From contig NZ_WOTG01000006.1 of NCBI RefSeq assembly GCF_011516925.1, forward strand, positions 62,001 to 126,000: a stretch of 64,000 bases of DNA. The letters are read 5' to 3'. The DNA comes from Acetobacter fabarum (GTDB taxonomy: Bacteria; Pseudomonadota; Alphaproteobacteria; Acetobacterales; Acetobacteraceae). The notes under the pieces are model-generated. The model had not been told where the DNA came from. It saw only the letters and a list, made by a program, of their open reading frames with translations, and made no database searches. The position numbers and the translations under genes were made by a program. Shown one piece after another: positions 1-64,000 of this stretch (the first letter of the stretch is position 1; each line of letters begins with the position of its first letter).

Positions 1-705
1 GTCACCAAGCTTTTGACCATATGCCCCGATAACGCTGGCACATCACGCCCGACCATTCAGGGGCAGGTAACCTGTGCGGATGCAAAAACGGGCGAGCTCC
101 TATTCTCGCTCGATGGCCCAACAGTAACCATGCGCCGCACCGCAGGCATAAGCATGCTGGGCATACGCCTGCTAGCCCGCAAACCTGTCCGTAAAGTGCT
201 GATTATTGGCACAGGTGCACAGGCAAGTGCCCATTGTGCAGCCTTGGCCAGCCTACACCCCCAGACAACAGTCTTTGTACGCGGTCGAACCCCCGAACGG
301 GCAAAAGATTTTTGCGAACGGCATCAGGCCCTGCCTCTCGACCTGCGCCCGGCAGCCCCACAGGATACCCGGTTTGATGTCATTATCACTGTGACACCAA
401 GCAGGGAGTGCCTGTACAATGAACAACCAGTTCCAGAAAGCCTGATTATTGGCGTTGGTGCTTTTCGGCCAGATATGATCGAAGTTGGACCGCGCACTGT
501 ACACGCAAGCCAGCTTTATGTTGATGACCCAATAGGCGCACCTAGCGAAGCAGGGGATCTGCTTCAGGCTGGCATGGACTGGGCGAACGTGCGCTCTCTT
601 GCTTCGGCACTCCATACTCCCCCCTCTTTGGAGCGGGCTGTTTTTTTCAAGTCCGTTGGATGTGCCGCGTGGGATCTGGCTGCCTGCCGCGTTGTGCCGC
701 ACTAA
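1..705 (+). CDS. Delta1-pyrroline-2-carboxylate reductase / ornithine cyclodeaminase family, 5'-truncated by window edge
   Basis: The reading frame is open from base 1, so the start lies outside the window; 235 codons remain where the family usually has about 310. The visible part starts at the family motif VTKL and continues with a substrate-binding stretch (LDGPTVTMRRTA). A Rossmann nucleotide-binding loop follows (IIGTGAQA). The C-terminal part keeps the D-P-I-G-A-P-S-E-A-GD segment typical of LhpI-like Delta1-pyrroline-2-carboxylate reductases. Such enzymes reduce Delta1-pyrroline-2-carboxylate to L-proline with NAD(P)H in the cytosol. The nearby HcnABC-like dehydrogenase (6223-9046) could supply that imine from D-proline or a related compound, which is inference. 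Ornithine cyclodeaminase activity cannot be excluded from sequence alone. Confidence 0.85.
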   Translation, partial: VTKLLTICPDNAGTSRPTIQGQVTCADAKTGELLFSLDGPTVTMRRTAGISMLGIRLLARKPVRKVLIIGTGAQASAHCAALASLHPQTTVFVRGRTPERAKDFCERHQALPLDLRPAAPQDTRFDVIITVTPSRECLYNEQPVPESLIIGVGAFRPDMIEVGPRTVHASQLYVDDPIGAPSEAGDLLQAGMDWANVRSLASALHTPPSLERAVFFKSVGCAAWDLAACRVVPH

Positions 706-724
706 CCCAGCCTGAGTGTCCCCA

Positions 725-758
725 CAGTCCATGCCCTCTTACACGAGGCCATGAACTG
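725..758. terminator. Hairpin between convergent genes, probable bidirectional terminator
   Basis: The arms CAGTCCATG and CATGAACTG pair with one G-T wobble. An inner CCTC/GAGG pair closes a loop of six bases. It sits exactly between the stop codons of two convergent genes (705 and 774). There is no strong T tract, so efficiency is uncertain. Confidence 0.5.
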
Positions 759-773
759 TAGGGAGTATTGTCT

Positions 774-1841
774 TTACGCAGGAATATTCTGCACAATGGC
801 AGCGCCAAGTTCACGCGTGCCCGCTGTGCCGCCCATATCTGGGGTGCGGGGTGTTGCCGGATTTTCCAACGTTTTTTCAATTGCCTGCATCACCAGCCCT
901 GCAGCTTCTGGCTCGCCCAGATGCTCCAGCATCATGGCCGCAGCCCATATCTGCCCTACGGGGTTGGCAATAAAGCGGCCTGCAATATCGGGTGCGGAGC
1001 CGTGAACTGGTTCAAACATGGAGGGGTAAGCCCGTTCTGGGTTAATATTGGCCGAGGGAGCAACAGCAATTGTGCCTGTAATGCCCGGCCCCAGATCAGA
1101 CAGAATATCCCCGAACAGATTACTGCCAACAACCACATCAAACCGTTCAGGAGACATGACAAACCGCGCGGCCAGAATATCAATATGGTACTGGTCCATC
1201 CGCACATCCGGATACTCTTTGCCAATCGCTTCAAACCGGGAATCCCAGTAGGGCATGGAATGGAACAGACCATTGGATTTGGTGGCGGACGTTACATGCA
1301 ACCGCCCTAGTTTACGGGCATATTCAAACGCGTAACGGAGAATACGGTCTGTGCCATAACGGGTGAAGACCGCAGTCTGCATAGCCCCTTCGGATGGTGT
1401 ACCTTCACCAAACACGCCACCTATCTGGGAATATTCACCTTCACAGTTTTCACGCACAATCCAGAAATCTATATCGCCGGGTTTTTTATTGGCCAATGGG
1501 CACGGGATACCCGGCAAAAGCCGGACCGGGCGCAAATTGACATACTGGTGGAACTCCCGCCGAATGGGAATAAGCAGCCCCCAAAGCGAAATATGGTCTG
1601 GAACAGATGGAAAGCCCACAGCACCCAGCAAAATGGAATCACTTTGCGAGAGCTGGTCAATACCGTCCTTTGGCATCATCTGCCCGGTGCGCAGCCATGT
1701 TTCGCAGTTCCAGTCATAATTGCGAAATTTTATTCCAAAATCGCAAACTTCTGCCACACGCTCCAGAACATTCAGGGCTTGCGGCATAACTTCCGTGCCA
1801 ATACCATCCCCCGGAATAACGGCTATTTCATAAGTCTTCAC
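774..1841 (-). CDS. Tartrate/D-malate-type beta-decarboxylating dehydrogenase
   Basis: This 355-residue protein belongs to the isocitrate/isopropylmalate dehydrogenase superfamily. The N-terminus has IPGDGIGTEV, the substrate arginine region reads VNLRPVRLLPG, and the C-terminal half has the metal- and NAD-binding stretch SNLFGDILSDLGPG followed by FEPVHGSAPDIAG. The length and the FHQYVNLRP segment fit the TtuC/DmlA (tartrate or D-malate dehydrogenase) branch rather than LeuB. It probably oxidises a 2-hydroxy dicarboxylate with NAD+ and Mn2+, with decarboxylation. The start is GTG with AGGA about eight bases upstream. It is the last gene of a minus-strand run with an M20 hydrolase and an aldehyde dehydrogenase. 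The exact substrate is not determined by sequence. Confidence 0.85.
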   Translation of the reverse strand: MKTYEIAVIPGDGIGTEVMPQALNVLERVAEVCDFGIKFRNYDWNCETWLRTGQMMPKDGIDQLSQSDSILLGAVGFPSVPDHISLWGLLIPIRREFHQYVNLRPVRLLPGIPCPLANKKPGDIDFWIVRENCEGEYSQIGGVFGEGTPSEGAMQTAVFTRYGTDRILRYAFEYARKLGRLHVTSATKSNGLFHSMPYWDSRFEAIGKEYPDVRMDQYHIDILAARFVMSPERFDVVVGSNLFGDILSDLGPGITGTIAVAPSANINPERAYPSMFEPVHGSAPDIAGRFIANPVGQIWAAAMMLEHLGEPEAAGLVMQAIEKTLENPATPRTPDMGGTAGTRELGAAIVQNIPA

Positions 1842-1886
1842 GCGGTTTTATCCTTATTACCAGATGAACAAACACGTCTTTTTCAA

Positions 1887-3056
1887 TCAGAGGGCATGCT
1901 CTTGCGCGGCACATATATGGGCAAGAGTGTGCCAGTAGCGCACCCCTCTGGTTATGATTGAATCGTCAAAATCATAATCAGGAGAATGGAGTTTATGAGA
2001 CTCCCCATTCCCGATCATGGCATAGGCTCCAGGCTTCTTCTGCAGCATGAAGCCAAAATCCTCGGAGGCCAGACTGGGGGTAATATCCATATCCGGCATT
2101 GGGCCACCCATTTGTGCTTCCAGTGCACGCATGGCTTTGCGTGCAAACTGGGTTGCATGGTGCTCGTTAACCGTAACGGGGTAAGGCTGATGAAAATTAA
2201 CCTGTATGGTCACACCATGGGCCACCTGTAGCCCACTGCACAGGCGTTGCAGCCCATCCTTGAGTTCATCAAGCACCACCGGGTCCAGAGCACGCAAGGT
2301 GCCTGCCAACCGGGCTGTTTCTGGCAATATGTTATCCGTTGTTCCTGCATCAAAAACACAAAAGGACACCACGGCAGGAATGGTGGGGTTCGTGCGGCGG
2401 GCCACCAGTAACTGGGCCTCCTGCACCAATGCTGCCCCAATGGTCAGCGGGTCTGTGCCCAGATGTGGCTGGGCCGCGTGGGACCCCTTGCCTGTAATCT
2501 GGATTGCAAAGCGCCAGCCACCCGCCATAATCGGGCCAGAACGAACCCCCATGCGCCCGGCTTCCAGCCCCGGCCAGTTATGCAGGCCAAAACAGTAATC
2601 CGTTGGGAACAGACCAAACAGACCTTCATCTATCATAACCTGTGCACCAGCCCCGCCCTCTTCCGCAGGCTGGAAAACAAAGTGTACCCGGCCGCATGGC
2701 GGTGGGTCTGCTTTAAGCAGTGCCGCAGCACCAAGCAGCATGGCGGTGTGCCCATCATGCCCACAGGCATGCATAACCCCGGGTGTGCAGGATGCCCACG
2801 GCGCTTGCCCTGCCTCGCTTACTGGCAGGGCATCCATATCGGCGCGCAGCATAATGGCGGGGCCTGCAATCCCCGTATCCAGCGTGGCGACAACCCCTGT
2901 TCCGGCAAGGCCGGTATGGGGCGCGTAACCCAGATTTTGCAGATACTCGACAACAAGAGCAGATGTTCTGTGCTCCTCAAACCTGAGTTCGGGGTGCGCA
3001 TGCAAATCCCTGCGTAGTTCAGCCAGAAAAGCCACATCAACAGTCAATGGTTCCAT
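1887..3056 (-). CDS. M20 family amidohydrolase (hippurate/N-acyl-amino-acid hydrolase type)
   Basis: The 389-residue protein is a full-length M20D metallopeptidase. Visible motifs are the MLRADMDALPV metal and catalytic Asp segment, the MHACGHDGHTAMLLGAA zinc-binding stretch, and FQPAEEGGAGA with the catalytic Glu pair. The C-terminal metal ligand region is SLASEDFGFML. These enzymes hydrolyse amide bonds in N-acyl amino acids, hippurate or indole-amino-acid conjugates in the cytosol. The ribosome-binding GGAG lies inside the end of the upstream aldehyde dehydrogenase gene, only six bases away, so the two are translationally linked. In this island it likely releases an amino acid or amine from an imported conjugate (inference). 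Confidence 0.85.
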   Translation of the reverse strand: MEPLTVDVAFLAELRRDLHAHPELRFEEHRTSALVVEYLQNLGYAPHTGLAGTGVVATLDTGIAGPAIMLRADMDALPVSEAGQAPWASCTPGVMHACGHDGHTAMLLGAAALLKADPPPCGRVHFVFQPAEEGGAGAQVMIDEGLFGLFPTDYCFGLHNWPGLEAGRMGVRSGPIMAGGWRFAIQITGKGSHAAQPHLGTDPLTIGAALVQEAQLLVARRTNPTIPAVVSFCVFDAGTTDNILPETARLAGTLRALDPVVLDELKDGLQRLCSGLQVAHGVTIQVNFHQPYPVTVNEHHATQFARKAMRALEAQMGGPMPDMDITPSLASEDFGFMLQKKPGAYAMIGNGESHKLHSPDYDFDDSIITRGVRYWHTLAHICAAQEHAL

Positions 3057-3062
3057 AACTGT

Positions 3063-4541
3063 TTACTCCGCCGCCATCAGCACGCTTTTAAGCCTCAGAT
3101 TAGCTTCAAACGCCTGCCTGCCGAGGTCTTTGCCAATGCCGGAACCGCCAAACCCGCCAGTTGGAATAACAAAGTCTGAAGAACGGCCATAACGGTTAAC
3201 CCATACCGTGCCAGCCTTGAGCGTACGAATGGCGCGCATGGCTCTGGGCAGGGAGGCAGTATGTACACCGGCTGCCAGCCCATAAACAGGGTGTTCAGCC
3301 AGCGCAAATGCCTGATCATCCTCATCAAACACCTGTATGGCCAGAACGGGGCCAAAGACCTCCTCCTGCCACAAGGGGCATTCTGCATTCTGAACCATTA
3401 CCATACCGGGGGAGAGGAAAACGCCACCGGTATTCGTATCCATACGTTTGCAGGCCACCAGTTCCTGCGCACCTGCATGCACACTCCCTTGCACCAGTGC
3501 GAGAATACGGTTTGCCTGTGGTTCTGAAATAATGGGGGAATACGCAGCGTTTTCATCCCACGGGGCTAATGCCTTTACTTGCCCGCACCGTGCAACAAGT
3601 GCTGCAATCAGGGGTTCGGCCACACCACGCTGCACAATAAGGCGGGAGCCGGTTACACACACCTGCCCGGCATTGCCCGTAAAGGCGCGAAAAATGCGGT
3701 CCGCCACATCATCCACACTCGGAATATCATCAAACACCAGTTGCGGGCTTTTCCCGCCCAGTTCCAGCGTAACCGGTTTTGGCCCGCTTTCAGCAGCGGC
3801 TTTCATGACAGCAATACCCGTGCGGGTGGACCCGGTAAAACTGAGTTTGCCAATAACCGGATGCCTGCAAATGGCCTCCCCCGTTGCAAGGCCCGTGCCT
3901 TGCACAACATTGAACAACCCTGCGGGCAACCCGGCCTCAACTGCCAGTTCGGCCAGCCTGACTACTGAAAACGGCGTCATTTCAGATGGCTTGAGCACCG
4001 TGCCATTCCCCGCGGCAAGAGCTGGCACCACTTTCCAGCTTGCCATAACCAGCGGAAAGTTCCACGGCGCAATGGCCCCGGTAACGCCGTAGGGCTCATA
4101 CACGGTCATGCCCAAAAGATTAGTGGCTGTTGCGGCTACGTCTCCGCCAACCTTATCACAATACTCTGCAAAAAACCTTATACCTTCAGCAAGGAAAGGA
4201 ATATCCCACCCAACTGTCTGGGCAATGGGGCGGGTGGAGCAGACTGTTTCCAGCCGGGCCAGTTCCATGGCGTTGCGCTCGACCAGATCAGCCCAGCGAC
4301 GCAGAACTTTTGCACGCTCGCGTGGAGCACAGCTTGCCCACCCACTCTGGCGCTGCACACGGGCAGCAGTTTGTGCGGCCTCGTCCACCAGATCAGCCCC
4401 GGCTTCTGGCAGATGTGCCAGAATGCGGCCATTCCCTGGGCTGGTTACGGCAATATCCGCCCCACCGGGCACAAGCTTGCCTGCCAGAAAATGCCCAACG
4501 GGCAGCGCTACATCTTCTGGACGAAAACCAAGATTGTTCAC
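3063..4541 (-). CDS. NAD-dependent aldehyde dehydrogenase (aminobutyraldehyde/betaine-aldehyde type)
   Basis: The 492-residue protein has the complete ALDH fold: PWNFP with Asn161, FTGSTRTG for NAD binding, LELGGKSP with the general base Glu260, and GNAGQVC with the catalytic Cys295. The spacing and length match betaine-aldehyde and 4-aminobutyraldehyde dehydrogenases. It probably oxidises an amine-derived aldehyde to the acid using NAD+. It is first in the minus-strand run ahead of the M20 hydrolase. The divergently transcribed class III aminotransferase (4787-6166) would produce a suitable aldehyde. The start is ATG at 4541. Substrate assignment is inference from neighbours. Confidence 0.88.
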   Translation of the reverse strand: MNNLGFRPEDVALPVGHFLAGKLVPGGADIAVTSPGNGRILAHLPEAGADLVDEAAQTAARVQRQSGWASCAPRERAKVLRRWADLVERNAMELARLETVCSTRPIAQTVGWDIPFLAEGIRFFAEYCDKVGGDVAATATNLLGMTVYEPYGVTGAIAPWNFPLVMASWKVVPALAAGNGTVLKPSEMTPFSVVRLAELAVEAGLPAGLFNVVQGTGLATGEAICRHPVIGKLSFTGSTRTGIAVMKAAAESGPKPVTLELGGKSPQLVFDDIPSVDDVADRIFRAFTGNAGQVCVTGSRLIVQRGVAEPLIAALVARCGQVKALAPWDENAAYSPIISEPQANRILALVQGSVHAGAQELVACKRMDTNTGGVFLSPGMVMVQNAECPLWQEEVFGPVLAIQVFDEDDQAFALAEHPVYGLAAGVHTASLPRAMRAIRTLKAGTVWVNRYGRSSDFVIPTGGFGGSGIGKDLGRQAFEANLRLKSVLMAAE

Positions 4542-4786
4542 GCTCTACTCCCCTGCACTGTGGCTGTTGCAAACGCCATTCAGGTCATTGCGGTATCGTA
4601 GTTTTTCTTATCCATACTGTTGGCGCAAATACTAAAACGGGGTGAATGGCAATTTAATGCTTTCTTACAGCCCCTGCCTCCAGAACAGCACAATCCGCTA
4701 TCGTAACGACTGGTTACAGCACCATATTTTCCGCCCGTACCAGCATAGGAAAAATAAGGCCAACAACACAACGGATACCAACAGCC

Positions 4787-6166
4787 ATGACTCCAGAGAC
4801 ACTTGTATCACTCGATCGTGCCCACCTGATCCATCCCGTCTCATCATGGCGTGATCAGGAAGAGCACGGACCGCGCATCCTGCAATCTGGTCAAGGATCA
4901 TGGCTGACAGATATTCATGGTAACAGGCTGCTCGACGGGTTTGCTGGGCTCTGGTGCGTTAACGTGGGTTACGGCCAGCAAAGTGTTGTGCAGGCCGCCG
5001 CAGAACAGATGACCCGCCTGCCCTATGCCACCGGCTATTTTGGCTTTGCAAGCGAGAGCGCCATTACCCTTGCTTCCCGCCTTGCGGCCGTAACGCCGGG
5101 TGATCTTAACCGGGTCTTTTTCTCCCAAGGTGGGTCCGATGCCGTGGATAGCGCCCTGCGCTTTATCCGCTTTTACCAGCATGCCCGTGGCACACCGGAA
5201 AAACGCCACGTAATTGGTCTGGCCCGTGGCTACCATGGCAGCACTTACACCGGGGCTGGCCTTACAGCCCTTGCGGCGTTCCATCGTAATGCAGATGTGC
5301 CTTTAGCCTGGCAGCATCACATCCCCAGCCCTGACCCCTACCGCCACCCCAAAGGGCCGGATGCCGCCGCCATTATTGCCGCCTGTGTAGCCGACCTCCA
5401 CAACAAGGTGGCCGAACTTGGCGGGCCAGAACACGTCGCCGCATTTTTCTGTGAGCCTGTGCAGGGTTCGGGTGGTGTTGCTGTGCCGCCGGTCGGGTGG
5501 CTGAGCGCCATGCGCAACGCCTGCCGGGAACTGGATATTCTGTTTGTAACGGATGAAGTGATTACCGGTTTTGGCCGCACAGGCCCCCTGTTTGCCTGTG
5601 AGCATGAAAATGTTGTGCCGGATATGATGACTGTAGCCAAAGGCCTGACATCTGGCTACGCCCCCATGGGAGCCGTATTCATGAGCGAGGGCATGTATGC
5701 CACAATCCGCGATGCAACCCCCGCAGGTGTTGCCGTAGGCCACGGCATGACCTACAGCGCTCACCCCGTTAGTGCTGCCATTGGCCTTGCCGTGCTGGAC
5801 CTTTACCAGAACGGGCTGCTTGAAAACGGCGTACGCTCCGGTGTGCATCTGGCTGAGCGCCTTGCCAGCATGAAGAACCACCCGCTTGTGGGCGATACCC
5901 GGTCCATGGGCATGCTTGCAGCCATTGAACTGGTGACAGACAAACAGGCCAAAACCAAGCCTGCGGCCTCGTTGGGTATTTCCAAAAAACTGGCCAGAAT
6001 TGGTTACGAAAATGGCGTTCTGTTCCGCGCCTTTGGGGATGACATCATCGGGCTGGCTCCTCCGCTGTGCATGACGCTGGAAGAAACAGATATTCTGTGC
6101 GATCGTATCGAAATCGTATTAAACACATTGCTGGACGACAAGGACATAGCCGCAGCAATTGCCTGA
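4787..6166 (+). CDS. Class III pyridoxal-phosphate aminotransferase (omega-amino acid/polyamine:pyruvate type)
   Basis: This 459-residue fold-type I aminotransferase has the N-terminal DGFAGLWCVNVGYG motif. It has the PLP-phosphate segment FFSQGGSDAVDSA, the cofactor Asp256 in FVTDEVITGFGRTG, and the Schiff-base Lys285 in TVAKGLTSGYAPMGA. These features and the length match omega-amino-acid:pyruvate and putrescine:pyruvate aminotransferases. It would transfer an amino group from a terminal amine to pyruvate, giving an aldehyde for the two aldehyde dehydrogenases of the island. It is divergent from the ALDH-M20 run across a 245-base intergenic region and is followed by the three-subunit dehydrogenase. 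Confidence 0.9.
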   Translation: MTPETLVSLDRAHLIHPVSSWRDQEEHGPRILQSGQGSWLTDIHGNRLLDGFAGLWCVNVGYGQQSVVQAAAEQMTRLPYATGYFGFASESAITLASRLAAVTPGDLNRVFFSQGGSDAVDSALRFIRFYQHARGTPEKRHVIGLARGYHGSTYTGAGLTALAAFHRNADVPLAWQHHIPSPDPYRHPKGPDAAAIIAACVADLHNKVAELGGPEHVAAFFCEPVQGSGGVAVPPVGWLSAMRNACRELDILFVTDEVITGFGRTGPLFACEHENVVPDMMTVAKGLTSGYAPMGAVFMSEGMYATIRDATPAGVAVGHGMTYSAHPVSAAIGLAVLDLYQNGLLENGVRSGVHLAERLASMKNHPLVGDTRSMGMLAAIELVTDKQAKTKPAASLGISKKLARIGYENGVLFRAFGDDIIGLAPPLCMTLEETDILCDRIEIVLNTLLDDKDIAAAIA

Positions 6167-6222
6167 GACACCGAGCCGTGGCGCACATGCGCCGCCACGG
6201 CCATGGCAGGAGATTCACCCTC

Positions 6223-6522
6223 ATGAAGGGACTTTTCCGACGTGTGTCCGAAACACAGCGGTCACCCATTACCATAACAGTAAACGGGCAACCCGTTACA
6301 GCGCTTGAAGGGGACACCATTCTAACCGCCCTCCTTCTGGCTGGCGGGCAGCTCCGTATGAATGAGTTTGATCAAAAACCAAGGGCAGGTTTCTGCCTTA
6401 TGGGAGCCTGTCAGGATTGCCGCGTATGGACCGAAAGCGGTGATGAACTGCGCGCCTGTTCCACCCCCGCCACCCCCGGCCTACGTATAGTGACAGCAGA
6501 GGTGCCATGGACAAGCCAGTAG
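6223..6522 (+). CDS. (2Fe-2S)-binding small subunit of HcnABC/opine-oxidase-like dehydrogenase
   Basis: This 99-residue ferredoxin-like protein has a plant-type cluster: Cys58, Cys63, Cys66 and Cys79 (C-x4-C-x2-C...C). The start at 6223 is chosen because GGCAGGAG lies about ten bases upstream and the protein then has the normal length. The longer open frame upstream overlaps the aminotransferase and has no signal. Its 3' end overlaps the next gene by 16 bases. In the known trimeric enzymes (HcnA, LhpF-like, opine oxidase gamma) this subunit relays electrons from flavin towards the respiratory chain. It is very likely the smallest subunit of a complex with the next two genes. Confidence 0.88.
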   Translation: MKGLFRRVSETQRSPITITVNGQPVTALEGDTILTALLLAGGQLRMNEFDQKPRAGFCLMGACQDCRVWTESGDELRACSTPATPGLRIVTAEVPWTSQ

Positions 6523-7892
6523 TTATTGTTGTCGGGGCGGGGCCTGCTGGCACACGCGCGGCACAAACCCTTACTCAGGCCGGCCTGCGCCCGATTGTGC
6601 TGGATGAAAACCGCCAGCAGGGTGGCCAGATATACCGCAGGCAGCCGGAAAATTTTGTGCGGCCAGCATCAAAGCTCTATGGCGCTTCCGCACGTTCCGC
6701 CACGGCACTGCATACAGCTTTTGCAGAATTACTCCCGCATATAGAATACCGCCCAGAAACGCTGGCATGGGGTGTTGTGGACCAGCAGGTGCTGGTGGAA
6801 CATAACCAGCGGGTAGAGGCCATTCCCTATGATGCGCTAATTATTGCTACCGGGGCTACCGACCGCATTATGCCCTGCCCCGGCTGGACATTACCCGGCG
6901 TGTTTACCCTTGGGGGTGCCCAGATCGCGCTCAAAGCACAGGCCTGCGCCGTTGGTGCGGCCCCAGTCTTTATGGGCACGGGGCCACTTCTGTATCTGGT
7001 GGCGTGGCAGTACCTCAAGGCTGGCATCAAGCCACGGGCGGTGCTGGACACGTCATCCCTTAAAACACGTATCAAAGGCCTGCGTGGCCTGCGCCACCGG
7101 CCCGCCATACTGGCACAGGGTGTGCGTTATATGGCCGAGCTCATGCGTGCTGGCGTGGCCCTGCATGCCGGTATTCAGCCCGTGCGCATAGAAGAACGGG
7201 ATGATGAAGATGGCTTGCGTGTAAGAGGTGTAACCTGGCGCAACAGCCGCGGGCAGTTACGCCATACCGTGGGCGATGCCGTAGGTATGGGGTATGGCCT
7301 ACGCTCGGAGACGCAACTGGCCGACCTGCTGAAATGCGACTTCGCCTTTGACCCCACATCCCGCCAGTGGCTGCCTGTTACGGACGAGGATGGCGCAACA
7401 TCGCAGCAAGGCGTTTACACCGCAGGGGACGGTGCAGGCATACGCGGTGCAGATGGCGCGGAATATGCCGGTGCTCTGGCCGCCCTGCGCTGCCTTGCTG
7501 ATCTGGGCTTGACTGTGTCTGCACAGGAAGTCGCACGTTTGCGCAAGGCGCTGGAGCCTATGACGGCCTTCCGCACCGGGTTGGAAACGGGTTTTCCCTG
7601 GCCATGGCGGAATGCTGCCTCCTTACCGGACGAGACTGTTATCTGCCGCTGCGAGAACGTGACAGCAGGTGATATTCGGCGGGCAGCCGGCTCGCTGGAT
7701 GCGCCGGAACTCAACCGTGCCAAAGCTTTTGTGCGTGTGGGCATGGGCCGTTGTCAGGGGCGCATGTGCGGCCTTGCCGGCGCGGAAGTTCTGGCAGCCG
7801 CCCGTAACATACCCATTGAACAGGCAGGCCGTATCCGTAGTGCGGCGCCCATTAAACCCTTACCCGCCAAAATCCGGGGTATTATGACATGA
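6507..7892 (+). CDS. FAD/BFD-type subunit of HcnABC/opine-oxidase-like dehydrogenase (HcnB-like)
   Basis: The 461-residue protein starts with a dinucleotide-binding motif (VVGAGPAGTRAA), has a second nucleotide-binding region in the middle, and ends with a BFD-like [2Fe-2S] domain. That domain is seen as CRCE followed by RCQGRMC. This arrangement is typical of HcnB, LhpE and OoxA/NoxA subunits of three-component amino acid or opine dehydrogenases. It overlaps the ferredoxin gene upstream and the HcnC-like gene downstream (ATGA overlap at 7889), so the three are one translational unit. Substrate is unknown. With a pyrroline-2-carboxylate reductase in the same island, a D-proline-like or N-substituted amino acid substrate is a reasonable inference. 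Confidence 0.88.
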   Translation: MDKPVVIVVGAGPAGTRAAQTLTQAGLRPIVLDENRQQGGQIYRRQPENFVRPASKLYGASARSATALHTAFAELLPHIEYRPETLAWGVVDQQVLVEHNQRVEAIPYDALIIATGATDRIMPCPGWTLPGVFTLGGAQIALKAQACAVGAAPVFMGTGPLLYLVAWQYLKAGIKPRAVLDTSSLKTRIKGLRGLRHRPAILAQGVRYMAELMRAGVALHAGIQPVRIEERDDEDGLRVRGVTWRNSRGQLRHTVGDAVGMGYGLRSETQLADLLKCDFAFDPTSRQWLPVTDEDGATSQQGVYTAGDGAGIRGADGAEYAGALAALRCLADLGLTVSAQEVARLRKALEPMTAFRTGLETGFPWPWRNAASLPDETVICRCENVTAGDIRRAAGSLDAPELNRAKAFVRVGMGRCQGRMCGLAGAEVLAAARNIPIEQAGRIRSAAPIKPLPAKIRGIMT

Positions 7893-9046
7893 GCCAGCCT
7901 GTTACCAACACCACTGCACGGGCCGATGTTATTATTATTGGCGGCGGCATTATGGGGGCTGCAACCGCGTTTTTTGCGCGCCAGCGGGGTTTGTCCGTTA
8001 TTCTGCTTGAGCGCGATCTGGTCGGCCAATATGCCTCGGGCACCAATTTTGGCAATGTGCGCCGCCAGGGGCGCTTTTTGCCCCAGCTCCCTCTTGCCAA
8101 CAGGTCCCGTGCCCTGTGGGACGACCTCCCCCGCCTGATTGGCGAAAATGTTGAATTTCTGCCCAGTGGGCATGTGCGTGTTGCTTTTAAAGCCGAGGAC
8201 AGCGCCCGACTGGAAAAATACGCACAGGACTGTAAACCCTATGGGCTGGAACTGGAGCTTTACAGTGGCCGCAAGGCTGTAGAGCGCTTTCCCATGCTCG
8301 CGGCAGATGTGGACTGCGCGTCTTTTTCCCCGCTTGACGGGCACGCCAACCCCCGCCTTGCCGCCCCGGCGTTTGGCCGTGCTGCACGGCGGGCGGGTGC
8401 AACTGTGCGGGAGGGGGCCGAAGTCAGCAATATTACACGCACGGCAGAAGATTTTGTGGTGGAAACAGCTGATGGCCTGCGCTTTACCGCCCCCCTGCTC
8501 CAGATTTCGAGCGGAGCATGGGGGCAAAAAATGGCTGCCGCGTTTGGCGAAAACCTGCCGCTAACCCCCAAAGCTCCGCAGATGGGGGTAACAGAACCTG
8601 TTCCCTACCGTATTCACCCGGTTATTGGCTATGCCTCATGGGTGGAGGAGGAAGGCGTTTATCTGCGGCAGGTGGAACGCGGTAATATTGTATTTGGTGG
8701 CGGGCTACGGGGCACTGTGGACCTGAACACCAAGCGGGCACAGCTTAACCCGCTGAACACTGTCAGGCAGATGCCGCATCTGGAGCGTATTCTGCCTGAC
8801 TTTGCACGCCTGCGCATTATTCGGACATGGACCGGTATTGAAGGTTATACCGATGATGATCTACCCGTTATGGGGCCAAGTGCCCGCGTGCCGGGCCTGT
8901 ATTACGCCTTTGGATTCTGCGGTCACGGTTTTCAGCTCGGGCCGGGTGTAGGGGCAACCATGGCGGACCTGCTGGCTACAGGCAAAACCGAAATTCCCCT
9001 TGAACCCTTCAGCATTGCCCGTTTTGCGGCTCCGGTCAGCCTATAA
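7889..9046 (+). CDS. FAD-dependent D-amino-acid-oxidase-fold subunit (HcnC-like)
   Basis: The 385-residue protein is a DAO/glycine-oxidase-type flavoprotein. The FAD site reads VIIIGGGIMGAATAFFARQ near residue 14, with acidic LLERD at the end of the second strand. The C-terminal FAD contact is GFCGHGFQLGPGVG. In HcnABC, LhpB and OoxB/NoxB this subunit oxidises the C-N bond of an amino acid, hydroxyproline or opine. The start overlaps the previous stop (ATGA), showing translational coupling. Together the three subunits form a likely membrane-associated dehydrogenase passing electrons to quinone. Cyanide production by a true HcnABC is not supported by anything more specific than family membership. 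Confidence 0.87.
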   Translation: MSQPVTNTTARADVIIIGGGIMGAATAFFARQRGLSVILLERDLVGQYASGTNFGNVRRQGRFLPQLPLANRSRALWDDLPRLIGENVEFLPSGHVRVAFKAEDSARLEKYAQDCKPYGLELELYSGRKAVERFPMLAADVDCASFSPLDGHANPRLAAPAFGRAARRAGATVREGAEVSNITRTAEDFVVETADGLRFTAPLLQISSGAWGQKMAAAFGENLPLTPKAPQMGVTEPVPYRIHPVIGYASWVEEEGVYLRQVERGNIVFGGGLRGTVDLNTKRAQLNPLNTVRQMPHLERILPDFARLRIIRTWTGIEGYTDDDLPVMGPSARVPGLYYAFGFCGHGFQLGPGVGATMADLLATGKTEIPLEPFSIARFAAPVSL

Positions 9047-9051
9047 TAGTC

Positions 9052-9088
9052 CCTGATCTGCCTGCCGGTTCTGGGCGGGCAGATCAGG
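9052..9088 (+). terminator. Hairpin after the dehydrogenase operon
   Basis: An 11-bp perfect stem, CCTGATCTGCC pairing with GGCAGATCAGG, lies just after the HcnC-like stop codon. No T run follows, so it may be a weak terminator or an mRNA-stabilising hairpin. Confidence 0.5.
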
Positions 9089-9227
9089 CCAAATATGCCC
9101 ACGGCATTATCTGTGGTCCTTTTTCCAACATACAGAAGGCTCTGCTGCATAAACCAAGAAAGCAGTAGCATTCTCCGCTCAGTTTATGTTGTCATATCGT
9201 AACGTTAACCAGACGGACAAAAACATC

Positions 9228-9896
9228 ATGACGACGTTCAGGCCAAAATTCGTAACATTTGACTGCTACGGCACCCTGACCCGCTTTCGTATGAGCGACA
9301 TGGCGCGTGAGCTTTATGCAGATGTTGTTCCCCCCGAAGGCATGGAACAGTTCTGCAAGGACTTTGCCGCCTACCGGCTGGACGAAGTTCTGGGCCCTTG
9401 GCAGCCCTACCGTTACGTGCTGCTCAATGCCGTGGAACGCACCTGCAAAAAATGGAATGTTCCCTTTGCACCCGAAGTGGCCAACAAGTTTTATGAAGCT
9501 GTTCCCACATGGGGGCCTTGGGACGATGTGCCCGCGGGGCTGGCCAAAGTTGCCAAGGAAGTGCCTCTGGTCATCCTTTCCAATGCTTCCAACACGCAAA
9601 TCCACTCCAATGTGGCCAAGCTTGGCGCACCTGTGCACGCTGTATTCACGGCGGAAGACGCGCAGGCTTACAAGCCGCATATGCGTGCATTTGAATACAT
9701 GCTGGACAAGCTGGGCTGTGGTCCGGAGGACATCCTGCATGTTTCATCTTCCCTGCGCTATGACCTGATGACCGCGCATGATCTGGGTATTCGCAACAAG
9801 GTTTTTGTTGCGCGCGGGCATGAACCCTCCACGCCGTATTACGGTTACACCGAAATCCCCAATATTGGTGGCCTGCCCGGCGTTCTGGGCCTGTAA
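9228..9896 (+). CDS. HAD-superfamily hydrolase, haloacid dehalogenase type II-like
   Basis: This 222-residue protein opens with FDCYGTL, the HAD motif I with its nucleophilic Asp. It then has VILSNAS (motif II), a lysine in AYKPHMRAF (motif III) and an SSSLRYDLMTAHDLG segment similar to L-2-haloacid dehalogenases. The ATG at 9228 is preferred over one 42 bases earlier because it places the motif near the N-terminus as in the family. True dehalogenase activity is not proven; many such proteins act on phosphorylated or other small acids. It lies between the dehydrogenase operon and the ABC importer in the same direction, so a role in the same catabolic pathway is likely. Confidence 0.8.
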   Translation: MTTFRPKFVTFDCYGTLTRFRMSDMARELYADVVPPEGMEQFCKDFAAYRLDEVLGPWQPYRYVLLNAVERTCKKWNVPFAPEVANKFYEAVPTWGPWDDVPAGLAKVAKEVPLVILSNASNTQIHSNVAKLGAPVHAVFTAEDAQAYKPHMRAFEYMLDKLGCGPEDILHVSSSLRYDLMTAHDLGIRNKVFVARGHEPSTPYYGYTEIPNIGGLPGVLGL

Positions 9897-9991
9897 ACCT
9901 TTAGCCCGGATGCGGGGCGATTATTCCCATACAATATTCGCCCCGTTCTGTTTGTTCCTTCCCCCTGTTTTCCCCCAGTTGGAGCGTGTTG

Positions 9992-11617
9992 ATGCTGAAC
10001 CGACGCAACATGATAAAACAGGGAACACGCCTGCTCGCCACAGGGGTTTGCGCGGCTCAACCTTGGCTCGGCACAACGTGGGCAGAGGATAACAATGCTG
10101 TTGGAGCCGGTTTTGCACAAGCCGGGCAGCAGGGCACACAGCCCCGCACCGGCGGACACGTACGGGCGGCCTCCACATCGGGCTCCCTGAGCGACACGCT
10201 GGACCCTGCGCGCCAGTCCATGGCGACTGATTACATGCGGGGCAACATGTTTTACGATGGTCTTGTCGCACTGGACGAGACCCTGACCCCACACCCGGCT
10301 CTTGCCCAAAGCATAGAGAGCACCGACTTTAGAACATGGCATATCCGGCTACGCAGTGGCGTGTGCTTCCATGATGGAGCCCCCCTGACATCAGCCGATG
10401 TTGTGTATTCCATCCTTCGCCATAAAGCGCCCGAGCTTGGATCACAGGTCCATTATCATGCCATGACCATGCGCACCGTAAAAGCCGATGGCCCGCTTGG
10501 CGTTGTGATTGAACTGGATGTACCCAATATCGCGTTCCCCTCAGTTCTGGGGTTAACCAATTTTGCCATCATCCGTGAGGGCACAACCCAGTTTCATAAA
10601 GCCAATGGCACCGGCCCGTTTACCTGCGCCGTTTTCCAGCCGGGTATTCGTTCAGTAGCCCTGCGTAACCCCAATTTTTGGCAACCCGGTGGTGTGTGGG
10701 TGGATTCCCTCGAACTCATTTCCATCAGTGATGATATGGCCCGGCATAATGCCCTACTCTCAGGCGATGTAGATATTATTGCTGCCGTGGACCCCCGGCT
10801 TGTAGCGCTCATCCGCAAACGCAATATCGCAGTGCTGGAAAGCCCGACAGGCACCTACACCAATCTGGCTATTCGGCAGGATGTGGGGCCGGGCCAGAAC
10901 CCGGATTTTGTGCAGGCCATGAAGCTGCTGTTCAACCGCGAACAGATGCGCAATTCCATTTATCTGGGTTTTTGCCGCACAGGTAATGACCAGCCTCTGC
11001 CCCCCGAACACCGCGACTGCAACACAACCCTGCCCCAGACCGAGTTTGAGCCGGACAAGGCGCGCTTCCTGTTCAAAAAGAATGGTTTTCTCAACCAGAG
11101 CCTGCCACCGCTCATCTGTTCCCCCGCCGCTAACGGCTCGGTAGAGATGGCAGTGCTCCTGCAGAATGCGGCACAGAATATTGGGGTCAAGCTGGATGTG
11201 CGCCGCATGCCAGCAGATGGGTACTGGACGCAGTCTTGGATGCGTTTTCCCATGGGGTTTGGCAATGTTAACCCCCGTGCCTCCGCAGACATGACCTTTG
11301 CCGTCAGCTTTGCATCAACCGCCCCATGGAACGAATCTCACTGGCGCGACCCACGGTTTGACCAGTTACTCGCCCTGAGCCGCCAGGAGCCAGACACTAC
11401 CAAACGGCACGCCCTGTATAACGATATGCAGGCCATGATCCGCGCAGGCTCAGGCGTGTGCATCCCCAGCTTTATTACCAGTCTGGACGGCTTTCATCCC
11501 CGCATACAGGGTTTACGCCCGCATCAGGGCGGGCAGTTGATGGGGTATAATTTTGCCCGCCACATCTGGGTAGATGAACAGCCTACCCGCTCCACAGCAG
11601 GGGGGACGGCTCCATGA
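9992..11617 (+). CDS. ABC transporter substrate-binding protein, dipeptide/oligopeptide type
   Basis: The 541-residue protein belongs to the SBP_bac_5 family. An N-terminal export signal with an RR pair (MLNRRNMIKQG) and an Ala-rich end suggests Tat export to the periplasm. The start at 9992 is preferred because GGAG is seven bases upstream, whereas a GTG six bases earlier would sit almost on the ribosome-binding site. The segment after residue 170 (ANGTGPFTC) is typical of DppA/OppA proteins. Its stop overlaps the first permease start (ATGA). It should bind the ligand for the DppBCDF-like importer encoded next. Ligand could be a peptide, opine or related amino acid conjugate. Confidence 0.9.
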   Translation: MLNRRNMIKQGTRLLATGVCAAQPWLGTTWAEDNNAVGAGFAQAGQQGTQPRTGGHVRAASTSGSLSDTLDPARQSMATDYMRGNMFYDGLVALDETLTPHPALAQSIESTDFRTWHIRLRSGVCFHDGAPLTSADVVYSILRHKAPELGSQVHYHAMTMRTVKADGPLGVVIELDVPNIAFPSVLGLTNFAIIREGTTQFHKANGTGPFTCAVFQPGIRSVALRNPNFWQPGGVWVDSLELISISDDMARHNALLSGDVDIIAAVDPRLVALIRKRNIAVLESPTGTYTNLAIRQDVGPGQNPDFVQAMKLLFNREQMRNSIYLGFCRTGNDQPLPPEHRDCNTTLPQTEFEPDKARFLFKKNGFLNQSLPPLICSPAANGSVEMAVLLQNAAQNIGVKLDVRRMPADGYWTQSWMRFPMGFGNVNPRASADMTFAVSFASTAPWNESHWRDPRFDQLLALSRQEPDTTKRHALYNDMQAMIRAGSGVCIPSFITSLDGFHPRIQGLRPHQGGQLMGYNFARHIWVDEQPTRSTAGGTAP

Positions 11618-12570
11618 ATGCCAAGCTTGGCATAGCCATTGCCCGCAGGCTTGGCGCATCCTGCGTATCGCTTGTTTTTGTCGTGGTCGCAGTCTTTTTT
11701 ATTACCTCGGCCCTGCCCGGCGATGTTGCGCAATCCCTGCTGGGGCAGGCCGCAACGCCTGATGCAGTTGCAGCCCTGCGCCACAGCCTGCGGCTGGATG
11801 AGCCTGTTCTCCTGCGTTTTGCAAGCTGGGCTGGCGGGTTGCTCCGGGGGGATTTTGGCATGTCTCTGGTCAGCCACCAGTCTGTCATGAGCATGGTGCA
11901 TGAGCGCCTGCTGCACTCCCTTTTGCTCGCGGGCATTACAACGCTGTTTGCCGTTCCCACGGCTTTGCTGCTTGGTACGCTTTCGGCCATATTCCGCAAT
12001 ACGGTTTTTGACCGTTGTGTATCCGTGCTGACACTCTGCGTTGTGTCTGTTCCCGAGTTTCTGGTCGCAACACTGGCGGTGCTGGTGTTTGCCGTGCAGC
12101 TGCACCTGCTGCCCGCCCTTGCCAGTATTAGCGATATTCATTCCATCGGGTCGTTTCTGGCGGCGTTCTCAATGCCAGTCGCCACACTGGGGTGTGTGAT
12201 TGTGGGGCAAATGGCACGCATGACACGCGCCGTTATGGTGAATGTGCTCAGCTCATCATGGGTGGAAATGGCCGTGCTCAAGGGGGTGTCCCCCACCGCC
12301 ATTATCCTGCGCCACGTTTTGCCCAATGTTGTGGCACCACTGTTCAATGTCATGGCGCTCAGCCTTTCCTACCTGCTTGGAGGCGTGGTCATTGTGGAAT
12401 CTGTTTTTCATTACCCCGGGATTGCCAGCCTGATGGTGGATAGCGTGGCATCGCGCGATATTCCGCTGGTACAAACCTGTGCGCTCATCTTCTGTGCTGC
12501 GTATCTGCTGCTAACCACGCTAGCCGATGTTGTGGCCCTGTTTTCCACACAGGAAAGGAGCCGTGCATGA
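11614..12570 (+). CDS. ABC transporter permease, DppB-like
   Basis: This 318-residue inner-membrane protein has six hydrophobic helices and the first-permease signature of dipeptide transporters: an N-terminal helix ending in LPGDVAQ and the EAA loop region EMAVLKGVSPTAIILRHVLPN. It starts inside the stop of the binding-protein gene and its own stop overlaps the next permease. It forms a heterodimeric channel with the DppC-like protein. Confidence 0.9.
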   Translation: MNAKLGIAIARRLGASCVSLVFVVVAVFFITSALPGDVAQSLLGQAATPDAVAALRHSLRLDEPVLLRFASWAGGLLRGDFGMSLVSHQSVMSMVHERLLHSLLLAGITTLFAVPTALLLGTLSAIFRNTVFDRCVSVLTLCVVSVPEFLVATLAVLVFAVQLHLLPALASISDIHSIGSFLAAFSMPVATLGCVIVGQMARMTRAVMVNVLSSSWVEMAVLKGVSPTAIILRHVLPNVVAPLFNVMALSLSYLLGGVVIVESVFHYPGIASLMVDSVASRDIPLVQTCALIFCAAYLLLTTLADVVALFSTQERSRA

Positions 12571-13382
12571 TGCTTGCGTTCCCCCTGCCACGTTACCTGA
12601 CGCCGTTTTTGCAAGCCCCAGCACTGCTCGCCTTGCTGTGGCTTCTGTTAGCCCTTGCTGGACCATGGGTTGCCCCCTACCTGCCCGGAGAAGTAGTCAG
12701 CACCACCGTATTCGCCCCCATATCTGCCAGGCATTGGCTTGGAACGGACTATCTGGGTCGCGATGTGCTGACCCGCCTGCTCTATGGCACCAGCAGCACC
12801 GTACTGCTCTGTGCGGCTTCAACAGTCATGGCTTGTGGCGCGGGGGCCTTTCTGGGCATGATGGCAGCCCTTAAACGGGGCATGACCGATACCCTGCTCT
12901 CGCGCTTTATGGATGGTGTTATTTCCATACCCTCCCTGTTAAGCGGGCTTGTGGCGGTGGCGACCTTTGGCTCCTCCGTGCCGGTGCTTGTGCTGGCAAT
13001 GGCGTGCATTTACCTGCCCGGCTCCTACCGCACATGCCGCATGCTGGCACTGTCCATCGTGCAAAAGGACTTCATCCTTGCCGCACGCATGCGCGGAGAA
13101 AAGACCAGCTATCTGGTCGTGCGGGAAATCCTGCCGAACATGGCTGGTCCCGTGCTGACCGATGTGGGGCTGAGGTTTATTTACGCCGTAAGGTTATTGA
13201 GCAATCTCAGCTTTCTGGGGGTCGGGTTACAGCCCCCACAGACCGACCTGGGCTCCCTCACGCGGGAAAATCTGCTTGGCCTTGTTTACGGAGCACCAGC
13301 AGTTATCGCGCCCGCACTGGCCATTGCGTTCCTAACCGTGGGGCTCAATCTTGCACTGGATGGTAAAGGGCGACACCAATGA
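12567..13382 (+). CDS. ABC transporter permease, DppC-like
   Basis: This 271-residue permease begins with a single helix and then the GTDYLGRDVLTRLLYG motif diagnostic for the second permease of peptide/nickel importers. The EAA-like loop reads ILAARMRGEKTSYLVVREILPN. It overlaps both neighbours by four bases, so the transporter genes are translationally coupled. It pairs with the DppB-like protein in the inner membrane. Confidence 0.9.
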   Translation: MMLAFPLPRYLTPFLQAPALLALLWLLLALAGPWVAPYLPGEVVSTTVFAPISARHWLGTDYLGRDVLTRLLYGTSSTVLLCAASTVMACGAGAFLGMMAALKRGMTDTLLSRFMDGVISIPSLLSGLVAVATFGSSVPVLVLAMACIYLPGSYRTCRMLALSIVQKDFILAARMRGEKTSYLVVREILPNMAGPVLTDVGLRFIYAVRLLSNLSFLGVGLQPPQTDLGSLTRENLLGLVYGAPAVIAPALAIAFLTVGLNLALDGKGRHQ

Positions 13383-15172
13383 GCGGGCACTCCCCCCCTC
13401 CCCTTATTACAGTCCGGAATCTCTGCCTGACCGGCCGCAGGGCCACAGGGCCGGAAACCACCATTGTCTCCAATGTCAGCTTTGACGTGGCAGAAGGTGA
13501 GATGCTGGCCTTGATCGGTGAATCCGGGTCAGGCAAAACCAGCATTGCTCTGGCCCTGACCGGCTATGCCCGCACAGGCTGCCGCATAGCGCAGGGGGAA
13601 TTACGGGTCGCCGGGCATGATGTGCGCACCATGGGGGCTAGCGAGTTACGCAGCTTTCGGGGCAAGACCATTGCCTATATTGCCCAGAATGCCGGAGCTG
13701 CCTTTAACCCAGCCCTGCCCCTTATGGAGCAGGTGATTGAACCCGCCCTGACCCACCACATTCTCCCCCGCAAGGAGGCTGTGGACCACGCCATTGCACT
13801 GTTCGAGATGATGGCCCTGCCCACGCCGCACACCATCGGCGCACGCTACCCGCATGAATGTTCGGGGGGGCAACTACAGCGGATCATGGCGGCCATGGCG
13901 CTGATAACCGAGCCTGAGGTGGTCATTTTTGACGAACCGACCACTGCGCTGGATGTCACAACGCAAATAGAAGTGCTGGAAGCTTTTAGGGTCGCCATGC
14001 GCCAATGTGGGTTTACCGGTGTTTACGTAACCCACGATCTGGCCATTGTAGCCCAGATGGCCGACCGTGCTGTTGTGCTCAAAAACGGCAGCGTGCAAGA
14101 GGAAGGTCCAACCGGGCAGATCCTGAACAAACCCACACAATCCTACACCCGGCAGCTTGTTGCCGCCAGCCAGCCACACCTGCGCAACCATGATGCGTTG
14201 CCCCCGGCAACACCATTGCTGGATGTGCAGAACCTGATGGTCGGTTATGGGGCCATCATGCCCAATGGCCACCCCAGACACACCATTGTCAACTCCGTAA
14301 GCCTGCCTGTCCGTGCGGGAGAAACACTGGGGATTATTGGCGAATCAGGCTGCGGCAAAAGCACCCTTATCCGCGCCATAGCCGGTATTCAGCCCTGGTC
14401 AGGGGGGAACATGTTCTTTGCTGGTGAGCCCCTCCCCCCCAGAATTGAGGACCGCACGCCCCAGCAGCGCCAGCACCTGCAACTGGTCGCGCAGAACGCG
14501 GATCTGGTGCTTAACCCGGCCCTGAGCGTAGGTGCCACGCTCCGCCGTGTTCTGACATTCTATAACGAGGATGCCTCGGACGCGGCCCTTAACCGGGTTC
14601 TGGACATGGTGCGCCTGCCTGCTGCCGTTGCCGGGCGTTACCCGACCCAGCTTTCCGGCGGCCAAAAACAGCGCGTCAACCTTGCGCGCGCACTGGCTGC
14701 CCGCCCCCGCCTTGTGCTCTGCGATGAAATAACCGCAGCGCTCGATACCGTTGTAGCCGCCGCCATTTTGGACCTGATGATGGAACTCAAGCGCGAGCTG
14801 GGGGTATCGTGGCTTTTTGTTACGCATGACCTGCACGCACTGCGTTCTGTGTGTGACCATGTGGCGGTTCTGTATGCCGGGCATTGCGTGGAGTTCTCTA
14901 CCGCTTCCGCCCTGAACGCCCCCCCACGCCACCCTTATACCCGTAAGCTGGAAAGCTCGGTGCCGGAAATGCACCCAGGCTGGCTGGACGGGGTCATTCG
15001 GCAGAACGGGCTCAAACCTGGCAGGGTGGCCCCTATTCCCGCCCATGGCTGCTGCTACATGCCGCGTTGCCCGGTTGCTGTTGCGGACTGTGCACAAACC
15101 CCTCCCCCAACGTGGCAGGCCCCTTCTGGCGCACTGATTAACTGCCACCTACAGGCACCAGACCTATCCTGA
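13379..15172 (+). CDS. Fused double ABC ATPase (DppD-DppF type)
   Basis: The 597-residue protein carries two complete nucleotide-binding domains in one chain. Domain one has Walker A GESGSGKT (47-54), signature SGGQLQR and Walker B VVIFDEPTTALD. Domain two has Walker A GESGCGKST (around residue 320), signature LSGGQKQR and Walker B VLCDEITAALD. The C-terminus ends with the oligopeptide/dipeptide tail containing CCYMPRC...C. It energises the importer formed with the two permeases. In many bacteria the two ATPases are separate genes; the fused form is known in alphaproteobacterial peptide and glutathione transporters. Confidence 0.92.
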   Translation: MSGHSPPPLITVRNLCLTGRRATGPETTIVSNVSFDVAEGEMLALIGESGSGKTSIALALTGYARTGCRIAQGELRVAGHDVRTMGASELRSFRGKTIAYIAQNAGAAFNPALPLMEQVIEPALTHHILPRKEAVDHAIALFEMMALPTPHTIGARYPHECSGGQLQRIMAAMALITEPEVVIFDEPTTALDVTTQIEVLEAFRVAMRQCGFTGVYVTHDLAIVAQMADRAVVLKNGSVQEEGPTGQILNKPTQSYTRQLVAASQPHLRNHDALPPATPLLDVQNLMVGYGAIMPNGHPRHTIVNSVSLPVRAGETLGIIGESGCGKSTLIRAIAGIQPWSGGNMFFAGEPLPPRIEDRTPQQRQHLQLVAQNADLVLNPALSVGATLRRVLTFYNEDASDAALNRVLDMVRLPAAVAGRYPTQLSGGQKQRVNLARALAARPRLVLCDEITAALDTVVAAAILDLMMELKRELGVSWLFVTHDLHALRSVCDHVAVLYAGHCVEFSTASALNAPPRHPYTRKLESSVPEMHPGWLDGVIRQNGLKPGRVAPIPAHGCCYMPRCPVAVADCAQTPPPTWQAPSGALINCHLQAPDLS

Positions 15173-15197
15173 TCCCCCTTTTGTTAGGACAAACACC

Positions 15198-16658
15198 ATG
15201 GCGCTACTCGACCTGAATGATCCCACGCTCTTCCGCCAGCAGGCTTTTATTGCCGGCATCTGGTGTGATGGGCAGGACAGCCAGCGGATTGACGTGGATA
15301 ACCCCGCAACGGGGGGCATTATTGGCTCTGTACCCGCCTGCACTGCACAGGATACCCAAAAAGCAGTGGAAGCTGCACGCATAGCCCAGCTGGACTGGAA
15401 GCGTAAAACCGGCACGCAGCGGGCTGAAGTTCTGGCTACATGGTACCAGCTTGTCATGGACAATGTGGAAGACCTTGCCACGATCATGACCGCAGAACAG
15501 GGTAAGGTTCTGGCCGAAGCACGGGGCGAAGTGCGCTACGCGGCCTCTTTCCTCAAATGGTATGCCGAAGAAGCTCGCCGGAGCGAGGGGAGTATCCTAA
15601 GCACGGCAGACCCTGCCCGGCGCGTTCTGGTGCTGAAACAGCCCATTGGGGTCACGGCCGCCATTACGCCCTGGAACTTTCCACTGGCCATGATCACCCG
15701 CAAATGCGGCCCTGCCATTGCCGCAGGGTGCAGCATGGTTATCAAACCTTCCGAGCTAACGCCTTTTTCCGCCCTTGCCCTTGCTGTGCTGGGCGAACGT
15801 GCGGGCCTGCCCACAGGGTTGCTGAGTGTCATTACCGGCCTGCCCGCAGCCGTGGGCAAAGTGCTGACCGAAAGCCCGGTTGTGCGTAAACTCACCTTTA
15901 CCGGCTCTACGGGGGTTGGCAAAATCCTGCTCGAACAATCCGCCTCAACCGTAAAAAAATGCAGCATGGAACTGGGCGGCAACGCTCCATTCCTTGTGTT
16001 TGATGATGCGGATGTGGACGCCACAGCCGAAGGCATTATGCAAAGCAAGTTCCGCAATGCCGGGCAAACCTGCGTTTGCGCCAACCGCGTGCTGGTGCAG
16101 GACGGCATATGGAACCGTCTGCTGGAGGCCGTCATGCGTAAGGTTGAAGCCTTGCAGGTTGGTGCCGGCATGGATGCAGGCAGCACGATTGGGCCGCTTA
16201 TTAACGAATCTGCCGTAGCCAAAGTGCGGGCCCATGTGGAAGACGCATTGAGCAAGGGAGCACGTTACGTAGGTGCCCCCCTACGCACGGAGGGCCGCTT
16301 TGTGTGGCCGGTGGTGCTTGAAGGTGTCACCACCGAAATGCGCGTGGCTCACGAGGAAACATTTGGCCCCGTGCTGCCCCTGTTCCGTTTTAAAATGGAA
16401 GAAGAGGCCGTGAACATTGCCAATAATACGCCTTTTGGGCTGGCAAGCTACTTTTTTACCAATGACATCCGCCGTTTGTGGCGCGTGGGCGAAGCGCTGG
16501 AATTTGGCATGATCGGGCACAATACCGGCGCCATTTCCATGGAAAGCGTGCCTTTTGGCGGGGTCAAGGAGTCTGGCCTCGGGCGCGAAGGGGGGCATGC
16601 GGGCATGGAAGAATTCATGGAAACGAAAAGTCTGCATCTTGGCGGGCTTGACGTTTAA
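15198..16658 (+). CDS. gabD: NAD(P)-dependent succinate-semialdehyde dehydrogenase
   Basis: The 486-residue protein matches GabD-type aldehyde dehydrogenases in length and motifs: TPWNFP, FTGSTGVGK, the general base Glu258 in MELGGNAP and catalytic Cys292 in NAGQTCVCANR. It oxidises succinate semialdehyde (or glutarate semialdehyde) to the dicarboxylate in the cytosol. It follows the ABC ATPase by 25 bases and likely shares its transcript. In this pathway it would feed carbon from 4-aminobutyrate-like intermediates into the TCA cycle. Other short-chain semialdehydes remain possible. Confidence 0.87.
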   Translation: MALLDLNDPTLFRQQAFIAGIWCDGQDSQRIDVDNPATGGIIGSVPACTAQDTQKAVEAARIAQLDWKRKTGTQRAEVLATWYQLVMDNVEDLATIMTAEQGKVLAEARGEVRYAASFLKWYAEEARRSEGSILSTADPARRVLVLKQPIGVTAAITPWNFPLAMITRKCGPAIAAGCSMVIKPSELTPFSALALAVLGERAGLPTGLLSVITGLPAAVGKVLTESPVVRKLTFTGSTGVGKILLEQSASTVKKCSMELGGNAPFLVFDDADVDATAEGIMQSKFRNAGQTCVCANRVLVQDGIWNRLLEAVMRKVEALQVGAGMDAGSTIGPLINESAVAKVRAHVEDALSKGARYVGAPLRTEGRFVWPVVLEGVTTEMRVAHEETFGPVLPLFRFKMEEEAVNIANNTPFGLASYFFTNDIRRLWRVGEALEFGMIGHNTGAISMESVPFGGVKESGLGREGGHAGMEEFMETKSLHLGGLDV

Positions 16659-16686
16659 CATCCGGAACATTCTGATCAGTGTTCCA

Positions 16687-16707
16687 TCAGCCCCGCAACG
16701 GGGCTGA
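16687..16707 (+). terminator. Stem-loop between gabD-like gene and lrp-like gene
   Basis: A nine-base perfect stem, TCAGCCCCG pairing with CGGGGCTGA across a three-base loop, follows the dehydrogenase gene. There is no T tract. It could attenuate or terminate the transporter-gabD transcript before the regulator gene. Confidence 0.5.
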
Positions 16708-16737
16708 CCCATCCTTGCTCTGGAGATCACCTCTGCC

Positions 16738-17235
16738 ATGCAGCCCACGCCAAAGCTGGACAGAATTGACCTTAAAATTCTCACGCAGTTGCAGCGCAAT
16801 GGTCGCCTGACCAATGTTGAGCTTGCCAACAGGGTTGGTCTTTCGGCCAGTCCGTGCCTTATCCGTGTCAAACGGCTGGAGGCTGCTGGCTACATAACGG
16901 GCTACGGCGCTCAGATTGATATCCGTAAGATTACGTCCATCCTGACCGTGTTTACGGAAATCACCCTCTCTGACCACAGGCGCCATGATTTTGCGCGCTT
17001 TGAAAGCCATGTCAGCAAGCTGGATACCGTTGTGGAGTGCCACCTTATTAGCGGGGGGTATGACTATCTGGTCAAGTTTATTACCCGCGATGTGGAACAC
17101 TACCAGATTATCATGGAAAATCTTCTTGAACTGAACATCGGGATCGAGAAGTACTTCAGTTACATCGTGATAAAATCCCCAATTGTAAAAGAGTCTTTTC
17201 CAATTCAGGACTTTTTCCCGGAGCAGAAAATTTGA
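16738..17235 (+). CDS. Lrp/AsnC family transcriptional regulator
   Basis: The 165-residue protein has the N-terminal Lrp helix-turn-helix (LDRIDLKILTQLQRNGRLTN through LSASPCLIRVKRLE, residues 6-50) and a C-terminal RAM ligand-sensing domain (about 70-155) with the GGYDYLVKF core. Lrp-type proteins sense amino acids and control their transport and degradation. Being inside the island, it is the best candidate for controlling the importer and dehydrogenase genes. Its stop overlaps the TTG start of the following acetyltransferase gene. Confidence 0.9.
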   Translation: MQPTPKLDRIDLKILTQLQRNGRLTNVELANRVGLSASPCLIRVKRLEAAGYITGYGAQIDIRKITSILTVFTEITLSDHRRHDFARFESHVSKLDTVVECHLISGGYDYLVKFITRDVEHYQIIMENLLELNIGIEKYFSYIVIKSPIVKESFPIQDFFPEQKI

Positions 17236-18122
17236 CCCAGACTGCAACCTCCCCCCCAATCCTGCAAACCCAGATTGCATTCCGCCCCATAACCCCGGAG
17301 GATCTTCCTCAGGCATGGCAGCTCTCCAAGGATCTTGCATGGCCTCACAGGCTGGAAGACTGGGAGCAAATGCTTGCTCTGGGTAATGGTTTTGTTGCCA
17401 CTACCACAGATGGCTCCGTTATCGGCACGCTCCTGTGGTGGGCATGGGGCCCTCAGGCAGCCAGTCTGGGCATGATCATTGTCAGCCCTGCTTGGCAGGG
17501 GCATGGTATTGGCAAGCACCTTATGGCGCTGGCCCGGCAGGCCCTGCCAGGTTACCGGCTCCACCTAAACGCCACATCCGCCGGTGTGCCGCTATACGAA
17601 AAAAGCGGTTTCCATTCCACGGGTGTAGTTATGCAGCATCAGGGCAATGTTTCCACCGTGCCCCTGCTTCCCCTGCCGGAAGGCTGCCGTATGCGGCCTA
17701 TGGGGGCGGCTGATCTGACCGCAATCTGTGACATGGATAAAGCGGCTCTCAAGCTTGACCGTTCTGCCCTGCTCACACGGCTGATGGAAGATGGACGCGG
17801 GATTCTGGTGGATTCAGAAAAAGGTATTCTGGGCTTTTCCTTCTGCCGCAAATTCGGCTGGGGGCAGGCCACAGGCCCGATAATTGCACTGGATCAGGCT
17901 TTTGCCCTGCCCATGCTGGCATATTGGGCAGGCACCTGCGCCGGGCAGTTCCTGCGGGTGGACATTCCACAGGACGAAACCGTAGCCAGCCTGCTGGACC
18001 AGTGGGGCCTGCTGCGGGTGGGTTCTGTTGTGTCCATGTCCACCGAAGTGGTGGAAACAGGTGATGCAGCAACACAACAGCCTCCCATCTGCTTTGCACT
18101 GTGCAGTCAGGCGCTGTGCTGA
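17232..18122 (+). CDS. Tandem GNAT-type N-acetyltransferase
   Basis: The 296-residue protein has an N-terminal GNAT domain with strand LGMIIVSPAWQGHGIGKHLM containing the acetyl-CoA pyrophosphate loop (Q/R-x-x-G-x-G/A form, here QGHGIG). A second, more diverged GNAT-like half occupies the C-terminus. The start is TTG overlapping the stop of the lrp-like gene. Such proteins acetylate amines or amino acids; linkage to an Lrp regulator suggests an amine or amino acid acceptor (inference). The substrate is unknown. Confidence 0.78.
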   Translation: MTQTATSPPILQTQIAFRPITPEDLPQAWQLSKDLAWPHRLEDWEQMLALGNGFVATTTDGSVIGTLLWWAWGPQAASLGMIIVSPAWQGHGIGKHLMALARQALPGYRLHLNATSAGVPLYEKSGFHSTGVVMQHQGNVSTVPLLPLPEGCRMRPMGAADLTAICDMDKAALKLDRSALLTRLMEDGRGILVDSEKGILGFSFCRKFGWGQATGPIIALDQAFALPMLAYWAGTCAGQFLRVDIPQDETVASLLDQWGLLRVGSVVSMSTEVVETGDAATQQPPICFALCSQALC

Positions 18123-18161
18123 ACCCGGCACGGCTGTTCTTATTTTGTAGGAAACTACGTT

Positions 18162-19091
18162 ATGTCTTTTCTGCTCAAATCCACCCGTGAGCGCGCAGAA
18201 GTCTGGAAGCCACTGTTCCAAAAGGCGCTACCAGACCTTGCCTTCCATATCTGGCCGGAAACCGGAAACCCCGAGGACGTCCGGTTTATGGCGGCATGGG
18301 AGCCTCCGGCGGACCTGCTCCAGCGTTTTCCCAACCTTGAAGTCCTGTTTTCGGTCGGGGCGGGTGTTGACCAGTTCGATATGAGCGCAATACCCGAGCA
18401 TGTGACCATTATTCGCATGATCGAACCCGGCTTAACAGACGGCATGGTTGACTACGTTTTGTGGGCAACCCTGACATTGCACCGCGAAATACTAACCTAT
18501 CTGGCCCAGCAGAAGCAGCATGTCTGGAAAACCCGGCATAACAAAATAGCTTCGCAGCGCCGGGTCGGCGTTATGGGGTTAGGCACACTGGGCACGCCTG
18601 TAGCCAGAGCTTTGGCCCATGCCGGGTTTAACTGCCGCGGCTGGTCACGCTCACGCCATGCTGTGCCCAACGTAACCTGTTACGCGGGTGCGGAGGAGCT
18701 GGACGCGTTTTTGGCTGAAACAGATATTCTGGTCTGCCTGCTTCCGCTAACAGACGCCACGCGGGGCATGCTCAACGCCGATCTGTTTGCAAAACTGCCC
18801 AAAGGTGCGCAGGTCATTAATGTTGCTCGCGGGGCGCATCTGGTTACGCAAGACCTGCTTGCTGCACTTGATTGTGGGCAGATTGACGCAGCCATTCTGG
18901 ACGTAACAGACCCAGAACCTCTGCCTGCGGAGAGCCCCTTATGGGCACACCCCAATGTGCTGGTCACACCCCATGTAGCAAGCAACAGCCAGACAGAAAC
19001 CGCAGGGCGTGTGCTCCTTGATACCGTGCAACGCTACCTGGCCGGAGAGCGGGACTTCCCCTCCAAAGTCGATCGCTCCAAAGGGTATTGA
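18162..19091 (+). CDS. ghrA: Glyoxylate/hydroxypyruvate reductase A-like 2-hydroxyacid dehydrogenase
   Basis: The 309-residue protein matches the GhrA subgroup of D-2-hydroxyacid dehydrogenases. It shows the nucleotide loop GVMGLGTLGTPVARAL, the catalytic Arg in NVARGAHLV, a Glu-containing DPEPLPAESPLW segment and the catalytic His in VTPHVAS. It reduces glyoxylate, hydroxypyruvate or a similar 2-keto acid with NADPH in the cytosol. It is the last plus-strand gene before a convergent minus-strand module. Within the island it could remove a 2-keto acid produced by oxidative cleavage of an opine-like compound (inference). Confidence 0.85.
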   Translation: MSFLLKSTRERAEVWKPLFQKALPDLAFHIWPETGNPEDVRFMAAWEPPADLLQRFPNLEVLFSVGAGVDQFDMSAIPEHVTIIRMIEPGLTDGMVDYVLWATLTLHREILTYLAQQKQHVWKTRHNKIASQRRVGVMGLGTLGTPVARALAHAGFNCRGWSRSRHAVPNVTCYAGAEELDAFLAETDILVCLLPLTDATRGMLNADLFAKLPKGAQVINVARGAHLVTQDLLAALDCGQIDAAILDVTDPEPLPAESPLWAHPNVLVTPHVASNSQTETAGRVLLDTVQRYLAGERDFPSKVDRSKGY

Positions 19092-19112
19092 GCTTTAATC
19101 CGCATTACAAAA

Positions 19113-19142
19113 AACAGGCAGGGATAGCTATCCCTGCCTGTT
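19113..19142. terminator. Perfect 30-bp palindrome, bidirectional terminator
   Basis: A 15-bp arm beginning AACAGGCAGGG and its exact complement meet at a central AGCT. It lies between convergent genes ending at 19091 (+) and 19220 (-). A run of A on the plus strand just before it gives a U tract for minus-strand transcripts, and TT follows on the plus strand. Confidence 0.8.
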
Positions 19143-19219
19143 CCTACGTCCGGTTTAGTCACCCGTAGCTGTAGATAGCACTCCGGCCACACCAATATGG
19201 GAGTAACCGGGTGGCGGTA

Positions 19220-20503
19220 TCAGGGTTCCAGATTCTGTACGTAATCCTTGGCGCGGTAGTATGCCCCCACAACGGGCAGAAAGTGTGACGCCAGACCATA
19301 AAACGGAATCTTCGGCCAGGACCGCCCTGCCAGAGGATTGGTGCTGGGCATGCCACTCATGGCCTCAGCCATCCGCTGGCCCATGTAAACAGACATCTGT
19401 GTACCATGTCCGCTATACCCCATGGTGTAATATACACCATTCCACTGGCCCGCACGGGGCAGACGATCAACGGTCATATCCACATCCCCGCCCCAACAGT
19501 AGTCTATTTTAACGTCTGGCAAGGCAGGAAGCGTGCGCCGCATGGCGGCAAGCAGCATATGCCCGCTGGCAATATCCGTTGTGGTCCGTGAACGCGAGAA
19601 ACTGGCCCGGCCGCCAAAAATAAGCCGGTTATCCGCTGTTGCCCTAAAGTAGTTATGGATGTTCTGCATGGTCACAACATTGCGGCCACCGGGCATGACC
19701 TGCTCAAGGGTTGTGGCATCCATGGGCTCGGTCGCAACAATAAAGCTCCCCACCGGCATAATGCGCTGGCGGAACCAGGATGGACCATGCCTGCTGGTGC
19801 CAGTTGCCATAAGCACGTTTTTTGCAAAAATCCGGCCATGCGGGGTTGAGACCTCAAATCCACCCTTACCAGATTTAATGCCGGTCATGGGTGTGTTTTC
19901 AAAAATCAGTCCGCCCGCCTTCATAACAGACTGGGCCAGCCCTACACCAAAACGGCCCATATGCATGCGCGCACTCCGGGGGTAGATCAGCCCGCTGTTA
20001 AACAGATCTGATGCCAGTTCACTCCGGATCTGCTGCCCATCTATAAACTTTACGTCCGGGTCAGCTTCTTTCTGGAGTTTTTCGTAATCAGACAACAGAG
20101 CAGCCCGATGGGCCTGCAAGTTGCCAACCTTGAGTTTGCCGCAGCGCTCAAAATCGCAGTCAATCGCGTTATCCCGCACAACGGCCTCAACCGTATCAAC
20201 CGCCGCGTTGAAGACCTTGTAAAGAGATGTTGCTTTATCCACCCCCATATTTTTGCATGCGAGGGAAAAACTGCCCGCAAGGCCATTGTTCACATGGCCA
20301 CCATTCCTGCCCGATGCCTCGCCTACCACGCGCTCTCGCTCAAGCAGAACAACAGATGCACCCAGCTGGCGTAACCGCAGGGCAGCGGAAAGGCCGCTAA
20401 ATCCCCCCCCCACCACCACAGCATCCACTGAACCGGGCAGAGCGGCAATGGGACTGGCTGTGAATGATGGGGCTGTTTCCAGCCAATAAGAGGTTAACTT
20501 CAT
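19220..20503 (-). CDS. FAD-dependent amine oxidase-like protein (gamma-glutamylputrescine oxidase family)
   Basis: The 427-residue flavoprotein belongs to the DAO superfamily. The FAD site VVVGGGFSGLSAALRLRQLG is followed by LLERERVVGEASGRNGGHVNNG, the pattern of PuuB-type oxidases. The C-terminus holds YTMGYSGHGTQM, the second flavin contact. PuuB-like enzymes oxidise gamma-glutamylated putrescine or similar amines to an aldehyde, releasing ammonia and H2O2. It is the last gene in a minus-strand run after a TonB receptor, a HAD protein and an MFS carrier, which suggests oxidation of the compound those import. The class is firm; the substrate is inference. Confidence 0.82.
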   Translation of the reverse strand: MKLTSYWLETAPSFTASPIAALPGSVDAVVVGGGFSGLSAALRLRQLGASVVLLERERVVGEASGRNGGHVNNGLAGSFSLACKNMGVDKATSLYKVFNAAVDTVEAVVRDNAIDCDFERCGKLKVGNLQAHRAALLSDYEKLQKEADPDVKFIDGQQIRSELASDLFNSGLIYPRSARMHMGRFGVGLAQSVMKAGGLIFENTPMTGIKSGKGGFEVSTPHGRIFAKNVLMATGTSRHGPSWFRQRIMPVGSFIVATEPMDATTLEQVMPGGRNVVTMQNIHNYFRATADNRLIFGGRASFSRSRTTTDIASGHMLLAAMRRTLPALPDVKIDYCWGGDVDMTVDRLPRAGQWNGVYYTMGYSGHGTQMSVYMGQRMAEAMSGMPSTNPLAGRSWPKIPFYGLASHFLPVVGAYYRAKDYVQNLEP

Positions 20504-20524
20504 AACGCGTTCCTCATAATCGTA

Positions 20525-21853
20525 TCAGGAAAGGGTAATATGACTAGCCTGAGAAAGACTAAGCCCTGCTGTTTCTGGTGCCCAACGCCAGGATATAAGT
20601 GCCCCAAGGGCAAGAAGAGCAAAAGCGCCAAAAAGAGTTGCCTGCACGCCAAAATGGGCCACTCCAACAGGGAGCAGAAAAGTACCCAAAGCAGCCCCCA
20701 GCCGACTGGCAGAGGAGGCAAAACCAACCGCAGTGCCGCGTATTTCTGTGGGGAACAGTTCATTGGGATAAACGAACTGAAGGCCACTCCCCGCAGCTTC
20801 CACGGCTGAATACACAATAAACGCGACGAGAACCGCCCACCCGGCCTGCCCTGGCCAGACAACAATAAAGAGCAGGGAGAGTGCCGCCAGCACAAAAGAC
20901 CAGATCAGGAGTGTTCTACGCCCGATCTTGTTAATCAACCCGAATGTGACCGGCAGAATACCCAGGAATGTAAAGCATGTGACCACACAGGCCGCCAGAA
21001 CAGGGTTGGTCAGGTGCATTTGCGCCAGAATTTGCGCCTGCAGGGTATGGATGGAAAATGCAGGAGCACTTTGCAGTATCCAGAACGCACTCACAAAAAG
21101 CAGTAACCCCCGGTAACGTGGGCTGCACAGCAGGGCCATAACCTGCCGTATTCCCCCTGCCGCAACCGTAGTGGAAGGTGCTTCAAACGCAACATCCATT
21201 TTCAGGAATGTTTTAACAATATGCCGAGCCTCCGCCGCCCGCCCAACACTGAGCAGCCACAGAGGAGATTCCGGCATACCCGCACGGCATAGCAGCAAAA
21301 AGAGTGACGGTACAAAGCTGGAACCCAGAATAAGCTGCCAATTACCGGGAAAAAACGAAAGCAGCGCATACCCGATAATAAAACTGCACACATACCCCAA
21401 CCACCAGAAGGTGATGAGCCCGCTCAGTGCCGGTCCACGCCAGCGCCGGGGCATGAACTCGGTCACGTAAGCTGTCGCAATCGGGTAGTCCGCGCCAATG
21501 GCAATGCCGATAAGAAAACGCCAGACCAGCAGCCCCGTAAAGCTGGCACAAAAAAACTGGGCGGCGGAAAAGACCGTGAACATAAGAATGTTCACGGTAT
21601 AGAGGATCTTGCGCCCGAACCGGTCGGAGGTGACCCCTCCAGCCAGCCCTCCCACAAAAACACCGGCCAGAGAGGCAGCGCCCACAAGCCCCGTAGCGTT
21701 GGCTCCCAGATGGAAGCTGGAAACCAGCAACGGCAGCACAACGCCAATAATGCCCAGAATATAGCCATCGCAAAAAGGCCCGCCACCAGCAATAAGCGCT
21801 AGACGTAAATGAAAGGCCGATGCTGGTATGTCATCAAGGGTCCGGACTTCCAT
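20525..21853 (-). CDS. MFS transporter, sugar/aromatic-acid:H+ symporter-like, 12 TM
   Basis: The 442-residue inner-membrane carrier has twelve predicted hydrophobic segments. It has the MFS loop 2-3 motif GGVTSDRFGRKI and the helix 10-11 segment NELFPTEIRGTAVGFASSASR found in sugar porter and aromatic-acid symporter branches. It lies between a HAD gene and a PuuB-like oxidase gene, with gaps of 13 and 21 bases, so all should be cotranscribed. It likely moves the periplasmic substrate delivered by the TonB receptor into the cytosol. Substrate unknown. Confidence 0.85.
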   Translation of the reverse strand: MEVRTLDDIPASAFHLRLALIAGGGPFCDGYILGIIGVVLPLLVSSFHLGANATGLVGAASLAGVFVGGLAGGVTSDRFGRKILYTVNILMFTVFSAAQFFCASFTGLLVWRFLIGIAIGADYPIATAYVTEFMPRRWRGPALSGLITFWWLGYVCSFIIGYALLSFFPGNWQLILGSSFVPSLFLLLCRAGMPESPLWLLSVGRAAEARHIVKTFLKMDVAFEAPSTTVAAGGIRQVMALLCSPRYRGLLLFVSAFWILQSAPAFSIHTLQAQILAQMHLTNPVLAACVVTCFTFLGILPVTFGLINKIGRRTLLIWSFVLAALSLLFIVVWPGQAGWAVLVAFIVYSAVEAAGSGLQFVYPNELFPTEIRGTAVGFASSASRLGAALGTFLLPVGVAHFGVQATLFGAFALLALGALISWRWAPETAGLSLSQASHITLS

Positions 21854-21866
21854 GCCTTGTATCCTC

Positions 21867-22577
21867 TCAGGAGTATAACATCTGCAGGCCGCCCTGGTCT
21901 GCCAGGTCTGCGAGTTCCTTCAAGGTGGAAAAATGGTAGTCTGGTTTTGTCAGGGTTTCGACCGCAATGGTGCCTCCAAACCCGCCAATGGCTTTACGCC
22001 GCTCGATCCAGCATACCGTGTAGCCCAGTTTGCGGGCTATTCCGATGTCATGGTACTGGCTTTGCGCAACATGCAGAATATCTCCTTGCAAAATGCCATC
22101 CCGGCTCAGGCGACCCCGGGCAAAACCAAAAAAAGCGGTATCTGGCTTTTCGCACAGCGCATCATCCACCGTAATGGAATCATGGAATGGCATGCCGAGT
22201 GTTTTTTCCATACCGGAAAAAGCCCAACGCTGCGTGTTGGTCATGGCCACGAGCTTGAAGTGCCTGCCAAGGCGCTGCATGGCTTCCACGCTATCTGCAA
22301 ACGCGGGCCAGTCTTTGGCGGCGTAAACAAATGCGTCGGCATAGGCTTCTGTTTCAGGCAGGCCAAACTGCGCAGCAAGTTGCAGGTAAATGGGCTTTAA
22401 GTCCTGCGGAAAAGGCAGGGTCTGCCCGCGTGCGCGCATACCTCTGTAAGCACTCAGGAATGCCTCACGCTCAATGGCAACCCCACACAACTTCTGCAGC
22501 GCATCCATCATGCCGCTTTCAAAGTCGATCAGGGTACCGACAACATCAAAGGTTAATGCTTTGGGAAAACGGGCCAC
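21867..22577 (-). CDS. HAD-superfamily hydrolase (haloacid dehalogenase-like)
   Basis: The 236-residue protein starts with TFDVVGTLIDFESG, carrying the HAD nucleophile Asp but with Val where dehalogenases usually have Tyr. The motif II region is VAMTNTQRW, and CEKPDTAFFGFARG supplies the motif III lysine. The motif IV region reads HVAQSQYHDIGIARKLG, with acidic residues. It is between the TonB receptor and MFS genes on the same strand. The missing Tyr makes true 2-haloacid dehalogenase activity less certain; a phosphatase role is possible. Confidence 0.78.
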   Translation of the reverse strand: MARFPKALTFDVVGTLIDFESGMMDALQKLCGVAIEREAFLSAYRGMRARGQTLPFPQDLKPIYLQLAAQFGLPETEAYADAFVYAAKDWPAFADSVEAMQRLGRHFKLVAMTNTQRWAFSGMEKTLGMPFHDSITVDDALCEKPDTAFFGFARGRLSRDGILQGDILHVAQSQYHDIGIARKLGYTVCWIERRKAIGGFGGTIAVETLTKPDYHFSTLKELADLADQGGLQMLYS

Positions 22578-22601
22578 GTCACAATCTCCGTTACTTAGTG
22601 C

Positions 22602-25136
22602 TTAAAAACCTGTTGAGAAGGAAAGAACACCGGCAAAACCACCGCCGACATAATACTGCGGAGCACTCCCCGCGACCGTATGGCCATTCACCACCATGCT
22701 CCGGGCATTGGTTTTGATGCTGCTTGTGCCAGACAGATATCCGCTATTGCCAATATTGAGCAGGTTCAGCTGGATCTGAGGGTGCTTTGCGAGCCACATA
22801 TTCTTGAAGCGATAGCCAATGTTGGCATTAAACGTCTCGTAGCTCGGGATGGATTCATCGTTCATGAACGTTGAATACTGTTTGCCGATGTAGTTCATGT
22901 TGAACCCACCAAAAATGGATCCATCATCATAGTTCAGGCCAATTGCCGCCGTGAATTCGGGGGTATTGACAGCCCGCTTACCTTTGGTTGGCAGGGCAAC
23001 CGTTGTGTTGGAGCCATCGCTGGTACCCGCAGACAGGTTGCTGTCGATGGTTGCGTGTTCATACTGCCCCGAAACGTATGGGCTGAAGTGGTGCCACCGG
23101 CGCAGCCCGACTTCCAGCTGCACACCGCGCATGGTCTGCCCACCTGCATCAATCGATTCAGAAACAGGCAGCCCGCCCTGATAGGTGGTTGTGCTCAGTT
23201 GCCGGTGCGTAAAGTTATAATTGAACAGCGCGACAGATATGTTGGCAAAACCCGTGTGTCTGTAACCAATTTCCTCACCAATCGCAAACTCAGGATTAAT
23301 CTTGGTCGCATGCCGGGAGGAGAGTTTGCCACTGCTGATGCTGTAACGGTCCGCATAGGTCATGATCGAGGCAGGCATACGGAAGGAAGAGGTGCCGTTA
23401 ATATAGATCTGGTCATGTGGCGTAATTTTAAAGCTCGCCATGAACTGCGGCAGCGGCTCTGCAACACTCTGCCCGGTTGCGTAAGTTACCCCCGGCACGT
23501 TGTTGGTTTGCGAACGTGTGACCATGACTTCCTTGAACCCGGCCGTGAGTGTCAGCCGGTCATGGAATGCCTTGTACGTATCGTTAATGAACAGCGCGTT
23601 GGTTTGCTGGATGAGGTGAATGTCATATGTCCGCAGCACACTGCCATTGGCGGTCAGGATGGGGTTGTCGCCCCACATGCTTGGAACACTGCCATTTGCG
23701 TTAACAGCCTGATAGCTCTGCGGCTCGGACTGGTCAAAATAGGAATACCATGCACCGCCGGTAACCGTATTGTGCCCACGCGTCCAGGACAGGGCTGCGT
23801 TAATACCCGAATATGCCAGCGTGTAGGTATCAATAGAGTCCGCGACAATCGTGTTATTTGTACCCGGAACCTGGAGTGGCCCTGCCGGGTTGGGGCCCAG
23901 AAAGCTGTTGTTCCGATCAAGCGTGGTGCCGCCGTTATCATACCCCCACGAGTAGGTAAAATATGGCGTAACATCCAGCGCAAGCCCATGGTCGAACTTC
24001 ATGTTGATCGGCGCACCCAGAATGAACTTCTTCATCCTGTTTTCATAATACTTGTAGTAATTCCCGGGGGAGGAACCAAAAGGTGTATCGTTGTAGTTGA
24101 AATTGACACCCTGTGCATCCCACTGGGCCTTGGTGGGGGCACGCAGGTAATACTGCTGGGCATCGTTGTAGCTCATGACAAAGGCTGCGTGGTTATCGCG
24201 GCCCCAGTCTTTCACAAACTTCATATCAACATGGTAACGCTGGGTTCCACCCACACCGCGCCACTCGTCCGCCACACGGTGCGAGAAGGAGATAAAGCCA
24301 CGCACTCCTGTTTTGCCAATATCACCCGTTTCAACACGAATAAAATGACGACGCAGACTAAAAGAACCATAAGACGCATCAATCAACCCACCAAAATGGT
24401 GTGAAGGATCATGCATGGTTTCAGACAACTCCCCCCCAACCGCATTGTAGAGCGGGGAGCGCGTATCTGGCGAACCCTGTGTCAGTGTAAGGGACTGGAT
24501 GTTTTCGTTATCCGCTGCGGCAGATGTATAGGGCAGCAAATATACGGGAGCCGCCGCGGGAATGCCTTCAAACAGAAAGCCGATTTCCTGCTGGTTAAGG
24601 CCGCGCACGGTCAGGCCCTGCTGGTCATCATTCGTGCCAAGCGGGTCGTTGCCCGCATACACAACACCGGGAAGGCTGGCTACAAGGGCAGCCGGGTTGC
24701 TGGTCGGGCTCTGCTTGGCAATGTAGTCACGCGTCAGACCACTGCGGGATTTGGCAATGGTTTGCGGTGGCATCATACCCCCACCGGGTGTTCTGTTGGT
24801 AACACCATTAGACAGGGTAACATGGCCTGTTACACCCACTTCTTCCGTTTTTGCCGATTCAACCGCAGTTGTTTTACGCGCGGCTGGGTCTGCTCTGGAC
24901 ACATCGGAGTTTTTGCGCGGCGTTGCCTTGGCATGCCGTTTTGCTGCTGGTGTGGAGTGATCTGCCTCCGCCCACGCCGTTCCGATTCCGGAACAATATA
25001 GTCCGCCAAAACTGGCAAAAGAGGAGACCGAGAGCAGCAGTGCCAGAGAACGGGACATACCCCTCTGCGCTACAGTGCGCGGAAACCGCGCCAGCGTACA
25101 GTTCCGCGAAACAAAAGAAGTTTGAGTGTTTGCCAT
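22602..25136 (-). CDS. TonB-dependent outer-membrane receptor
   Basis: The protein has 844 residues from the chosen start. ATG at 25136 is preferred over one 18 bases upstream because GGAGGA lies seven to eight bases ahead. A long signal peptide has its hydrophobic core about 30 residues in (SLALLLSVSSFASFGG). The plug domain contains LVASLPGVVY and GLTVRGLNQQEIGFLFEGIP. The remainder is a beta barrel rich in alternating aromatic residues and ends in Phe, as needed for outer-membrane insertion. It imports a ligand using TonB energy. Operon neighbours (HAD, MFS, amine oxidase-like) suggest an organic nitrogen or carbon substrate rather than a siderophore, which is inference. No cobalamin riboswitch box was found upstream. 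Confidence 0.9.
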   Translation of the reverse strand: MANTQTSFVSRNCTLARFPRTVAQRGMSRSLALLLSVSSFASFGGLYCSGIGTAWAEADHSTPAAKRHAKATPRKNSDVSRADPAARKTTAVESAKTEEVGVTGHVTLSNGVTNRTPGGGMMPPQTIAKSRSGLTRDYIAKQSPTSNPAALVASLPGVVYAGNDPLGTNDDQQGLTVRGLNQQEIGFLFEGIPAAAPVYLLPYTSAAADNENIQSLTLTQGSPDTRSPLYNAVGGELSETMHDPSHHFGGLIDASYGSFSLRRHFIRVETGDIGKTGVRGFISFSHRVADEWRGVGGTQRYHVDMKFVKDWGRDNHAAFVMSYNDAQQYYLRAPTKAQWDAQGVNFNYNDTPFGSSPGNYYKYYENRMKKFILGAPINMKFDHGLALDVTPYFTYSWGYDNGGTTLDRNNSFLGPNPAGPLQVPGTNNTIVADSIDTYTLAYSGINAALSWTRGHNTVTGGAWYSYFDQSEPQSYQAVNANGSVPSMWGDNPILTANGSVLRTYDIHLIQQTNALFINDTYKAFHDRLTLTAGFKEVMVTRSQTNNVPGVTYATGQSVAEPLPQFMASFKITPHDQIYINGTSSFRMPASIMTYADRYSISSGKLSSRHATKINPEFAIGEEIGYRHTGFANISVALFNYNFTHRQLSTTTYQGGLPVSESIDAGGQTMRGVQLEVGLRRWHHFSPYVSGQYEHATIDSNLSAGTSDGSNTTVALPTKGKRAVNTPEFTAAIGLNYDDGSIFGGFNMNYIGKQYSTFMNDESIPSYETFNANIGYRFKNMWLAKHPQIQLNLLNIGNSGYLSGTSSIKTNARSMVVNGHTVAGSAPQYYVGGGFAGVLSFSTGF

Positions 25137-25501
25137 GCCTATCCTCCGGAACACCCAAAATAGGGCGGTAAAGCGTGAGACAGCGCCAGTTGTCCGAATG
25201 ATTATGTGCGGAGCGGTGCAGCGGAATACTCCGATTTCCTATGCTATACAGTACATCATATCGTTTTTATAACGGAATGAGTAAAATCCTCCCGAAGCCT
25301 GATATTCCCCGATTATGGCCAAAGCCCCCCTAATTGCCTGCATGGAATATGGCCTGCTGCGGGTGATATACCCTGTTCAAAAACACCCCAAACTTCCTTG
25401 GAATGGAGCATATAAAAAAAGGCTGCCATTTTGCATGGCAGCCCGTTTGATGTTTTTGCGGAACCCGGTTTTTATACCCCGCTCCCCAGACGTTCCTCGT
25501 T
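25137..25501. other. 365-base intergenic region: receptor promoter side plus cupin terminator
   Basis: The right half holds a strong minus-strand terminator (25414-25443). The left part must contain the TonB-receptor promoter. An AT-rich stretch around 25245-25275 includes CATATCGTTTTTATAACGG, an imperfect inverted repeat (CGTT...AACG) that could be an operator. No coding region or RNA gene is supported. Confidence 0.5.
25414..25443 (-). terminator. Rho-independent terminator of the cupin gene
   Basis: A nine-base perfect stem GGCTGCCAT/ATGGCAGCC with a five-base loop is followed on the minus strand by seven T. It lies about 60 bases after the cupin stop codon. Confidence 0.9.
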
Positions 25502-26191
25502 TTACGGTTCTGTGGGACGAAAAATAACATAGACCTTTTTCACCATCTCAAGACTTTCCCAAGAACAGCTTGCCCCCCGGCAGATCAGGAAGGCATCCCC
25601 GGCTTTAAAAGTCTGTTTTTCCCCCGCCTCGTTCACAAAGGATACGCAACCTTCAAGCAGGCACATGAACTCGTCATGCACATAAGGAACCTTTTTCCTG
25701 TAATAGGGAGTTGCCGACCATGTACCACCATAGAACTGCCCTTTGCACGACCGCCACGCAGGCGCACTCTGGCACTCCGGTGTTGGACCAGTCAGATACT
25801 CGGCTGGCGGCGGATTAGAAGGAGACATAACCGCGGCGGGGTCAATAACAACCACGCCGGGCTCGCCCTTTTCCGCTTCTGTTACCCCCATCGCAAACAG
25901 GCGGGTGCCGGGTGTGGCAGACCAGTCAAACGCTGTACCAGCGCTTACCTTGCTTCCCTGCCCTTCCGTCATGCCAGTACCGTTTATGGAAAACTGTCCA
26001 TCCAGCACAAACAGAAAAACATCTTCATTGCCAGCATCAACATGGCCCGTGCCTTGTGGTGCCACCAGTTCGAGCGAAACTGCCCCGTCAGCCACGGGTA
26101 ACGCGTAGCGGGCTGTTTTGTAATCTCCGGCGGTAAGCGGGCATGTTGCTGCCAGTGCCTTCAGGTCCAGAGCACGTTGCATGTCGAGCAT
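25502..26191 (-). CDS. Bicupin protein with two DUF861-like cupin domains
   Basis: The 229-residue protein contains two cupin barrels, about residues 30-110 and 150-225. The second carries VHDEFMCLLEGCVSFV and FKAGDAFLICRG, a typical DUF861/EutQ-like cupin. The first has GNEDVFLFVLDGQFSING and lacks a full His-rich metal site. Family members include ureidoglycine aminohydrolase-like and regulatory cupins, so function cannot be named. The gene is monocistronic with its own terminator. An ATG nine bases downstream is an alternative start. Confidence 0.75.
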   Translation of the reverse strand: MLDMQRALDLKALAATCPLTAGDYKTARYALPVADGAVSLELVAPQGTGHVDAGNEDVFLFVLDGQFSINGTGMTEGQGSKVSAGTAFDWSATPGTRLFAMGVTEAEKGEPGVVVIDPAAVMSPSNPPPAEYLTGPTPECQSAPAWRSCKGQFYGGTWSATPYYRKKVPYVHDEFMCLLEGCVSFVNEAGEKQTFKAGDAFLICRGASCSWESLEMVKKVYVIFRPTEP

Positions 26192-26506
26192 TTTTCTTAA
26201 ATCCTGCGTTGCATGGGTTCAAATGGGTCAGGCCGGGCAAAGCCTCATTCCCATGAGGATAACCCCATCCATTACGCAGAATATGGTGGTTTTAGTACCA
26301 AAAACGCCATTTCCATTTTATTACGGGTCCGCATCCAATAGATCACCCCTGTTCAACCTATGGAGTTTGAACTCCCACCTTGCGCAACATGCAGACCGGA
26401 GTGCCGGATGAACAGGGACGCGGCCTGCTCCTTATTTTGATTGCCCCGCCGCTTGCCTTAACTTTCATAAACGGTCAGTCTAAGGGCCAAGCGTGTTCCT
26501 TCCATT
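26192..26506. other. 315-base divergent intergenic region, no gene seen
   Basis: The region separates the cupin gene (-) from the lipoprotein gene (+) and must contain both promoters. I saw no convincing -35/-10 pair, repeat or RNA structure in it. Confidence 0.4.
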
Positions 26507-27868
26507 TTGATTTCGAGAATGTGTGTGCCCTCTTTTAAAGCTTCCTGCGCGGTCTCCGTCGCGTTCTGCCTTCTTGCGGGCTGCACACCACCTAATTTTA
26601 ACACCCCCGGCCCCTTACCGCAGGAAAGCGCCTACAACGCGCTATTCCCCCAATGGGCCGAACTCTGTGCCGTTTCACAAATCTCCAAAAAACCCGGTTA
26701 CGGGGCAGATATTGCCGGGGGACCGGGGGGGCATGCCGTCCTGTTCCTGCATGGGGCCTGTCTGGACCCTTCCTCCCCCTACCCTGTACTCAAAGCCTGC
26801 CCGCAGGGTGAGACCGGGGTGAGCATGAACGCCCATTTTGTAAATGCAAACTGGGTTGGCATACCCGGACGTGCGTTTTTTTATGATGGTATTCTCAAAC
26901 CCGGAGAAGGCCTGACGCGGGAAGCCTACCAGAACACGAAAATGGAAGCACAAAAGCGCGGCCTTTACAGTGCCATTACATTCCGGGACTGGGCGTTGGC
27001 AGACAGGCCAGCCAGCACCCCGGCAGAAGACTGGAAATACGAAGTTTCCATCGGCACGGATTACGCCGTAAGTTACGGGCGCGCCCGATACTGCGCCCGA
27101 TTGCCGGTCAGTTCGACCCAGATGGTCCATATTGTGGACTTTCTAAACAGCCGCAACGCACTGTACCGCTACGGTCCCAAGACATTTGAAACCAATGTCA
27201 TGCAGGATAACTGCAACCATCTTATCCATAATGCACTCGCGGCAACGGACTTCTGGCATGAACTGCCTGTTCATCAGTTCATTCTTCAGGCGGCGCTGAC
27301 CTTCCCTGTTCCCAAAAACGAGGTGGTCAACCTGCTGGACCGGGCAGACCGCCACAAACCGGGTGACCTCCACGCCCTGTTCCATGACCCGCAAACCCGC
27401 CAGACCCTGTTGCGTGATGGTTGGCTACCGGGGGAGCCGGGGGTTATTCTGGACTCTAACCCCGTACAGACCCCCAATACGGTCTATAACACCAACCTGT
27501 CCCTTATTTTTTATGATGACCCGCTGCTTGGCCACTACAACCGGGCATTCAGCCGTTATCTGGCTCAACCGCGTTACCATGACCTGCATGCCAACCTGCT
27601 CTGGTATCAAGCACTTTACGCACAAATCGCGGCGGAACGCCGGCCTTTAGCTGAGTGGCTGAAAAAAGAGCCTGCGGGTTTTGCTGCGTTTTATAATGCC
27701 TATTACATATGGCTCGGCAACCAGCAGGCTCTTGTAGCAAAAGGGCTTAGTTTGCTGCCCGCTTCTTCGCCCATTTCCAGCGCATGGCCGCCAGCACGGA
27801 GCGAAACGCCAGCAGCGGTGCCTGCACCCGCCAGCGCCCCACAAAGTCCCCTGCCAGTAGCGAAATAA
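26507..27868 (+). CDS. Putative lipoprotein with possible permuted papain-like (NlpC/P60 or LRAT-like) domain
   Basis: The 453-residue protein is not a family I can name. It starts at TTG (26507) or ATG (26519); neither has a strong ribosome-binding site. A lipobox LLAGC (22-26) after a hydrophobic stretch indicates a lipid-anchored periplasmic protein. Two motifs stand out: GGPGGHAVLFLHG (His76) and DNCNHLIHNAL (Cys236). His before an Asn-Cys pair is the order in permuted NlpC/P60, LRAT and Lnb/DUF4105-like thiol hydrolases, so an amidase or acyltransferase is possible (inference). The C-terminus is Pro/Ala-rich low complexity. The gene overlaps the convergent polyene-cluster flavoprotein gene by 122 bases. 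Confidence 0.7.
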   Translation: MISRMCVPSFKASCAVSVAFCLLAGCTPPNFNTPGPLPQESAYNALFPQWAELCAVSQISKKPGYGADIAGGPGGHAVLFLHGACLDPSSPYPVLKACPQGETGVSMNAHFVNANWVGIPGRAFFYDGILKPGEGLTREAYQNTKMEAQKRGLYSAITFRDWALADRPASTPAEDWKYEVSIGTDYAVSYGRARYCARLPVSSTQMVHIVDFLNSRNALYRYGPKTFETNVMQDNCNHLIHNALAATDFWHELPVHQFILQAALTFPVPKNEVVNLLDRADRHKPGDLHALFHDPQTRQTLLRDGWLPGEPGVILDSNPVQTPNTVYNTNLSLIFYDDPLLGHYNRAFSRYLAQPRYHDLHANLLWYQALYAQIAAERRPLAEWLKKEPAGFAAFYNAYYIWLGNQQALVAKGLSLLPASSPISSAWPPARSETPAAVPAPASAPQSPLPVAK

Positions 27869-29015
27869 TGGCGTCACGCATACGCAGGATATTCCGGGGG
27901 TTGAGGAATAACTCCCGTTGCACCGGGTCGTTAATCCCGTAAATCAGCCAGGCGACGCGGCGCATTTCCTGCCGTGTGCAGTATTCCTCACGCCGGGCAG
28001 CCTTGCGCCCCTGTGCGGGGCTGCGCAGCCATGCGCGCGCCACCCGGGCTCCACGGTAAGCACTCTTCATGGCCAGCAGCACACCGGACGAAAACACAGG
28101 GTCCAGGAACGCAAACGCATCCCCGATCATGTAATACCCTTCCCCCCATGTTTTGTCCGCGCAATAGGAGTAGTTTCCGGTGGTTGTCAGTTCCCCCAAC
28201 TGTTCCGCTGGTGCTAGACGCTGTGAGACACTCGGGCTTTCCGCCACCTTTTTCCAGAACAGGTCTGTTTTGGGACCGGTATGGGAGCTGAACGCATTTT
28301 TATCCCCCACAAAACCAACGCTCATAATGTTGTCACGCAGGGGGATCATCCAGAACCATCCGTCATCCACCAGATGGATGGAAATATAACCTTCCATATC
28401 CGCTTCACGGCGTTCAACATTGCGGAAATGCGCAAAAATGGCGGCTGTAGAGTTGTTTTTATCAGCATGCCGCGTATGCAAACGCCGCGCCAGAAATCCG
28501 TCCCGCCCGGATGCATCCAGCACAAAGCGGGGCGTAAAGGTGTGGGTTTGCCCAGCCTCGTCCTGCGCAATAACCTGCGTTGGCTGGCGGGGCGTAAAAC
28601 GGGCTTCTGTTACCCGCAGACCTTCAAGGGTTTCCACCCCATGCGCCTGAGCATTGCGGAACAGGATTTCATCAAACTCAGAGCGCCTGACCTGATACGC
28701 ATGCGTATCCTTCGGGCTGATTGCATGACTGAAGGGAAAAGCCAGCCGCCCCTCCCCCCGGTCCGACACAAATTCGGCACCGGGTTTAAATACCCCGATC
28801 TCGCGCACCTTATCCAGCACGCCAATGTCGCGGAGCAGCTCCATGTTGCAGGGCAGCAGGGATTCACCAATATGGAAGCGGGGATGCGGATCTTTTTCCA
28901 GCATAATGACCGACACACCCTGCCGGGCCAGCAACGTGGCGGCTGTGCTCCCCGCAGGCCCGCCACCAATAACCAGAACATCGCATTCCCGCGCAGACAT
29001 ATCAGAACCACTCAT
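27747..29015 (-). CDS. FAD-dependent oxidoreductase of the halogenase family, aryl polyene cluster
   Basis: The 422-residue flavoprotein has the GxGxxG site VIGGGPAGSTAATLLARQG (16-34) and the GESLLP motif (50-55). It has a W-x-W-x-I-P motif (WFWMIP, 220-225), the hallmark of FAD-dependent halogenases such as PrnA and PltA. It is the last gene of the polyene operon, with an ATGA overlap with the ketoreductase. Related proteins occur in xanthomonadin and flexirubin clusters, where halogenated or otherwise modified aryl heads are known. It could halogenate an ACP-bound aryl group or act as a plain monooxygenase or reductase (geranylgeranyl-reductase-like relatives share the fold). The 3' end overlaps the lipoprotein gene on the other strand. 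Confidence 0.8.
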   Translation of the reverse strand: MSGSDMSARECDVLVIGGGPAGSTAATLLARQGVSVIMLEKDPHPRFHIGESLLPCNMELLRDIGVLDKVREIGVFKPGAEFVSDRGEGRLAFPFSHAISPKDTHAYQVRRSEFDEILFRNAQAHGVETLEGLRVTEARFTPRQPTQVIAQDEAGQTHTFTPRFVLDASGRDGFLARRLHTRHADKNNSTAAIFAHFRNVERREADMEGYISIHLVDDGWFWMIPLRDNIMSVGFVGDKNAFSSHTGPKTDLFWKKVAESPSVSQRLAPAEQLGELTTTGNYSYCADKTWGEGYYMIGDAFAFLDPVFSSGVLLAMKSAYRGARVARAWLRSPAQGRKAARREEYCTRQEMRRVAWLIYGINDPVQRELFLNPRNILRMRDAIISLLAGDFVGRWRVQAPLLAFRSVLAAMRWKWAKKRAAN

Positions 29016-29731
29016 GCCATACCCCCATTAACCCCTATGGTCTGCCCCGAAATGTAGGCAGCTTGTTCCGAGGCCAGAAACCCTACCAGATCAGCCACTT
29101 CCTCCGGTTGCCCCGCACGGCGGGCCGGAACCACAGCGGCAATATCTGCATCGCTCATAACCGCCGCCGTAGCGGGGGAAGCAATAATGCCCGGCGCTAT
29201 GGCATTCACTGTAATGCCGCGGCTGCCAACTTCGCGCGCAAGGGAGCGTACTGCCCCCTCCAGCCCGGCTTTTGCCGCGCCGTAATTGACCTGCCCCCTG
29301 TTCCCCATCTGCGCGGTAATGGACGACAGGGCAATAATACGCCCCCAGCGGGTGCGGGTCAGGGGAAGCAGCAGCGGTTGCACCACGTTAAAAAAACCAT
29401 CCAGCGATACGGCCAGCACATCCCGCCACTGGGCTGGGGCCATACCCGCCATTGTTACGTCATCATGGGTGCCTGCATTATGGACAATAACCTGCGGAAC
29501 GCCCGCTTCCAGCACTGGAGTCAGGGCCTGTCTGGTCGCATTGGCATCTGTCAGGTCACAGCACCATAATTCAGTGGAGCCACCTTCGGCCCGTATGCGC
29601 TCCACAACCTCCTGCGCCTTGCTGCGTGAGGCATGGGCATGCACCAGAACATGCAAGCCATTCCCCGCCAGTTTATGGCAAATGGCAGCCCCAATCGGGC
29701 TGCTGCCGCCGGTTACGAGTGCGCGCTTCAT
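29012..29731 (-). CDS. 3-oxoacyl-ACP reductase (FabG-like, ApeQ type)
   Basis: The 239-residue short-chain dehydrogenase has the NADPH loop TGGSSPIG (8-15), NAG (85-87), catalytic Ser136/137, and Tyr150-xxx-Lys154 in VNYGAAKAG. The C-terminus SGQTIGVNGGM is classic for FabG. It reduces the beta-keto group of each polyene extension unit on ACP. It overlaps the dehydratase gene upstream and the flavoprotein gene downstream by four bases. Confidence 0.9.
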   Translation of the reverse strand: MKRALVTGGSSPIGAAICHKLAGNGLHVLVHAHASRSKAQEVVERIRAEGGSTELWCCDLTDANATRQALTPVLEAGVPQVIVHNAGTHDDVTMAGMAPAQWRDVLAVSLDGFFNVVQPLLLPLTRTRWGRIIALSSITAQMGNRGQVNYGAAKAGLEGAVRSLAREVGSRGITVNAIAPGIIASPATAAVMSDADIAAVVPARRAGQPEEVADLVGFLASEQAAYISGQTIGVNGGMA

Positions 29732-30198
29732 TCAGCCCGCCCTGCACCAGCTACAGCGCGTTGAAACATGACTGTCCCGCGACCTTGCAAAAGCAGATCC
29801 CCCGGCTGGGAATGAACGGAAAAACCATAAACCATACCAGCGCTATCGACCTGCTCGCGCAGGACGTCAATCTGCAACAGGCCATATTCTGCACAATCCA
29901 GCCGGTCGCACTGCGCCTGCAGGTCACGCAGGGCTGCCAGATAACCGCCGGTTCTGGCCATGGTCTGCCCTGTAAGGGCACCATGGAGGGCCGCGGCCTG
30001 CATGGCCATTTCCGCCCCGACCAGCACCCCCAGCTGCCCAGCATGGCGCAACGGGTTATCCGGATGCAAATGGACCGCTGTATGCGCACGCAATGTGGTA
30101 TCCGACCAGAAGGAGCAGGTATCCAGCAGGCAACTCGCACCCTGATGCGGGATTAAGGCCAGAATATCCACGCGCTCCAGCTTTACACGCTCTAACAT
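29728..30198 (-). CDS. 3-hydroxyacyl-ACP dehydratase, hotdog fold (ApeP-like)
   Basis: The 156-residue protein has the N-terminal segment LIPHQGASCLLD typical of ApeP/FabA-like dehydratases. It then has HLHPDNPLR and a long helix with LVGAEMAMQAAALHG. It should remove water from the hydroxyacyl-ACP made by the ketoreductase, giving conjugated double bonds. Overlaps of seven and four bases with neighbours place it inside the operon. Confidence 0.82.
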   Translation of the reverse strand: MLERVKLERVDILALIPHQGASCLLDTCSFWSDTTLRAHTAVHLHPDNPLRHAGQLGVLVGAEMAMQAAALHGALTGQTMARTGGYLAALRDLQAQCDRLDCAEYGLLQIDVLREQVDSAGMVYGFSVHSQPGDLLLQGRGTVMFQRAVAGAGRAE

Positions 30199-30986
30199 GG
30201 CTTTACCTCCGCCAGAATGGTCCCCGGCTGGCAGGCCATATGCACAATGCCCTCCTGCCCGCTGGCAATCTGCTGGAGTAATGCCAGCCCCCCTGCCGCG
30301 GGGTTACTCCGCGCAAGCTCTGCAAGTTGGGGTGGCAAGGTTGTATCCTGCGCCACGGCGCCGGGAGCATGGGTTATATCCAGCGTGCAAACCGCGCCCT
30401 GCCTAGCCTGTGGCACCAGCACAAAGGCGCAACCAAATGTGTTGTGCGTAATACGGACTTTGCCAATTGGTCCGGGTATAGGCAGGTCATAGGCCACAAA
30501 TAGCACGGGCGCATTTTCCACCACACATTCGGCAGCCGCCTTGAGCAACCCTTGCGCAAAAGACCAGTCATAACACCCCAATGCCACAACGGGGGCCAGA
30601 CTGGCGTGCCCTATGGTCCAGTACCCTGCAGGCGCATTGTGCACCGAGTTATGAAACTGGGTCGGAGAAACCTCCCCTCCGGGCGTGCTCAGGGCGGTTA
30701 AAATACTATCCACCACAGCTCCATCCCCATTGGAACTGGCAAATACTCCCCTTATGTCTGCCGCCTGTACGCCTGCCTGCGCGCAGGCTTCCTCCGCCAG
30801 CGCAATTGCCAGCCGGGTTAACGGGCCACACCGCCGCCGCTCATTGGCAGGCAGGCAGGTAGCAGGCGGAACCTGTACCGGTGCGGGTGCCCAATCTTCC
30901 TGCCCTTGCAAAACGCGTGCGGCATGTGGCCACCCAGACAAACCCGGTCCCCAGACCGAAATCCCTTGTACAGAAACCCGCATCAC
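30192..30986 (-). CDS. Beta-ketoacyl synthase-like chain-length factor (ApeC-like)
   Basis: The 264-residue protein is a shortened ketosynthase N-terminal fold. The place of the active Cys reads HNSVHNAPAGYW with no cysteine, so it cannot condense on its own. This is what is known for chain-length factors, which pair with an active ketosynthase and set polyene length. It overlaps the ketosynthase gene (30983) by four bases, supporting an obligate heterodimer. Confidence 0.85.
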   Translation of the reverse strand: MMRVSVQGISVWGPGLSGWPHAARVLQGQEDWAPAPVQVPPATCLPANERRRCGPLTRLAIALAEEACAQAGVQAADIRGVFASSNGDGAVVDSILTALSTPGGEVSPTQFHNSVHNAPAGYWTIGHASLAPVVALGCYDWSFAQGLLKAAAECVVENAPVLFVAYDLPIPGPIGKVRITHNTFGCAFVLVPQARQGAVCTLDITHAPGAVAQDTTLPPQLAELARSNPAAGGLALLQQIASGQEGIVHMACQPGTILAEVKPC

Positions 30987-32173
30987 ACGCCCTCAAAAAT
31001 CAGGCTGCAATTGGTTCCACCAAAACCAAAAGCATTGCTCATTACCCGCTGGACCGGCTTATGGAGTGTGTCTGTCAGCACATGGCTGTTAAATGTGGGG
31101 TCAATCTGCTGCACATTCAGGCAGCCCGGCGCAAATCCTGCCCGCATCATCACAAGAGCAAACATGGCCTCGATAATCCCGGAGGCCCCCAGAGTATGCC
31201 CCGTCCAGCCTTTGGTGGAGGAACAGGGCACACTACGGCCAAACAGGGTATGCACGGCGTGGTCCTCCATGGCGTCATTCACAACCGTACCGGTCCCATG
31301 CAGATTGATATAGTCCAGTTGCGAGGCATCCAGTCCGGCCCGTTCCAGCGCCTCACGCATGGCCGCCACAGCCCCGCGTGCCAGCGGATCGGGGGAGGAC
31401 ATATGGTGGCCATCACTACTCACCCCATAACCGACCCACCGCCCCATGACCTCAGCACCAGAGCGCGCTCCTTCACGCTCGAGCAGAACAAAGCCTGCCC
31501 CTTCCCCTACGGAAATGCCGGTGCGCTGTGCATCGCACGGGCGGGTTGGTTCCGCACTCACCAGCCCGAGGGCGGCAAACCCCCTTAATGTCATACGGCA
31601 CAGGCTGTCTGCCCCGCCAACGACAACGGCATCACACAGCCCGGCCTCCAGCCAGTGACGGGCATCCACAAATGCACGGGATGAAGAGGCACAGGCGTTG
31701 GAAACACTCAGTATTGGCCCTTCCAACCCCAGCCGTGCCGCGACAAACCGGGGGAGTGAGAACAGGTCCTGCGTATGGGCCTGATCAAACTCCGGGGGCG
31801 GTGCACCAGTGACCGGGTCCAGTGCTTCATAGGCATCTTCGGCTGAGAGAATACCAGACGTGGAAGTGCCCAGCACCACGGCAATCCTATAGGCACCATA
31901 AAACTGGCGGGCACTCTGCACTGCCTGCGCAAACCCATCCTGCGCACAGGCCATATCCGCCAACTGGTTGTTGCGGCACGTAAAGCCGGGGGCAACTCCC
32001 TCCAGCACATGCGTGCCAGCTTGTGGCACACAGCCGACATAGCCTGTTTTTATTCCGGCAAAGTCACATGGTGTTAGCCCCGAACGGCGTGCCAGCAGCG
32101 CATCTTCGGTCGCGGCCAATCCTCGCCCGATTGCGCTCAGGACTGTTCCAGCGGTTATGGCGAGTGGTTTCAT
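30983..32173 (-). CDS. Beta-ketoacyl-ACP synthase, active type (ApeO-like)
   Basis: The 396-residue ketosynthase keeps the full catalytic triad: Cys161 in SVSNACASSS, His292 in LHGTGTVVND and His326 in KGWTGHTLGA. The C-terminus has SNAFGFGGTN. It condenses malonyl-ACP units with the growing aryl polyene chain, with the adjacent chain-length factor as partner. It is the only active ketosynthase in this window, while several characterised clusters carry two or three. Translational overlap exists on both sides. Confidence 0.92.
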   Translation of the reverse strand: MKPLAITAGTVLSAIGRGLAATEDALLARRSGLTPCDFAGIKTGYVGCVPQAGTHVLEGVAPGFTCRNNQLADMACAQDGFAQAVQSARQFYGAYRIAVVLGTSTSGILSAEDAYEALDPVTGAPPPEFDQAHTQDLFSLPRFVAARLGLEGPILSVSNACASSSRAFVDARHWLEAGLCDAVVVGGADSLCRMTLRGFAALGLVSAEPTRPCDAQRTGISVGEGAGFVLLEREGARSGAEVMGRWVGYGVSSDGHHMSSPDPLARGAVAAMREALERAGLDASQLDYINLHGTGTVVNDAMEDHAVHTLFGRSVPCSSTKGWTGHTLGASGIIEAMFALVMMRAGFAPGCLNVQQIDPTFNSHVLTDTLHKPVQRVMSNAFGFGGTNCSLIFEGV

Positions 32174-34506
32174 GGTCGGTCTGGTGGTCCAATATTCGGG
32201 CGTTGTCCAGCCAGAAGAAAGCCGTAGATCATGGCTAACGCAACACCAAAAGCAACGGTTATCCCAATTTCGCGCAGTAATGGGGTCTGGCAGGCTGCCA
32301 GAAGGCCAAAAGTCAGCACGGTCATGGCATTGCAGGTCAGCAATGTGCGCATGGTTCTGGCTCGTTCTTCCGCGTCCAACTGGGGGCGTGCAAAGAACAG
32401 AGCGTAATCCAGACTAACCCCCAGCACAAACTGCAGGGCAATCAGATGAATGAGTGTAAGGGGCTGATGTAACAGGGCAAACGCCCCCAGCACCGTAATC
32501 TGCACCGCCCCCACAGCCCCGATTACGCGGAACATACGTCTGGCATCGCGCAGGCCAACCAGCAGCACGACAAACGCCAGCACACACCCGACGGCCATCC
32601 AACGCAATGTACGGCCTGTGTGGTAGGCCGAGAGGCTATCCACTTCCTTCCGCATATCCAGCACCAGAACATCCGGTTGCCCAGCCAGTGCGTGTTCTAC
32701 AGCCTGATGGTCCTTCACACTTTCCGGAAAAACGAGGCCGAACCATTGCCCGCCCCGTGCAAACAGCAAGGGAGCCATTGCCGCCCCAACCGGCGTGCCC
32801 AGCATATCCTGCGGTAATAACGGGGGCATTTGCCGTGCACGCGCCACATCAGCCACAAATGCATCAAAGGCTGTCGCACGGAAGGGTAGTCCCTCCTTTG
32901 CCTGTGCAATAGCAACCTGCAACGCGGCCGGGGGTGGCAACTGGCTGGCCCGGCTGCGCTGCATCTGCACCGAAGGCAGTAAACGTGCCGCCTCCTGCAC
33001 GCCTGCCAGTGCGCCCTTTTGCTGCAATTGCGCCCATACTGGTGCCAGAGCCTCCTCCCGCTCCAGCACTGCCTGCGCATTCTGCCCTGAGACTGCCAGC
33101 ATGAGTGAAGAGTCCGGCACACCAAGATCACGGCGTAATGAATCGTCCAGTCGCAGGGTTTTCTCTGGCAGGGGGCTAAGGGCTGTAAGGCGAGTGTCCA
33201 TAAGCGGGGGAGAACGCCATAACGCCACCGCGCAGAACATAACAGGCAGGCAGGCCAGAACCCGGTAGCGCCGCCAGCCTTCTGCCACAGCCAAAGGCCC
33301 GGACGGCCCACTCACATGCGGTGCCAGATCCGCTGCTACGACCAGTCTGGGCATGATATGCAGGGTAACAAGCGCTGCCACCACAAGCCCTACGGCAGCA
33401 AACACGCCCAGTTGCGCCAGCCCGGGCAGCCCGCAAAACACCATGCCGGTTAGCCCCAGCACAGCCGTTGCAACACCCAGCCGCAAACTATGGCCAATAC
33501 GGTGCAGAGTTGCCTGTGGGCCTTCACCATGGTCACGGTGCCCGATAAGCAGCACCGGGTAATCCAGCGCCACACCCAGCATGGTCATACCAAAGCCGAA
33601 TGCAATGCCATGCACAAAGCCAAAGGCCAGACGCACGACAAGCATGGCAACACTCAACGAGAGCAAAAACGGCACACCAATAGCTGCCAGCACCCACAGC
33701 GAGCGGAACCGCCAGTAAAGAATACTCACAACCAGCGCAAAGGAGCACAGCGCCATCATATCCACATCGCGCCGCATGCCCGCCGCACTGGACACGGCAA
33801 AAACTGACGGGCCGCTCATGAGCAGTCTGGCCGAACCGGGGTGCAAGGCGGCAAATGCCGCCGTTATGGTCTGTTCAACATGAGCCTGCCGGGCAAGGTC
33901 CATACCCGGGGCCTGCGTGCGCAACAACAGCAGGGCACGTGGCCGGTCCGGCGCAAACCAGACGCCCTGCACCACTCGAACACGCACATCCGGCTCCAAT
34001 GCGCGCACGGTCTGCACAAACGCGTTTGTCGGGTCCCGCAGGAGTGCATCCGACAAAACAGAGCCTGCGGCGGAATCCAGCCCATCCAGAACATTGGAAA
34101 ACGCCTGCGCCAGTGCCTGTGCATCCAGCTTGCGCACAGAATTATCGGGGGCAAGCTGGTAGCGATGCTCAAACAGGAGATTACGCAAGGTCTCGGCCTG
34201 ATCCGTGGCAAAAACACCATTCAGGACAGAAACAAACTGGGGATCCCCTGCAAGGGCTGTGTGCAGGCCCAGACTAAGCCGGGCAAGTTCGGGCTCGGGA
34301 GCTCCCTCCACCCCCAGCATGATAACAGTGCCCGCTACACCGCCCTGCACTTCGCGTAATAAAAAGCGCGTTCCGTCATCATGGCCTTTGGGCAAAAAAC
34401 CCGCCATATCCATCCGCAGCGGGATATTCAGGAACACCAGCACGGCAAACAGAACCGACACCGCCAGCGTTATGGCCAGAACCCCGGGTTTTCTACGCGG
34501 CCTCAC
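32170..34506 (-). CDS. MMPL/RND-family exporter of the polyene cluster
   Basis: The 778-residue inner-membrane protein has an N-terminal helix, a large periplasmic domain, a block of helices around residues 240-400, a second periplasmic domain and a final helix block. This is the two-fold RND/MMPL layout. The segment GVALDYPVLLIGHRDHGEG and its C-terminal counterpart SLDYALFFARPQLDAEER are typical of these transporters. With the LolA-like protein it should move the lipid-linked polyene to the outer membrane. The start is GTG overlapping the lolA-like stop. Confidence 0.87.
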   Translation of the reverse strand: MRPRRKPGVLAITLAVSVLFAVLVFLNIPLRMDMAGFLPKGHDDGTRFLLREVQGGVAGTVIMLGVEGAPEPELARLSLGLHTALAGDPQFVSVLNGVFATDQAETLRNLLFEHRYQLAPDNSVRKLDAQALAQAFSNVLDGLDSAAGSVLSDALLRDPTNAFVQTVRALEPDVRVRVVQGVWFAPDRPRALLLLRTQAPGMDLARQAHVEQTITAAFAALHPGSARLLMSGPSVFAVSSAAGMRRDVDMMALCSFALVVSILYWRFRSLWVLAAIGVPFLLSLSVAMLVVRLAFGFVHGIAFGFGMTMLGVALDYPVLLIGHRDHGEGPQATLHRIGHSLRLGVATAVLGLTGMVFCGLPGLAQLGVFAAVGLVVAALVTLHIMPRLVVAADLAPHVSGPSGPLAVAEGWRRYRVLACLPVMFCAVALWRSPPLMDTRLTALSPLPEKTLRLDDSLRRDLGVPDSSLMLAVSGQNAQAVLEREEALAPVWAQLQQKGALAGVQEAARLLPSVQMQRSRASQLPPPAALQVAIAQAKEGLPFRATAFDAFVADVARARQMPPLLPQDMLGTPVGAAMAPLLFARGGQWFGLVFPESVKDHQAVEHALAGQPDVLVLDMRKEVDSLSAYHTGRTLRWMAVGCVLAFVVLLVGLRDARRMFRVIGAVGAVQITVLGAFALLHQPLTLIHLIALQFVLGVSLDYALFFARPQLDAEERARTMRTLLTCNAMTVLTFGLLAACQTPLLREIGITVAFGVALAMIYGFLLAGQRPNIGPPDRP

Positions 34507-35078
34507 GGGTCGAGGGTCAGGGTTTGCACATCCCCATTAGCCTGCACAATCTTCAGGCTCTGTATGGCGTTATTGCGCCCCTTCAGCACGACCAGACGCA
34601 CCAGATGCACCGCCTGCGGGGAAAGAGGTGCCATATTAAGTGTCCATGCGCCAAGGTCGCCCTGTGCACTCAGGGTGTAATCATGCGTCAGGCTTGCCAT
34701 GTCCCCTTCCAGCGGTGCGCGCATGGTTGTGACCAGCAGTGCAAGAGCAGGGCTTTGCGACAGCGGCACATTATGCACACTCCCCGCCCCCCGCTGGATG
34801 GAGACCATACTCCCGTCAATCACCAGTTTTTCGGGGCGTGGGGCCTGCGTGTTTTTCTCCAGATATGCGGGGCGATGGAACAGCAGCACGCCACTGGAAA
34901 GCAATGGGTGCGTAAGAGCCGCCATATCCTTTTGTTCATGGAAAGGCTGCGCACGCTCGGGCACCTGCCCCAGATGGGCAATAATCTGCCCGGTCAGGTC
35001 TGTTCCGTTATCGACCGCCCATGCCTGCCCCATGCCTGCAAGCAGCCCCCATGCCACCAGAAGAGAAAAAACTTTCAC
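34503..35078 (-). CDS. LolA-like outer-membrane lipoprotein carrier of the polyene cluster
   Basis: The 191-residue protein has a signal peptide (MKVFSLLVAWGLLAG, cleavage after AWA) and a beta-rich LolA-like fold with GVLLFHRPAYLEK near residue 60. LolA-like proteins of such clusters are thought to carry the hydrophobic product through the periplasm. It starts with GTG inside the end of the acyltransferase gene and overlaps the exporter gene by four bases. Confidence 0.8.
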   Translation of the reverse strand: MKVFSLLVAWGLLAGMGQAWAVDNGTDLTGQIIAHLGQVPERAQPFHEQKDMAALTHPLLSSGVLLFHRPAYLEKNTQAPRPEKLVIDGSMVSIQRGAGSVHNVPLSQSPALALLVTTMRAPLEGDMASLTHDYTLSAQGDLGAWTLNMAPLSPQAVHLVRLVVLKGRNNAIQSLKIVQANGDVQTLTLDP

Positions 35079-35977
35079 GGCAGGTCTTTCCAGTAATCAT
35101 AAAAATTAAACCATGAGAACGGGTGCCTGCGGCACAGCGCCTCCATCCAGCCCGCGTATCGCTCCGCCGCCTGTTGCCCAAAAGCGGATCGCCCCTGCCG
35201 GGATGTGGGGTATGCCACACCAAACGGCACAAAATTTACGTCATAAACACCATCTGCTGCACGTATGGCGCTTACGAGCACAATGGGAGCGCCTGTAGCC
35301 ATCCCCAGCCGGAAAGGCCCTTCGGGGAGCAAAACATCCCCCCCCAGCATTTTTGTGCGGATACACCGATCTGTATCGGGCGTTCTGTCCCCCAGAATAC
35401 CAACCACTTCCCCCCGCCCCAGGCTTTCCGCAACGCGGAGCATGGTATCCACCTGCCCGATGGCAATAATGGTTTGTGCGTAAGTAGGGTCCAGCGCTTC
35501 CAGCACATCTGTGGCTCCCCCCAGATTGGAGCGGTACATGAGCATGCGCAATGTTATACCGTGCTCCCGCCCCAGAGACCTGAGCGCTTCAAACGACCCG
35601 ATATGCGCCCCCAGCAAAAGGCACCCTCGCCCACCCGCCAGAGCCTGCAAAAAGCACTCCCGCCCCGTAACCCGCACATGTGGCATGTCCGTGGTGTTTT
35701 GCAGAAAAAAAATACGGTCCAGCACAACCTGTGCGAAGCACCGCATATGCCGCATAATGGTGGTTATTGTAGGGCGAACAGGCAAAGCACGACGCAAATA
35801 AGCGCGCGATGCCCGACGGGCCGCCCCGTTATGCAGAAAAAAATACAGCGTAATGGGGCCAAGAAGCCACTCCAGCCGCCGCCTTCCAACCTTGCGGGCC
35901 AGAAGCAGCGCAACCTGCATGGCAAACCGGTTACCCCGCTCCGGCACAACCCAGCGCCTGTCAGCCGTGCGTGGCAT
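35075..35977 (-). CDS. LpxL/HtrB-like acyltransferase of the polyene cluster
   Basis: The 300-residue protein has the H-x4-E catalytic motif (His125 and Glu130 in GAHIGSFEA) and the downstream LGDRTPDT and LLPEGPFRLG blocks of the LpxL family. In polyene clusters this type of enzyme is believed to attach the chain to a lipid or sugar carrier at the inner membrane. It overlaps the ligase-dehydratase gene by 17 bases. Confidence 0.82.
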   Translation of the reverse strand: MPRTADRRWVVPERGNRFAMQVALLLARKVGRRRLEWLLGPITLYFFLHNGAARRASRAYLRRALPVRPTITTIMRHMRCFAQVVLDRIFFLQNTTDMPHVRVTGRECFLQALAGGRGCLLLGAHIGSFEALRSLGREHGITLRMLMYRSNLGGATDVLEALDPTYAQTIIAIGQVDTMLRVAESLGRGEVVGILGDRTPDTDRCIRTKMLGGDVLLPEGPFRLGMATGAPIVLVSAIRAADGVYDVNFVPFGVAYPTSRQGRSAFGQQAAERYAGWMEALCRRHPFSWFNFYDYWKDLP

Positions 35978-37622
35978 GCTCTTGTTTTGCCTTCAACACG
36001 GCCCGCATGACAGGCTGATCATTCAACTTGGCGGTCAGGCGCACAACGGAACCTGTACTCCGGGCCAGAAAAATCACTTTCTGGCCCGGAAGAACCGGAT
36101 GCAGGAATTTGACCATATCCACATGCAACCCGGCTTGCCCCAACTGTTCCAGCCCGGCCTCCAGCAGCAAAACACCGGGCACAACCGGATTGCCGGGAAA
36201 ATGGCCCGGCAGGCAGGGATGATCAGAAGGCAGCGTAAAAGACCCGACTTCCTCCTCCTGCATGGCCTGCCCTGCCATGGCACGCAACGCCTGCAAGGTG
36301 AGCTTACCCAACGCATTGCGGGGTAAGGCAGGTACCAGTCTGACGCTACGCGGCAGAAAAACCGGCTCAATCTGCTCCCGCAGGGACAGCAGAATGCTCT
36401 GGGCACTCAAGGTGGAGGATACGGCAAAAACCTGCATCCGGGCCAGAACATTGGTGGCTTCACCTTCAGGAGGCAGAAATGCCCCATCCTCCACACCGGG
36501 AATGGCGTTTAATACTGCATTCAGCGCAGCAAGAGACGTCCGCTTGCCACCCAGCTTGACCACGTCCTTCATGCGGCCCAGCAGCAAAAATGTGCCATCG
36601 CTCTGAGTTTGAATAAAATCGGCGAGCAGATAGCTCGGCACACCCGGTGCTGAAACTTCAACACCATCAGTACTTTCATGCGGAGTGACACCTTTATACC
36701 ACTGCCAGTGTGCCCCGCTCACCGTCCGCCGGATGGCCATGGAACCTGTTTCTGTCGAACCGTAGATCTCGGTCACTTCTGTCCCAAGCACTTCCTCCGC
36801 CTCAGCGGCAAGCTCAGGCGCAAGCGGAGCCGAGGCCGAGACCACGCGCCGGATAGCTGGCCAAGCCAACCCCGAACGCAACATGGTACGCAACTGCAAA
36901 GGTGTTGTGACCAGAATGCGCGGGGCAAAAGCCCGGTTCAGGCTGGCCTGCCAGTCCGCCGGGTAACCACCGCCCCCTGCAACCACGGTAACGCGCGTGT
37001 TCAGGCATTGCAGCACCAATGCCTCAAACCCGTACATATGGTACGGCGGTACAGTGCCAACCAGACAGGCCGGGGCATCATCCGGGTCCAGCAGCACGCG
37101 TGCTGTTACGCTGCGTGTAACCAGCCCACCCCAGTATTTACGATGCCCGACCGGTTGCCCTGTGCTCCCCGAGGTAAAAACCAGCGCCACCAGTGTTTCC
37201 GGCTTGATGACAGGGTTATGGCAGGGCTGAGCCGCACTTTCAGCCGATGGAGGCATTGCCAGAACATCTGGCACTGTTAGCCCGCTACCGGCGAGCAATG
37301 CGCTCTCGGCATCTCCCTCAACACTGACACAGACGGCATTATGCTCCTGCGCAAGCTCTGCCAACCGGGCGGGATTACGCTCGCTGCTCAACAGCACATG
37401 CTGCCCCCGCAGCAAGGTTGCTGCAAACAGGAGTGTAAAATGGCTCACACCTGAGCAGACAGGCACAATCGGGCAGTCTGGCAGCAAGGCAGCCACCGCA
37501 TGGGCGGCATGCAGAAAACTCCACCCTGTAACAGCCCCCTGATCGGTCAGAAAAAGCGATCTGTCAGGAGCATAAACAAGGGAAAGATCAGGCCATTGCT
37601 GGTCAGGCCTCATATTGGGCAT
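35961..37622 (-). CDS. Fused acyl-ACP/CoA ligase and hotdog dehydratase (ApeH-ApeI type)
   Basis: The 553-residue protein has an N-terminal adenylation domain with the P-loop FTSGSTGQPVGH (149-160), and PRNALGK carrying the A10 lysine. From about residue 462 a FabZ-like hotdog domain follows, containing HFPGNPVVPGV (474-484). The first part should activate the aryl starter acid and load it onto ACP. The second part should dehydrate early intermediates. In some clusters these are two genes; here they are one chain. The start at 37622 has GGGTGA a few bases upstream and lies six bases after the ACP stop; an earlier in-frame start would overlap ACP. Confidence 0.88.
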   Translation of the reverse strand: MPNMRPDQQWPDLSLVYAPDRSLFLTDQGAVTGWSFLHAAHAVAALLPDCPIVPVCSGVSHFTLLFAATLLRGQHVLLSSERNPARLAELAQEHNAVCVSVEGDAESALLAGSGLTVPDVLAMPPSAESAAQPCHNPVIKPETLVALVFTSGSTGQPVGHRKYWGGLVTRSVTARVLLDPDDAPACLVGTVPPYHMYGFEALVLQCLNTRVTVVAGGGGYPADWQASLNRAFAPRILVTTPLQLRTMLRSGLAWPAIRRVVSASAPLAPELAAEAEEVLGTEVTEIYGSTETGSMAIRRTVSGAHWQWYKGVTPHESTDGVEVSAPGVPSYLLADFIQTQSDGTFLLLGRMKDVVKLGGKRTSLAALNAVLNAIPGVEDGAFLPPEGEATNVLARMQVFAVSSTLSAQSILLSLREQIEPVFLPRSVRLVPALPRNALGKLTLQALRAMAGQAMQEEEVGSFTLPSDHPCLPGHFPGNPVVPGVLLLEAGLEQLGQAGLHVDMVKFLHPVLPGQKVIFLARSTGSVVRLTAKLNDQPVMRAVLKAKQEHATHG

Positions 37623-37627
37623 CAGAT

Positions 37628-37927
37628 TCACCCAGCAGTGCGATTTGCCTGCACAAATGCGCACAAAGACCGCAAGGAGCTAAAAATCTTTTTGTTATCC
37701 GGGTCTTCCGACCGCAGGGCCACGCCGTAATCACGCCCGACAAACAGGGCAATTTCAAGCGCATCAATGGAATCAAGACCCAGCCCTTCCCCAAACAGGG
37801 GGGCCTCGGGAGCAATTTCTTCAGCCGTGACTTCAAGCTGAAGTGCTGCAACAAGCCGTTCTGCAACTTCATGCTCAAAAGGCGTTTGTATTGTTGTCGA
37901 GCGGGTCGTATTCACAGCATGTCTCAT
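37628..37927 (-). CDS. Acyl carrier protein of the polyene cluster
   Basis: The 99-residue protein has the phosphopantetheine site LGLDSIDALE with Ser53, in an acidic helical ACP fold. The start is uncertain: ATG at 37927 gives a normal N-terminus, a GTG 12 bases later is possible, and the open frame continues upstream without a clear ribosome-binding site. It is the only ACP seen in the cluster. Its 5' end is close to the start of a gene on the opposite strand, so its promoter must lie inside that gene or farther upstream. Confidence 0.88.
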   Translation of the reverse strand: MRHAVNTTRSTTIQTPFEHEVAERLVAALQLEVTAEEIAPEAPLFGEGLGLDSIDALEIALFVGRDYGVALRSEDPDNKKIFSSLRSLCAFVQANRTAG

Positions 37928-37943
37928 GTTAAGTGCAGATATC

Positions 37944-38630
37944 ATGAGTGAGCTAACACAAACACGCATTATCGCAAAGCCAACATGGCTGGAAAGACAC
38001 ACAGCTTTCCGGCGTGGGGCTGGTGCTATGCTTGTGTCCCTATCAATTCTTCTTTGGCATATACCCTATACACCTTACGCAGCAATTCCCGTTAGTGTTA
38101 TCTCGCTTCTCATGCAGTGCATGGCGTTTGCTCTACTAAGCCTGCACCTTAAAACAAGTGCTGTTATGGCTATCTGCTTGGTGCCTTTGGCCGTGCACTG
38201 GCCACACCAGGCAACAGTTGCCGATGGCTGCGTGCTTTATGCGGCTTCTCTGGGGATGATGCTGTTCGTTTTTGGCCGCTCCCTTTTGCCATCCCGGCAG
38301 CCGCTTGTTGCTGTTATGGCCAGCCGGGTACATGGCCCCTTGCGGGCGGATATTGCACGCTACACACACGTACTAACGGTTTTTTGGACCATGTTTTTTG
38401 CCGCAGCCCTGACCACACCGCCGCTGCTGTTCTGGTTCGGGCCTGCTGGCATATGGCAATGGCCGCTCTCTGGGGGCACATTTGCCATGGCGCTGTTGTT
38501 CATGGTTATGGAGGCAGGTGTCAGGCGCCTTGTCATACGCGACTTCCAGCACGTATCACTCAGGACGACGATAGCGGCTTTCCGCAACACACACGCCTCG
38601 CCCATGCAAACAACAACCTCAGATGCATAA
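37944..38630 (+). CDS. COG4648-type integral membrane protein of aryl polyene clusters
   Basis: The 228-residue protein has about six hydrophobic segments. Its central motif GMMLFVFGRSLLPSRQPLV, followed by VHGPLRADIARYTHVLT, is characteristic of the COG4648 membrane proteins found in aryl polyene clusters. The role is unknown. It is transcribed opposite to its neighbours: its 5' end is 16 bases from the ACP start and its 3' end overlaps the convergent glycosyltransferase gene by 71 bases. An in-frame ATG 18 bases upstream is an alternative start and would overlap the ACP start. Neither start has a good ribosome-binding site. Confidence 0.78.
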   Translation: MSELTQTRIIAKPTWLERHTAFRRGAGAMLVSLSILLWHIPYTPYAAIPVSVISLLMQCMAFALLSLHLKTSAVMAICLVPLAVHWPHQATVADGCVLYAASLGMMLFVFGRSLLPSRQPLVAVMASRVHGPLRADIARYTHVLTVFWTMFFAAALTTPPLLFWFGPAGIWQWPLSGGTFAMALLFMVMEAGVRRLVIRDFQHVSLRTTIAAFRNTHASPMQTTTSDA

Positions 38631-39300
38631 AAACGAGCCGTGTGTTGTCCCGCACATAATGGAAATGGGAAATCCCCCCTTCGGCTGCGTTAAAATACTG
38701 CACAACAGCGGGTTTATTGAGTGCGGGCACTCCCTGCCAGACCATACGCGCGGCAACCTCCGGATCAAAATCAAAGCCGCGCATAAAGCGTGATGCCTGA
38801 AGAACCATGACCAGTGGTTTGAGTGGATAAACCCTAAAACCAAACAGGCAATCTTTAACAGCGCCCCCTGTTTCCATATCAATGAGGATATTGGATAACT
38901 TGCGCCCCCACACGCGCAGAGCGGGTGCTTCTGACCCAAAGACTGGCACGCCCAGTACCAGAGCCTGCGGAGCGGAGCGGGAGAGCGCAATAAAATCCGG
39001 CACAGCCTGCGCTGGGTGCTGGCCATCTGCATCCATGGTCAAGGCATGCGTGTAGCCTGCCTGCAAGGCCCACAACGCCCCTTGCAAAACCGCGTGCCCC
39101 TTGCCCCCATTTTGTGCCAGATGCAGGATTTTGAGCCCTGCATGCGCTGGCAGCATATCATCCAGTGTACGGTCGCTGCCATCGGTACTGCCATCTGTAA
39201 CCACCACTACATCCGGCCAGACCGCCAGCACGGCAGAAACCGTGCTCCGCAGCAAAAGCCCGGAGTTATAGGATGGAACAAGAACAATACAGCGGAACAT
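38560..39300 (-). CDS. Family 2 glycosyltransferase of the polyene cluster
   Basis: The 246-residue GT2 protein starts with CIVLVPSYNSGLLLR and has DGSTDGS and the metal-binding DADGQHP. The later region RFMRGFDFDPEVAARMVWQG contains the GT2 acceptor-side motifs. It is related to dolichol-phosphate-mannose synthase-like enzymes in polyene clusters and may glycosylate the lipid or aryl part. ATG at 39300 is preferred because AGGT precedes it; another ATG lies nine bases upstream. Confidence 0.85.
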   Translation of the reverse strand: MFRCIVLVPSYNSGLLLRSTVSAVLAVWPDVVVVTDGSTDGSDRTLDDMLPAHAGLKILHLAQNGGKGHAVLQGALWALQAGYTHALTMDADGQHPAQAVPDFIALSRSAPQALVLGVPVFGSEAPALRVWGRKLSNILIDMETGGAVKDCLFGFRVYPLKPLVMVLQASRFMRGFDFDPEVAARMVWQGVPALNKPAVVQYFNAAEGGISHFHYVRDNTRLVFMHLRLLFAWARRVCCGKPLSSS

Positions 39301-39408
39301 GGCAGGCATACCTGTGGGTCAAAACCAGAATAAAATACAGCAAGACTGGTCCACATACCTCAATTACGGTAAGAACCGAATACCAAGATCATTGAACCGG
39401 AAATGGCA

Positions 39409-40152
39409 ATGTCTGAGCGCATACCCTGCCCACCTCACCCTGTCCTGCCTGACTATTACCGCACCAAGGGGGAACACAGGCAGTTTGTTCGCTCTATTTT
39501 TGATAAAACCGCCGGCTATTATGACCGGATCAACGCTGTTTTTTCACTCGGGTCCGGTAAATGGTACCGACGCTGGATGTTGCGCATGGCCGGGCTGCGT
39601 GCCGGGCAGACATTGCTGGACGTTGCTACCGGCACGGGCCTTGTTGCGCAGGAAGCCGCAACCATAACGGATGCCGCCAACATTATCGGGCTGGATATGA
39701 GCGCAGGCATGCTCCAGCAATGCCGTGACAAACTGCCCATTCAGGTTGTGCTGGCAGATGCTCAGGCCCTGCCAGTTGCCCCTGCCAGCATGGACATGCT
39801 GAGCATGGGCTACGCCTTACGGCATGTGCAGGACCTTAGAGCAACGTTTGCAGGTTATCTGGATGTGCTTAAGCCCGGCGGCCATGTGCTGATCCTTGAG
39901 ATCGGGCGGGCTGACAACCGGCTTATCCAGCTTATGCTGCGGTTTTACCTTGGCCGGGTTGTCCCGCTGCTGTCCGGCGTTGCGGCATCGCAGGACAGCA
40001 GGAGACTTATGGCCTATTACTGGGACACAATAGAAGAATGCGTTCCCCCCGCCCGTATTCTGGGCACCATGCAATCTGTCGGTTTTAGCAACGTGCGCAA
40101 ACACACATCGTTTGGTGTGTTCCATGCGTATATGGCCGAACGGCCACTATAA
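39409..40152 (+). CDS. SAM-dependent methyltransferase associated with the polyene cluster
   Basis: The 247-residue class I methyltransferase has motif I LLDVATGTGLVAQEA (about 64-78) and the acidic GLDMSAGML. It has a UbiE-like N-terminus FVRSIFDKTAGYYDRINAVFSLG. The sequence resembles UbiE but lies divergent from the polyene glycosyltransferase, and aryl polyenes are often O-methylated on the aromatic ring, so methylation of the head group is the likely role (inference). The start at 39409 uses GGAA six bases upstream; an ATG six bases earlier is possible. A small hairpin (40170-40204) follows the gene. Confidence 0.8.
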   Translation: MSERIPCPPHPVLPDYYRTKGEHRQFVRSIFDKTAGYYDRINAVFSLGSGKWYRRWMLRMAGLRAGQTLLDVATGTGLVAQEAATITDAANIIGLDMSAGMLQQCRDKLPIQVVLADAQALPVAPASMDMLSMGYALRHVQDLRATFAGYLDVLKPGGHVLILEIGRADNRLIQLMLRFYLGRVVPLLSGVAASQDSRRLMAYYWDTIEECVPPARILGTMQSVGFSNVRKHTSFGVFHAYMAERPL

Positions 40153-40169
40153 ACACCTTCAACACGCCC

Positions 40170-40204
40170 CAAGGTGCAGCCCTGTAATCTGGGCATGCAC
40201 CTTG
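40170..40204. terminator. Stem-loop between convergent genes
   Basis: CAAGGTGCA plus GCCC pairs with GGGC and TGCACCTTG with one bulged A. It lies between the methyltransferase (ends 40152, +) and the small exported protein gene (ends 40216, -). No T tract, so bidirectional termination is probable rather than certain. Confidence 0.6.
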
Positions 40205-40215
40205 CTGGCTGCGGT

Positions 40216-40542
40216 TTAAGCTGCACCTGATGGCAGGCACACCCCATGGAATTCACGATTGGGATGTTCCTGCTGTTCACGGAAAAACTTCAATGCGTCT
40301 TCACAGGCTGCTTTGGTGTAAAATGAAGCCGTAATCATGGCGTCTTCATTGTCCGGGCCACGCTGCGCTACCAGCACCCATAACGGGCGCATGGAATGGC
40401 CATTTTCCACGCCATTTTGCGCAGTATCCACAATCACATCCGGTTGAGCATCGGCCATAACCGGATACGTGGCTGCCGCCAGCCCCACCGCAACAAAACA
40501 CCCGGATACATAAAGCATCATACGCTTAAAATTGACCTTCAT
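40216..40542 (-). CDS. Small exported protein of unknown function
   Basis: The 108-residue protein has a signal peptide (MLYVSGCFVAVGLAAATYPVMA, cleavage about residue 30) and a mature part of about 77 residues. Two cysteines (in AACEDAL and GVCLPSG) could form a disulfide. I do not recognise the family. It is a single gene on the minus strand between the polyene methyltransferase and the YaiI-type gene. Confidence 0.65.
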   Translation of the reverse strand: MKVNFKRMMLYVSGCFVAVGLAAATYPVMADAQPDVIVDTAQNGVENGHSMRPLWVLVAQRGPDNEDAMITASFYTKAACEDALKFFREQQEHPNREFHGVCLPSGAA

Positions 40543-40695
40543 TCACCAAACTCCCGTATATAATATCAACAGGAACTTCTTACTCTATTGATCGGAATAT
40601 GTGTCCCTTTGTATTACTCTATCTGGGATACAGAATTATCAATACTGCCTATGGTGCCGCTTGCTCCATAAGCAAGGCTGCGGCAAATTACGGGC

Positions 40696-41172
40696 ATGAT
40701 CCGTATTTTTATCGATTCCGATGCCTGCCCCGTCAAAGACGAAGTGTACCGTGTTGCCACGCGCTATAAATTGCATGTTTTTGTTGTTTCCAACCGTATG
40801 ATGGCTGTTCCCGCCTCTCCACTTATTGAGCGGATTGTTGTGGATGCCGGTCCCGACATAGCTGATGACTGGATAGCCGAGCGCGTTCAAAGCCGGGATA
40901 TTGTCATAACCGCTGATATTCCCTTAGCCGCCCGGTGTGTGGAAAAAGGTGCTTATGTTCTTGAACACAAAGGCCGGTTGCTGGATGGGGATGCCATAGG
41001 CATGGCATTGGCCATGCGGAACCTGATGACTGACCTGCGCTCGGCTGGAATGATCACCCCCGGAAGCGCTACATTTGGCAAGGCAGATCGCTCCCGCTTT
41101 CTGTCTGAGCTTGATACATTGGTGGTCAAGGCACGCAAACAACCCATCCGCCTGCTACCACCTAACGGATAA
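40696..41172 (+). CDS. YaiI/YqxD (DUF188) family protein
   Basis: The 158-residue protein matches the UPF0178/DUF188 family along its whole length: FIDSDACPVKDEV near the N-terminus, VVDAGPDIADDWIAER and VITADIPLA in the middle, and GPATFGKADRSRFL-like text (here SATFGKADRSRFL) near the end. The fold resembles PIN nucleases and the acidic residues are kept, but the biological role is not known. Confidence 0.9.
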   Translation: MIRIFIDSDACPVKDEVYRVATRYKLHVFVVSNRMMAVPASPLIERIVVDAGPDIADDWIAERVQSRDIVITADIPLAARCVEKGAYVLEHKGRLLDGDAIGMALAMRNLMTDLRSAGMITPGSATFGKADRSRFLSELDTLVVKARKQPIRLLPPNG

Positions 41173-41244
41173 CAGGCCGGCGGCAGCCCTGCGCTTTTGC
41201 GCGACAATAGCGCAGAGTTACGTCACGCCTGCCTGATGTAATGC

Positions 41245-42306
41245 TTACTGCACTTCTGCAGCAAAAATGTTAGCGCCCAGTGCCTGCGCAATAAACTGCA
41301 CGGCAAGCTGCCCGCGAACGCTGTTGCCGGCCGCATCAAGGCGGGACGAATAAACACCAATGGCCAACTTACCGGGGACCACGGCTACAATACCGCCCCC
41401 TACCCCGCTTTTTCCTGGCAGGCCGACCTTGAACAGCCATTCGCCAGACGTATTGTACAAACCTGCGGTTGCCATAACTGCCAGTACATGGGCGCTTGTA
41501 GCGGCATCAACCACGGCATGATGGGTACGCGGGTTTGTCCCTCCATTGGCCAGAGTGGCCCCCATGGTTGCCAGATCAACCGCATCTACATCGTAGGAAC
41601 ATTCACGCGTATAAAGATCCACTGTTTCCGATACATCGGCATATAAATGGTCATAACTTTGCAGCAGCATTGCTATGGCCTGATTGTGCTGGTTACTGGC
41701 CATTTCTGATCGGTAAACATTATCGTTCAAATGCAAGGTATGCCCTGCAAATGCTGATGCTGTATCTATAACGCTCTGCCATTTTGCATCCAGCGTTTTG
41801 CCTTCGACCAGACTTGCTGTTGCCATGGCCCCCGCATTAACCAATGGGTTACCGGGGGGCGGGCTGCCACCCAGCTTGTCATTATTCAACTCTACCGCCA
41901 AAGCGGAATTAAACGGCAGACCGGTGGCATTCACGCCGATCTTATGCAGAACACTCTCTGCTCCCTGTTTATGCAGAACATCCGCCAGCGTAAAAATTTT
42001 AGAAACAGATTCCACAGGGAACGGGTGCCCAGCATCCCCAATCCGGAAAACCCGCCCATCCACCGTTACAACAGCAATGCCGTAGAGTTTGCCGTCTGCC
42101 TTGGCCAGATAGGGAATATAACTGGCATTTTTCCCTTCCATAACAGGCTTGTATTTGTCATAAGCCTGTTCAATCACTTTTTGGATAACAGCAGAAGATG
42201 CTGGCTGAGGCTTATCCCGTGCACTTGCATTATTGGTAGGCAACACTACAAAACAGGTTGTTAAGATCAACGAAGCGGATATTTTAATAAAAAAATTATT
42301 GCGCAC
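41245..42306 (-). CDS. glsA: Glutaminase with signal peptide
   Basis: The 353-residue protein is a serine-dependent glutaminase. The nucleophile motif SVSKIF (Ser100, Lys103) is followed by NPLVNAGAMA, and the C-terminal loop PGKSGVGGGI is characteristic. It converts glutamine to glutamate and ammonia. An N-terminal hydrophobic stretch (ISASLILTTCFVVLP) ending in ASA predicts export to the periplasm, while most GlsA enzymes are cytosolic and about 310 residues long. The start is GTG. The gene stands alone. Confidence 0.92.
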   Translation of the reverse strand: MRNNFFIKISASLILTTCFVVLPTNNASARDKPQPASSAVIQKVIEQAYDKYKPVMEGKNASYIPYLAKADGKLYGIAVVTVDGRVFRIGDAGHPFPVESVSKIFTLADVLHKQGAESVLHKIGVNATGLPFNSALAVELNNDKLGGSPPPGNPLVNAGAMATASLVEGKTLDAKWQSVIDTASAFAGHTLHLNDNVYRSEMASNQHNQAIAMLLQSYDHLYADVSETVDLYTRECSYDVDAVDLATMGATLANGGTNPRTHHAVVDAATSAHVLAVMATAGLYNTSGEWLFKVGLPGKSGVGGGIVAVVPGKLAIGVYSSRLDAAGNSVRGQLAVQFIAQALGANIFAAEVQ

Positions 42307-42474
42307 AGGATCTATCTTTCATCAGCATTCATGTAATGCGTTACTACAATACACTTAATGAAAAATAAAATCCCACATCACAGCCTATGCAGTTCCCCTT
42401 TAGTTCCGCCAGAGCGTAATGTTCCCTTCACACTCACAAGCACCAAAAGAGGAAAACTTTTTAGCTGCAATCAA

Positions 42475-42870
42475 TCAGTTACAATACTGGGTGTCAGAAA
42501 CATGCTCCAGCCAATCAACCGGGGAGCCATTCTGCTTTTCCTGAATTGCAATATGGCTCATCGCCGTCGTTGCTGTCGCACCATGCCAGTGCTTTTCACC
42601 CGGGGCGAACCAGATTGTATCGCCGGGATGGATTTCCTCAATCGGGCTACCTTCACGCTGCACCCAGCCACACCCTGCCGTCACGATAAGCATTTGCCCA
42701 AGCGGGTGAGTATGCCAGGCGGTGCGGGCTCCCGGCTCAAACGTAACCAGCGCGGTGGTTACCTGAGAGGGCTCCGGCGGGTTAAAAAGTGGGTCTATAC
42801 GTACCGTCCCAGTAAACCAGTCGACCGGCCCTTTAGCGGAGGGTTGGGTCCCTATGCGTTTGATCTCCAT
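42475..42870 (-). CDS. Small cupin-domain protein
   Basis: The 131-residue single cupin has [21 protein letters not shown] with two His ligands and later [13 protein letters not shown] with further His residues, so a metal site is likely. ATG at 42870 is chosen because the protein then has the normal cupin length; the longer open frame overlaps the upstream MFS gene region without a signal. Family relatives include carboxymuconolactone decarboxylase-linked and quinone-related cupins. Cotranscription with the MFS gene 73 bases upstream is possible. Confidence 0.8.
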
Positions 42871-42943
42871 AAGCACTCTATCCTGTATGTGGTTCAAAAA
42901 TGTTAAATCCGGTTGCTTGTCCTGCCTGAATGCCTGACAGGTT

Positions 42944-44149
42944 TTATGCTCCTCGACCGGCCAATCGCCCTGTCGTGGCCGCCAAAAGCGCAGCAATCGC
43001 AAGCACCACTGCACTAGCCGCAAATGTGGCCTGATACCCAACCCCGTCAAAAAGGATGCCACCACAGGTCGCCCCTAGCGTAATGGCGAGTTGGACAACT
43101 GCCACCATAAGCCCCCCACCGGCTTCAGCATCCTGGGGAAGTGTTCGGGCAAGCCAGGTCCACCAGCCCACAGGGGCGGACGTAGCGAACAAACCCCACG
43201 CAGTAAGTATAACAGCGGAAACAGCAACCCACTTACCCAGAACAATAAGAGCAGTAGCCAGAAAAGCCATGAGGACAGGAATAATAATCAGCGTGGGATA
43301 AACACTGTTTTTTAGAGCATTCCCGATCAGTACAGTGCCAACAAAGCCAGAAATACCCATAAGGAGCAGGATTAACGACAAAGTGGATACGTCCACATGA
43401 GCAACGTCTTCAAGAAATGGCCTGACATAAGTAAAAAGCGTAAACTGGCCCATAAAAAACAGGCTGACTGCCAGCATACCAACAGCCACAATCGGTCGTC
43501 TCAGCAAAAAAAATACACTGGCCGACTGCTGATGCCGCGCGCTCGCCATAGATGGGAGACTGACAAACTGCCAGACAAAAACAACAACAGCCACGGGCAC
43601 CACACAGAAAAAAGCACCACGCCAGCCAATAAGACCACCTAAAAAACTACCAGCAGGTGCAGCAATAACGGTAGCCAGAGCGTTTCCGCCATTCAGGATT
43701 GCAAGCGCACGGGGCACGTGGTGGTCCTCCACAAGCCGCATAGCCGTAGCGGCAGACATGGACCAGAAACCGCCAATAACAACACCGATCATTGCCCGCC
43801 CGAGCATGAACACCACATAATTCGGAGCAAGGGAAACAACACTCCCCGACACGATCATCATGGCGATCAGGGCCAGCAACAGGGTTTTACGGTTAATCCC
43901 CTTGGCCAGTGCGGAAATAAAGAGGCTGGTCAGCACCGCAAATGCGCCAGAAACTGAAATAGCCTGCCCTGCCTGCCCTTCTGTAATATGCAGATCAGCC
44001 GCAATCGGGGTTAAAAGACTAACAGGCATAAACTCGGATGCGACAAGTGCAAACGCACCCAGAGACATGGCCAGCACCGCCCCCCAACCCCCGGCTGACT
44101 GATTGGCGCTCCGAGTTATTTTAGAAACTGTTTGAGAGATATTATCCAT
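42944..44149 (-). CDS. MFS exporter, NepI (purine ribonucleoside efflux)-like, 12 TM
   Basis: The 401-residue carrier is close to NepI throughout: [20 protein letters not shown] near the N-terminus, [16 protein letters not shown] in helix 4-5, [18 protein letters not shown], and [22 protein letters not shown]. Twelve hydrophobic segments are visible. NepI exports inosine and related purine nucleosides; a related DHA1 drug efflux role is equally possible. It is divergent from the mesX gene across a 486-base gap. Confidence 0.82.
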
Positions 44150-44635
44150 TCCGCCTCGGTATTATAGCAATCCGTAGCCATGATTTTCCCTACAGCGCAC
44201 ATAAGCAGCAAACAGCATTAACCTGGAAAACTGTAGCAGCGACTGAGGTTGCTTTAGGACATAAGGAACGAACTCTCTCAGGACTAGCCCCAATAAAACG
44301 AGCATGATCATGAATTATACTCATGAATAGACGTTTTGGGGTGTTTAGAGGCTACATGCCTGCTGGTAATGGGAGAAAAGGTCTGGGCATCACAGCACAT
44401 GCTCTCCAGGCGGCTGAGCATCTGGATCCCTAGCCTGCAACCTATGAATGATATTTATGGATCAATGAAATTAAATCATTTTTATTCAATATTGTGTTCA
44501 GGCATAAAGAGTTCAACACAGCTTAAACGCAGAACACGACCAAACATAACCTGAAAAACAGAAGCATAAACCGTGAGGTTCTCAACTCCCGGAAGATGAA
44601 ATCTGCTTTCTGACAAAACAGGAGGGAGTTCGACC
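44150..44635. other. 486-base AT-rich divergent intergenic region
   Basis: Contains promoters for the NepI-like gene (-) and the mesX-mesD pair (+). Two TCATGAAT copies occur with a 13-base period at 44308-44315 and 44321-44328. The mesX ribosome-binding site is strong (GGAGGGAG just before 44636). I looked for a SAM-II-type or other SAM riboswitch signature and did not see one. Small hairpins near 44570-44610 are too short to call. No gene is supported. Confidence 0.5.
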
Positions 44636-45619
44636 ATGATTACAGAGTCCTCATTCCAAATTAAGAGCATCCCGTTTGATGAGAACTATCACCCTTCAAA
44701 CGACACACGTCTCACAACCAATTTTGCCAATCTGGCCAGAGGAGACAATCGTCAGGAAAACCTGCGCAACGTGCTCCGGATGATCAATAATCGGTTTAAT
44801 GATCTGGCACATTGGGATAACCCCAAGGCCAACCGCTATTCTGTTGCGCTCGAGATTGTTTCTGTGGGGCTCCATATCGACCATGACAGCACAAACAATA
44901 TTTTTCCCCTGATCGAAATCCTGAACACGACAATTATTGATCAAAAAAACAATCAACAGATTAAAGGGCTTGCCGGGAATAATTTTTCTTCTTACGTCCG
45001 TGATTATGATTTCAGCGTCTTATTGCCCAATTACAACAAGAATAAGCCTGAATTCCACGTTCCGCCTGACTTTGGTTATCTGCACGGAAATCTTTTTAAG
45101 AGTTTTGTACACTCTTCGGCCTACAAGAAAAACTTCAATAAGCTCCCGGTTATATGCTTGAGCGTTTCTACCAACAAAACCTATTGCCGAACAGATAACC
45201 ATCACCCTGTTCTGGGGGTTGAATACAGGCAACAGGAACACTCGTTAACTGATCATTATTTTGAAAAAATGGGCATGCAGGTCCGTTACTTTATGCCCTA
45301 CCGCAGTGTGGCTCCACTGGCTTTCTATTTTTTTGGTGATTTACTTTCCGATTACACAACACTGGAACTTATCAGTACAATCAGCACAATGGAGGCGTTT
45401 CAAAAAATTTATCGCCCTGAAATATATAATGCCAATTCTGTAGCACCACAAAGCTACCAACCCAGCCTGAGCCATCAGGATTATTCTCTCACCCGCATTG
45501 TTTATGACCGGGAAGAACGCAGCAAACTGGCGACAGCTCAAGGCAAATACACGGAGGAGAGTTTTATCAAGCCATATCACGCGCGTCTTGAGCAGTGGTC
45601 TGCCAGTTACTCTGCCTGA
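44636..45619 (+). CDS. mesX: MesX, DUF1852 partner of core methionine synthase MesD
   Basis: The 327-residue protein is a full-length DUF1852 member, with recognisable segments FNDLAHWDNPKANRYSVALE, YVRDYDFSVLLPNYN and KTYCRTDNHHPVLGVEY. DUF1852 genes (mesX) are found next to mesD and are required for its methionine synthase activity in tested bacteria. The gene follows a strong GGAGGGAG site. It is 28 bases ahead of mesD. Its base composition is visibly more AT-rich than the surrounding regions, which may point to transfer. Confidence 0.92.
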   Translation: MITESSFQIKSIPFDENYHPSNDTRLTTNFANLARGDNRQENLRNVLRMINNRFNDLAHWDNPKANRYSVALEIVSVGLHIDHDSTNNIFPLIEILNTTIIDQKNNQQIKGLAGNNFSSYVRDYDFSVLLPNYNKNKPEFHVPPDFGYLHGNLFKSFVHSSAYKKNFNKLPVICLSVSTNKTYCRTDNHHPVLGVEYRQQEHSLTDHYFEKMGMQVRYFMPYRSVAPLAFYFFGDLLSDYTTLELISTISTMEAFQKIYRPEIYNANSVAPQSYQPSLSHQDYSLTRIVYDREERSKLATAQGKYTEESFIKPYHARLEQWSASYSA

Positions 45620-45647
45620 TTAACCAGAACAATAAGGTCTTACTACC

Positions 45648-46679
45648 ATGACAACAGCACTCCTCCCCACAGCAACAGCGGGCAGCTTGCCCAAACCCTC
45701 CTGGCTTGCAGAGCCCGAAACACTCTGGTCACCCTGGAAACTACACGGGCAGGAATTAATCGAGGGCAAACAGGATGCATTGCGCCTGACACTGGATGAT
45801 CAAAATCGTGCAGGTATTGATATTGTCAGCGATGGTGAACAGACACGTCAGCATTTTGTCACTACGTTTATTGAGCACCTGAGTGGTGTTGACTTTAAAA
45901 ACCGCCAGACAGTCAAAATCCGCAACCGGTATGACGCGAGTGTGCCGTCTGTTGTCAGCGCCGTGAGCCGCGAAAAGCCAATTTTTGTTGATGATGCAAG
46001 GTTTTTACGCACACTCACACAAAAACCAATCAAATGGGCTCTACCCGGCCCCATGACAATGGTCGATACACTCTATGATGGCCACTACAAAAGCCGCGAA
46101 AAACTGGCATGGGAATTTGCCAAAATTCTTAATCAGGAGGCCAGAGAGTTAGAAGCGGCAGGCGTGGATATTATCCAGTTTGATGAACCCGCGTTTAATG
46201 TTTTTTTTGATGAAGTGAATGACTGGGGCATCGCTGCATTAGAAAGAGCTATTGAAGGCCTTAAATGCGAAACAGCCGTTCATATCTGCTATGGTTACGG
46301 CATAAAAGCCAATATTGACTGGAAAAATACACTGGGCACACAGTGGCGGCAGTATGAAGAGATTTTTCCTAATCTCCAGAAATCCAATATCTCCATGGTT
46401 TCTCTGGAGTGTCAGAACTCTCGGGTTCCAATGGATCTGATTGAACTGCTGCGCGGTAAGAAAGTGATGGTTGGCGCGATTGATGTCGCAACCCATGCTA
46501 TTGAAACACCAGATGATGTTGCCAACACCCTGCGCAAAGCCCTTAAGTTTGTGGATGCAGACAAACTCTACCCGTGCACCAATTGCGGCATGGCACCTCT
46601 TCCGCGCCACGTGGCCACAGCCAAGCTCCACGCTTTAGGTGCCGGTGCAAAAATTGTCCGTCACGAACTCTCTGCCTGA
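45648..46679 (+). CDS. mesD: MesD, core B12-independent methionine synthase
   Basis: The 343-residue protein contains only the catalytic C-terminal barrel of MetE-type enzymes. Zinc ligands are visible: the His-Cys pair in AVHICYGYG and the Cys of YPCTNCGMAPLPR. The N-terminal TAGSLPKP is typical of MetE C-terminal domains. MesD transfers a methyl group to homocysteine using a donor other than methyl-tetrahydrofolate polyglutamate and needs MesX. The order mesX-mesD and the MetR-like LysR gene directly downstream fit methionine control. Confidence 0.92.
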   Translation: MTTALLPTATAGSLPKPSWLAEPETLWSPWKLHGQELIEGKQDALRLTLDDQNRAGIDIVSDGEQTRQHFVTTFIEHLSGVDFKNRQTVKIRNRYDASVPSVVSAVSREKPIFVDDARFLRTLTQKPIKWALPGPMTMVDTLYDGHYKSREKLAWEFAKILNQEARELEAAGVDIIQFDEPAFNVFFDEVNDWGIAALERAIEGLKCETAVHICYGYGIKANIDWKNTLGTQWRQYEEIFPNLQKSNISMVSLECQNSRVPMDLIELLRGKKVMVGAIDVATHAIETPDDVANTLRKALKFVDADKLYPCTNCGMAPLPRHVATAKLHALGAGAKIVRHELSA

Positions 46680-46805
46680 AGAGCTTATGGAACCATAGGC
46701 CATAAAAGCAATGCAGGATAAAACATAGGGAGCGTGTTTATGAGAATGAACAAAACTGATATATTTATACAATAACGTGAATCTTTTGTATCAATAAGGT
46801 GTGGC

Positions 46806-47693
46806 ATGGGTATCCTTGAGCGCAGTCATCTGGCCATTATTCAAGCCGTCGCACGAGAAGGTTCGTTGACGGCTGCCGGAATGCGCCTGAACCTTACCCA
46901 GCCCGCCCTTAGCCATGCCATACGCAAGATTGAAAGCCAGCTAGACGTAAAAATATGGCGTCGGGAAGGACGCTCTCTTGTTCTTACCCAAGCGGGCGAG
47001 TGGCTGTTATCCTTGGCAAACCGCATGCTCCCCCAATTTGAGCTTGCAGAAAAACGGCTTGAACAATTTGCCAATGGTGAGCGTGGCACTCTTCGCATCG
47101 GCATGGAATGCCACCCCTGCTATCAGTGGCTACTTAAAGTCGTTTCTCCTTATCTGGAACAATGGCCAAAGGTTGACGTGGATGTGCGGCAAAAGTTCCA
47201 GTTTGGCGGCATTGGCGCATTGTTCAGTAATGAAATAGATATTCTGGTTACACCAGACCCACTTTACAAACCGGGACTAAGGTTTACGCCGGTTTTTGAT
47301 TATGAACTTGTTTTGGTGGTTGGTCCCCAACACCCTTTACGGAATACAAAGTTCATTCTGCCAGAACAACTTGCGGGCGAAACCCTGATTACCTACCCGG
47401 TACCACCGGAGCGTTTGGACATATACACGCAATTCCTGCAACCAGCAGGTATTGGCCCAAGGCAGCAAAAGCAGATCGAAACAACGGATATTATGCTGGT
47501 TATGGTGGCACACGGCCGTGGTGTGGCTGCACTCCCGGGTTGGCTGGTGGAAGAATACGCCCCCCGCTTTGAACTCCACCCCATTAGACTTGGCAAAAAA
47601 GGCATTGCGAAGCAGATATTCCTTGGATACCGCGAAACCGATGAAGATATTCACTATCTGCGCAATTTTATTGAATTTGCAGCCACGTCTTGA
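46806..47693 (+). CDS. LysR-family regulator, MetR-like
   Basis: The 295-residue protein has the LysR helix-turn-helix (AIIQAVAREGSLTAAG through LTQPALSHAIRKIE, residues 8-45) and a substrate-binding domain with MECHPCYQWLLKVVSPYLEQWP. That segment resembles MetR, the homocysteine-responsive activator. It lies 126 bases after mesD on the same strand, so control of methionine synthesis is the best inference. AAGGTG precedes the ATG. Confidence 0.85.
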   Translation: MGILERSHLAIIQAVAREGSLTAAGMRLNLTQPALSHAIRKIESQLDVKIWRREGRSLVLTQAGEWLLSLANRMLPQFELAEKRLEQFANGERGTLRIGMECHPCYQWLLKVVSPYLEQWPKVDVDVRQKFQFGGIGALFSNEIDILVTPDPLYKPGLRFTPVFDYELVLVVGPQHPLRNTKFILPEQLAGETLITYPVPPERLDIYTQFLQPAGIGPRQQKQIETTDIMLVMVAHGRGVAALPGWLVEEYAPRFELHPIRLGKKGIAKQIFLGYRETDEDIHYLRNFIEFAATS

Positions 47694-47774
47694 TCCCGCC
47701 TTTTAGGAGGCTCGGCCCTCGATTTAATGTAACAAAGCTCTCCCGCAACTTCTGGGCAACATAATCCCCTAAAA

Positions 47775-47790
47775 ATTGTACCGATTGTAT
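47775..47790 (+). promoter_or_regulatory. Direct repeat ATTGTAY upstream of the mocR-like gene
   Basis: ATTGTAC at 47775-47781 and ATTGTAT at 47784-47790 are nine bases apart, followed by GGTATGA. They lie about 47 bases ahead of the MocR start. MocR regulators of the GabR/PdxR type bind direct repeats, so autoregulation is likely. Similar half-sites recur before the nit genes (49374-49412). Confidence 0.5.
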
Positions 47791-47836
47791 GGTATGAGAT
47801 CGAATATATTTTTCGAACATACGGAACCCCCGTCGC

Positions 47837-49240
47837 ATGCCCGAACAGTCCTACCTCGCCCACTGGAAAGAGGAAATCAGCCAGAGCCCGAATGCCATTT
47901 ATCTGACGCTGGTCGATGCCCTTGCCCATTCCATTCGCAAAGGCGACCTCCGGGACGGCGATAAACTGCCCCCGCAAAGGACAATTGCAGAGCATCTTGG
48001 CACCAACCTGACAACCGTTACCCGCGCTTTTACTGAGGCGCGCAGACGAGGGCTGATTGACGCAACAGTCGGCCGGGGCACCTTCATTCGTGTTGGTGCG
48101 GGGGAAAGCCACTGGCGCCACACAGGCCCTGCGGTGGTTGACCTGACCATGAACCTTCCTCCCATCCCGCAAGACCCTCCTTTACAGCGGATTATTCAGA
48201 CAGACATCGCAGCGATCCTCAAGCAGCAGGACCTGAACAGCCTGATGTCCTACCGTGTGACCGGTGGAACTGTTGAAGAGCGCCAGTTGGGTGCAAAATG
48301 GGTTGCCCCGATAATCGGCCAACGCCGGACAGACGAGATCATGATCTCACCAGGCGGCCAGAGCGCACTGGCCGCCATTGTCAGCACGCATACGCAACCG
48401 GGTGATGTGATTGTCACGGACCGCATTGCTTACCCCGGCATCCGGACCATTGCCGCACAGTTTGATCTTATTCTGGTTGGTGTGGACAGCGACACAGAAG
48501 GCATGATGCCAGACCAGCTTGACCGGGTCTGTGCGCAGCATCACCCCCGTCTGCTTTATTGCATTCCAACAATCCACAACCCTACAACCGCCACAATGTC
48601 CCTACAGCGGCGCAAGGATATTCTTGCAGTCGCACAACGGCACCACCTCCATATTGCTGAGGACGACCCTTACAGCCTGCTTATGGATAATCCTCTGCCA
48701 GCACTGGCAGCCCTTGACCATAGCCGGGTCAGTTACGTGGCAACATTGGCCAAAACACTCAGTCCCGGTTTGCGCACGGCGTATGTCGCCCTCCCCAATG
48801 CCGACATGACCCGGCGGGTAACGGCTGCCATCCGGGCCATTGCCCTCACCAATGCGGGGCTGCTCAGCGCCCTGACTGCACGATGGATGCAGACAGGACA
48901 GGCCCATACAATCCTGCACGCAATTCAGAAAGAGCTGCGGTTACGCCAGTCTATCGCACGCACGGTTCTGGGTGAGCAGCACTGCACGAACCCTGACGGC
49001 CCCCATGTCTGGCTCAAACTCCCGGCATGGTGGGGGAGCGCGGATTTTGTCGCCTACGCCCGCAGGCGCGGTCTGGCACTGGTGCCCAGCACCGTTTTTA
49101 CCATTAATGGGGAACCCCCGCAGCGGGCGCGTATTGCCTTGGGCAGTGCGCCCGATGCCGCAAGCCTGGAAGAGTCCCTCCGTGGCGTTGTCTCAGTCCT
49201 CCAGCACAAGCGCTCCCCCGGCTTTGCCGATATTGTTTAA
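47837..49240 (+). CDS. MocR-type GntR/aminotransferase regulator
   Basis: The 467-residue protein has an N-terminal GntR winged helix (residues about 20-88; DKLPPQRTIAEHLGTNLTTV) and a fold-type I aminotransferase domain. That domain has HNPT (247-250), EDDPY (275-279) and the PLP lysine Lys306 in LAKTLSPGLR. MocR proteins sense amino compounds through PLP and control neighbouring genes. It is followed by the nit cluster in the same direction after 328 bases, with TTGTAY direct repeats in front of both, so it is the best candidate for the nit regulator. Confidence 0.9.
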   Translation: MPEQSYLAHWKEEISQSPNAIYLTLVDALAHSIRKGDLRDGDKLPPQRTIAEHLGTNLTTVTRAFTEARRRGLIDATVGRGTFIRVGAGESHWRHTGPAVVDLTMNLPPIPQDPPLQRIIQTDIAAILKQQDLNSLMSYRVTGGTVEERQLGAKWVAPIIGQRRTDEIMISPGGQSALAAIVSTHTQPGDVIVTDRIAYPGIRTIAAQFDLILVGVDSDTEGMMPDQLDRVCAQHHPRLLYCIPTIHNPTTATMSLQRRKDILAVAQRHHLHIAEDDPYSLLMDNPLPALAALDHSRVSYVATLAKTLSPGLRTAYVALPNADMTRRVTAAIRAIALTNAGLLSALTARWMQTGQAHTILHAIQKELRLRQSIARTVLGEQHCTNPDGPHVWLKLPAWWGSADFVAYARRRGLALVPSTVFTINGEPPQRARIALGSAPDAASLEESLRGVVSVLQHKRSPGFADIV

Positions 49241-49373
49241 CCCGTTGCAGCACTCGGCAGGCCACGTTGTACCCAAAGGGCAAACGTGGTCTGCCAGAAC
49301 AAACGCACAGCAATATCACGAATGCGCGAGGTAAATATAAAGCAAAACCAGTATGTTAGCTGAACGCCGCAGA

Positions 49374-49412
49374 ATTGTATGACCTTGTAGAATAAACTGT
49401 ATGCTTCTGTAC
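49374..49412 (+). repeat. Four direct TTGTAY-like half-sites upstream of nitB
   Basis: ATTGTAT (49374), CTTGTAG (49384), ACTGTAT (49396) and TCTGTAC (49406) recur at 10-12-base steps, close to one helical turn. The same core appears twice before the MocR gene. This fits a MocR/GabR-like direct-repeat operator. Confidence 0.5.
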
Positions 49413-49448
49413 CCGCAAAAAGAGCTTATCCGGGAAAAATTGTTTTTT

Positions 49449-49475
49449 TTGTCATGCAAACGGATGTCATACAAA
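49449..49475 (+). promoter_or_regulatory. Candidate sigma-70-type promoter of the nit cluster
   Basis: TTGTCA at 49449-49454 and TACAAA at 49470-49475 are separated by 15 bases, shorter than ideal. The position, just after the direct repeats and about 95 bases ahead of nitB, fits an activator-dependent promoter. Confidence 0.3.
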
Positions 49476-49568
49476 ATTTTGCGTCAGACTTAACCCGTGT
49501 CACGTTTGCTCCAGCAAAGCGGTCAGGCCGGCTTCCTGCCGGAGACCGCAGCACACGGGAGACATACC

Positions 49569-50051
49569 ATGCCAACACTCGAGCACGCTCCGCATAAAGA
49601 TGGCGACTGCTTCGTTAACTATGAAAACAAGGTTTTTGAGGACGTCAAAGCCCAGCCGGGTGAAAAAGCCCTTATCACCTTTCATACCGTTGCAAATGAA
49701 GGTTCGGTCGGGTTTGTAAATCTGCTGCAGGCCACACGGCTGATCCGCAAGGGGTTTGAAACCTCAGTGCTGCTCTATGGTCCGGGCGTCACTCTTGGCG
49801 TGCAGCGCGGCTTTCCCCGTCTGGGTGATGAAGCTTTTCCGGGGCACATGAACTGCAACAAGCAGATTGCAAAAATCCTTGAAGAAAGTGGCAAAGTTTA
49901 TGCCTGCCGCTTCGCACTTCAGGCACTTTACGGCTACGGCGAGCAAAACCTTATTCCCGGGATAACACCCATCAATCCGCAGGATGTGCTGGACATCATT
50001 CTGCTGGCCCGGCGGGACAACGCCTTTATTCTGAACACCTGGACTCTCTAA
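49569..50051 (+). CDS. nitB: MSMEG_0572/Sll0783-type nitrogen starvation response protein
   Basis: The 160-residue protein is a typical first gene of Nit1C clusters: [24 protein letters not shown], then [28 protein letters not shown] and [22 protein letters not shown]. The fold suggests a DsrE-like small-molecule-binding protein, but the role is unknown. ATG at 49569 is used because GGGAGA lies ten bases upstream and the length fits. It is followed by the nitrilase after 24 bases. Confidence 0.92.
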
Positions 50052-50075
50052 AGGCCAAAGGGAGGACCGCAAGCC

Positions 50076-51050
50076 ATGTCCCGTATCGTTCGCGCCGCAG
50101 CTATCCAGATCAGCCCCATCCTTGGTGACGATGGTCTGGGCACTGCACGGAAAGTCTGTCAGGCCATCCGCGATGCCGCCGAGAAAGGTGTAAAGCTGGC
50201 GGTCTTTCCCGAAACCCTTGTGCCTTATTACCCCTATTTTTCGTTCATTCAGCCTGCATTCCGCTTTGGTGGTGAGCATCTTGAACTCTACAAACGCGCC
50301 GTTGTTGTCCCCGGTCCGGTAACGGACATGGTGGCCGAAGCTGCGCGCGACACCGGCATGGTTGTTGTGCTGGGTGTAAATGAGCGGGATTACGGCACAC
50401 TCTACAATACACAGATTGTGTTTGATGCCACAGGAGAAATCCTACTCAAACGCCGCAAGATCACCCCCACTTACCACGAACGCATGGTATGGGGGCAAGG
50501 GGATGGCGCTGGCCTGAAGGTCGTGGAGAGTGCAGCCGGTCGCATTGGAGCGCTGGCCTGCTGGGAACACTATAACCCCCTCGCCCGCTACGCGCTGATG
50601 ACCCAGCACGAGGAAATCCACTGTGCACAGTTCCCCGGTTCACTGGTGGGGCCAATTTTTGCAGACCAGATGGAAGTGACCATTCGCCACCATGCGCTGG
50701 AATCCGGCTGCTTTGTCGTAAACGCCACAGGATGGCTTACGGAAGAGCAGATCCAGAACATAGCGCGTGACCCGGGGCTTGAAGGCCCTCTGCGGGGCGG
50801 TTGCTTTACTGCCATAGTTTCGCCCGAAGGCAAGCTGCTCGCTCCCCCGCTCACGGAAGGCGAAGGGATGGTCATAGCTGATCTCGACTTTGCCCTGATT
50901 ACCAAGCGCAAACGTATGATGGATTCCGTAGGACACTACGCACGCCCGGAGCTGCTGAGCCTGCTGCAGGACCGCCGCCCCGCTCATACCGTGCATTACG
51001 TTGGTGAAAATGAGCCTTACTCTGCCCTGACAGACGAGGTGGCACCATGA
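50076..51050 (+). CDS. nitC: Nit1-type nitrilase
   Basis: The 324-residue carbon-nitrogen hydrolase has the complete triad: Glu46 in [12 protein letters not shown], Lys128 in [18 protein letters not shown] and Cys162 in [14 protein letters not shown]. These nitrilases hydrolyse nitriles to acids and ammonia. The Nit1C type is required for cyanide assimilation in tested pseudomonads. GGGAGGA precedes the ATG, and the stop overlaps the radical SAM gene by four bases. Confidence 0.94.
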
Positions 51051-52156
51051 CCATTCCAACACTCGGCACCTTTTCTGGTCGCAAGCTTATCACCGACCTG
51101 CAATCCTTCGGGTTACAGATTGGTGAGCAGAGCAACGGCATGACCCGCAAGGGCGGAGCCGGTCCCTCCGACCACAAGACAATCACCATCGCGGGCCAGA
51201 CCGTTATGGTCCCGGTCTATACGTCTGGGGCACAGCGCTCTCCTTTTCAGGCCAGCCCGCCAGACCGGAGTGGAACCAGCACGCTGCTACGTGATGGCCA
51301 GACACTCGGCACAATCCACTTTCCTGCTGCTCCACGCTTTTATGGGCTAAGCACGGCAGACGGTATCCCATACTGGAAGATTGCCCTGCTCCACGGGCGC
51401 GACACGCTGGCAACCACGGTGCACCAGACCTGCATCCGCTATGCCGACCGACGTACGTCCTGCCAGTTCTGCGCTATTGGCCAGTCACTGGAGGCCGAGC
51501 GCACCATTGCCTACAAAACGCCCGCGCAACTGGCCGAGGTCGCCAAAGCCGCCGTGGAACTGGATGGCGTGCGGGATATGGTGCTGACAACCGGCACCCC
51601 CAACGTTATTGACCGGGGAGCTTCGGTGCTTGCGGACTCTGCGCGTGCCATCCGTGCTGCGGTTAATCTGCCGCTTCAGGTCCAGTGCGAGCCACCGCGT
51701 GATCACGGCTGGTTCCAGCGCCTGCGCGAGGCGGGGGCCGATAGTCTGGGTATGCATCTTGAAGCCGCCATACAGGCCGTGCGCGAAAAAATCATGCCCG
51801 GCAAAGCAACAGTAAGCGTTGACCGCTACATGGAAGCTTTTGCCAGCGCCGTACCGGTTTTTGGGCGTGGGCAGGTCAACACCTATATTCTGGCCGGTCT
51901 TGGCGATGGTGCCGAAGATATTCTTGGTTTGGCTGAACGCCTTATTGCATTGGGTGTTTATCCCTTCGTGGTGCCGTTCGTGCCTATTTCCGGCACACCA
52001 TTGGAAAACCACGCACCGCCTACCGCTGATTTCATGAAGTCGGTTCTGGCACCACTTGGGCGGATGCTACGCGATGCCAACATGAAATCCACCGACATCC
52101 GCGCCGGATGTGGCCGGTGTGGTGCGTGCTCCTCTCTCTCGGCCTATGAACAATGA
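51047..52156 (+). CDS. nitD: Radical SAM protein, MSMEG_0568 family
   Basis: The 369-residue protein is BioB/ThiH-like in the middle ([20 protein letters not shown]) but has an unusual cluster spacing, Cys129-x9-Cys139-x2-Cys142 in [21 protein letters not shown] second Cys group, Cys355-x2-Cys358-x2-Cys361, lies near the C-terminus and could bind another Fe-S cluster. It probably makes or modifies a small cofactor or metabolite used with the nitrilase. The reaction is unknown. It overlaps both neighbours by four bases. Confidence 0.9.
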
Positions 52157-52716
52157 GTGCTTTACTCGAAGGTGTGGAACACCGCCCGTTCATCCCGACG
52201 GAATATGTCGTGCGTCTTGCCCGTACACCGTGGGAACGCGCAGGTTATCATGCCCTCCGCCGCGAGGTATTCTGCACTGAGCAGCAGGTTTTTGCCGAGG
52301 ATGATCGGGACGGCATTGATGACGTAGCCATCCCCATTATTGCAGCCTGCTGTATGGCAGGCATGCCGGACCGGATTGTAGGGGCCGTACGCATCCATGA
52401 AGCCGAACCCGGTGTCTGGCGTGGTTCCCGTCTGGCTGTGCATGAAGACCATCGCAAGCTGGGGCGGATCGGGGCGGAACTGATCCGCATGGCTGTCAGC
52501 ACAGCACACGGGCTTGGGGCCACGCGCTTTCTGGCTCAGGTGCAGGAGCAGAATGTACTGTTCTTCCGCCGCCTGCACTGGAAAAGCCTCGGGATAATCT
52601 CCCTGCATGGTCTGCCACATCATGACATGCAGGCCGACCTCTCCCGCTATCCGGCACATGGCCTGAACCAGACATGGCTGCTGCGCCCACAACCGCGCAC
52701 CAGACAGGTGGCATAA
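52153..52716 (+). CDS. nitE: GNAT acetyltransferase, MSMEG_0567-like
   Basis: The 187-residue GNAT protein has WRGSRLAVHEDHRKLGRIGAELIRMAV, carrying the acetyl-CoA loop (R/K-x-x-G-x-G-like), and the N-terminal YHALRREVFCTEQQVF typical of this subgroup. It is a standard Nit1C member. Its stop (TAA) shares a base with the next start (TAATG), so the two genes are coupled. Acceptor unknown. Confidence 0.88.
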   Translation: MSALLEGVEHRPFIPTEYVVRLARTPWERAGYHALRREVFCTEQQVFAEDDRDGIDDVAIPIIAACCMAGMPDRIVGAVRIHEAEPGVWRGSRLAVHEDHRKLGRIGAELIRMAVSTAHGLGATRFLAQVQEQNVLFFRRLHWKSLGIISLHGLPHHDMQADLSRYPAHGLNQTWLLRPQPRTRQVA

Positions 52717-53687
52717 TGGCAGGCAAGCTCACCGCGCTGCTGCATACCCTGCGCCGCAGCCGCGCCCTTGCATGCAAGCAGGATATTGCCGAGGCAGCGG
52801 CAATCCTTAAACCCACCGACCCCAGCGCCATCCGCCTTGGCGATGACTGTGCCGCCATACGGGATGGAGATGGCTACCTCCTGCTGGCCAGCGAGGGTTT
52901 TCAGGACAGTTTTGTACGCGCCATGCCGTGGTTTGCCGGTTACTGCGGCGTCATGGTCAATATCAGCGATATTGCGGCAATGGGTGGCCGCCCCGTTGCG
53001 GTAGTCAATGCCTTATGGAGCGATACCTCTGAATCCGCGGCATCTGTCCTGCAAGGTTTGCAGGATGGAGCACTGACCTATGGCGTGCCCGTTGCTGGCG
53101 GGCATACCAACATGCGCAGCACTCACAACTCGCTTTCGGTCGCAATTCTGGGGCGGGCACGCCATCTGCTCACCAGTTTTGACGCCCGCCCCGGCGAGGT
53201 GCTGATTGCCGCCATTGATCTGCGCGGCCGCTGGCATGACCCTCACCCGTTCTGGGACAGTAGTTCCGCGCTGTGCGGCACCGATGCGATTACCCGGTTA
53301 CAAGCCGACATAGACCTTCTGCCACAAATAGCCGAGGACGGGCTGAGCCGTGCAGCCAAGGACATCAGCATGGCCGGCGTGCTGGGTACAGCCCTTATGC
53401 TGGCCGAGTGTTCTGGCGTGGGCATGCACATCACGCTGGATGATATTCCACGCCCAGAACACGCCCCCATGGCCCGCTGGCTGGCGGCTTTCCCCAGCTA
53501 TGGCTATTTGCTGAGCGCCCGGTCAGAGGATGCACAGGCCGTTATGGCGCGCTTTCATGGGCGGGACATTGCTGCGGCCGTTATCGGCCAGTGCAACAAT
53601 ACCCGCAGGCTGGATGTTACCTGGGGAGACGAGACAGACACTTTCTGGGATCTTGCACAAACGCCGCTCATGGGGTTTGCGCCATGA
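52716..53687 (+). CDS. nitF: AIR-synthase-related protein (PurM/ThiL-like, sll0787 family)
   Basis: The 323-residue protein has the PurM fold marks: IRLGDDCAAI near residue 45, then VNISDIAAMGGRPVAVVNAL and GVPVAGGHTNMRS. In known Nit1C clusters this gene follows or is fused with the GNAT gene. It likely phosphorylates or ATP-activates an amide or amine intermediate. The start at 52716 overlaps the GNAT stop by one base; earlier starts would overlap it more deeply. Its stop overlaps the glycosyltransferase start (ATGA). Confidence 0.88.
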   Translation: MAGKLTALLHTLRRSRALACKQDIAEAAAILKPTDPSAIRLGDDCAAIRDGDGYLLLASEGFQDSFVRAMPWFAGYCGVMVNISDIAAMGGRPVAVVNALWSDTSESAASVLQGLQDGALTYGVPVAGGHTNMRSTHNSLSVAILGRARHLLTSFDARPGEVLIAAIDLRGRWHDPHPFWDSSSALCGTDAITRLQADIDLLPQIAEDGLSRAAKDISMAGVLGTALMLAECSGVGMHITLDDIPRPEHAPMARWLAAFPSYGYLLSARSEDAQAVMARFHGRDIAAAVIGQCNNTRRLDVTWGDETDTFWDLAQTPLMGFAP

Positions 53688-54865
53688 GCCTGTCCATTGG
53701 CATTCTGACGCACTCGACCCTTCCGCGCGGTGGCGTGGTGCATGGCATGGCGCTGGCAGAGGCGTTGTGTGACGCAGGGCATAAAGCAACCCTGATCGCC
53801 CCGGATGTGACAGGTGCAGGCTTTTTCCGCCAACCCCGCTGCGCTACGCGTTACATTGCAGCCCGAGCGGAGCGGAACCTGCCTGCTCTGGTGGAACGCC
53901 GTATATGCGAGATCACGGACGCGCTCAGGGATGAGGCACCATTTAACGTTCTTCATGCGCAAGACCCCATAAGTGCTAACGCGCTGGCTGAACTGGTGGC
54001 GCAAGGCCGGATACCGGGCTTTGCCCGCACGGTTCACCACCTCGACCGTTTTGCTCACCCCGGCCTTGCAATGCGGCAGGAACGCGGGTTCATGGCCGCG
54101 GCCGAGCTGTTCACTGTCAGCACCATGTGGGAGGGCATCCTGCGCGGCGAGCATGGCCGTGAAGCACCTGTTGTTGGCAACGGCGTTGATCCTGAACATT
54201 TTTCACCCGCACCGGGCCCGCAGGACAGCTCACTGCGGGCGCGTTACCACCTGCCGGTTGGCCGCCGCCTGATTCTGGCGGTCGGCGGGGTCGAGCGCCG
54301 CAAGAATACGCTGCACCTGCTGGAAGCTTTTCTGGCGCTGCGCCGTGACCAGCCCGATGTGCATCTGGTTGTGGTGGGCGGGGCTTCATTGCTGGATCAT
54401 TCGGCCTACCGCGCGCTGTTTGATATGCGGTTGCGCCAGAGCGATGCAGCCGAGCATGTCACCCTCACCGGAGCGGTGGCGGATGAGGATATGCCTGCAT
54501 TTTACCGGCAGGCAGCCGTGCTGGCCTACCCGTCCGTAACCGAGGGGTTTGGTCTGTGCCCGCTGGAAGCCCTCTCCTGCGGCACGCCAGCCATTGTGCC
54601 GAAGGTTGCCCCTTTTACCGAGCACCTTCAGGCGTCAGACGTGCTCTGGTGCAACCCCAAGCACCCGGACACCCTGTTTTTAGCCTTGCGTGACGCCCTT
54701 AGCGCCAAAAACCGCGAGCACTTCCGGCTCAGCGGCCCCGCAACGGCCCGTCGTTTCGATTGGCACGGTGTTGCCAGTCGGCACCTCCCCGCATACCGGC
54801 GGCTGGCGGCCTTGTCGCACGCTGGCACTCCGGCTTCTGGAGCTTTGTCATCATGCCCGAAATGA
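53684..54865 (+). CDS. GT4 glycosyltransferase, MSMEG_0565-like
   Basis: The 393-residue protein has the GT4 layout: N-terminal ILTHSTLPRGGVVHGMALAEAL, nucleotide-sugar domain with LAVGGVERRKNTLHLLEAF, and VTEGFGLCPLEALSCGTPAIV carrying the E-x7-E motif. It is present in the mycobacterial type of the cluster. ATG at 53684 overlaps the previous stop. This suggests the cluster product, or a carrier, is glycosylated (inference). Confidence 0.87.
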   Translation: MSLSIGILTHSTLPRGGVVHGMALAEALCDAGHKATLIAPDVTGAGFFRQPRCATRYIAARAERNLPALVERRICEITDALRDEAPFNVLHAQDPISANALAELVAQGRIPGFARTVHHLDRFAHPGLAMRQERGFMAAAELFTVSTMWEGILRGEHGREAPVVGNGVDPEHFSPAPGPQDSSLRARYHLPVGRRLILAVGGVERRKNTLHLLEAFLALRRDQPDVHLVVVGGASLLDHSAYRALFDMRLRQSDAAEHVTLTGAVADEDMPAFYRQAAVLAYPSVTEGFGLCPLEALSCGTPAIVPKVAPFTEHLQASDVLWCNPKHPDTLFLALRDALSAKNREHFRLSGPATARRFDWHGVASRHLPAYRRLAALSHAGTPASGALSSCPK

Positions 54866-55140
54866 CTTTTCGTGTGCGCTGGCCCGATGGGCAAGAGAGC
54901 GATTGCTACTCTCCATCGCTGGTCATCAAGGACCACTTTACACCGGGTGAGGATTACCCGGTTCGCACTTTTCTGGAACAGGCCGATACAGCCCTGACAC
55001 AGGCCAGCGAGCGGGTGCGTGCACGCTACGGCTTTGCCTGTAGCCGTGCCCTTGGCCAGCTCCAGGCGATCCGCCAGACCTGTACGCCCTTCCTCAATCA
55101 ACCTGATGCGCAGGTGCGTATCCTGTCTTTCAGCCTCTGA
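54853..55140 (+). CDS. nitG: MSMEG_0570-type nitrogen starvation response protein
   Basis: The 95-residue protein matches the small Nit1C family member: FRVRWPDGQESDCYSPSLVI followed by FTPGEDYPVRTFLEQADTAL and ERVRARYGFACSRAL. It overlaps the end of the glycosyltransferase gene by 13 bases. It has no known activity. Confidence 0.88.
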   Translation: MPEMTFRVRWPDGQESDCYSPSLVIKDHFTPGEDYPVRTFLEQADTALTQASERVRARYGFACSRALGQLQAIRQTCTPFLNQPDAQVRILSFSL

Positions 55141-55149
55141 AACGAAAGA

Positions 55150-56403
55150 ATGACCATGACACAGAATGAAAAAAGCATCCCCGTCATTATCGTGGGTGGT
55201 GGTCAGGCTGGCCTGTCCATGAGCTGGTATCTCTGCCGCGAGAACGTGGACCACGTGGTGTTCGAGGCCAAAACCGCCTGCCATTCGTGGGATGATGAGC
55301 GCTGGGACAACTTCTGTCTAGTGACACCCAACTGGCAGTGCGAACTGCCCGGGCACCCCTACAGGGGGAGCGACCCGCACGGCTTTATGGTAAAGCAGGA
55401 AATTATTGACTACGTAAAAGGGTTTACGGATTCCTTTACCGCCCCTTTGCGCGAACATACGCCAGTCACGTCCATTACACGCCATGAAAACGGTGGCTAC
55501 CGCGTAGTGGCAGGGGCAGAACTCTGGCACGCACAGCATGTTGTGATTGCTTCGGGCGCGTACCATGACGCCGTTATTCCCGGTTACGCCAGCGCCATTG
55601 ATCCTTCCATTTATCAGGTTCACTCCCAAGATTATCGCAACGCGGCCCAACTGCCTGATGGTGCCGTGCTGGTGGTGGGGAGTGGCCAGTCCGGCGCACA
55701 GATTGTGGAAGACCTGTTTATTGAAAACCGCAAAATTCATCTGTGTGTCGGTTCTGCCCCCCGTGTCTCACGCTTTTATCGTGGGCGGGATGTTGTGGAC
55801 TGGCTTGCAGACATGCAGTTTTACGACCTGACAGTAGACAACCATCCGCTGCGTGATGGTGCGCGTGACAAAACCAACCATTATGTCACCGGCCGGAATG
55901 GTGGCCATGACCTTGACCTGCGGCTTTTTGCCAAAAACGGCGTGGGCCTGCACGGCACGCTGGAAACCATTCGGGACGAGGTAGCCCATTTTGCACCGGA
56001 CCTACGGGACAATCTGGATGATGCCGACAAGACCAATGCCGACATCAAAAAATCCATTGACGCCTACATTGCCCGTGAAGGTATTACCGCCCCAACCGAA
56101 GCACCATACGTGCCCGTATGGGAACCCGATGGCAGCAATACGCCACTGGACCTGAAGGCCGCGGGCATTACCTCAATCATCTGGTGCATTGGTTTTCGCC
56201 CGAATTATCGCTGGATCGACGTGCCCGTGTTTAATGGTGCCAACAAGCCGCTCTGGCATCGGGGGGTAACAGATGCGCCCGGCTTCTACTTCCTTGGGCT
56301 GCCGTGGCTGCATACATGGGGCTCCGGCCGGTTTTCCGGTATCTCGCGCGATGCGGCGTGGCTGGCCAGCCAGATTACCGGCAAAGACGTGCCTGTAGCC
56401 TGA
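55150..56403 (+). CDS. nitH: Flavin-dependent oxidoreductase, MSMEG_0569 family
   Basis: The 417-residue protein has the FAD site IIVGGGQAGLSMSWYL near residue 11 and the NAD(P)-binding site VLVVGSGQSGAQIVEDL around residue 175. The layout resembles flavin monooxygenases of the FMO/Baeyer-Villiger type. The start is ATG at 55150; one six bases later has better spacing to GAAAG and may be used. It ends the conserved Nit1C set. Its substrate is unknown; an N- or C-oxidation of a nitrile-derived compound is possible. Confidence 0.9.
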   Translation: MTMTQNEKSIPVIIVGGGQAGLSMSWYLCRENVDHVVFEAKTACHSWDDERWDNFCLVTPNWQCELPGHPYRGSDPHGFMVKQEIIDYVKGFTDSFTAPLREHTPVTSITRHENGGYRVVAGAELWHAQHVVIASGAYHDAVIPGYASAIDPSIYQVHSQDYRNAAQLPDGAVLVVGSGQSGAQIVEDLFIENRKIHLCVGSAPRVSRFYRGRDVVDWLADMQFYDLTVDNHPLRDGARDKTNHYVTGRNGGHDLDLRLFAKNGVGLHGTLETIRDEVAHFAPDLRDNLDDADKTNADIKKSIDAYIAREGITAPTEAPYVPVWEPDGSNTPLDLKAAGITSIIWCIGFRPNYRWIDVPVFNGANKPLWHRGVTDAPGFYFLGLPWLHTWGSGRFSGISRDAAWLASQITGKDVPVA

Positions 56404-56419
56404 GGAAAGGAAAAGCCCC

Positions 56420-58192
56420 ATGCTGCCATGGACCACTTATGAGGCAATGTATGATGCGGCCCAGAACCAGCCAGAAGCATTCTGGCTGGAAGCAGCCCAA
56501 CGCATTACATGGCAGCAACAGCCCGGCATGGCTTGCCGGGCACGGGCGGATGGCTGGCATGACTGGTTCCCCAATGCCACGCTCAATACCTGTTACAATG
56601 CCGTGGACAGGCACGTGAAGCAGGGCCACGGCGCGCAGGCAGCCTTGGTCTGGTACTCCTGCGCCACAAAAGAACGGCAAACCATCACCTACAAGGAATT
56701 GCTCGGCAGGGTGGCCGGGTTTGCTGGCGGCCTGCGTGCACTAGGGGTGGAAAAAGGCGACCATGTCCTGATCGCCATGCCAACCATGATTGAAACAGCC
56801 ATAGCCATGCTGGCCTGTGCACGCATAGGTGCCGTGCATGTTGTGGTATTTGCCGGTTACGCAGGCCCCGAACTGGCCCGCCGGATTGACGATGTAGCCC
56901 CCAAGGTCGTGATTATCGCCAGCTGCAGCTTTCAGGGGCAGACCGCCATTCCGTCCGCCCCGGCCCTTAACGTTGCACTCACGCAGGCTACGCACGAGCC
57001 GCAGGCATGTATTATCGTGCAGCGCAACGCCTGCCCTGCACCACTTATGCCCGCACGGGACCATGACTTCCACACCCTGGAACACTCGCCACCTGTGGCA
57101 CCCGTCATGCTGCGTTCTGAAGACCCGCTCTATATCCTGCATACATCAGGCACAACGGGAACATCGAAGGGCATTGTGCGGGACAATGGTGGGCATGCCG
57201 TGGCCCTCGCCCTGTCCATGGAGCTGATCTATGGTTGCAGGAGCGGAGATACGTTTTTTACAACATCTGATCTGGGGTGGGTGGTTGGCCATTCTTACGG
57301 TGTTTACGCGCCATTGATCAACGGTTGCACCAGTGTGATTGTGGAAGGTGCTACAACCTCTGCCGCATTGCGCACGCTTTGCCACGAGCACGCAGTGACA
57401 TGCCTGTTTACGACCCCGACACAGATGCGGCTCCTGCGGCAGGAAAACCGTAACCTGCCCGCACACCCCCCGGCAGCGCTGGCCCGTGTTTTTGTGGCAG
57501 GGGAATATGCCGACCCAACATTGCTGGACTGGGCACGCGCATATTTTCAAAAACCCGTGGTCAACCACTGGTGGCAGACTGAAACCGGGTGGAGCATTAC
57601 AGCCCATTTTTTCGGCCTGCCGGAATGCGAGCCCATAACGCTCATGAACGACATAGGACGCCCTGCACCAGGGTTTCATCCAGCTATTGTGCCGTCCGTG
57701 CCGGGTGAACCCTGCGGGGAGATTGTTCTTGCACTCCCCCTGCCCCCCGGTTGTCTGGCAGGAGTGTGGCAGAACAGGGCCATCCAGCCCCCCACAGCCT
57801 GCATTGATAAAACAGGACGGTTTTACCGCACATTTGACGAAGGTATGATTGACACCGGACTTGCCGTTCACATGCTCGGCCGCTCTGACGATGTTATCAA
57901 GGTCGCGGGGCGCCGGATTTCAGGCGTGCAGATCGAAAAAATCATTGCCGCACACCCTGCTGTTCATGCCTGCGCCGTTGTTGCCGTGCCCGATGGGCTG
58001 AGGGGGCAGCGACCTGTTGCCTATGTGGTGCCCGACACCGCCACACAAAGCATACCTGCGACTGACGAAATTCTCGGGCAGGTTCACCGGGCGCTGGGCC
58101 GGTGGGTTGGCCTGAAGGAAGTGCGGTTTGTCCAGCACCTGCCTACAACCGTATCTGGCAAGATCACACGCAGACATCTGCTGGCTCTCTGA
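56420..58192 (+). CDS. Acyl-CoA synthetase, PrpE (propionate-CoA ligase)-like
   Basis: The 590-residue ANL enzyme has LHTSGTTGTSKGIVRDNGGH (P-loop), SDLGWVVGHSYGVYAPLINGC, NHWWQTETGWS and the C-terminal lysine motif TTVSGKITRRHL. The details are closest to PrpE, which activates propionate or acetate. It begins 17 bases after nitH with AGGAAAGGA as ribosome-binding site, so it is almost surely in the same operon. Being outside the usual Nit1C set, it might activate the acid released by the nitrilase (inference). Confidence 0.88.
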   Translation: MLPWTTYEAMYDAAQNQPEAFWLEAAQRITWQQQPGMACRARADGWHDWFPNATLNTCYNAVDRHVKQGHGAQAALVWYSCATKERQTITYKELLGRVAGFAGGLRALGVEKGDHVLIAMPTMIETAIAMLACARIGAVHVVVFAGYAGPELARRIDDVAPKVVIIASCSFQGQTAIPSAPALNVALTQATHEPQACIIVQRNACPAPLMPARDHDFHTLEHSPPVAPVMLRSEDPLYILHTSGTTGTSKGIVRDNGGHAVALALSMELIYGCRSGDTFFTTSDLGWVVGHSYGVYAPLINGCTSVIVEGATTSAALRTLCHEHAVTCLFTTPTQMRLLRQENRNLPAHPPAALARVFVAGEYADPTLLDWARAYFQKPVVNHWWQTETGWSITAHFFGLPECEPITLMNDIGRPAPGFHPAIVPSVPGEPCGEIVLALPLPPGCLAGVWQNRAIQPPTACIDKTGRFYRTFDEGMIDTGLAVHMLGRSDDVIKVAGRRISGVQIEKIIAAHPAVHACAVVAVPDGLRGQRPVAYVVPDTATQSIPATDEILGQVHRALGRWVGLKEVRFVQHLPTTVSGKITRRHLLAL

Positions 58193-58233
58193 TATGAACC
58201 ATCTCGGCCTCTCCCCCGCCTCATAGAGAAAAT

Positions 58234-58254
58234 ATGGAAACTATACGTTTCCAT
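58234..58254. promoter_or_regulatory. Inverted repeat ATGGAAAC-N5-GTTTCCAT, operator 1 (yceI-b561-yceI)
   Basis: A perfect 8-bp arm palindrome with a five-base spacer, 131 bases before the yceI start. The core GGAAAC-N5-GTTTCC recurs before wrbA, with degenerate copies before the doxX-like and pirin genes. Confidence 0.7.
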
Positions 58255-58384
58255 TGTTGTTATTTCTTGCTCACATTTTCGACGGTAATGAAGAACTCAG
58301 CGGAACAGCGCATGCCATGCCCCTCCGAGCATGACCGCACTGTTTTTCAAACGAGTTTGTTATGACCAACCGGAGTATGAACCC

Positions 58385-59002
58385 ATGAAATACAGCCTTC
58401 TTTCTCTCCCCGCCGCAGCTCTTGCCTTTGGCCTGCTTGCTGGCAATCCGGCCTTTGCGCAGGTTGTTACCAACGCCACGCAGGCACAGTCCGGCACGTA
58501 TGATGTTGAACCGGGGCACACACAGGTCGGTTTTTCCGTCCTGCATTTTGGTTTCACCAATTACCTTGGTGTGTTCTCCAACGTTTCGGGCACACTGACG
58601 CTGAACACCAAGACCCCATCCGCTTCCAGGCTGTCTGTGACTATTCCGGTTGATTCCGTGCAGACAACCAGCGCCAAGCTCAATGATGAGCTCAAGGGTG
58701 ACCAGTGGTTCGATGCGGCAAAGTTCCCCAATGCCACATTTGAATCCACGTCTGTCCGCATTACCGGCCGGAATGATGCGGTTGTGACCGGCAACCTGAC
58801 CCTGCACGGCGTCACACAGCCTGAAACCCTGAAAGTGCATTTTATCGGTGCGGGCGTAAACGCACTGGACAAGAAATACACCACCGGGTTTGAAGCCACC
58901 GGTACCATCAAGCGCAGCGATTTTGGCGTAAAAATGTACGTGCCCTACGTGTCGGATGAAGTGCAGCTGCGCATTGCCGGCGCGTTTGAAAAACAGGGCT
59001 AA
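58385..59002 (+). CDS. YceI-like periplasmic lipocalin-fold protein
   Basis: The 205-residue protein has a signal peptide (KYSLLSLPAAALAFGLLAG, cleavage after AFA) and a YceI barrel: YDVEPGHTQVGFSVLHFGFT, DEVQLRI at the end. YceI proteins bind isoprenoid-type quinones or lipids. ATG at 58385 is chosen as it gives a complete signal peptide. It is followed by a cytochrome b561 gene after five bases, the usual pairing. Confidence 0.9.
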   Translation: MKYSLLSLPAAALAFGLLAGNPAFAQVVTNATQAQSGTYDVEPGHTQVGFSVLHFGFTNYLGVFSNVSGTLTLNTKTPSASRLSVTIPVDSVQTTSAKLNDELKGDQWFDAAKFPNATFESTSVRITGRNDAVVTGNLTLHGVTQPETLKVHFIGAGVNALDKKYTTGFEATGTIKRSDFGVKMYVPYVSDEVQLRIAGAFEKQG

Positions 59003-59007
59003 ATACC

Positions 59008-59628
59008 ATGCCAACGCCCGCACGCGCAGCGAGCGGGACCACGCGGTATTCCACAGTCGCGATCATCCTTCACTGGCTGATCGCACTGGGAATACTGGCC
59101 CTGATCGCGATGGGTCTGGTCATGGACCATCTCCACCTCGATACGATGCGTGTGTTCCAGCTCTATCAGCTGCACAAATCCATCGGCATTAGCGTGATGT
59201 TCCTGATCCTGCTGCGTATTGGCTGGCGCCTGACGCACCAAGCTCCAGCTTTGCCGGGCGACATGCCGCCGATTGAAAAAACAGCCGCGCATCTTGCCCA
59301 TGCTGCACTTTATGGCCTGCAGGTGCTGCTACCCCTGAGTGGCTGGGCAATGGTTTCTGTCTCAGTGCTGGGCATTCCGACCGTGCTGTTCGGCACAGTG
59401 CCATGGCCGGACCTTCCCGTGCTTTCGACCTTATCTGACAAGGCACCGGTCGAAACCGCGTTGAAGATGATCCACCACTGGGCTTCGTGGGGATTGCTGG
59501 CTCTGATCATGCTGCATATTGCAGCCGCTCTCAGGCATCAGTTCGTGCTGCACGACCATATTCTTCGTCAGATACTGCCGTCCTTTCGTGCATCCTCCAC
59601 ACCTCGCCACAAGGGAGAAACCCCATGA
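59008..59628 (+). CDS. Cytochrome b561 family protein
   Basis: The 206-residue membrane protein has four helices with His residues in IILHWLIALGILALIAMG, YQLHKSIGISVMFLILLRIGWR, AHAALYGLQVLLPLSGW and IHHWASWGLLALIMLHIAAALRH (helices quoted in parts). Such proteins carry two heme b and exchange electrons with quinone at the inner membrane. It is embedded between two yceI genes and overlaps the second one by four bases. Confidence 0.9.
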   Translation: MPTPARAASGTTRYSTVAIILHWLIALGILALIAMGLVMDHLHLDTMRVFQLYQLHKSIGISVMFLILLRIGWRLTHQAPALPGDMPPIEKTAAHLAHAALYGLQVLLPLSGWAMVSVSVLGIPTVLFGTVPWPDLPVLSTLSDKAPVETALKMIHHWASWGLLALIMLHIAAALRHQFVLHDHILRQILPSFRASSTPRHKGETP

Positions 59629-60191
59629 AGGCCTTTCACAAGTTTCTGCCAGTCGCTACTGTAACTGGTCTCCTGCTCTCAGCCCCGACTTTTGCTGCCG
59701 ACTGGACACTTACTGCGGGCAACGGCACGCTGGGCTTTGCCGGAACCCAGACCGGCCGGGCATTCGAAGGGCATTTCGGGAAGTATGATGGCACGATCTC
59801 GTTTGATCCGGCCCACCCTGAAGCGGGTCACGCAAAGATCAGCATCGACATGGCCAGCGCCACAACAGGGGACAGCCAGCGTGATGGCGCCCTGCCCGGA
59901 CATGACTGGTTTGACACCAAAGAATTTCCGTCAGCACTTTTCGAAGTAAAAGACTTCAAGGCCAAAGGCGGCAATACTTATGACGCCGAAGGCACATTGA
60001 CCATTAAAGGGGTCAGCAAACCCGTTACCCTTCCCCTCACCATCGACATTGCAGGCTCTGCCCTGCATGCCAAAGGTCATCTTCAGCTCGCCCGCTCCGT
60101 GTTCAATGTGGGTATTGGTCCCTGGACCACGGGCCAGTGGGTGGCGCTCGAAGTAGGCGTAGATGTTGATGTTACGGCGCATGGCGGCTGA
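59625..60191 (+). CDS. Second YceI-like protein
   Basis: The 188-residue protein has a signal peptide (MKAFHKFLPVATVTGLLLSA, cleavage after FAA) and a YceI fold: FAGTQTGRAFEGHFGKYDG, HDWFDTKEFPSALFEV and LTIKGVSKPVTLPL. ATG at 59625 overlaps the b561 stop. It closes the yceI-b561-yceI operon and is followed by a hairpin at 60289. Confidence 0.9.
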   Translation: MKAFHKFLPVATVTGLLLSAPTFAADWTLTAGNGTLGFAGTQTGRAFEGHFGKYDGTISFDPAHPEAGHAKISIDMASATTGDSQRDGALPGHDWFDTKEFPSALFEVKDFKAKGGNTYDAEGTLTIKGVSKPVTLPLTIDIAGSALHAKGHLQLARSVFNVGIGPWTTGQWVALEVGVDVDVTAHGG

Positions 60192-60288
60192 AACACCAGA
60201 TGTCCTTCGCACGCCCATCTGGTTGCACATCCGCCCTGCTGCGACGATAGCAGGCTCATGACATCCCTGCCCTCACATCGTGGCTCAG

Positions 60289-60325
60289 GAACCGGCAGCG
60301 GGCTTCTTGCCCCACCTGCCGGTTC
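60289..60325 (+). terminator. Hairpin after the yceI-b561-yceI operon
   Basis: GAACCGGCAG pairs with CTGCCGGTTC across a 17-base loop, followed by TTCTGTGT. It is about 100 bases after the operon end. The T tract is weak. Confidence 0.6.
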
Positions 60326-60559
60326 TTCTGTGTCTGGGGGCTGTCTCACGTTCCCATTGCCGGCAGAACTTTAGCCTCGCGGTCAGACCTACTCCCTTCA
60401 GGCAAAACAGAGCCTGCGGGAAGAGGCAGATGACTATATAGCTATTTTTTAGACTGCTTGGCCCATAATCAGCCCACCTGAAACCACCCCATTTGCCAGC
60501 CTCCCATGCACACCATCTCTTGGGTGGCTGGGCCAGCTCACACCCACAATAGACAATAA

Positions 60560-60580
60560 ATGGAAACATTGTGTTTATTC
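60560..60580. promoter_or_regulatory. Operator 2 (doxX-like gene), degenerate copy
   Basis: Left arm ATGGAAAC is exact, spacer five bases, right arm GTTT followed by ATTCCAT (three extra bases break the match). It is 93 bases before the doxX-like start, a distance like that of the other copies. Confidence 0.45.
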
Positions 60581-60672
60581 CATTTCTATTTATTGCACCT
60601 TTAAAGGCTCTTAAAAACAGGCACCGGCAGCACAGAACCCGCTGCTTTTCTTTTGATGAAAGAGATGCCGCC

Positions 60673-61116
60673 ATGACTTCACCTCTCCTGCGTGATCTGG
60701 TCCTCCTTGCATCCCGCCTGCTCCTTGCCACGCTTTTTGTCTTGATGGGCTGGGGAAAACTGACTGGTTTTTCAGGCACAGTCGCTTACATGACGGCAAC
60801 AGGCGCACCTTTGCCTTACCTGTCTTCCATTATGGCCATTCTGGTTGAACTGGGTCTGGGCCTGTTTGTCGCACTGGGGCGCCTGACCTCACCTATTGCT
60901 ATTCTTTTCGCGCTCTACACGATCGTCACGGCGTTTATCGGCCACCATTACTGGACATTTTCAGGCATGGAGCGGTACGATATGTGGATTCATTTTTATA
61001 AAAATTTCAGTATTTCTGGTGGGTTTCTGGCTCTTGCAGCCGCGGGTCCCGGCCGTTTTTCGCTTGATGCCGTGATGAAAAATGCTTCTTCGGGCACTTC
61101 ACGCATAAAATCCTGA
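60673..61116 (+). CDS. DoxX family inner-membrane protein
   Basis: The 147-residue protein has four hydrophobic segments and the DoxX motifs [18 protein letters not shown] and GHHYWTF. DoxX proteins are linked to thiosulfate, quinone or electrophile stress; the exact reaction is unknown. ATG at 60673 follows GAAAGAG. It sits between two operons that share the same operator. Confidence 0.87.
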
Positions 61117-61134
61117 AACTACTCCATACCAAAA

Positions 61135-61155
61135 TCGGAAACTGAGAGTTTCCAG
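61135..61155. promoter_or_regulatory. Operator 3 (wrbA), core GGAAAC-N5-GTTTCC
   Basis: The six-base core arms are exact with a five-base spacer (61137-61153). It lies 95 bases before the likely GTG start of wrbA. Confidence 0.65.
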
Positions 61156-61249
61156 CTTTGACCTATCCATCCCTTACACAGGACGTATCGTCATGGCGTT
61201 TCTGAACACGTTACGGAAACTGTTTTTAACACCAACGGAGGATTCCAAG

Positions 61250-61846
61250 GTGGCTAAAGTTCTTGTTCTTTATTACTCCTCTTACGGACACATCGAAGCC
61301 ATGGCTAATGCCGTGGCCGAAGGGGTCCGGGCCGCGGGCCTTGAGGTCGATATCAAGCGGGTTCCGGAACTGGTGCCTGAAGATGTTGCCAAGGCACACC
61401 ACTTTAAAACGGAGCAGGGCGCACCGGTTGCAACAACGGACGACCTGCCCAATTATGACGCGATCATTATTGGTGCCCCCACGCGGTTCGGGCGTCTTCC
61501 TGCCCAGATGGCAAATTTTTGGGACCAGACCGGCGGGCTGTGGCTCAAAGGGGCACTGATCGGCAAGGTTGGCGCTGTCTTTACCTCAACCGCATCCCAG
61601 CATGGCGGGCAGGAGACAACTCTGTATTCCCTGATGTCCAACCTGATCCACCACGGCATGCTCATTAGTGGCCTGCCCTACAGCTTTCAGGGCCAGCTCA
61701 AGCTGGATGAAGTGACTGGCGGTTCACCTTACGGTGCCACGACAATTGCCGCGGGTGACGGGTCACGCCAGCCAAGTGCTAACGAACTGGACGGGGCCAG
61801 ATTCCTCGGTCAGCACGTTGCGGGAATTGCAAAAAAACTGAGCTAA
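61250..61846 (+). CDS. wrbA: NAD(P)H:quinone oxidoreductase, WrbA type IV
   Basis: The 198-residue flavodoxin-like protein has [18 protein letters not shown] (FMN phosphate loop), [21 protein letters not shown], and [12 protein letters not shown] with the conserved His. GTG at 61250 is chosen because GGAGG lies eight bases upstream and the protein gets the usual WrbA length. An ATG at 61193 would add 19 residues not seen in the family. WrbA reduces quinones by two electrons and protects from redox cycling. A terminator follows. Confidence 0.92.
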
Positions 61847-61878
61847 CAACACATTGGCAGGCCACAGGTCTGCCACCT

Positions 61879-61915
61879 CTCCCCGTATCGGTTCCATGCT
61901 GATACGGGGAGTTTT
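61879..61915 (+). terminator. Rho-independent terminator of wrbA
   Basis: CTCCCCGTATC pairs perfectly with GATACGGGGAG across an 11-base loop and is followed by TTTT. It is about 30 bases after the wrbA stop. Confidence 0.88.
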
Positions 61916-61976
61916 ATTGATATGACGTTATTTATCGGTTTTTGAACTCACATAGATCAATAGGGACACTGGGCTA

Positions 61977-62894
61977 TTAAACGCACCCGACCCATTCGGC
62001 CTGACCAAAGCATTCCACCAGATAGTCAAGTAGCGCTGTCACCCGCACGGGCCTGAGCGAACTGGACGGTGTGACCAGATACAGCGCAATAGCTGGAGCC
62101 TCCCAATCGGGTAATACCCGTTCAAACTGGCCGGACGCCAATCCTTCCCCCACCATAAATTCAGGGAACACACCAAACCCCAGACCTGCGGCAAGAGCAG
62201 GCAGAAAAGCCACGGCATTATCCGCCCGGAAGCGGGATGTCTGCGTTAGAACAAACTCGTTCCCGCTTTTAATCTGCCGAAGCCGAACTTTTCCGGGGGC
62301 GGAAGTATTGGTGTAAACAAAACTCTTCTGCCCCTCCAGATCACGCGGGTGAGTAGGACGCCCTACCCGGTCCAGATACTCGGGGCTCGCCGCCAGCAGC
62401 AGCCGGACTTCACACAGTTTGCGGGCCCGCAGGGATGAATCTGCAAGGGAGGCAATACGCAATGCAACATCATACCCATCGGCCACAAGGTCCACGAGTG
62501 CATCACTAAAATCAACCGTAATATCAATATCCGGATACTGTGCAAGAAAAGCAGGCAGAACGGGGGACAGATGGCGGATGCCAAATGTCATGGGGGCGGC
62601 AATCCTGATAAGACCGGATGGGCGCTGTGTGCCCCCTCTGGCCTCTGTTTCCGCTGCCTCTGCTTCTGCCAAAATACGGTTGGCATGCCCCAGTAGCGTT
62701 CGCCCTGTTTCTGTCAGGGAGATATGGCGGGAATTACGACTGAAAAGTGCTACCCCGAGTGCCTGCTCCAAGCGCCCTATGGCTTTGGAAACGGTGGGTT
62801 TTGAAAGCTGGATGTCTTCTGCCGCTCTGGCAAACGACCCCAGTTCAGCCACTTTTGCAAAAATGGCCCATGCTTCAAAGTCAGGAAGGCGCAT
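61977..62894 (-). CDS. LysR-family regulator, probable controller of the redox block
   Basis: The 305-residue protein has the LysR helix-turn-helix (IFAKVAELGSFARAAEDIQLSKPTVSK in residues 11-37, quoted in part) and a full effector domain. It is divergent from the pirin gene, the standard arrangement for a LysR target. An operator-like copy lies between the two. AGGG precedes its ATG at 62894. Regulators of this class often answer to quinones or electrophiles; the effector here is unknown. Confidence 0.9.
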   Translation of the reverse strand: MRLPDFEAWAIFAKVAELGSFARAAEDIQLSKPTVSKAIGRLEQALGVALFSRNSRHISLTETGRTLLGHANRILAEAEAAETEARGGTQRPSGLIRIAAPMTFGIRHLSPVLPAFLAQYPDIDITVDFSDALVDLVADGYDVALRIASLADSSLRARKLCEVRLLLAASPEYLDRVGRPTHPRDLEGQKSFVYTNTSAPGKVRLRQIKSGNEFVLTQTSRFRADNAVAFLPALAAGLGFGVFPEFMVGEGLASGQFERVLPDWEAPAIALYLVTPSSSLRPVRVTALLDYLVECFGQAEWVGCV

Positions 62895-62975
62895 GATATT
62901 GCCCTGAGAAACAGTTGATGGTTACAGTTTCCATATCTTGTTTTCAGTCGCCTGTCGCCATGCTGTATGCCAAAA

Positions 62976-62996
62976 TCAGAAACAATATCTTTCCAT
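62976..62996. promoter_or_regulatory. Operator 4 (lysR-pirin divergent region), degenerate copy
   Basis: TCAGAAAC, five-base spacer, CTTTCCAT: 12 of 16 arm positions match the perfect copy at 58234. It is 82 bases before the pirin start and between the divergent genes. Confidence 0.45.
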
Positions 62997-63077
62997 GATT
63001 GCCATATCTAATATCCGGCACTGCGAATAGCCTGATCCCAGAAAAACATCACACGACTGATCAGGAGAAAACAGACC

Positions 63078-63779
63078 ATGATTGAAGTCCGTCCCTACGA
63101 CAAACTCGGCCACGCCAACCATGGCTGGCTGGATGCAAAACACCACTTTTCCTTCGCCAATTATTACGATCCCGCACGCATGAACTGGGGCGCTCTACGC
63201 GTCTGGAATGATGATACCATTGCCCCGGGCACAGGCTTTGGCACTCACCCGCATGAGAACATGGAAATCATCACCTATGTGCGGGAAGGTGCGATTACAC
63301 ATCAGGATAGTCTGGGCAACAAAGGGCGCACTGTTGCAGGGGATGTGCAGGTTATGTCCGCAGGCACCGGGATCCGGCACAGCGAACATAATCTGGAGGA
63401 TGAAACCACCCGTATCTTCCAGATCTGGATCATGCCGAACCGGGCCGGGCATGCCCCATCATGGGGCACCCGCGCTTTTCCAAAAGACGACCGTGCAGGC
63501 AGGTTCGTTACTTTGGCATCGGGCTACCAGAATGATGGTGACGCCCTTCCCATTCACACCGATGCACGCGTGCTGGGTGCGACGTTGAGGAAGGACGAGG
63601 CCACCGAATACCATCTGGGTATCGAAAGGCTGGCTTATCTTGTCGTTGCCAAAGGCGCTGTCGAGATAGAGGGCAAAACCGTGAGCGAGCGCGATGGCGC
63701 TGCAATTGCGGATACGGATATCCTCAAGGTGCGGGCACTTACAGACGCAGAAGTGGTTCTGGTTGATACAGCTCCATAA
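63078..63779 (+). CDS. Pirin family protein (quercetinase-like YhhW type)
   Basis: The 233-residue bicupin has the metal site FGTHPHENMEIITYV and GIRHSEHN, giving the three His and one Glu of active pirins. Family members show quercetin 2,3-dioxygenase activity or act as redox-sensitive cofactors. AGGAG precedes ATG at 63078. Its promoter region contains operator 4. A short hairpin follows. Confidence 0.9.
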   Translation: MIEVRPYDKLGHANHGWLDAKHHFSFANYYDPARMNWGALRVWNDDTIAPGTGFGTHPHENMEIITYVREGAITHQDSLGNKGRTVAGDVQVMSAGTGIRHSEHNLEDETTRIFQIWIMPNRAGHAPSWGTRAFPKDDRAGRFVTLASGYQNDGDALPIHTDARVLGATLRKDEATEYHLGIERLAYLVVAKGAVEIEGKTVSERDGAAIADTDILKVRALTDAEVVLVDTAP

Positions 63780-63785
63780 GGGTGG

Positions 63786-63802
63786 GCAGAGCAGTGCTCT
63801 GC
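63786..63802 (+). terminator. Short GC-rich hairpin after the pirin gene
   Basis: GCAGAGC pairs with GCTCTGC across a three-base loop, followed by TCCCCTTAA. The tract is weak for rho-independent termination. Confidence 0.4.
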
Positions 63803-63839
63803 TCCCCTTAACCGTAACGCATGATCAGAGAATATGATC

Positions 63840-64000
63840 TGAGAGCCGCGTTTTAGGGGGGCGTATGGTCTGGCCCCAACCGCCCCCTAGGCTCAGGACT
63901 CATAGCCAGAACAAGACGGTTGCAGCGAGGCAGATTGCCGAGAAGAAGACGGTCGGGGGGCATCTGTCATAGCGTGTTGCGACCCGTCTCCAGTCTTTGA
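63840..64000 (-). mobile_element. 3' end of an IS5-like insertion sequence, cut by the window edge
   Basis: The transposase C-terminus runs leftwards and stops at 63900. The sequence from about 63840, GAGAGCCGCGTTTTAGG..., probably contains the terminal inverted repeat, but without the other end the boundary and any target duplication cannot be fixed. Confidence 0.6.
63900..64000 (-). CDS. IS5-family transposase, C-terminal fragment
   Basis: The last 33 codons read on the minus strand as KDWRRVATRYDRCPPTVF and then FSAICLAATVLFWL before a stop (TGA at 63900-63902). R-R-V-A-T-R-Y-D followed by a hydrophobic tail is the standard end of IS5-type transposases of acetic acid bacteria and other Proteobacteria. 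The rest of the gene is beyond base 64000. Confidence 0.82.
   Translation of the reverse strand, partial: KDWRRVATRYDRCPPTVFFSAICLAATVLFWL

Follow-up and report, generated by a model that had tools for sequence, protein, structure and literature searches.

The window, the whole stretch of 64,000 nt of Acetobacter fabarum DNA analysed here, contains an aryl polyene operon on the minus strand, and its last gene, an open reading frame of 422 codons with an ATG start, encodes a XanB1-like protein of the flavin-dependent halogenase (FDH) type. The preliminary description had placed this gene correctly at 27747-29015; it is read from the minus strand, and frame 1 of the plus strand of the interval contains stops. 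The four-base overlap with the ketoreductase gene, noted in the same description, was confirmed as well. The features at the locus, with the evidence for each, are as follows:

27747-29015, minus strand: XanB1-like, FDH-type protein of 422 aa (motifs, Pfam, PDB matches, fold, identity)
28083-28109, minus strand: Fx.Px.Sx.G tunnel motif, F303..P306..S309.G311, residues 303-311 (alignment)
28341-28358, minus strand: WFWMIP (WxWxIP), residues 220-225 (alignment)
28785-28787, minus strand: K77, aligned with the FDH catalytic lysine (alignment)
28950-28967, minus strand: FAD-binding GGGPAG, residues 17-22 (protein motif)
29012-29731, minus strand: FabG-type ketoreductase, overlapping the halogenase-type gene by 4 bases at 29012-29015
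29728-30198, minus strand: ApeP-like dehydratase (homology and position; no Pfam or NCBIfam match)
30192-30986, minus strand: ketosynthase-like chain length factor (Ketoacyl-synt_2; the Azospirillum gene at the same place is annotated as chain length factor)
30983-32173, minus strand: aryl polyene beta-ketoacyl-ACP synthase (profile matches)
32170-34506, minus strand: MMPL-family exporter (profile match)
34503-35078, minus strand: LolA-like carrier (profile match)
35075-35977, minus strand: acyltransferase (Lip_A_acyltrans)
35961-37664, minus strand: AMP ligase-FabA-like domain fusion (the true start probably lies slightly further in)
37628-37927, minus strand: acyl carrier protein, ACP (PP-binding, E 5.9e-7)
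38560-39309, minus strand: family 2 glycosyltransferase (profile match; in other genomes, homologues lie close to the halogenase-type gene)

The ApeP-like dehydratase has homologues at the same place in other loci (42% in Azospirillum), and the Azospirillum ramasamyi gene at this position is annotated as hydroxymyristoyl-ACP dehydratase. Rfam and tRNA scans of the 64,000-nt window gave no matches.

Sequence, fold and selection

All three motifs listed in the preliminary description are present: GxGxxG at residues 17-22, GESLLP at 50-55 and WxWxIP at 220-225. Two FDH hallmarks beyond that list, K77 and F303..P306..S309.G311, were also seen. By alignment, the protein has GxGxxG, WxWxIP, Fx.Px.Sx.G and the catalytic lysine of FDHs; the lysine and the latter two motifs are named in the accessible text of reviews, and the tunnel motif is described in that of PMC8407142. 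The Pfam profile Trp_halogenase matched at E 3.2e-30 with 105.8 bits (cut-off 21), which argues that the gene is not a chance reading.

The alignment comprised 142 proteins, i.e., the A. fabarum protein and 141 homologues (33 of the A. fabarum-family type, query included, 88 of the Xanthomonas/beta-gamma type and 21 more distantly related). Every one of them had K77, the four defined residues of WxWxIP (W, W, I and P), F303, P306, S309 and G311, and the three glycines of GxGxxG; GxGPxG was found in 141/142 and the full GESLLP in 128/142. The residue matching K77 was lysine in each of the eight FDH references (CndH, CmlS, FasV, RadH, the Bmp2 triple mutant, Mpy16, ChlB4 and SgcC3). The pattern of three BchP rows and one UbiH-like row differed from the FDH signature, the BchP proteins, of the same family, having neither this lysine nor WxWxIP nor Fx.Px.Sx.G. 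The dN/dS values were 0.036-0.063 against three same-genus homologues and 0.054 and 0.110 against two from other genera (dS exceeded 1 in three of the five computed pairs, and a sixth pair was not computable); being low (0.036-0.110), they indicate purifying selection. A chance motif or a decayed gene was ruled out by the conserved residues and dN/dS.

The fold of the protein was predicted with a pLDDT of 91. Structural comparison of the model gave Z 46.7-48.7 over 386-401 residues for the seven best entries, six of which are FDHs. The best neighbours were 3nix, Bmp2, FasV, ChlB4, PltA and Mpy16, then came CmlS (Z 38.4) and hydroxylases from Z 36.4 downward, so the model predicts an FDH fold over the whole length. 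A sequence search of the PDB agreed: the ten best distinct sequences (E 4.5e-53 to 6.2e-43) were nine FDHs and 3nix, with PltM and CtcP at about 1e-19 and the first reductase at 3.8e-8. The Cytophaga hutchinsonii "flavoprotein/dehydrogenase" 3nix was the top fold match (Z 48.7, level with Bmp2 and FasV) and the best profile match too, but its entry title gives no function and it joins the distant Acinetobacter-type proteins in the tree. The NCBIfam cut-offs for CmlS (NF033113, 199.5 bits vs. 900) and QhpG (NF049967, 166.6 bits vs. 240) were not reached. The motifs, K77 and the predicted fold thus bear out the proposed FDH-type protein.

The tree contained 68 selected rows, with PltA, QhpG and a 540-residue Xanthomonas protein left out, and only its coarse split was used because of long branches (UbiH 8.15, Bmp2 2.45, RadH 2.12). 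The group of the A. fabarum protein formed its own well-supported clade, and the branch separating it from the known halogenases was supported at 98/99, with long branches around. In this form of the phylogenetic check suggested in the preliminary description, with PltA absent, the protein did not group with the BchP geranylgeranyl reductases, nor did it join the known halogenases. Its identity was 43-44% to the X. arboricola and X. hortorum protein at the place of XanB1 in the Xanthomonas xanthomonadin (pig) cluster vs. 26% to the second Xanthomonas FDH-like protein, of 540 residues, which by sequence assigns it to the XanB1-like group. The name XanB1 rests on the gene order in one figure legend (PMC3838355).

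Distribution in other genomes

Among 249 genomes of the family, the XanB1-like gene and the aryl polyene ketosynthase were found together in 82, only one of the two in 12 and neither in 155 (counted by genus, 45, 5 and 52), thus indicating that the gene is a real part of the pathway; it accompanies 82 of the 89 genomes with the ketosynthase. Together with the operon content, this co-occurrence upholds the original view of an aryl polyene cluster ending in this flavoprotein. The gene is present in 87/249 family genomes and in 12/49 genus genomes (own included), being patchy inside the genus; a strain-specific insertion is unsupported by these counts. A probable halogenase among ketosynthase-linked genes of Acetobacteraceae aryl polyene clusters was printed in 2021 (PMC8776678); the accessible part of that paper differs in that it does not analyse residues, structure, co-occurrence or XanB1.

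Neighbourhoods were compared in 80 named loci, the best 80 of at least 585 relatives found with a Xanthomonadaceae-like query and hence biased to Xanthomonadaceae. Of the 80, 50 carried a starter-making type of chorismatase at the locus, and in 45 of these it followed immediately downstream in the same orientation, no more than 500 bases away; in the other 30, none was found on the stretch examined. At least three of the nine aryl polyene gene types considered were called in 52/80 loci by tblastn with the window's own proteins (E up to 1e-3, a loose test); the 23/80 loci with none, some on short stretches, count against strict linkage. The aryl polyene clusters of Acinetobacter and some other bacteria contain a more distantly related type in which these motifs are also present. 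In the A. fabarum genome, neither the XanB2-type chorismatase family (PF21168) nor UbiC was found, and one flavin reductase gene was.

Possible function of the XanB1-like protein

We favour, with confidence divided about equally for and against, an active FDH serving as a tailoring enzyme of the A. fabarum aryl polyene pathway. Judging from sequence and model, catalysis by this protein is plausible; a halogenated product of the cluster is unproven. The course of catalysis, the halide used, the tethering of the substrate and the position attacked on the ring are all inferred, as follows. FADH2, supplied in free form by a general flavin reductase, would bind the GxGxxG domain and react with O2 to give the C4a-hydroperoxide, which a halide, likely chloride, would turn into HOX. 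This would reach K77 through a tunnel whose lining includes F303/P306/S309/G311, and K77 may activate it for attack by the ring of an electron-rich hydroxyphenyl head tethered to the cluster ACP, and WxWxIP would prevent substrate hydroxylation at the flavin. According to the accessible review text, the substrates of "variant B" FDHs are phenols or pyrroles bound to a carrier, and for ChlB4 a tethered 6-methylsalicylate is postulated. Judging by titles and abstract starts, none of the papers listed in a literature search concerned a chlorinated aryl polyene.

This reading is supported by the lysine at K77 in 142/142 homologues and 8/8 FDH references vs. the differing BchP and UbiH-like rows, by the PDB matches and fold neighbours, by the co-occurrence with the ketosynthase, and by the one flavin reductase gene found in the genome. 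Action on a tethered starter is favoured by the ACP and the AMP ligase of the cluster, which suit such a starter, and the chorismatase in 50/80 named loci also points to the starter as substrate. Counting against it are the supported branch (98/99) towards the known halogenases and the lack, in the A. fabarum genome, of the chorismatase found next to the gene in other loci. The accessible text of PMC3838355 reports that XanB1 is one of the ORFs needed to make xanthomonadin, a larger role than would be expected of a tailoring enzyme. Moreover, the W motif alone proves nothing, since QhpG reportedly has Trp181 and Trp183 in a channel matching the HOCl tunnel, yet hydroxylates.

A tentative alternative is a pathway enzyme with a halogenase fold and a halogen-free product, either a flavin monooxygenase acting on an intermediate or on the aryl head, whose modification in another way was the second option of the preliminary description, or an enzyme of cryptic halogenation, the halogen being removed at a later step. 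The XanB1 requirement, the hydroxylating QhpG with its halogenase-type fold, the presence of the gene with 82 of 89 ketosynthase genomes, odd for decoration, and the distant same-motif type in Acinetobacter and other clusters all fit it, as does arcuflavin, a pigment free of halogen although its cluster has the arcA-arcB pair, which also counts against the halogenase reading; Azoarcus may, however, have been short of usable halide. Against it stand the strict conservation of K77, WxWxIP and Fx.Px.Sx.G, the review proposal that WxWxIP blocks hydroxylation, the reported loss of halogenation on lysine replacement, and a Lysobacter enzymogenes pigment cluster described as having no halogenase gene, where the step would be dispensable. 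About as tentative is the broader proposal that XanB1-like proteins are a separate halogenase-fold branch, near-obligatory in many aryl polyene pathways and leaving no halogen in the product, by cryptic halogenation of a carrier-bound starter or as a hydroxylase with the full halogenase signature.

Halogenation of the polyene chain or a chain intermediate instead of the ring appears improbable. In xanthomonadins, one bromine site is on the aryl ring and the other on the chain. The two FDH-like proteins of Xanthomonas could correspond to two bromination sites, the pigments having been described with 0-2 Br; on the other hand, the gene often adjoins the starter-making chorismatase, and the substrates of several fold neighbours are aryl or pyrrole rings. 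A geranylgeranyl-reductase-like flavoprotein with no halogenase chemistry was rejected as very unlikely: the label "putative reductase/halogenase" of XanB1 in the accessible text of PMC3838355 and a TIGR02032 (GG-red-SF) match of 121.9 bits speak for it, but this score is below the cut-off of 158.8, the three BchP proteins have none of the K, WxWxIP and Fx.Px.Sx.G hallmarks and fall outside in the tree, and the 50 Foldseek rows listed include just one GG-reductase-like entry, 3oz2, in 49th place.

Comparison with known aryl polyene systems and halogenases

Few bacterial pigments are as widespread as the aryl polyenes, whose clusters frequently contain a gene named halogenase. The A. fabarum protein adds to the known halogenase-type proteins common in such clusters. 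It resembles ChlB4, PltA, Mpy16, Bmp2, FasV and CndH in fold, with 29-32% identity over the structural alignments, and has the K, WxWxIP and Fx.Px.Sx.G of ChlB4, Mpy16, Bmp2, FasV, CndH and SgcC3 (PltA was absent from the alignment; SgcC3, 33.7% identical, had no structure in the fold comparison). In contrast to the XanB1-like proteins, the known FDHs sit on a separate tree branch, and those named here belong to different pathways.

In Azoarcus sp. BH72, ArcA is annotated as a halogenase and adjoins arcB, a XanB2-type chorismatase gene, in an aryl polyene cluster, and the pigment arcuflavin is reported as C41H52O4, free of halogen; the likeness of ArcA rests on annotation and gene position. 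In Xanthomonas, XanB1 has the same motifs and also lies among aryl polyene genes, between the ACP and the XanB2-type chorismatase (7/7 genomes). A. fabarum does not show the xanB1-xanB2 pair; its protein is XanB1-like by sequence and has no XanB2-type neighbour. All seven Xanthomonas genomes encode two FDH-like proteins, in agreement with the figure legend of PMC3838355, and both proteins have WxWxIP and Fx.Px.Sx.G. The genome of Pseudoxanthomonas jiangsuensis likewise has both, whereas no relative of the second, 540-residue one was found in the A. fabarum genome (E up to 1e-20). The bromine of xanthomonadins can stem from this second protein. Together with the halogen-free arcuflavin, it weakens the step of the preliminary description from brominated xanthomonadins to a halogenase in A. 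fabarum, which as stated is unsupported.

If XanB1-like proteins indeed leave no halogen, motifs read as signs of halogenation would be misleading in a pigment pathway that is among the most common in bacteria. The comparison tells apart the two halogenase-named genes of Xanthomonas, so that bromination is not safely assignable to the XanB1-like one, the sole type in A. fabarum. With this type only and a compact operon, A. fabarum offers a clean setting for asking what the XanB1-like protein does.

The halogenase-type gene and its operon

The gene closes a tightly packed minus-strand operon. Both its coordinates and its four-base overlap with the preceding FabG-type ketoreductase gene, as given in the preliminary description, are right.

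27747-29015, (-), halogenase-type gene, ORF of 422 codons, final gene of the operon
35961-37664, (-), AMP ligase and FabA-like domain in a single ORF
26507-27868, (+), ORF of 453 codons with a lipoprotein-like start, without a match in the Pfam search

In the 5′ to 3′ direction, the operon encodes an ACP, the AMP ligase/FabA-like fusion, an acyltransferase, a LolA-like carrier, an MMPL exporter, a ketosynthase, a chain-length-factor-like protein, a dehydratase-like protein, the ketoreductase and the halogenase-type protein; it is an aryl polyene cluster. Farther upstream, beyond an ORF on the opposite strand, the minus strand also carries a family 2 glycosyltransferase gene. Instead of the fused ORF, Azospirillum and Roseomonas have two genes, a shorter one for an AMP-binding protein and, after it, a small one. 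The 453-codon ORF runs antisense to the last 122 bases of the halogenase-type gene, and its relatives adjoin this gene in other genomes (loci L088, L089, L090, L092 and L095). The genome comprises 3.08 Mb, and parts of the 23 kb searched are about 80-84% identical to Acetobacter and Komagataeibacter plasmid genes. One Flavin_Reduct gene was found elsewhere in it, enough in principle for a two-component flavin-dependent halogenase (FDH). A search of the same genome found neither a XanB2-type chorismatase (PF21168) nor UbiC (PF04345), in contrast to the hydroxybenzoate starter otherwise expected.

Conserved residues, predicted fold and phylogeny

The window protein matches the Pfam family Trp_halogenase (3.2e-30). 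Its top NCBIfam model, CmlS, scored 199.5 bits, far below the cut-off of 900, and the scores for QhpG and GG-red-SF likewise remained below their cut-offs, so that by these profiles the protein is a superfamily member outside the three named families. We aligned it with 141 homologues; the same alignment also contained eight FDH references, 3nix and three named relatives, as well as three BchP sequences and a UbiH-like one. The 142 rows comprised 33 from Acetobacteraceae (the window protein included), 88 of the Xanthomonas/beta-gamma type and 21 of a distant type (Acinetobacter and others); a few Azospirillum and MAG sequences from elsewhere are among the 88. K77, W220, W222, I224, P225, F303, P306, S309 and G311 were identical in all 142 rows and shared by 8/8 FDH references and 3nix; the BchP and UbiH-like rows deviate at these positions. 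The FDH motif WxWxIP claimed earlier was thus borne out, and reviews name it, together with Fx.Px.Sx.G and the lysine, as FDH features (tunnel motif: PMC8407142). The GESLLP motif, also claimed, is complete in 128 of the 142 rows.

The AlphaFold2 model (60 sequences; mean pLDDT 91.1, pTM 0.91) was ranked by VIA-align closest to 3nix (48.7), the Bmp2 triple mutant (48.6), FasV (48.0) and Bmp2 (47.7), followed by ChlB4 (47.0), PltA (46.8) and Mpy16 (46.7), then by CndH (42.7), RadH (41.9) and CmlS (38.4), with hydroxylases from 36.4 downward. Such a predicted fold in common with FDHs is no demonstration of function.

In a tree of 68 chosen rows, the Acetobacteraceae proteins, including that of the window and that of Roseomonas, the sole named homologue from the family, formed a single clade (100/100), and the five Xanthomonas rows formed another (100/100). 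Both fell outside a supported group (98/99) of the eight known halogenases and 11 distant-type rows, 3nix and Acinetobacter among them, the deeper order being unsafe because of long branches. BchP and UbiH lay far away. The grouping with reductases named beforehand as a refuting outcome did not appear, and neither did one with proven halogenases.

Association with the aryl polyene pathway

Among 249 family genomes searched, the window's included, the window protein (E <=1e-40) matched in 87 and the cluster ketosynthase (E <=1e-60) in 89: 82 had the two together, 5 the protein alone, 7 the ketosynthase alone and 155 neither. By genus (n=102), the corresponding numbers were 45, 1, 4 and 52; these counts vary with the cut-offs and are uncorrected for deeper kinship. 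In some genomes (e.g., G062 and G160) the gene is at a distance from that of the ketosynthase, and the co-occurrence is thus more than hitch-hiking within a single operon. Of nine other aryl polyene gene types, three or more were found nearby in 16/20 Acetobacteraceae, 6/8 beta-gamma-type and 10/12 distant-type stretches fetched. A phylum sample gave a match in 57/398 genomes, including the window's.

Within the genus, presence is patchy (12/49 genomes, the window's included), with identities ranging between 98% and 66%; in genome G659 the gene is in two pieces with a stop within one, perhaps a broken copy. In another genus of the family, one aryl polyene cluster bears a tandem pair (L094, contig G201:C17, 9408 and 10846; 59% and 55% identity to the window protein), similarly to G158:C25, and two copies perhaps mean two halogenation sites. 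XanB1-like genes are also present in Frateuria, Dyella, Rhodanobacter and Pinirhizobacter (L149, L159, L165, L167 and L182), where none of the nine types was found near the gene in the stretches searched; their aryl polyene cluster may be elsewhere or lost. In an Acinetobacter baumannii plasmid record (L198, 11995-13290), a distant-type protein annotated only as NAD(P)/FAD-dependent oxidoreductase is encoded within an aryl polyene operon, directly before a DUF3261 gene.

Likeness to XanB1 and the question of halogenation

Of the at least 585 loci in a contig scan, the best 80 included seven from Xanthomonas. In 7/7 of these the relative of the window protein has an ACP gene on one side and is followed, 252-267 bases beyond the matched part, by a XanB2-type chorismatase gene in the same orientation. 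This is the position of XanB1, a "putative reductase/halogenase" in a figure legend of PMC3838355, in which another gene, H, is given as halogenase. There is also a second FDH-like protein, 540 aa long in X. arboricola and 26% identical to the window protein. It is present in 7/7 Xanthomonas genomes and in 22 of 36 named genomes searched (36 of the 80 available); from its place near the opposite cluster end, we infer that it is gene H. Eight proteins of this second type, taken from the loci, all carry WxWxIP and Fx.Px.Sx.G, and the lysine was matched in the expected surroundings in 6/8. At E <=1e-20 it matched 33 of the 249 family genomes, 18 of them being the XanB1-like gene again by position and 15 showing 30-40% identity; the window genome gave no match. 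By sequence comparison, the window protein is like XanB1 and not like this second protein. Since Xanthomonas has two FDH-like proteins, the bromine of xanthomonadin cannot be credited to the XanB1-like one without experiment, and the earlier step from brominated xanthomonadin to the window gene as a halogenase is not supported in that form.

Published observations bear on the case against halogenation. In Azoarcus BH72, arcA (halogenase) adjoins arcB (XanB2-type), a gene order by which ArcA would belong to the XanB1-like group, and the product arcuflavin, C41H52O4, is termed nonbrominated by its authors. XanB1 is counted among the ORFs required for xanthomonadin (PMC3838355), whereas Lysobacter enzymogenes makes its pigment with a cluster that has no halogenase gene. 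QhpG, of the same fold, is a monooxygenase with a channel lined by Trp181 and Trp183 among others. Given these, we hold the chances even that the window protein would halogenate the carrier-bound aryl head. A non-halogenating or cryptic role, favoured by the halogen-free arcuflavin, the requirement for XanB1 and the example of QhpG, is a possible though less probable reading, and halogenation at another place is improbable.

Our literature search, which covered mainly papers outside subscription, listed none in which a XanB1-like enzyme had been put to the test. The 2021 survey (PMC8776678) places a probable halogenase among the ketosynthase-linked genes of Acetobacteraceae clusters and expects undescribed products. 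To this, the present analysis adds the residue and predicted-fold evidence, the co-occurrence and the likeness to XanB1 rather than to the second Xanthomonas protein.
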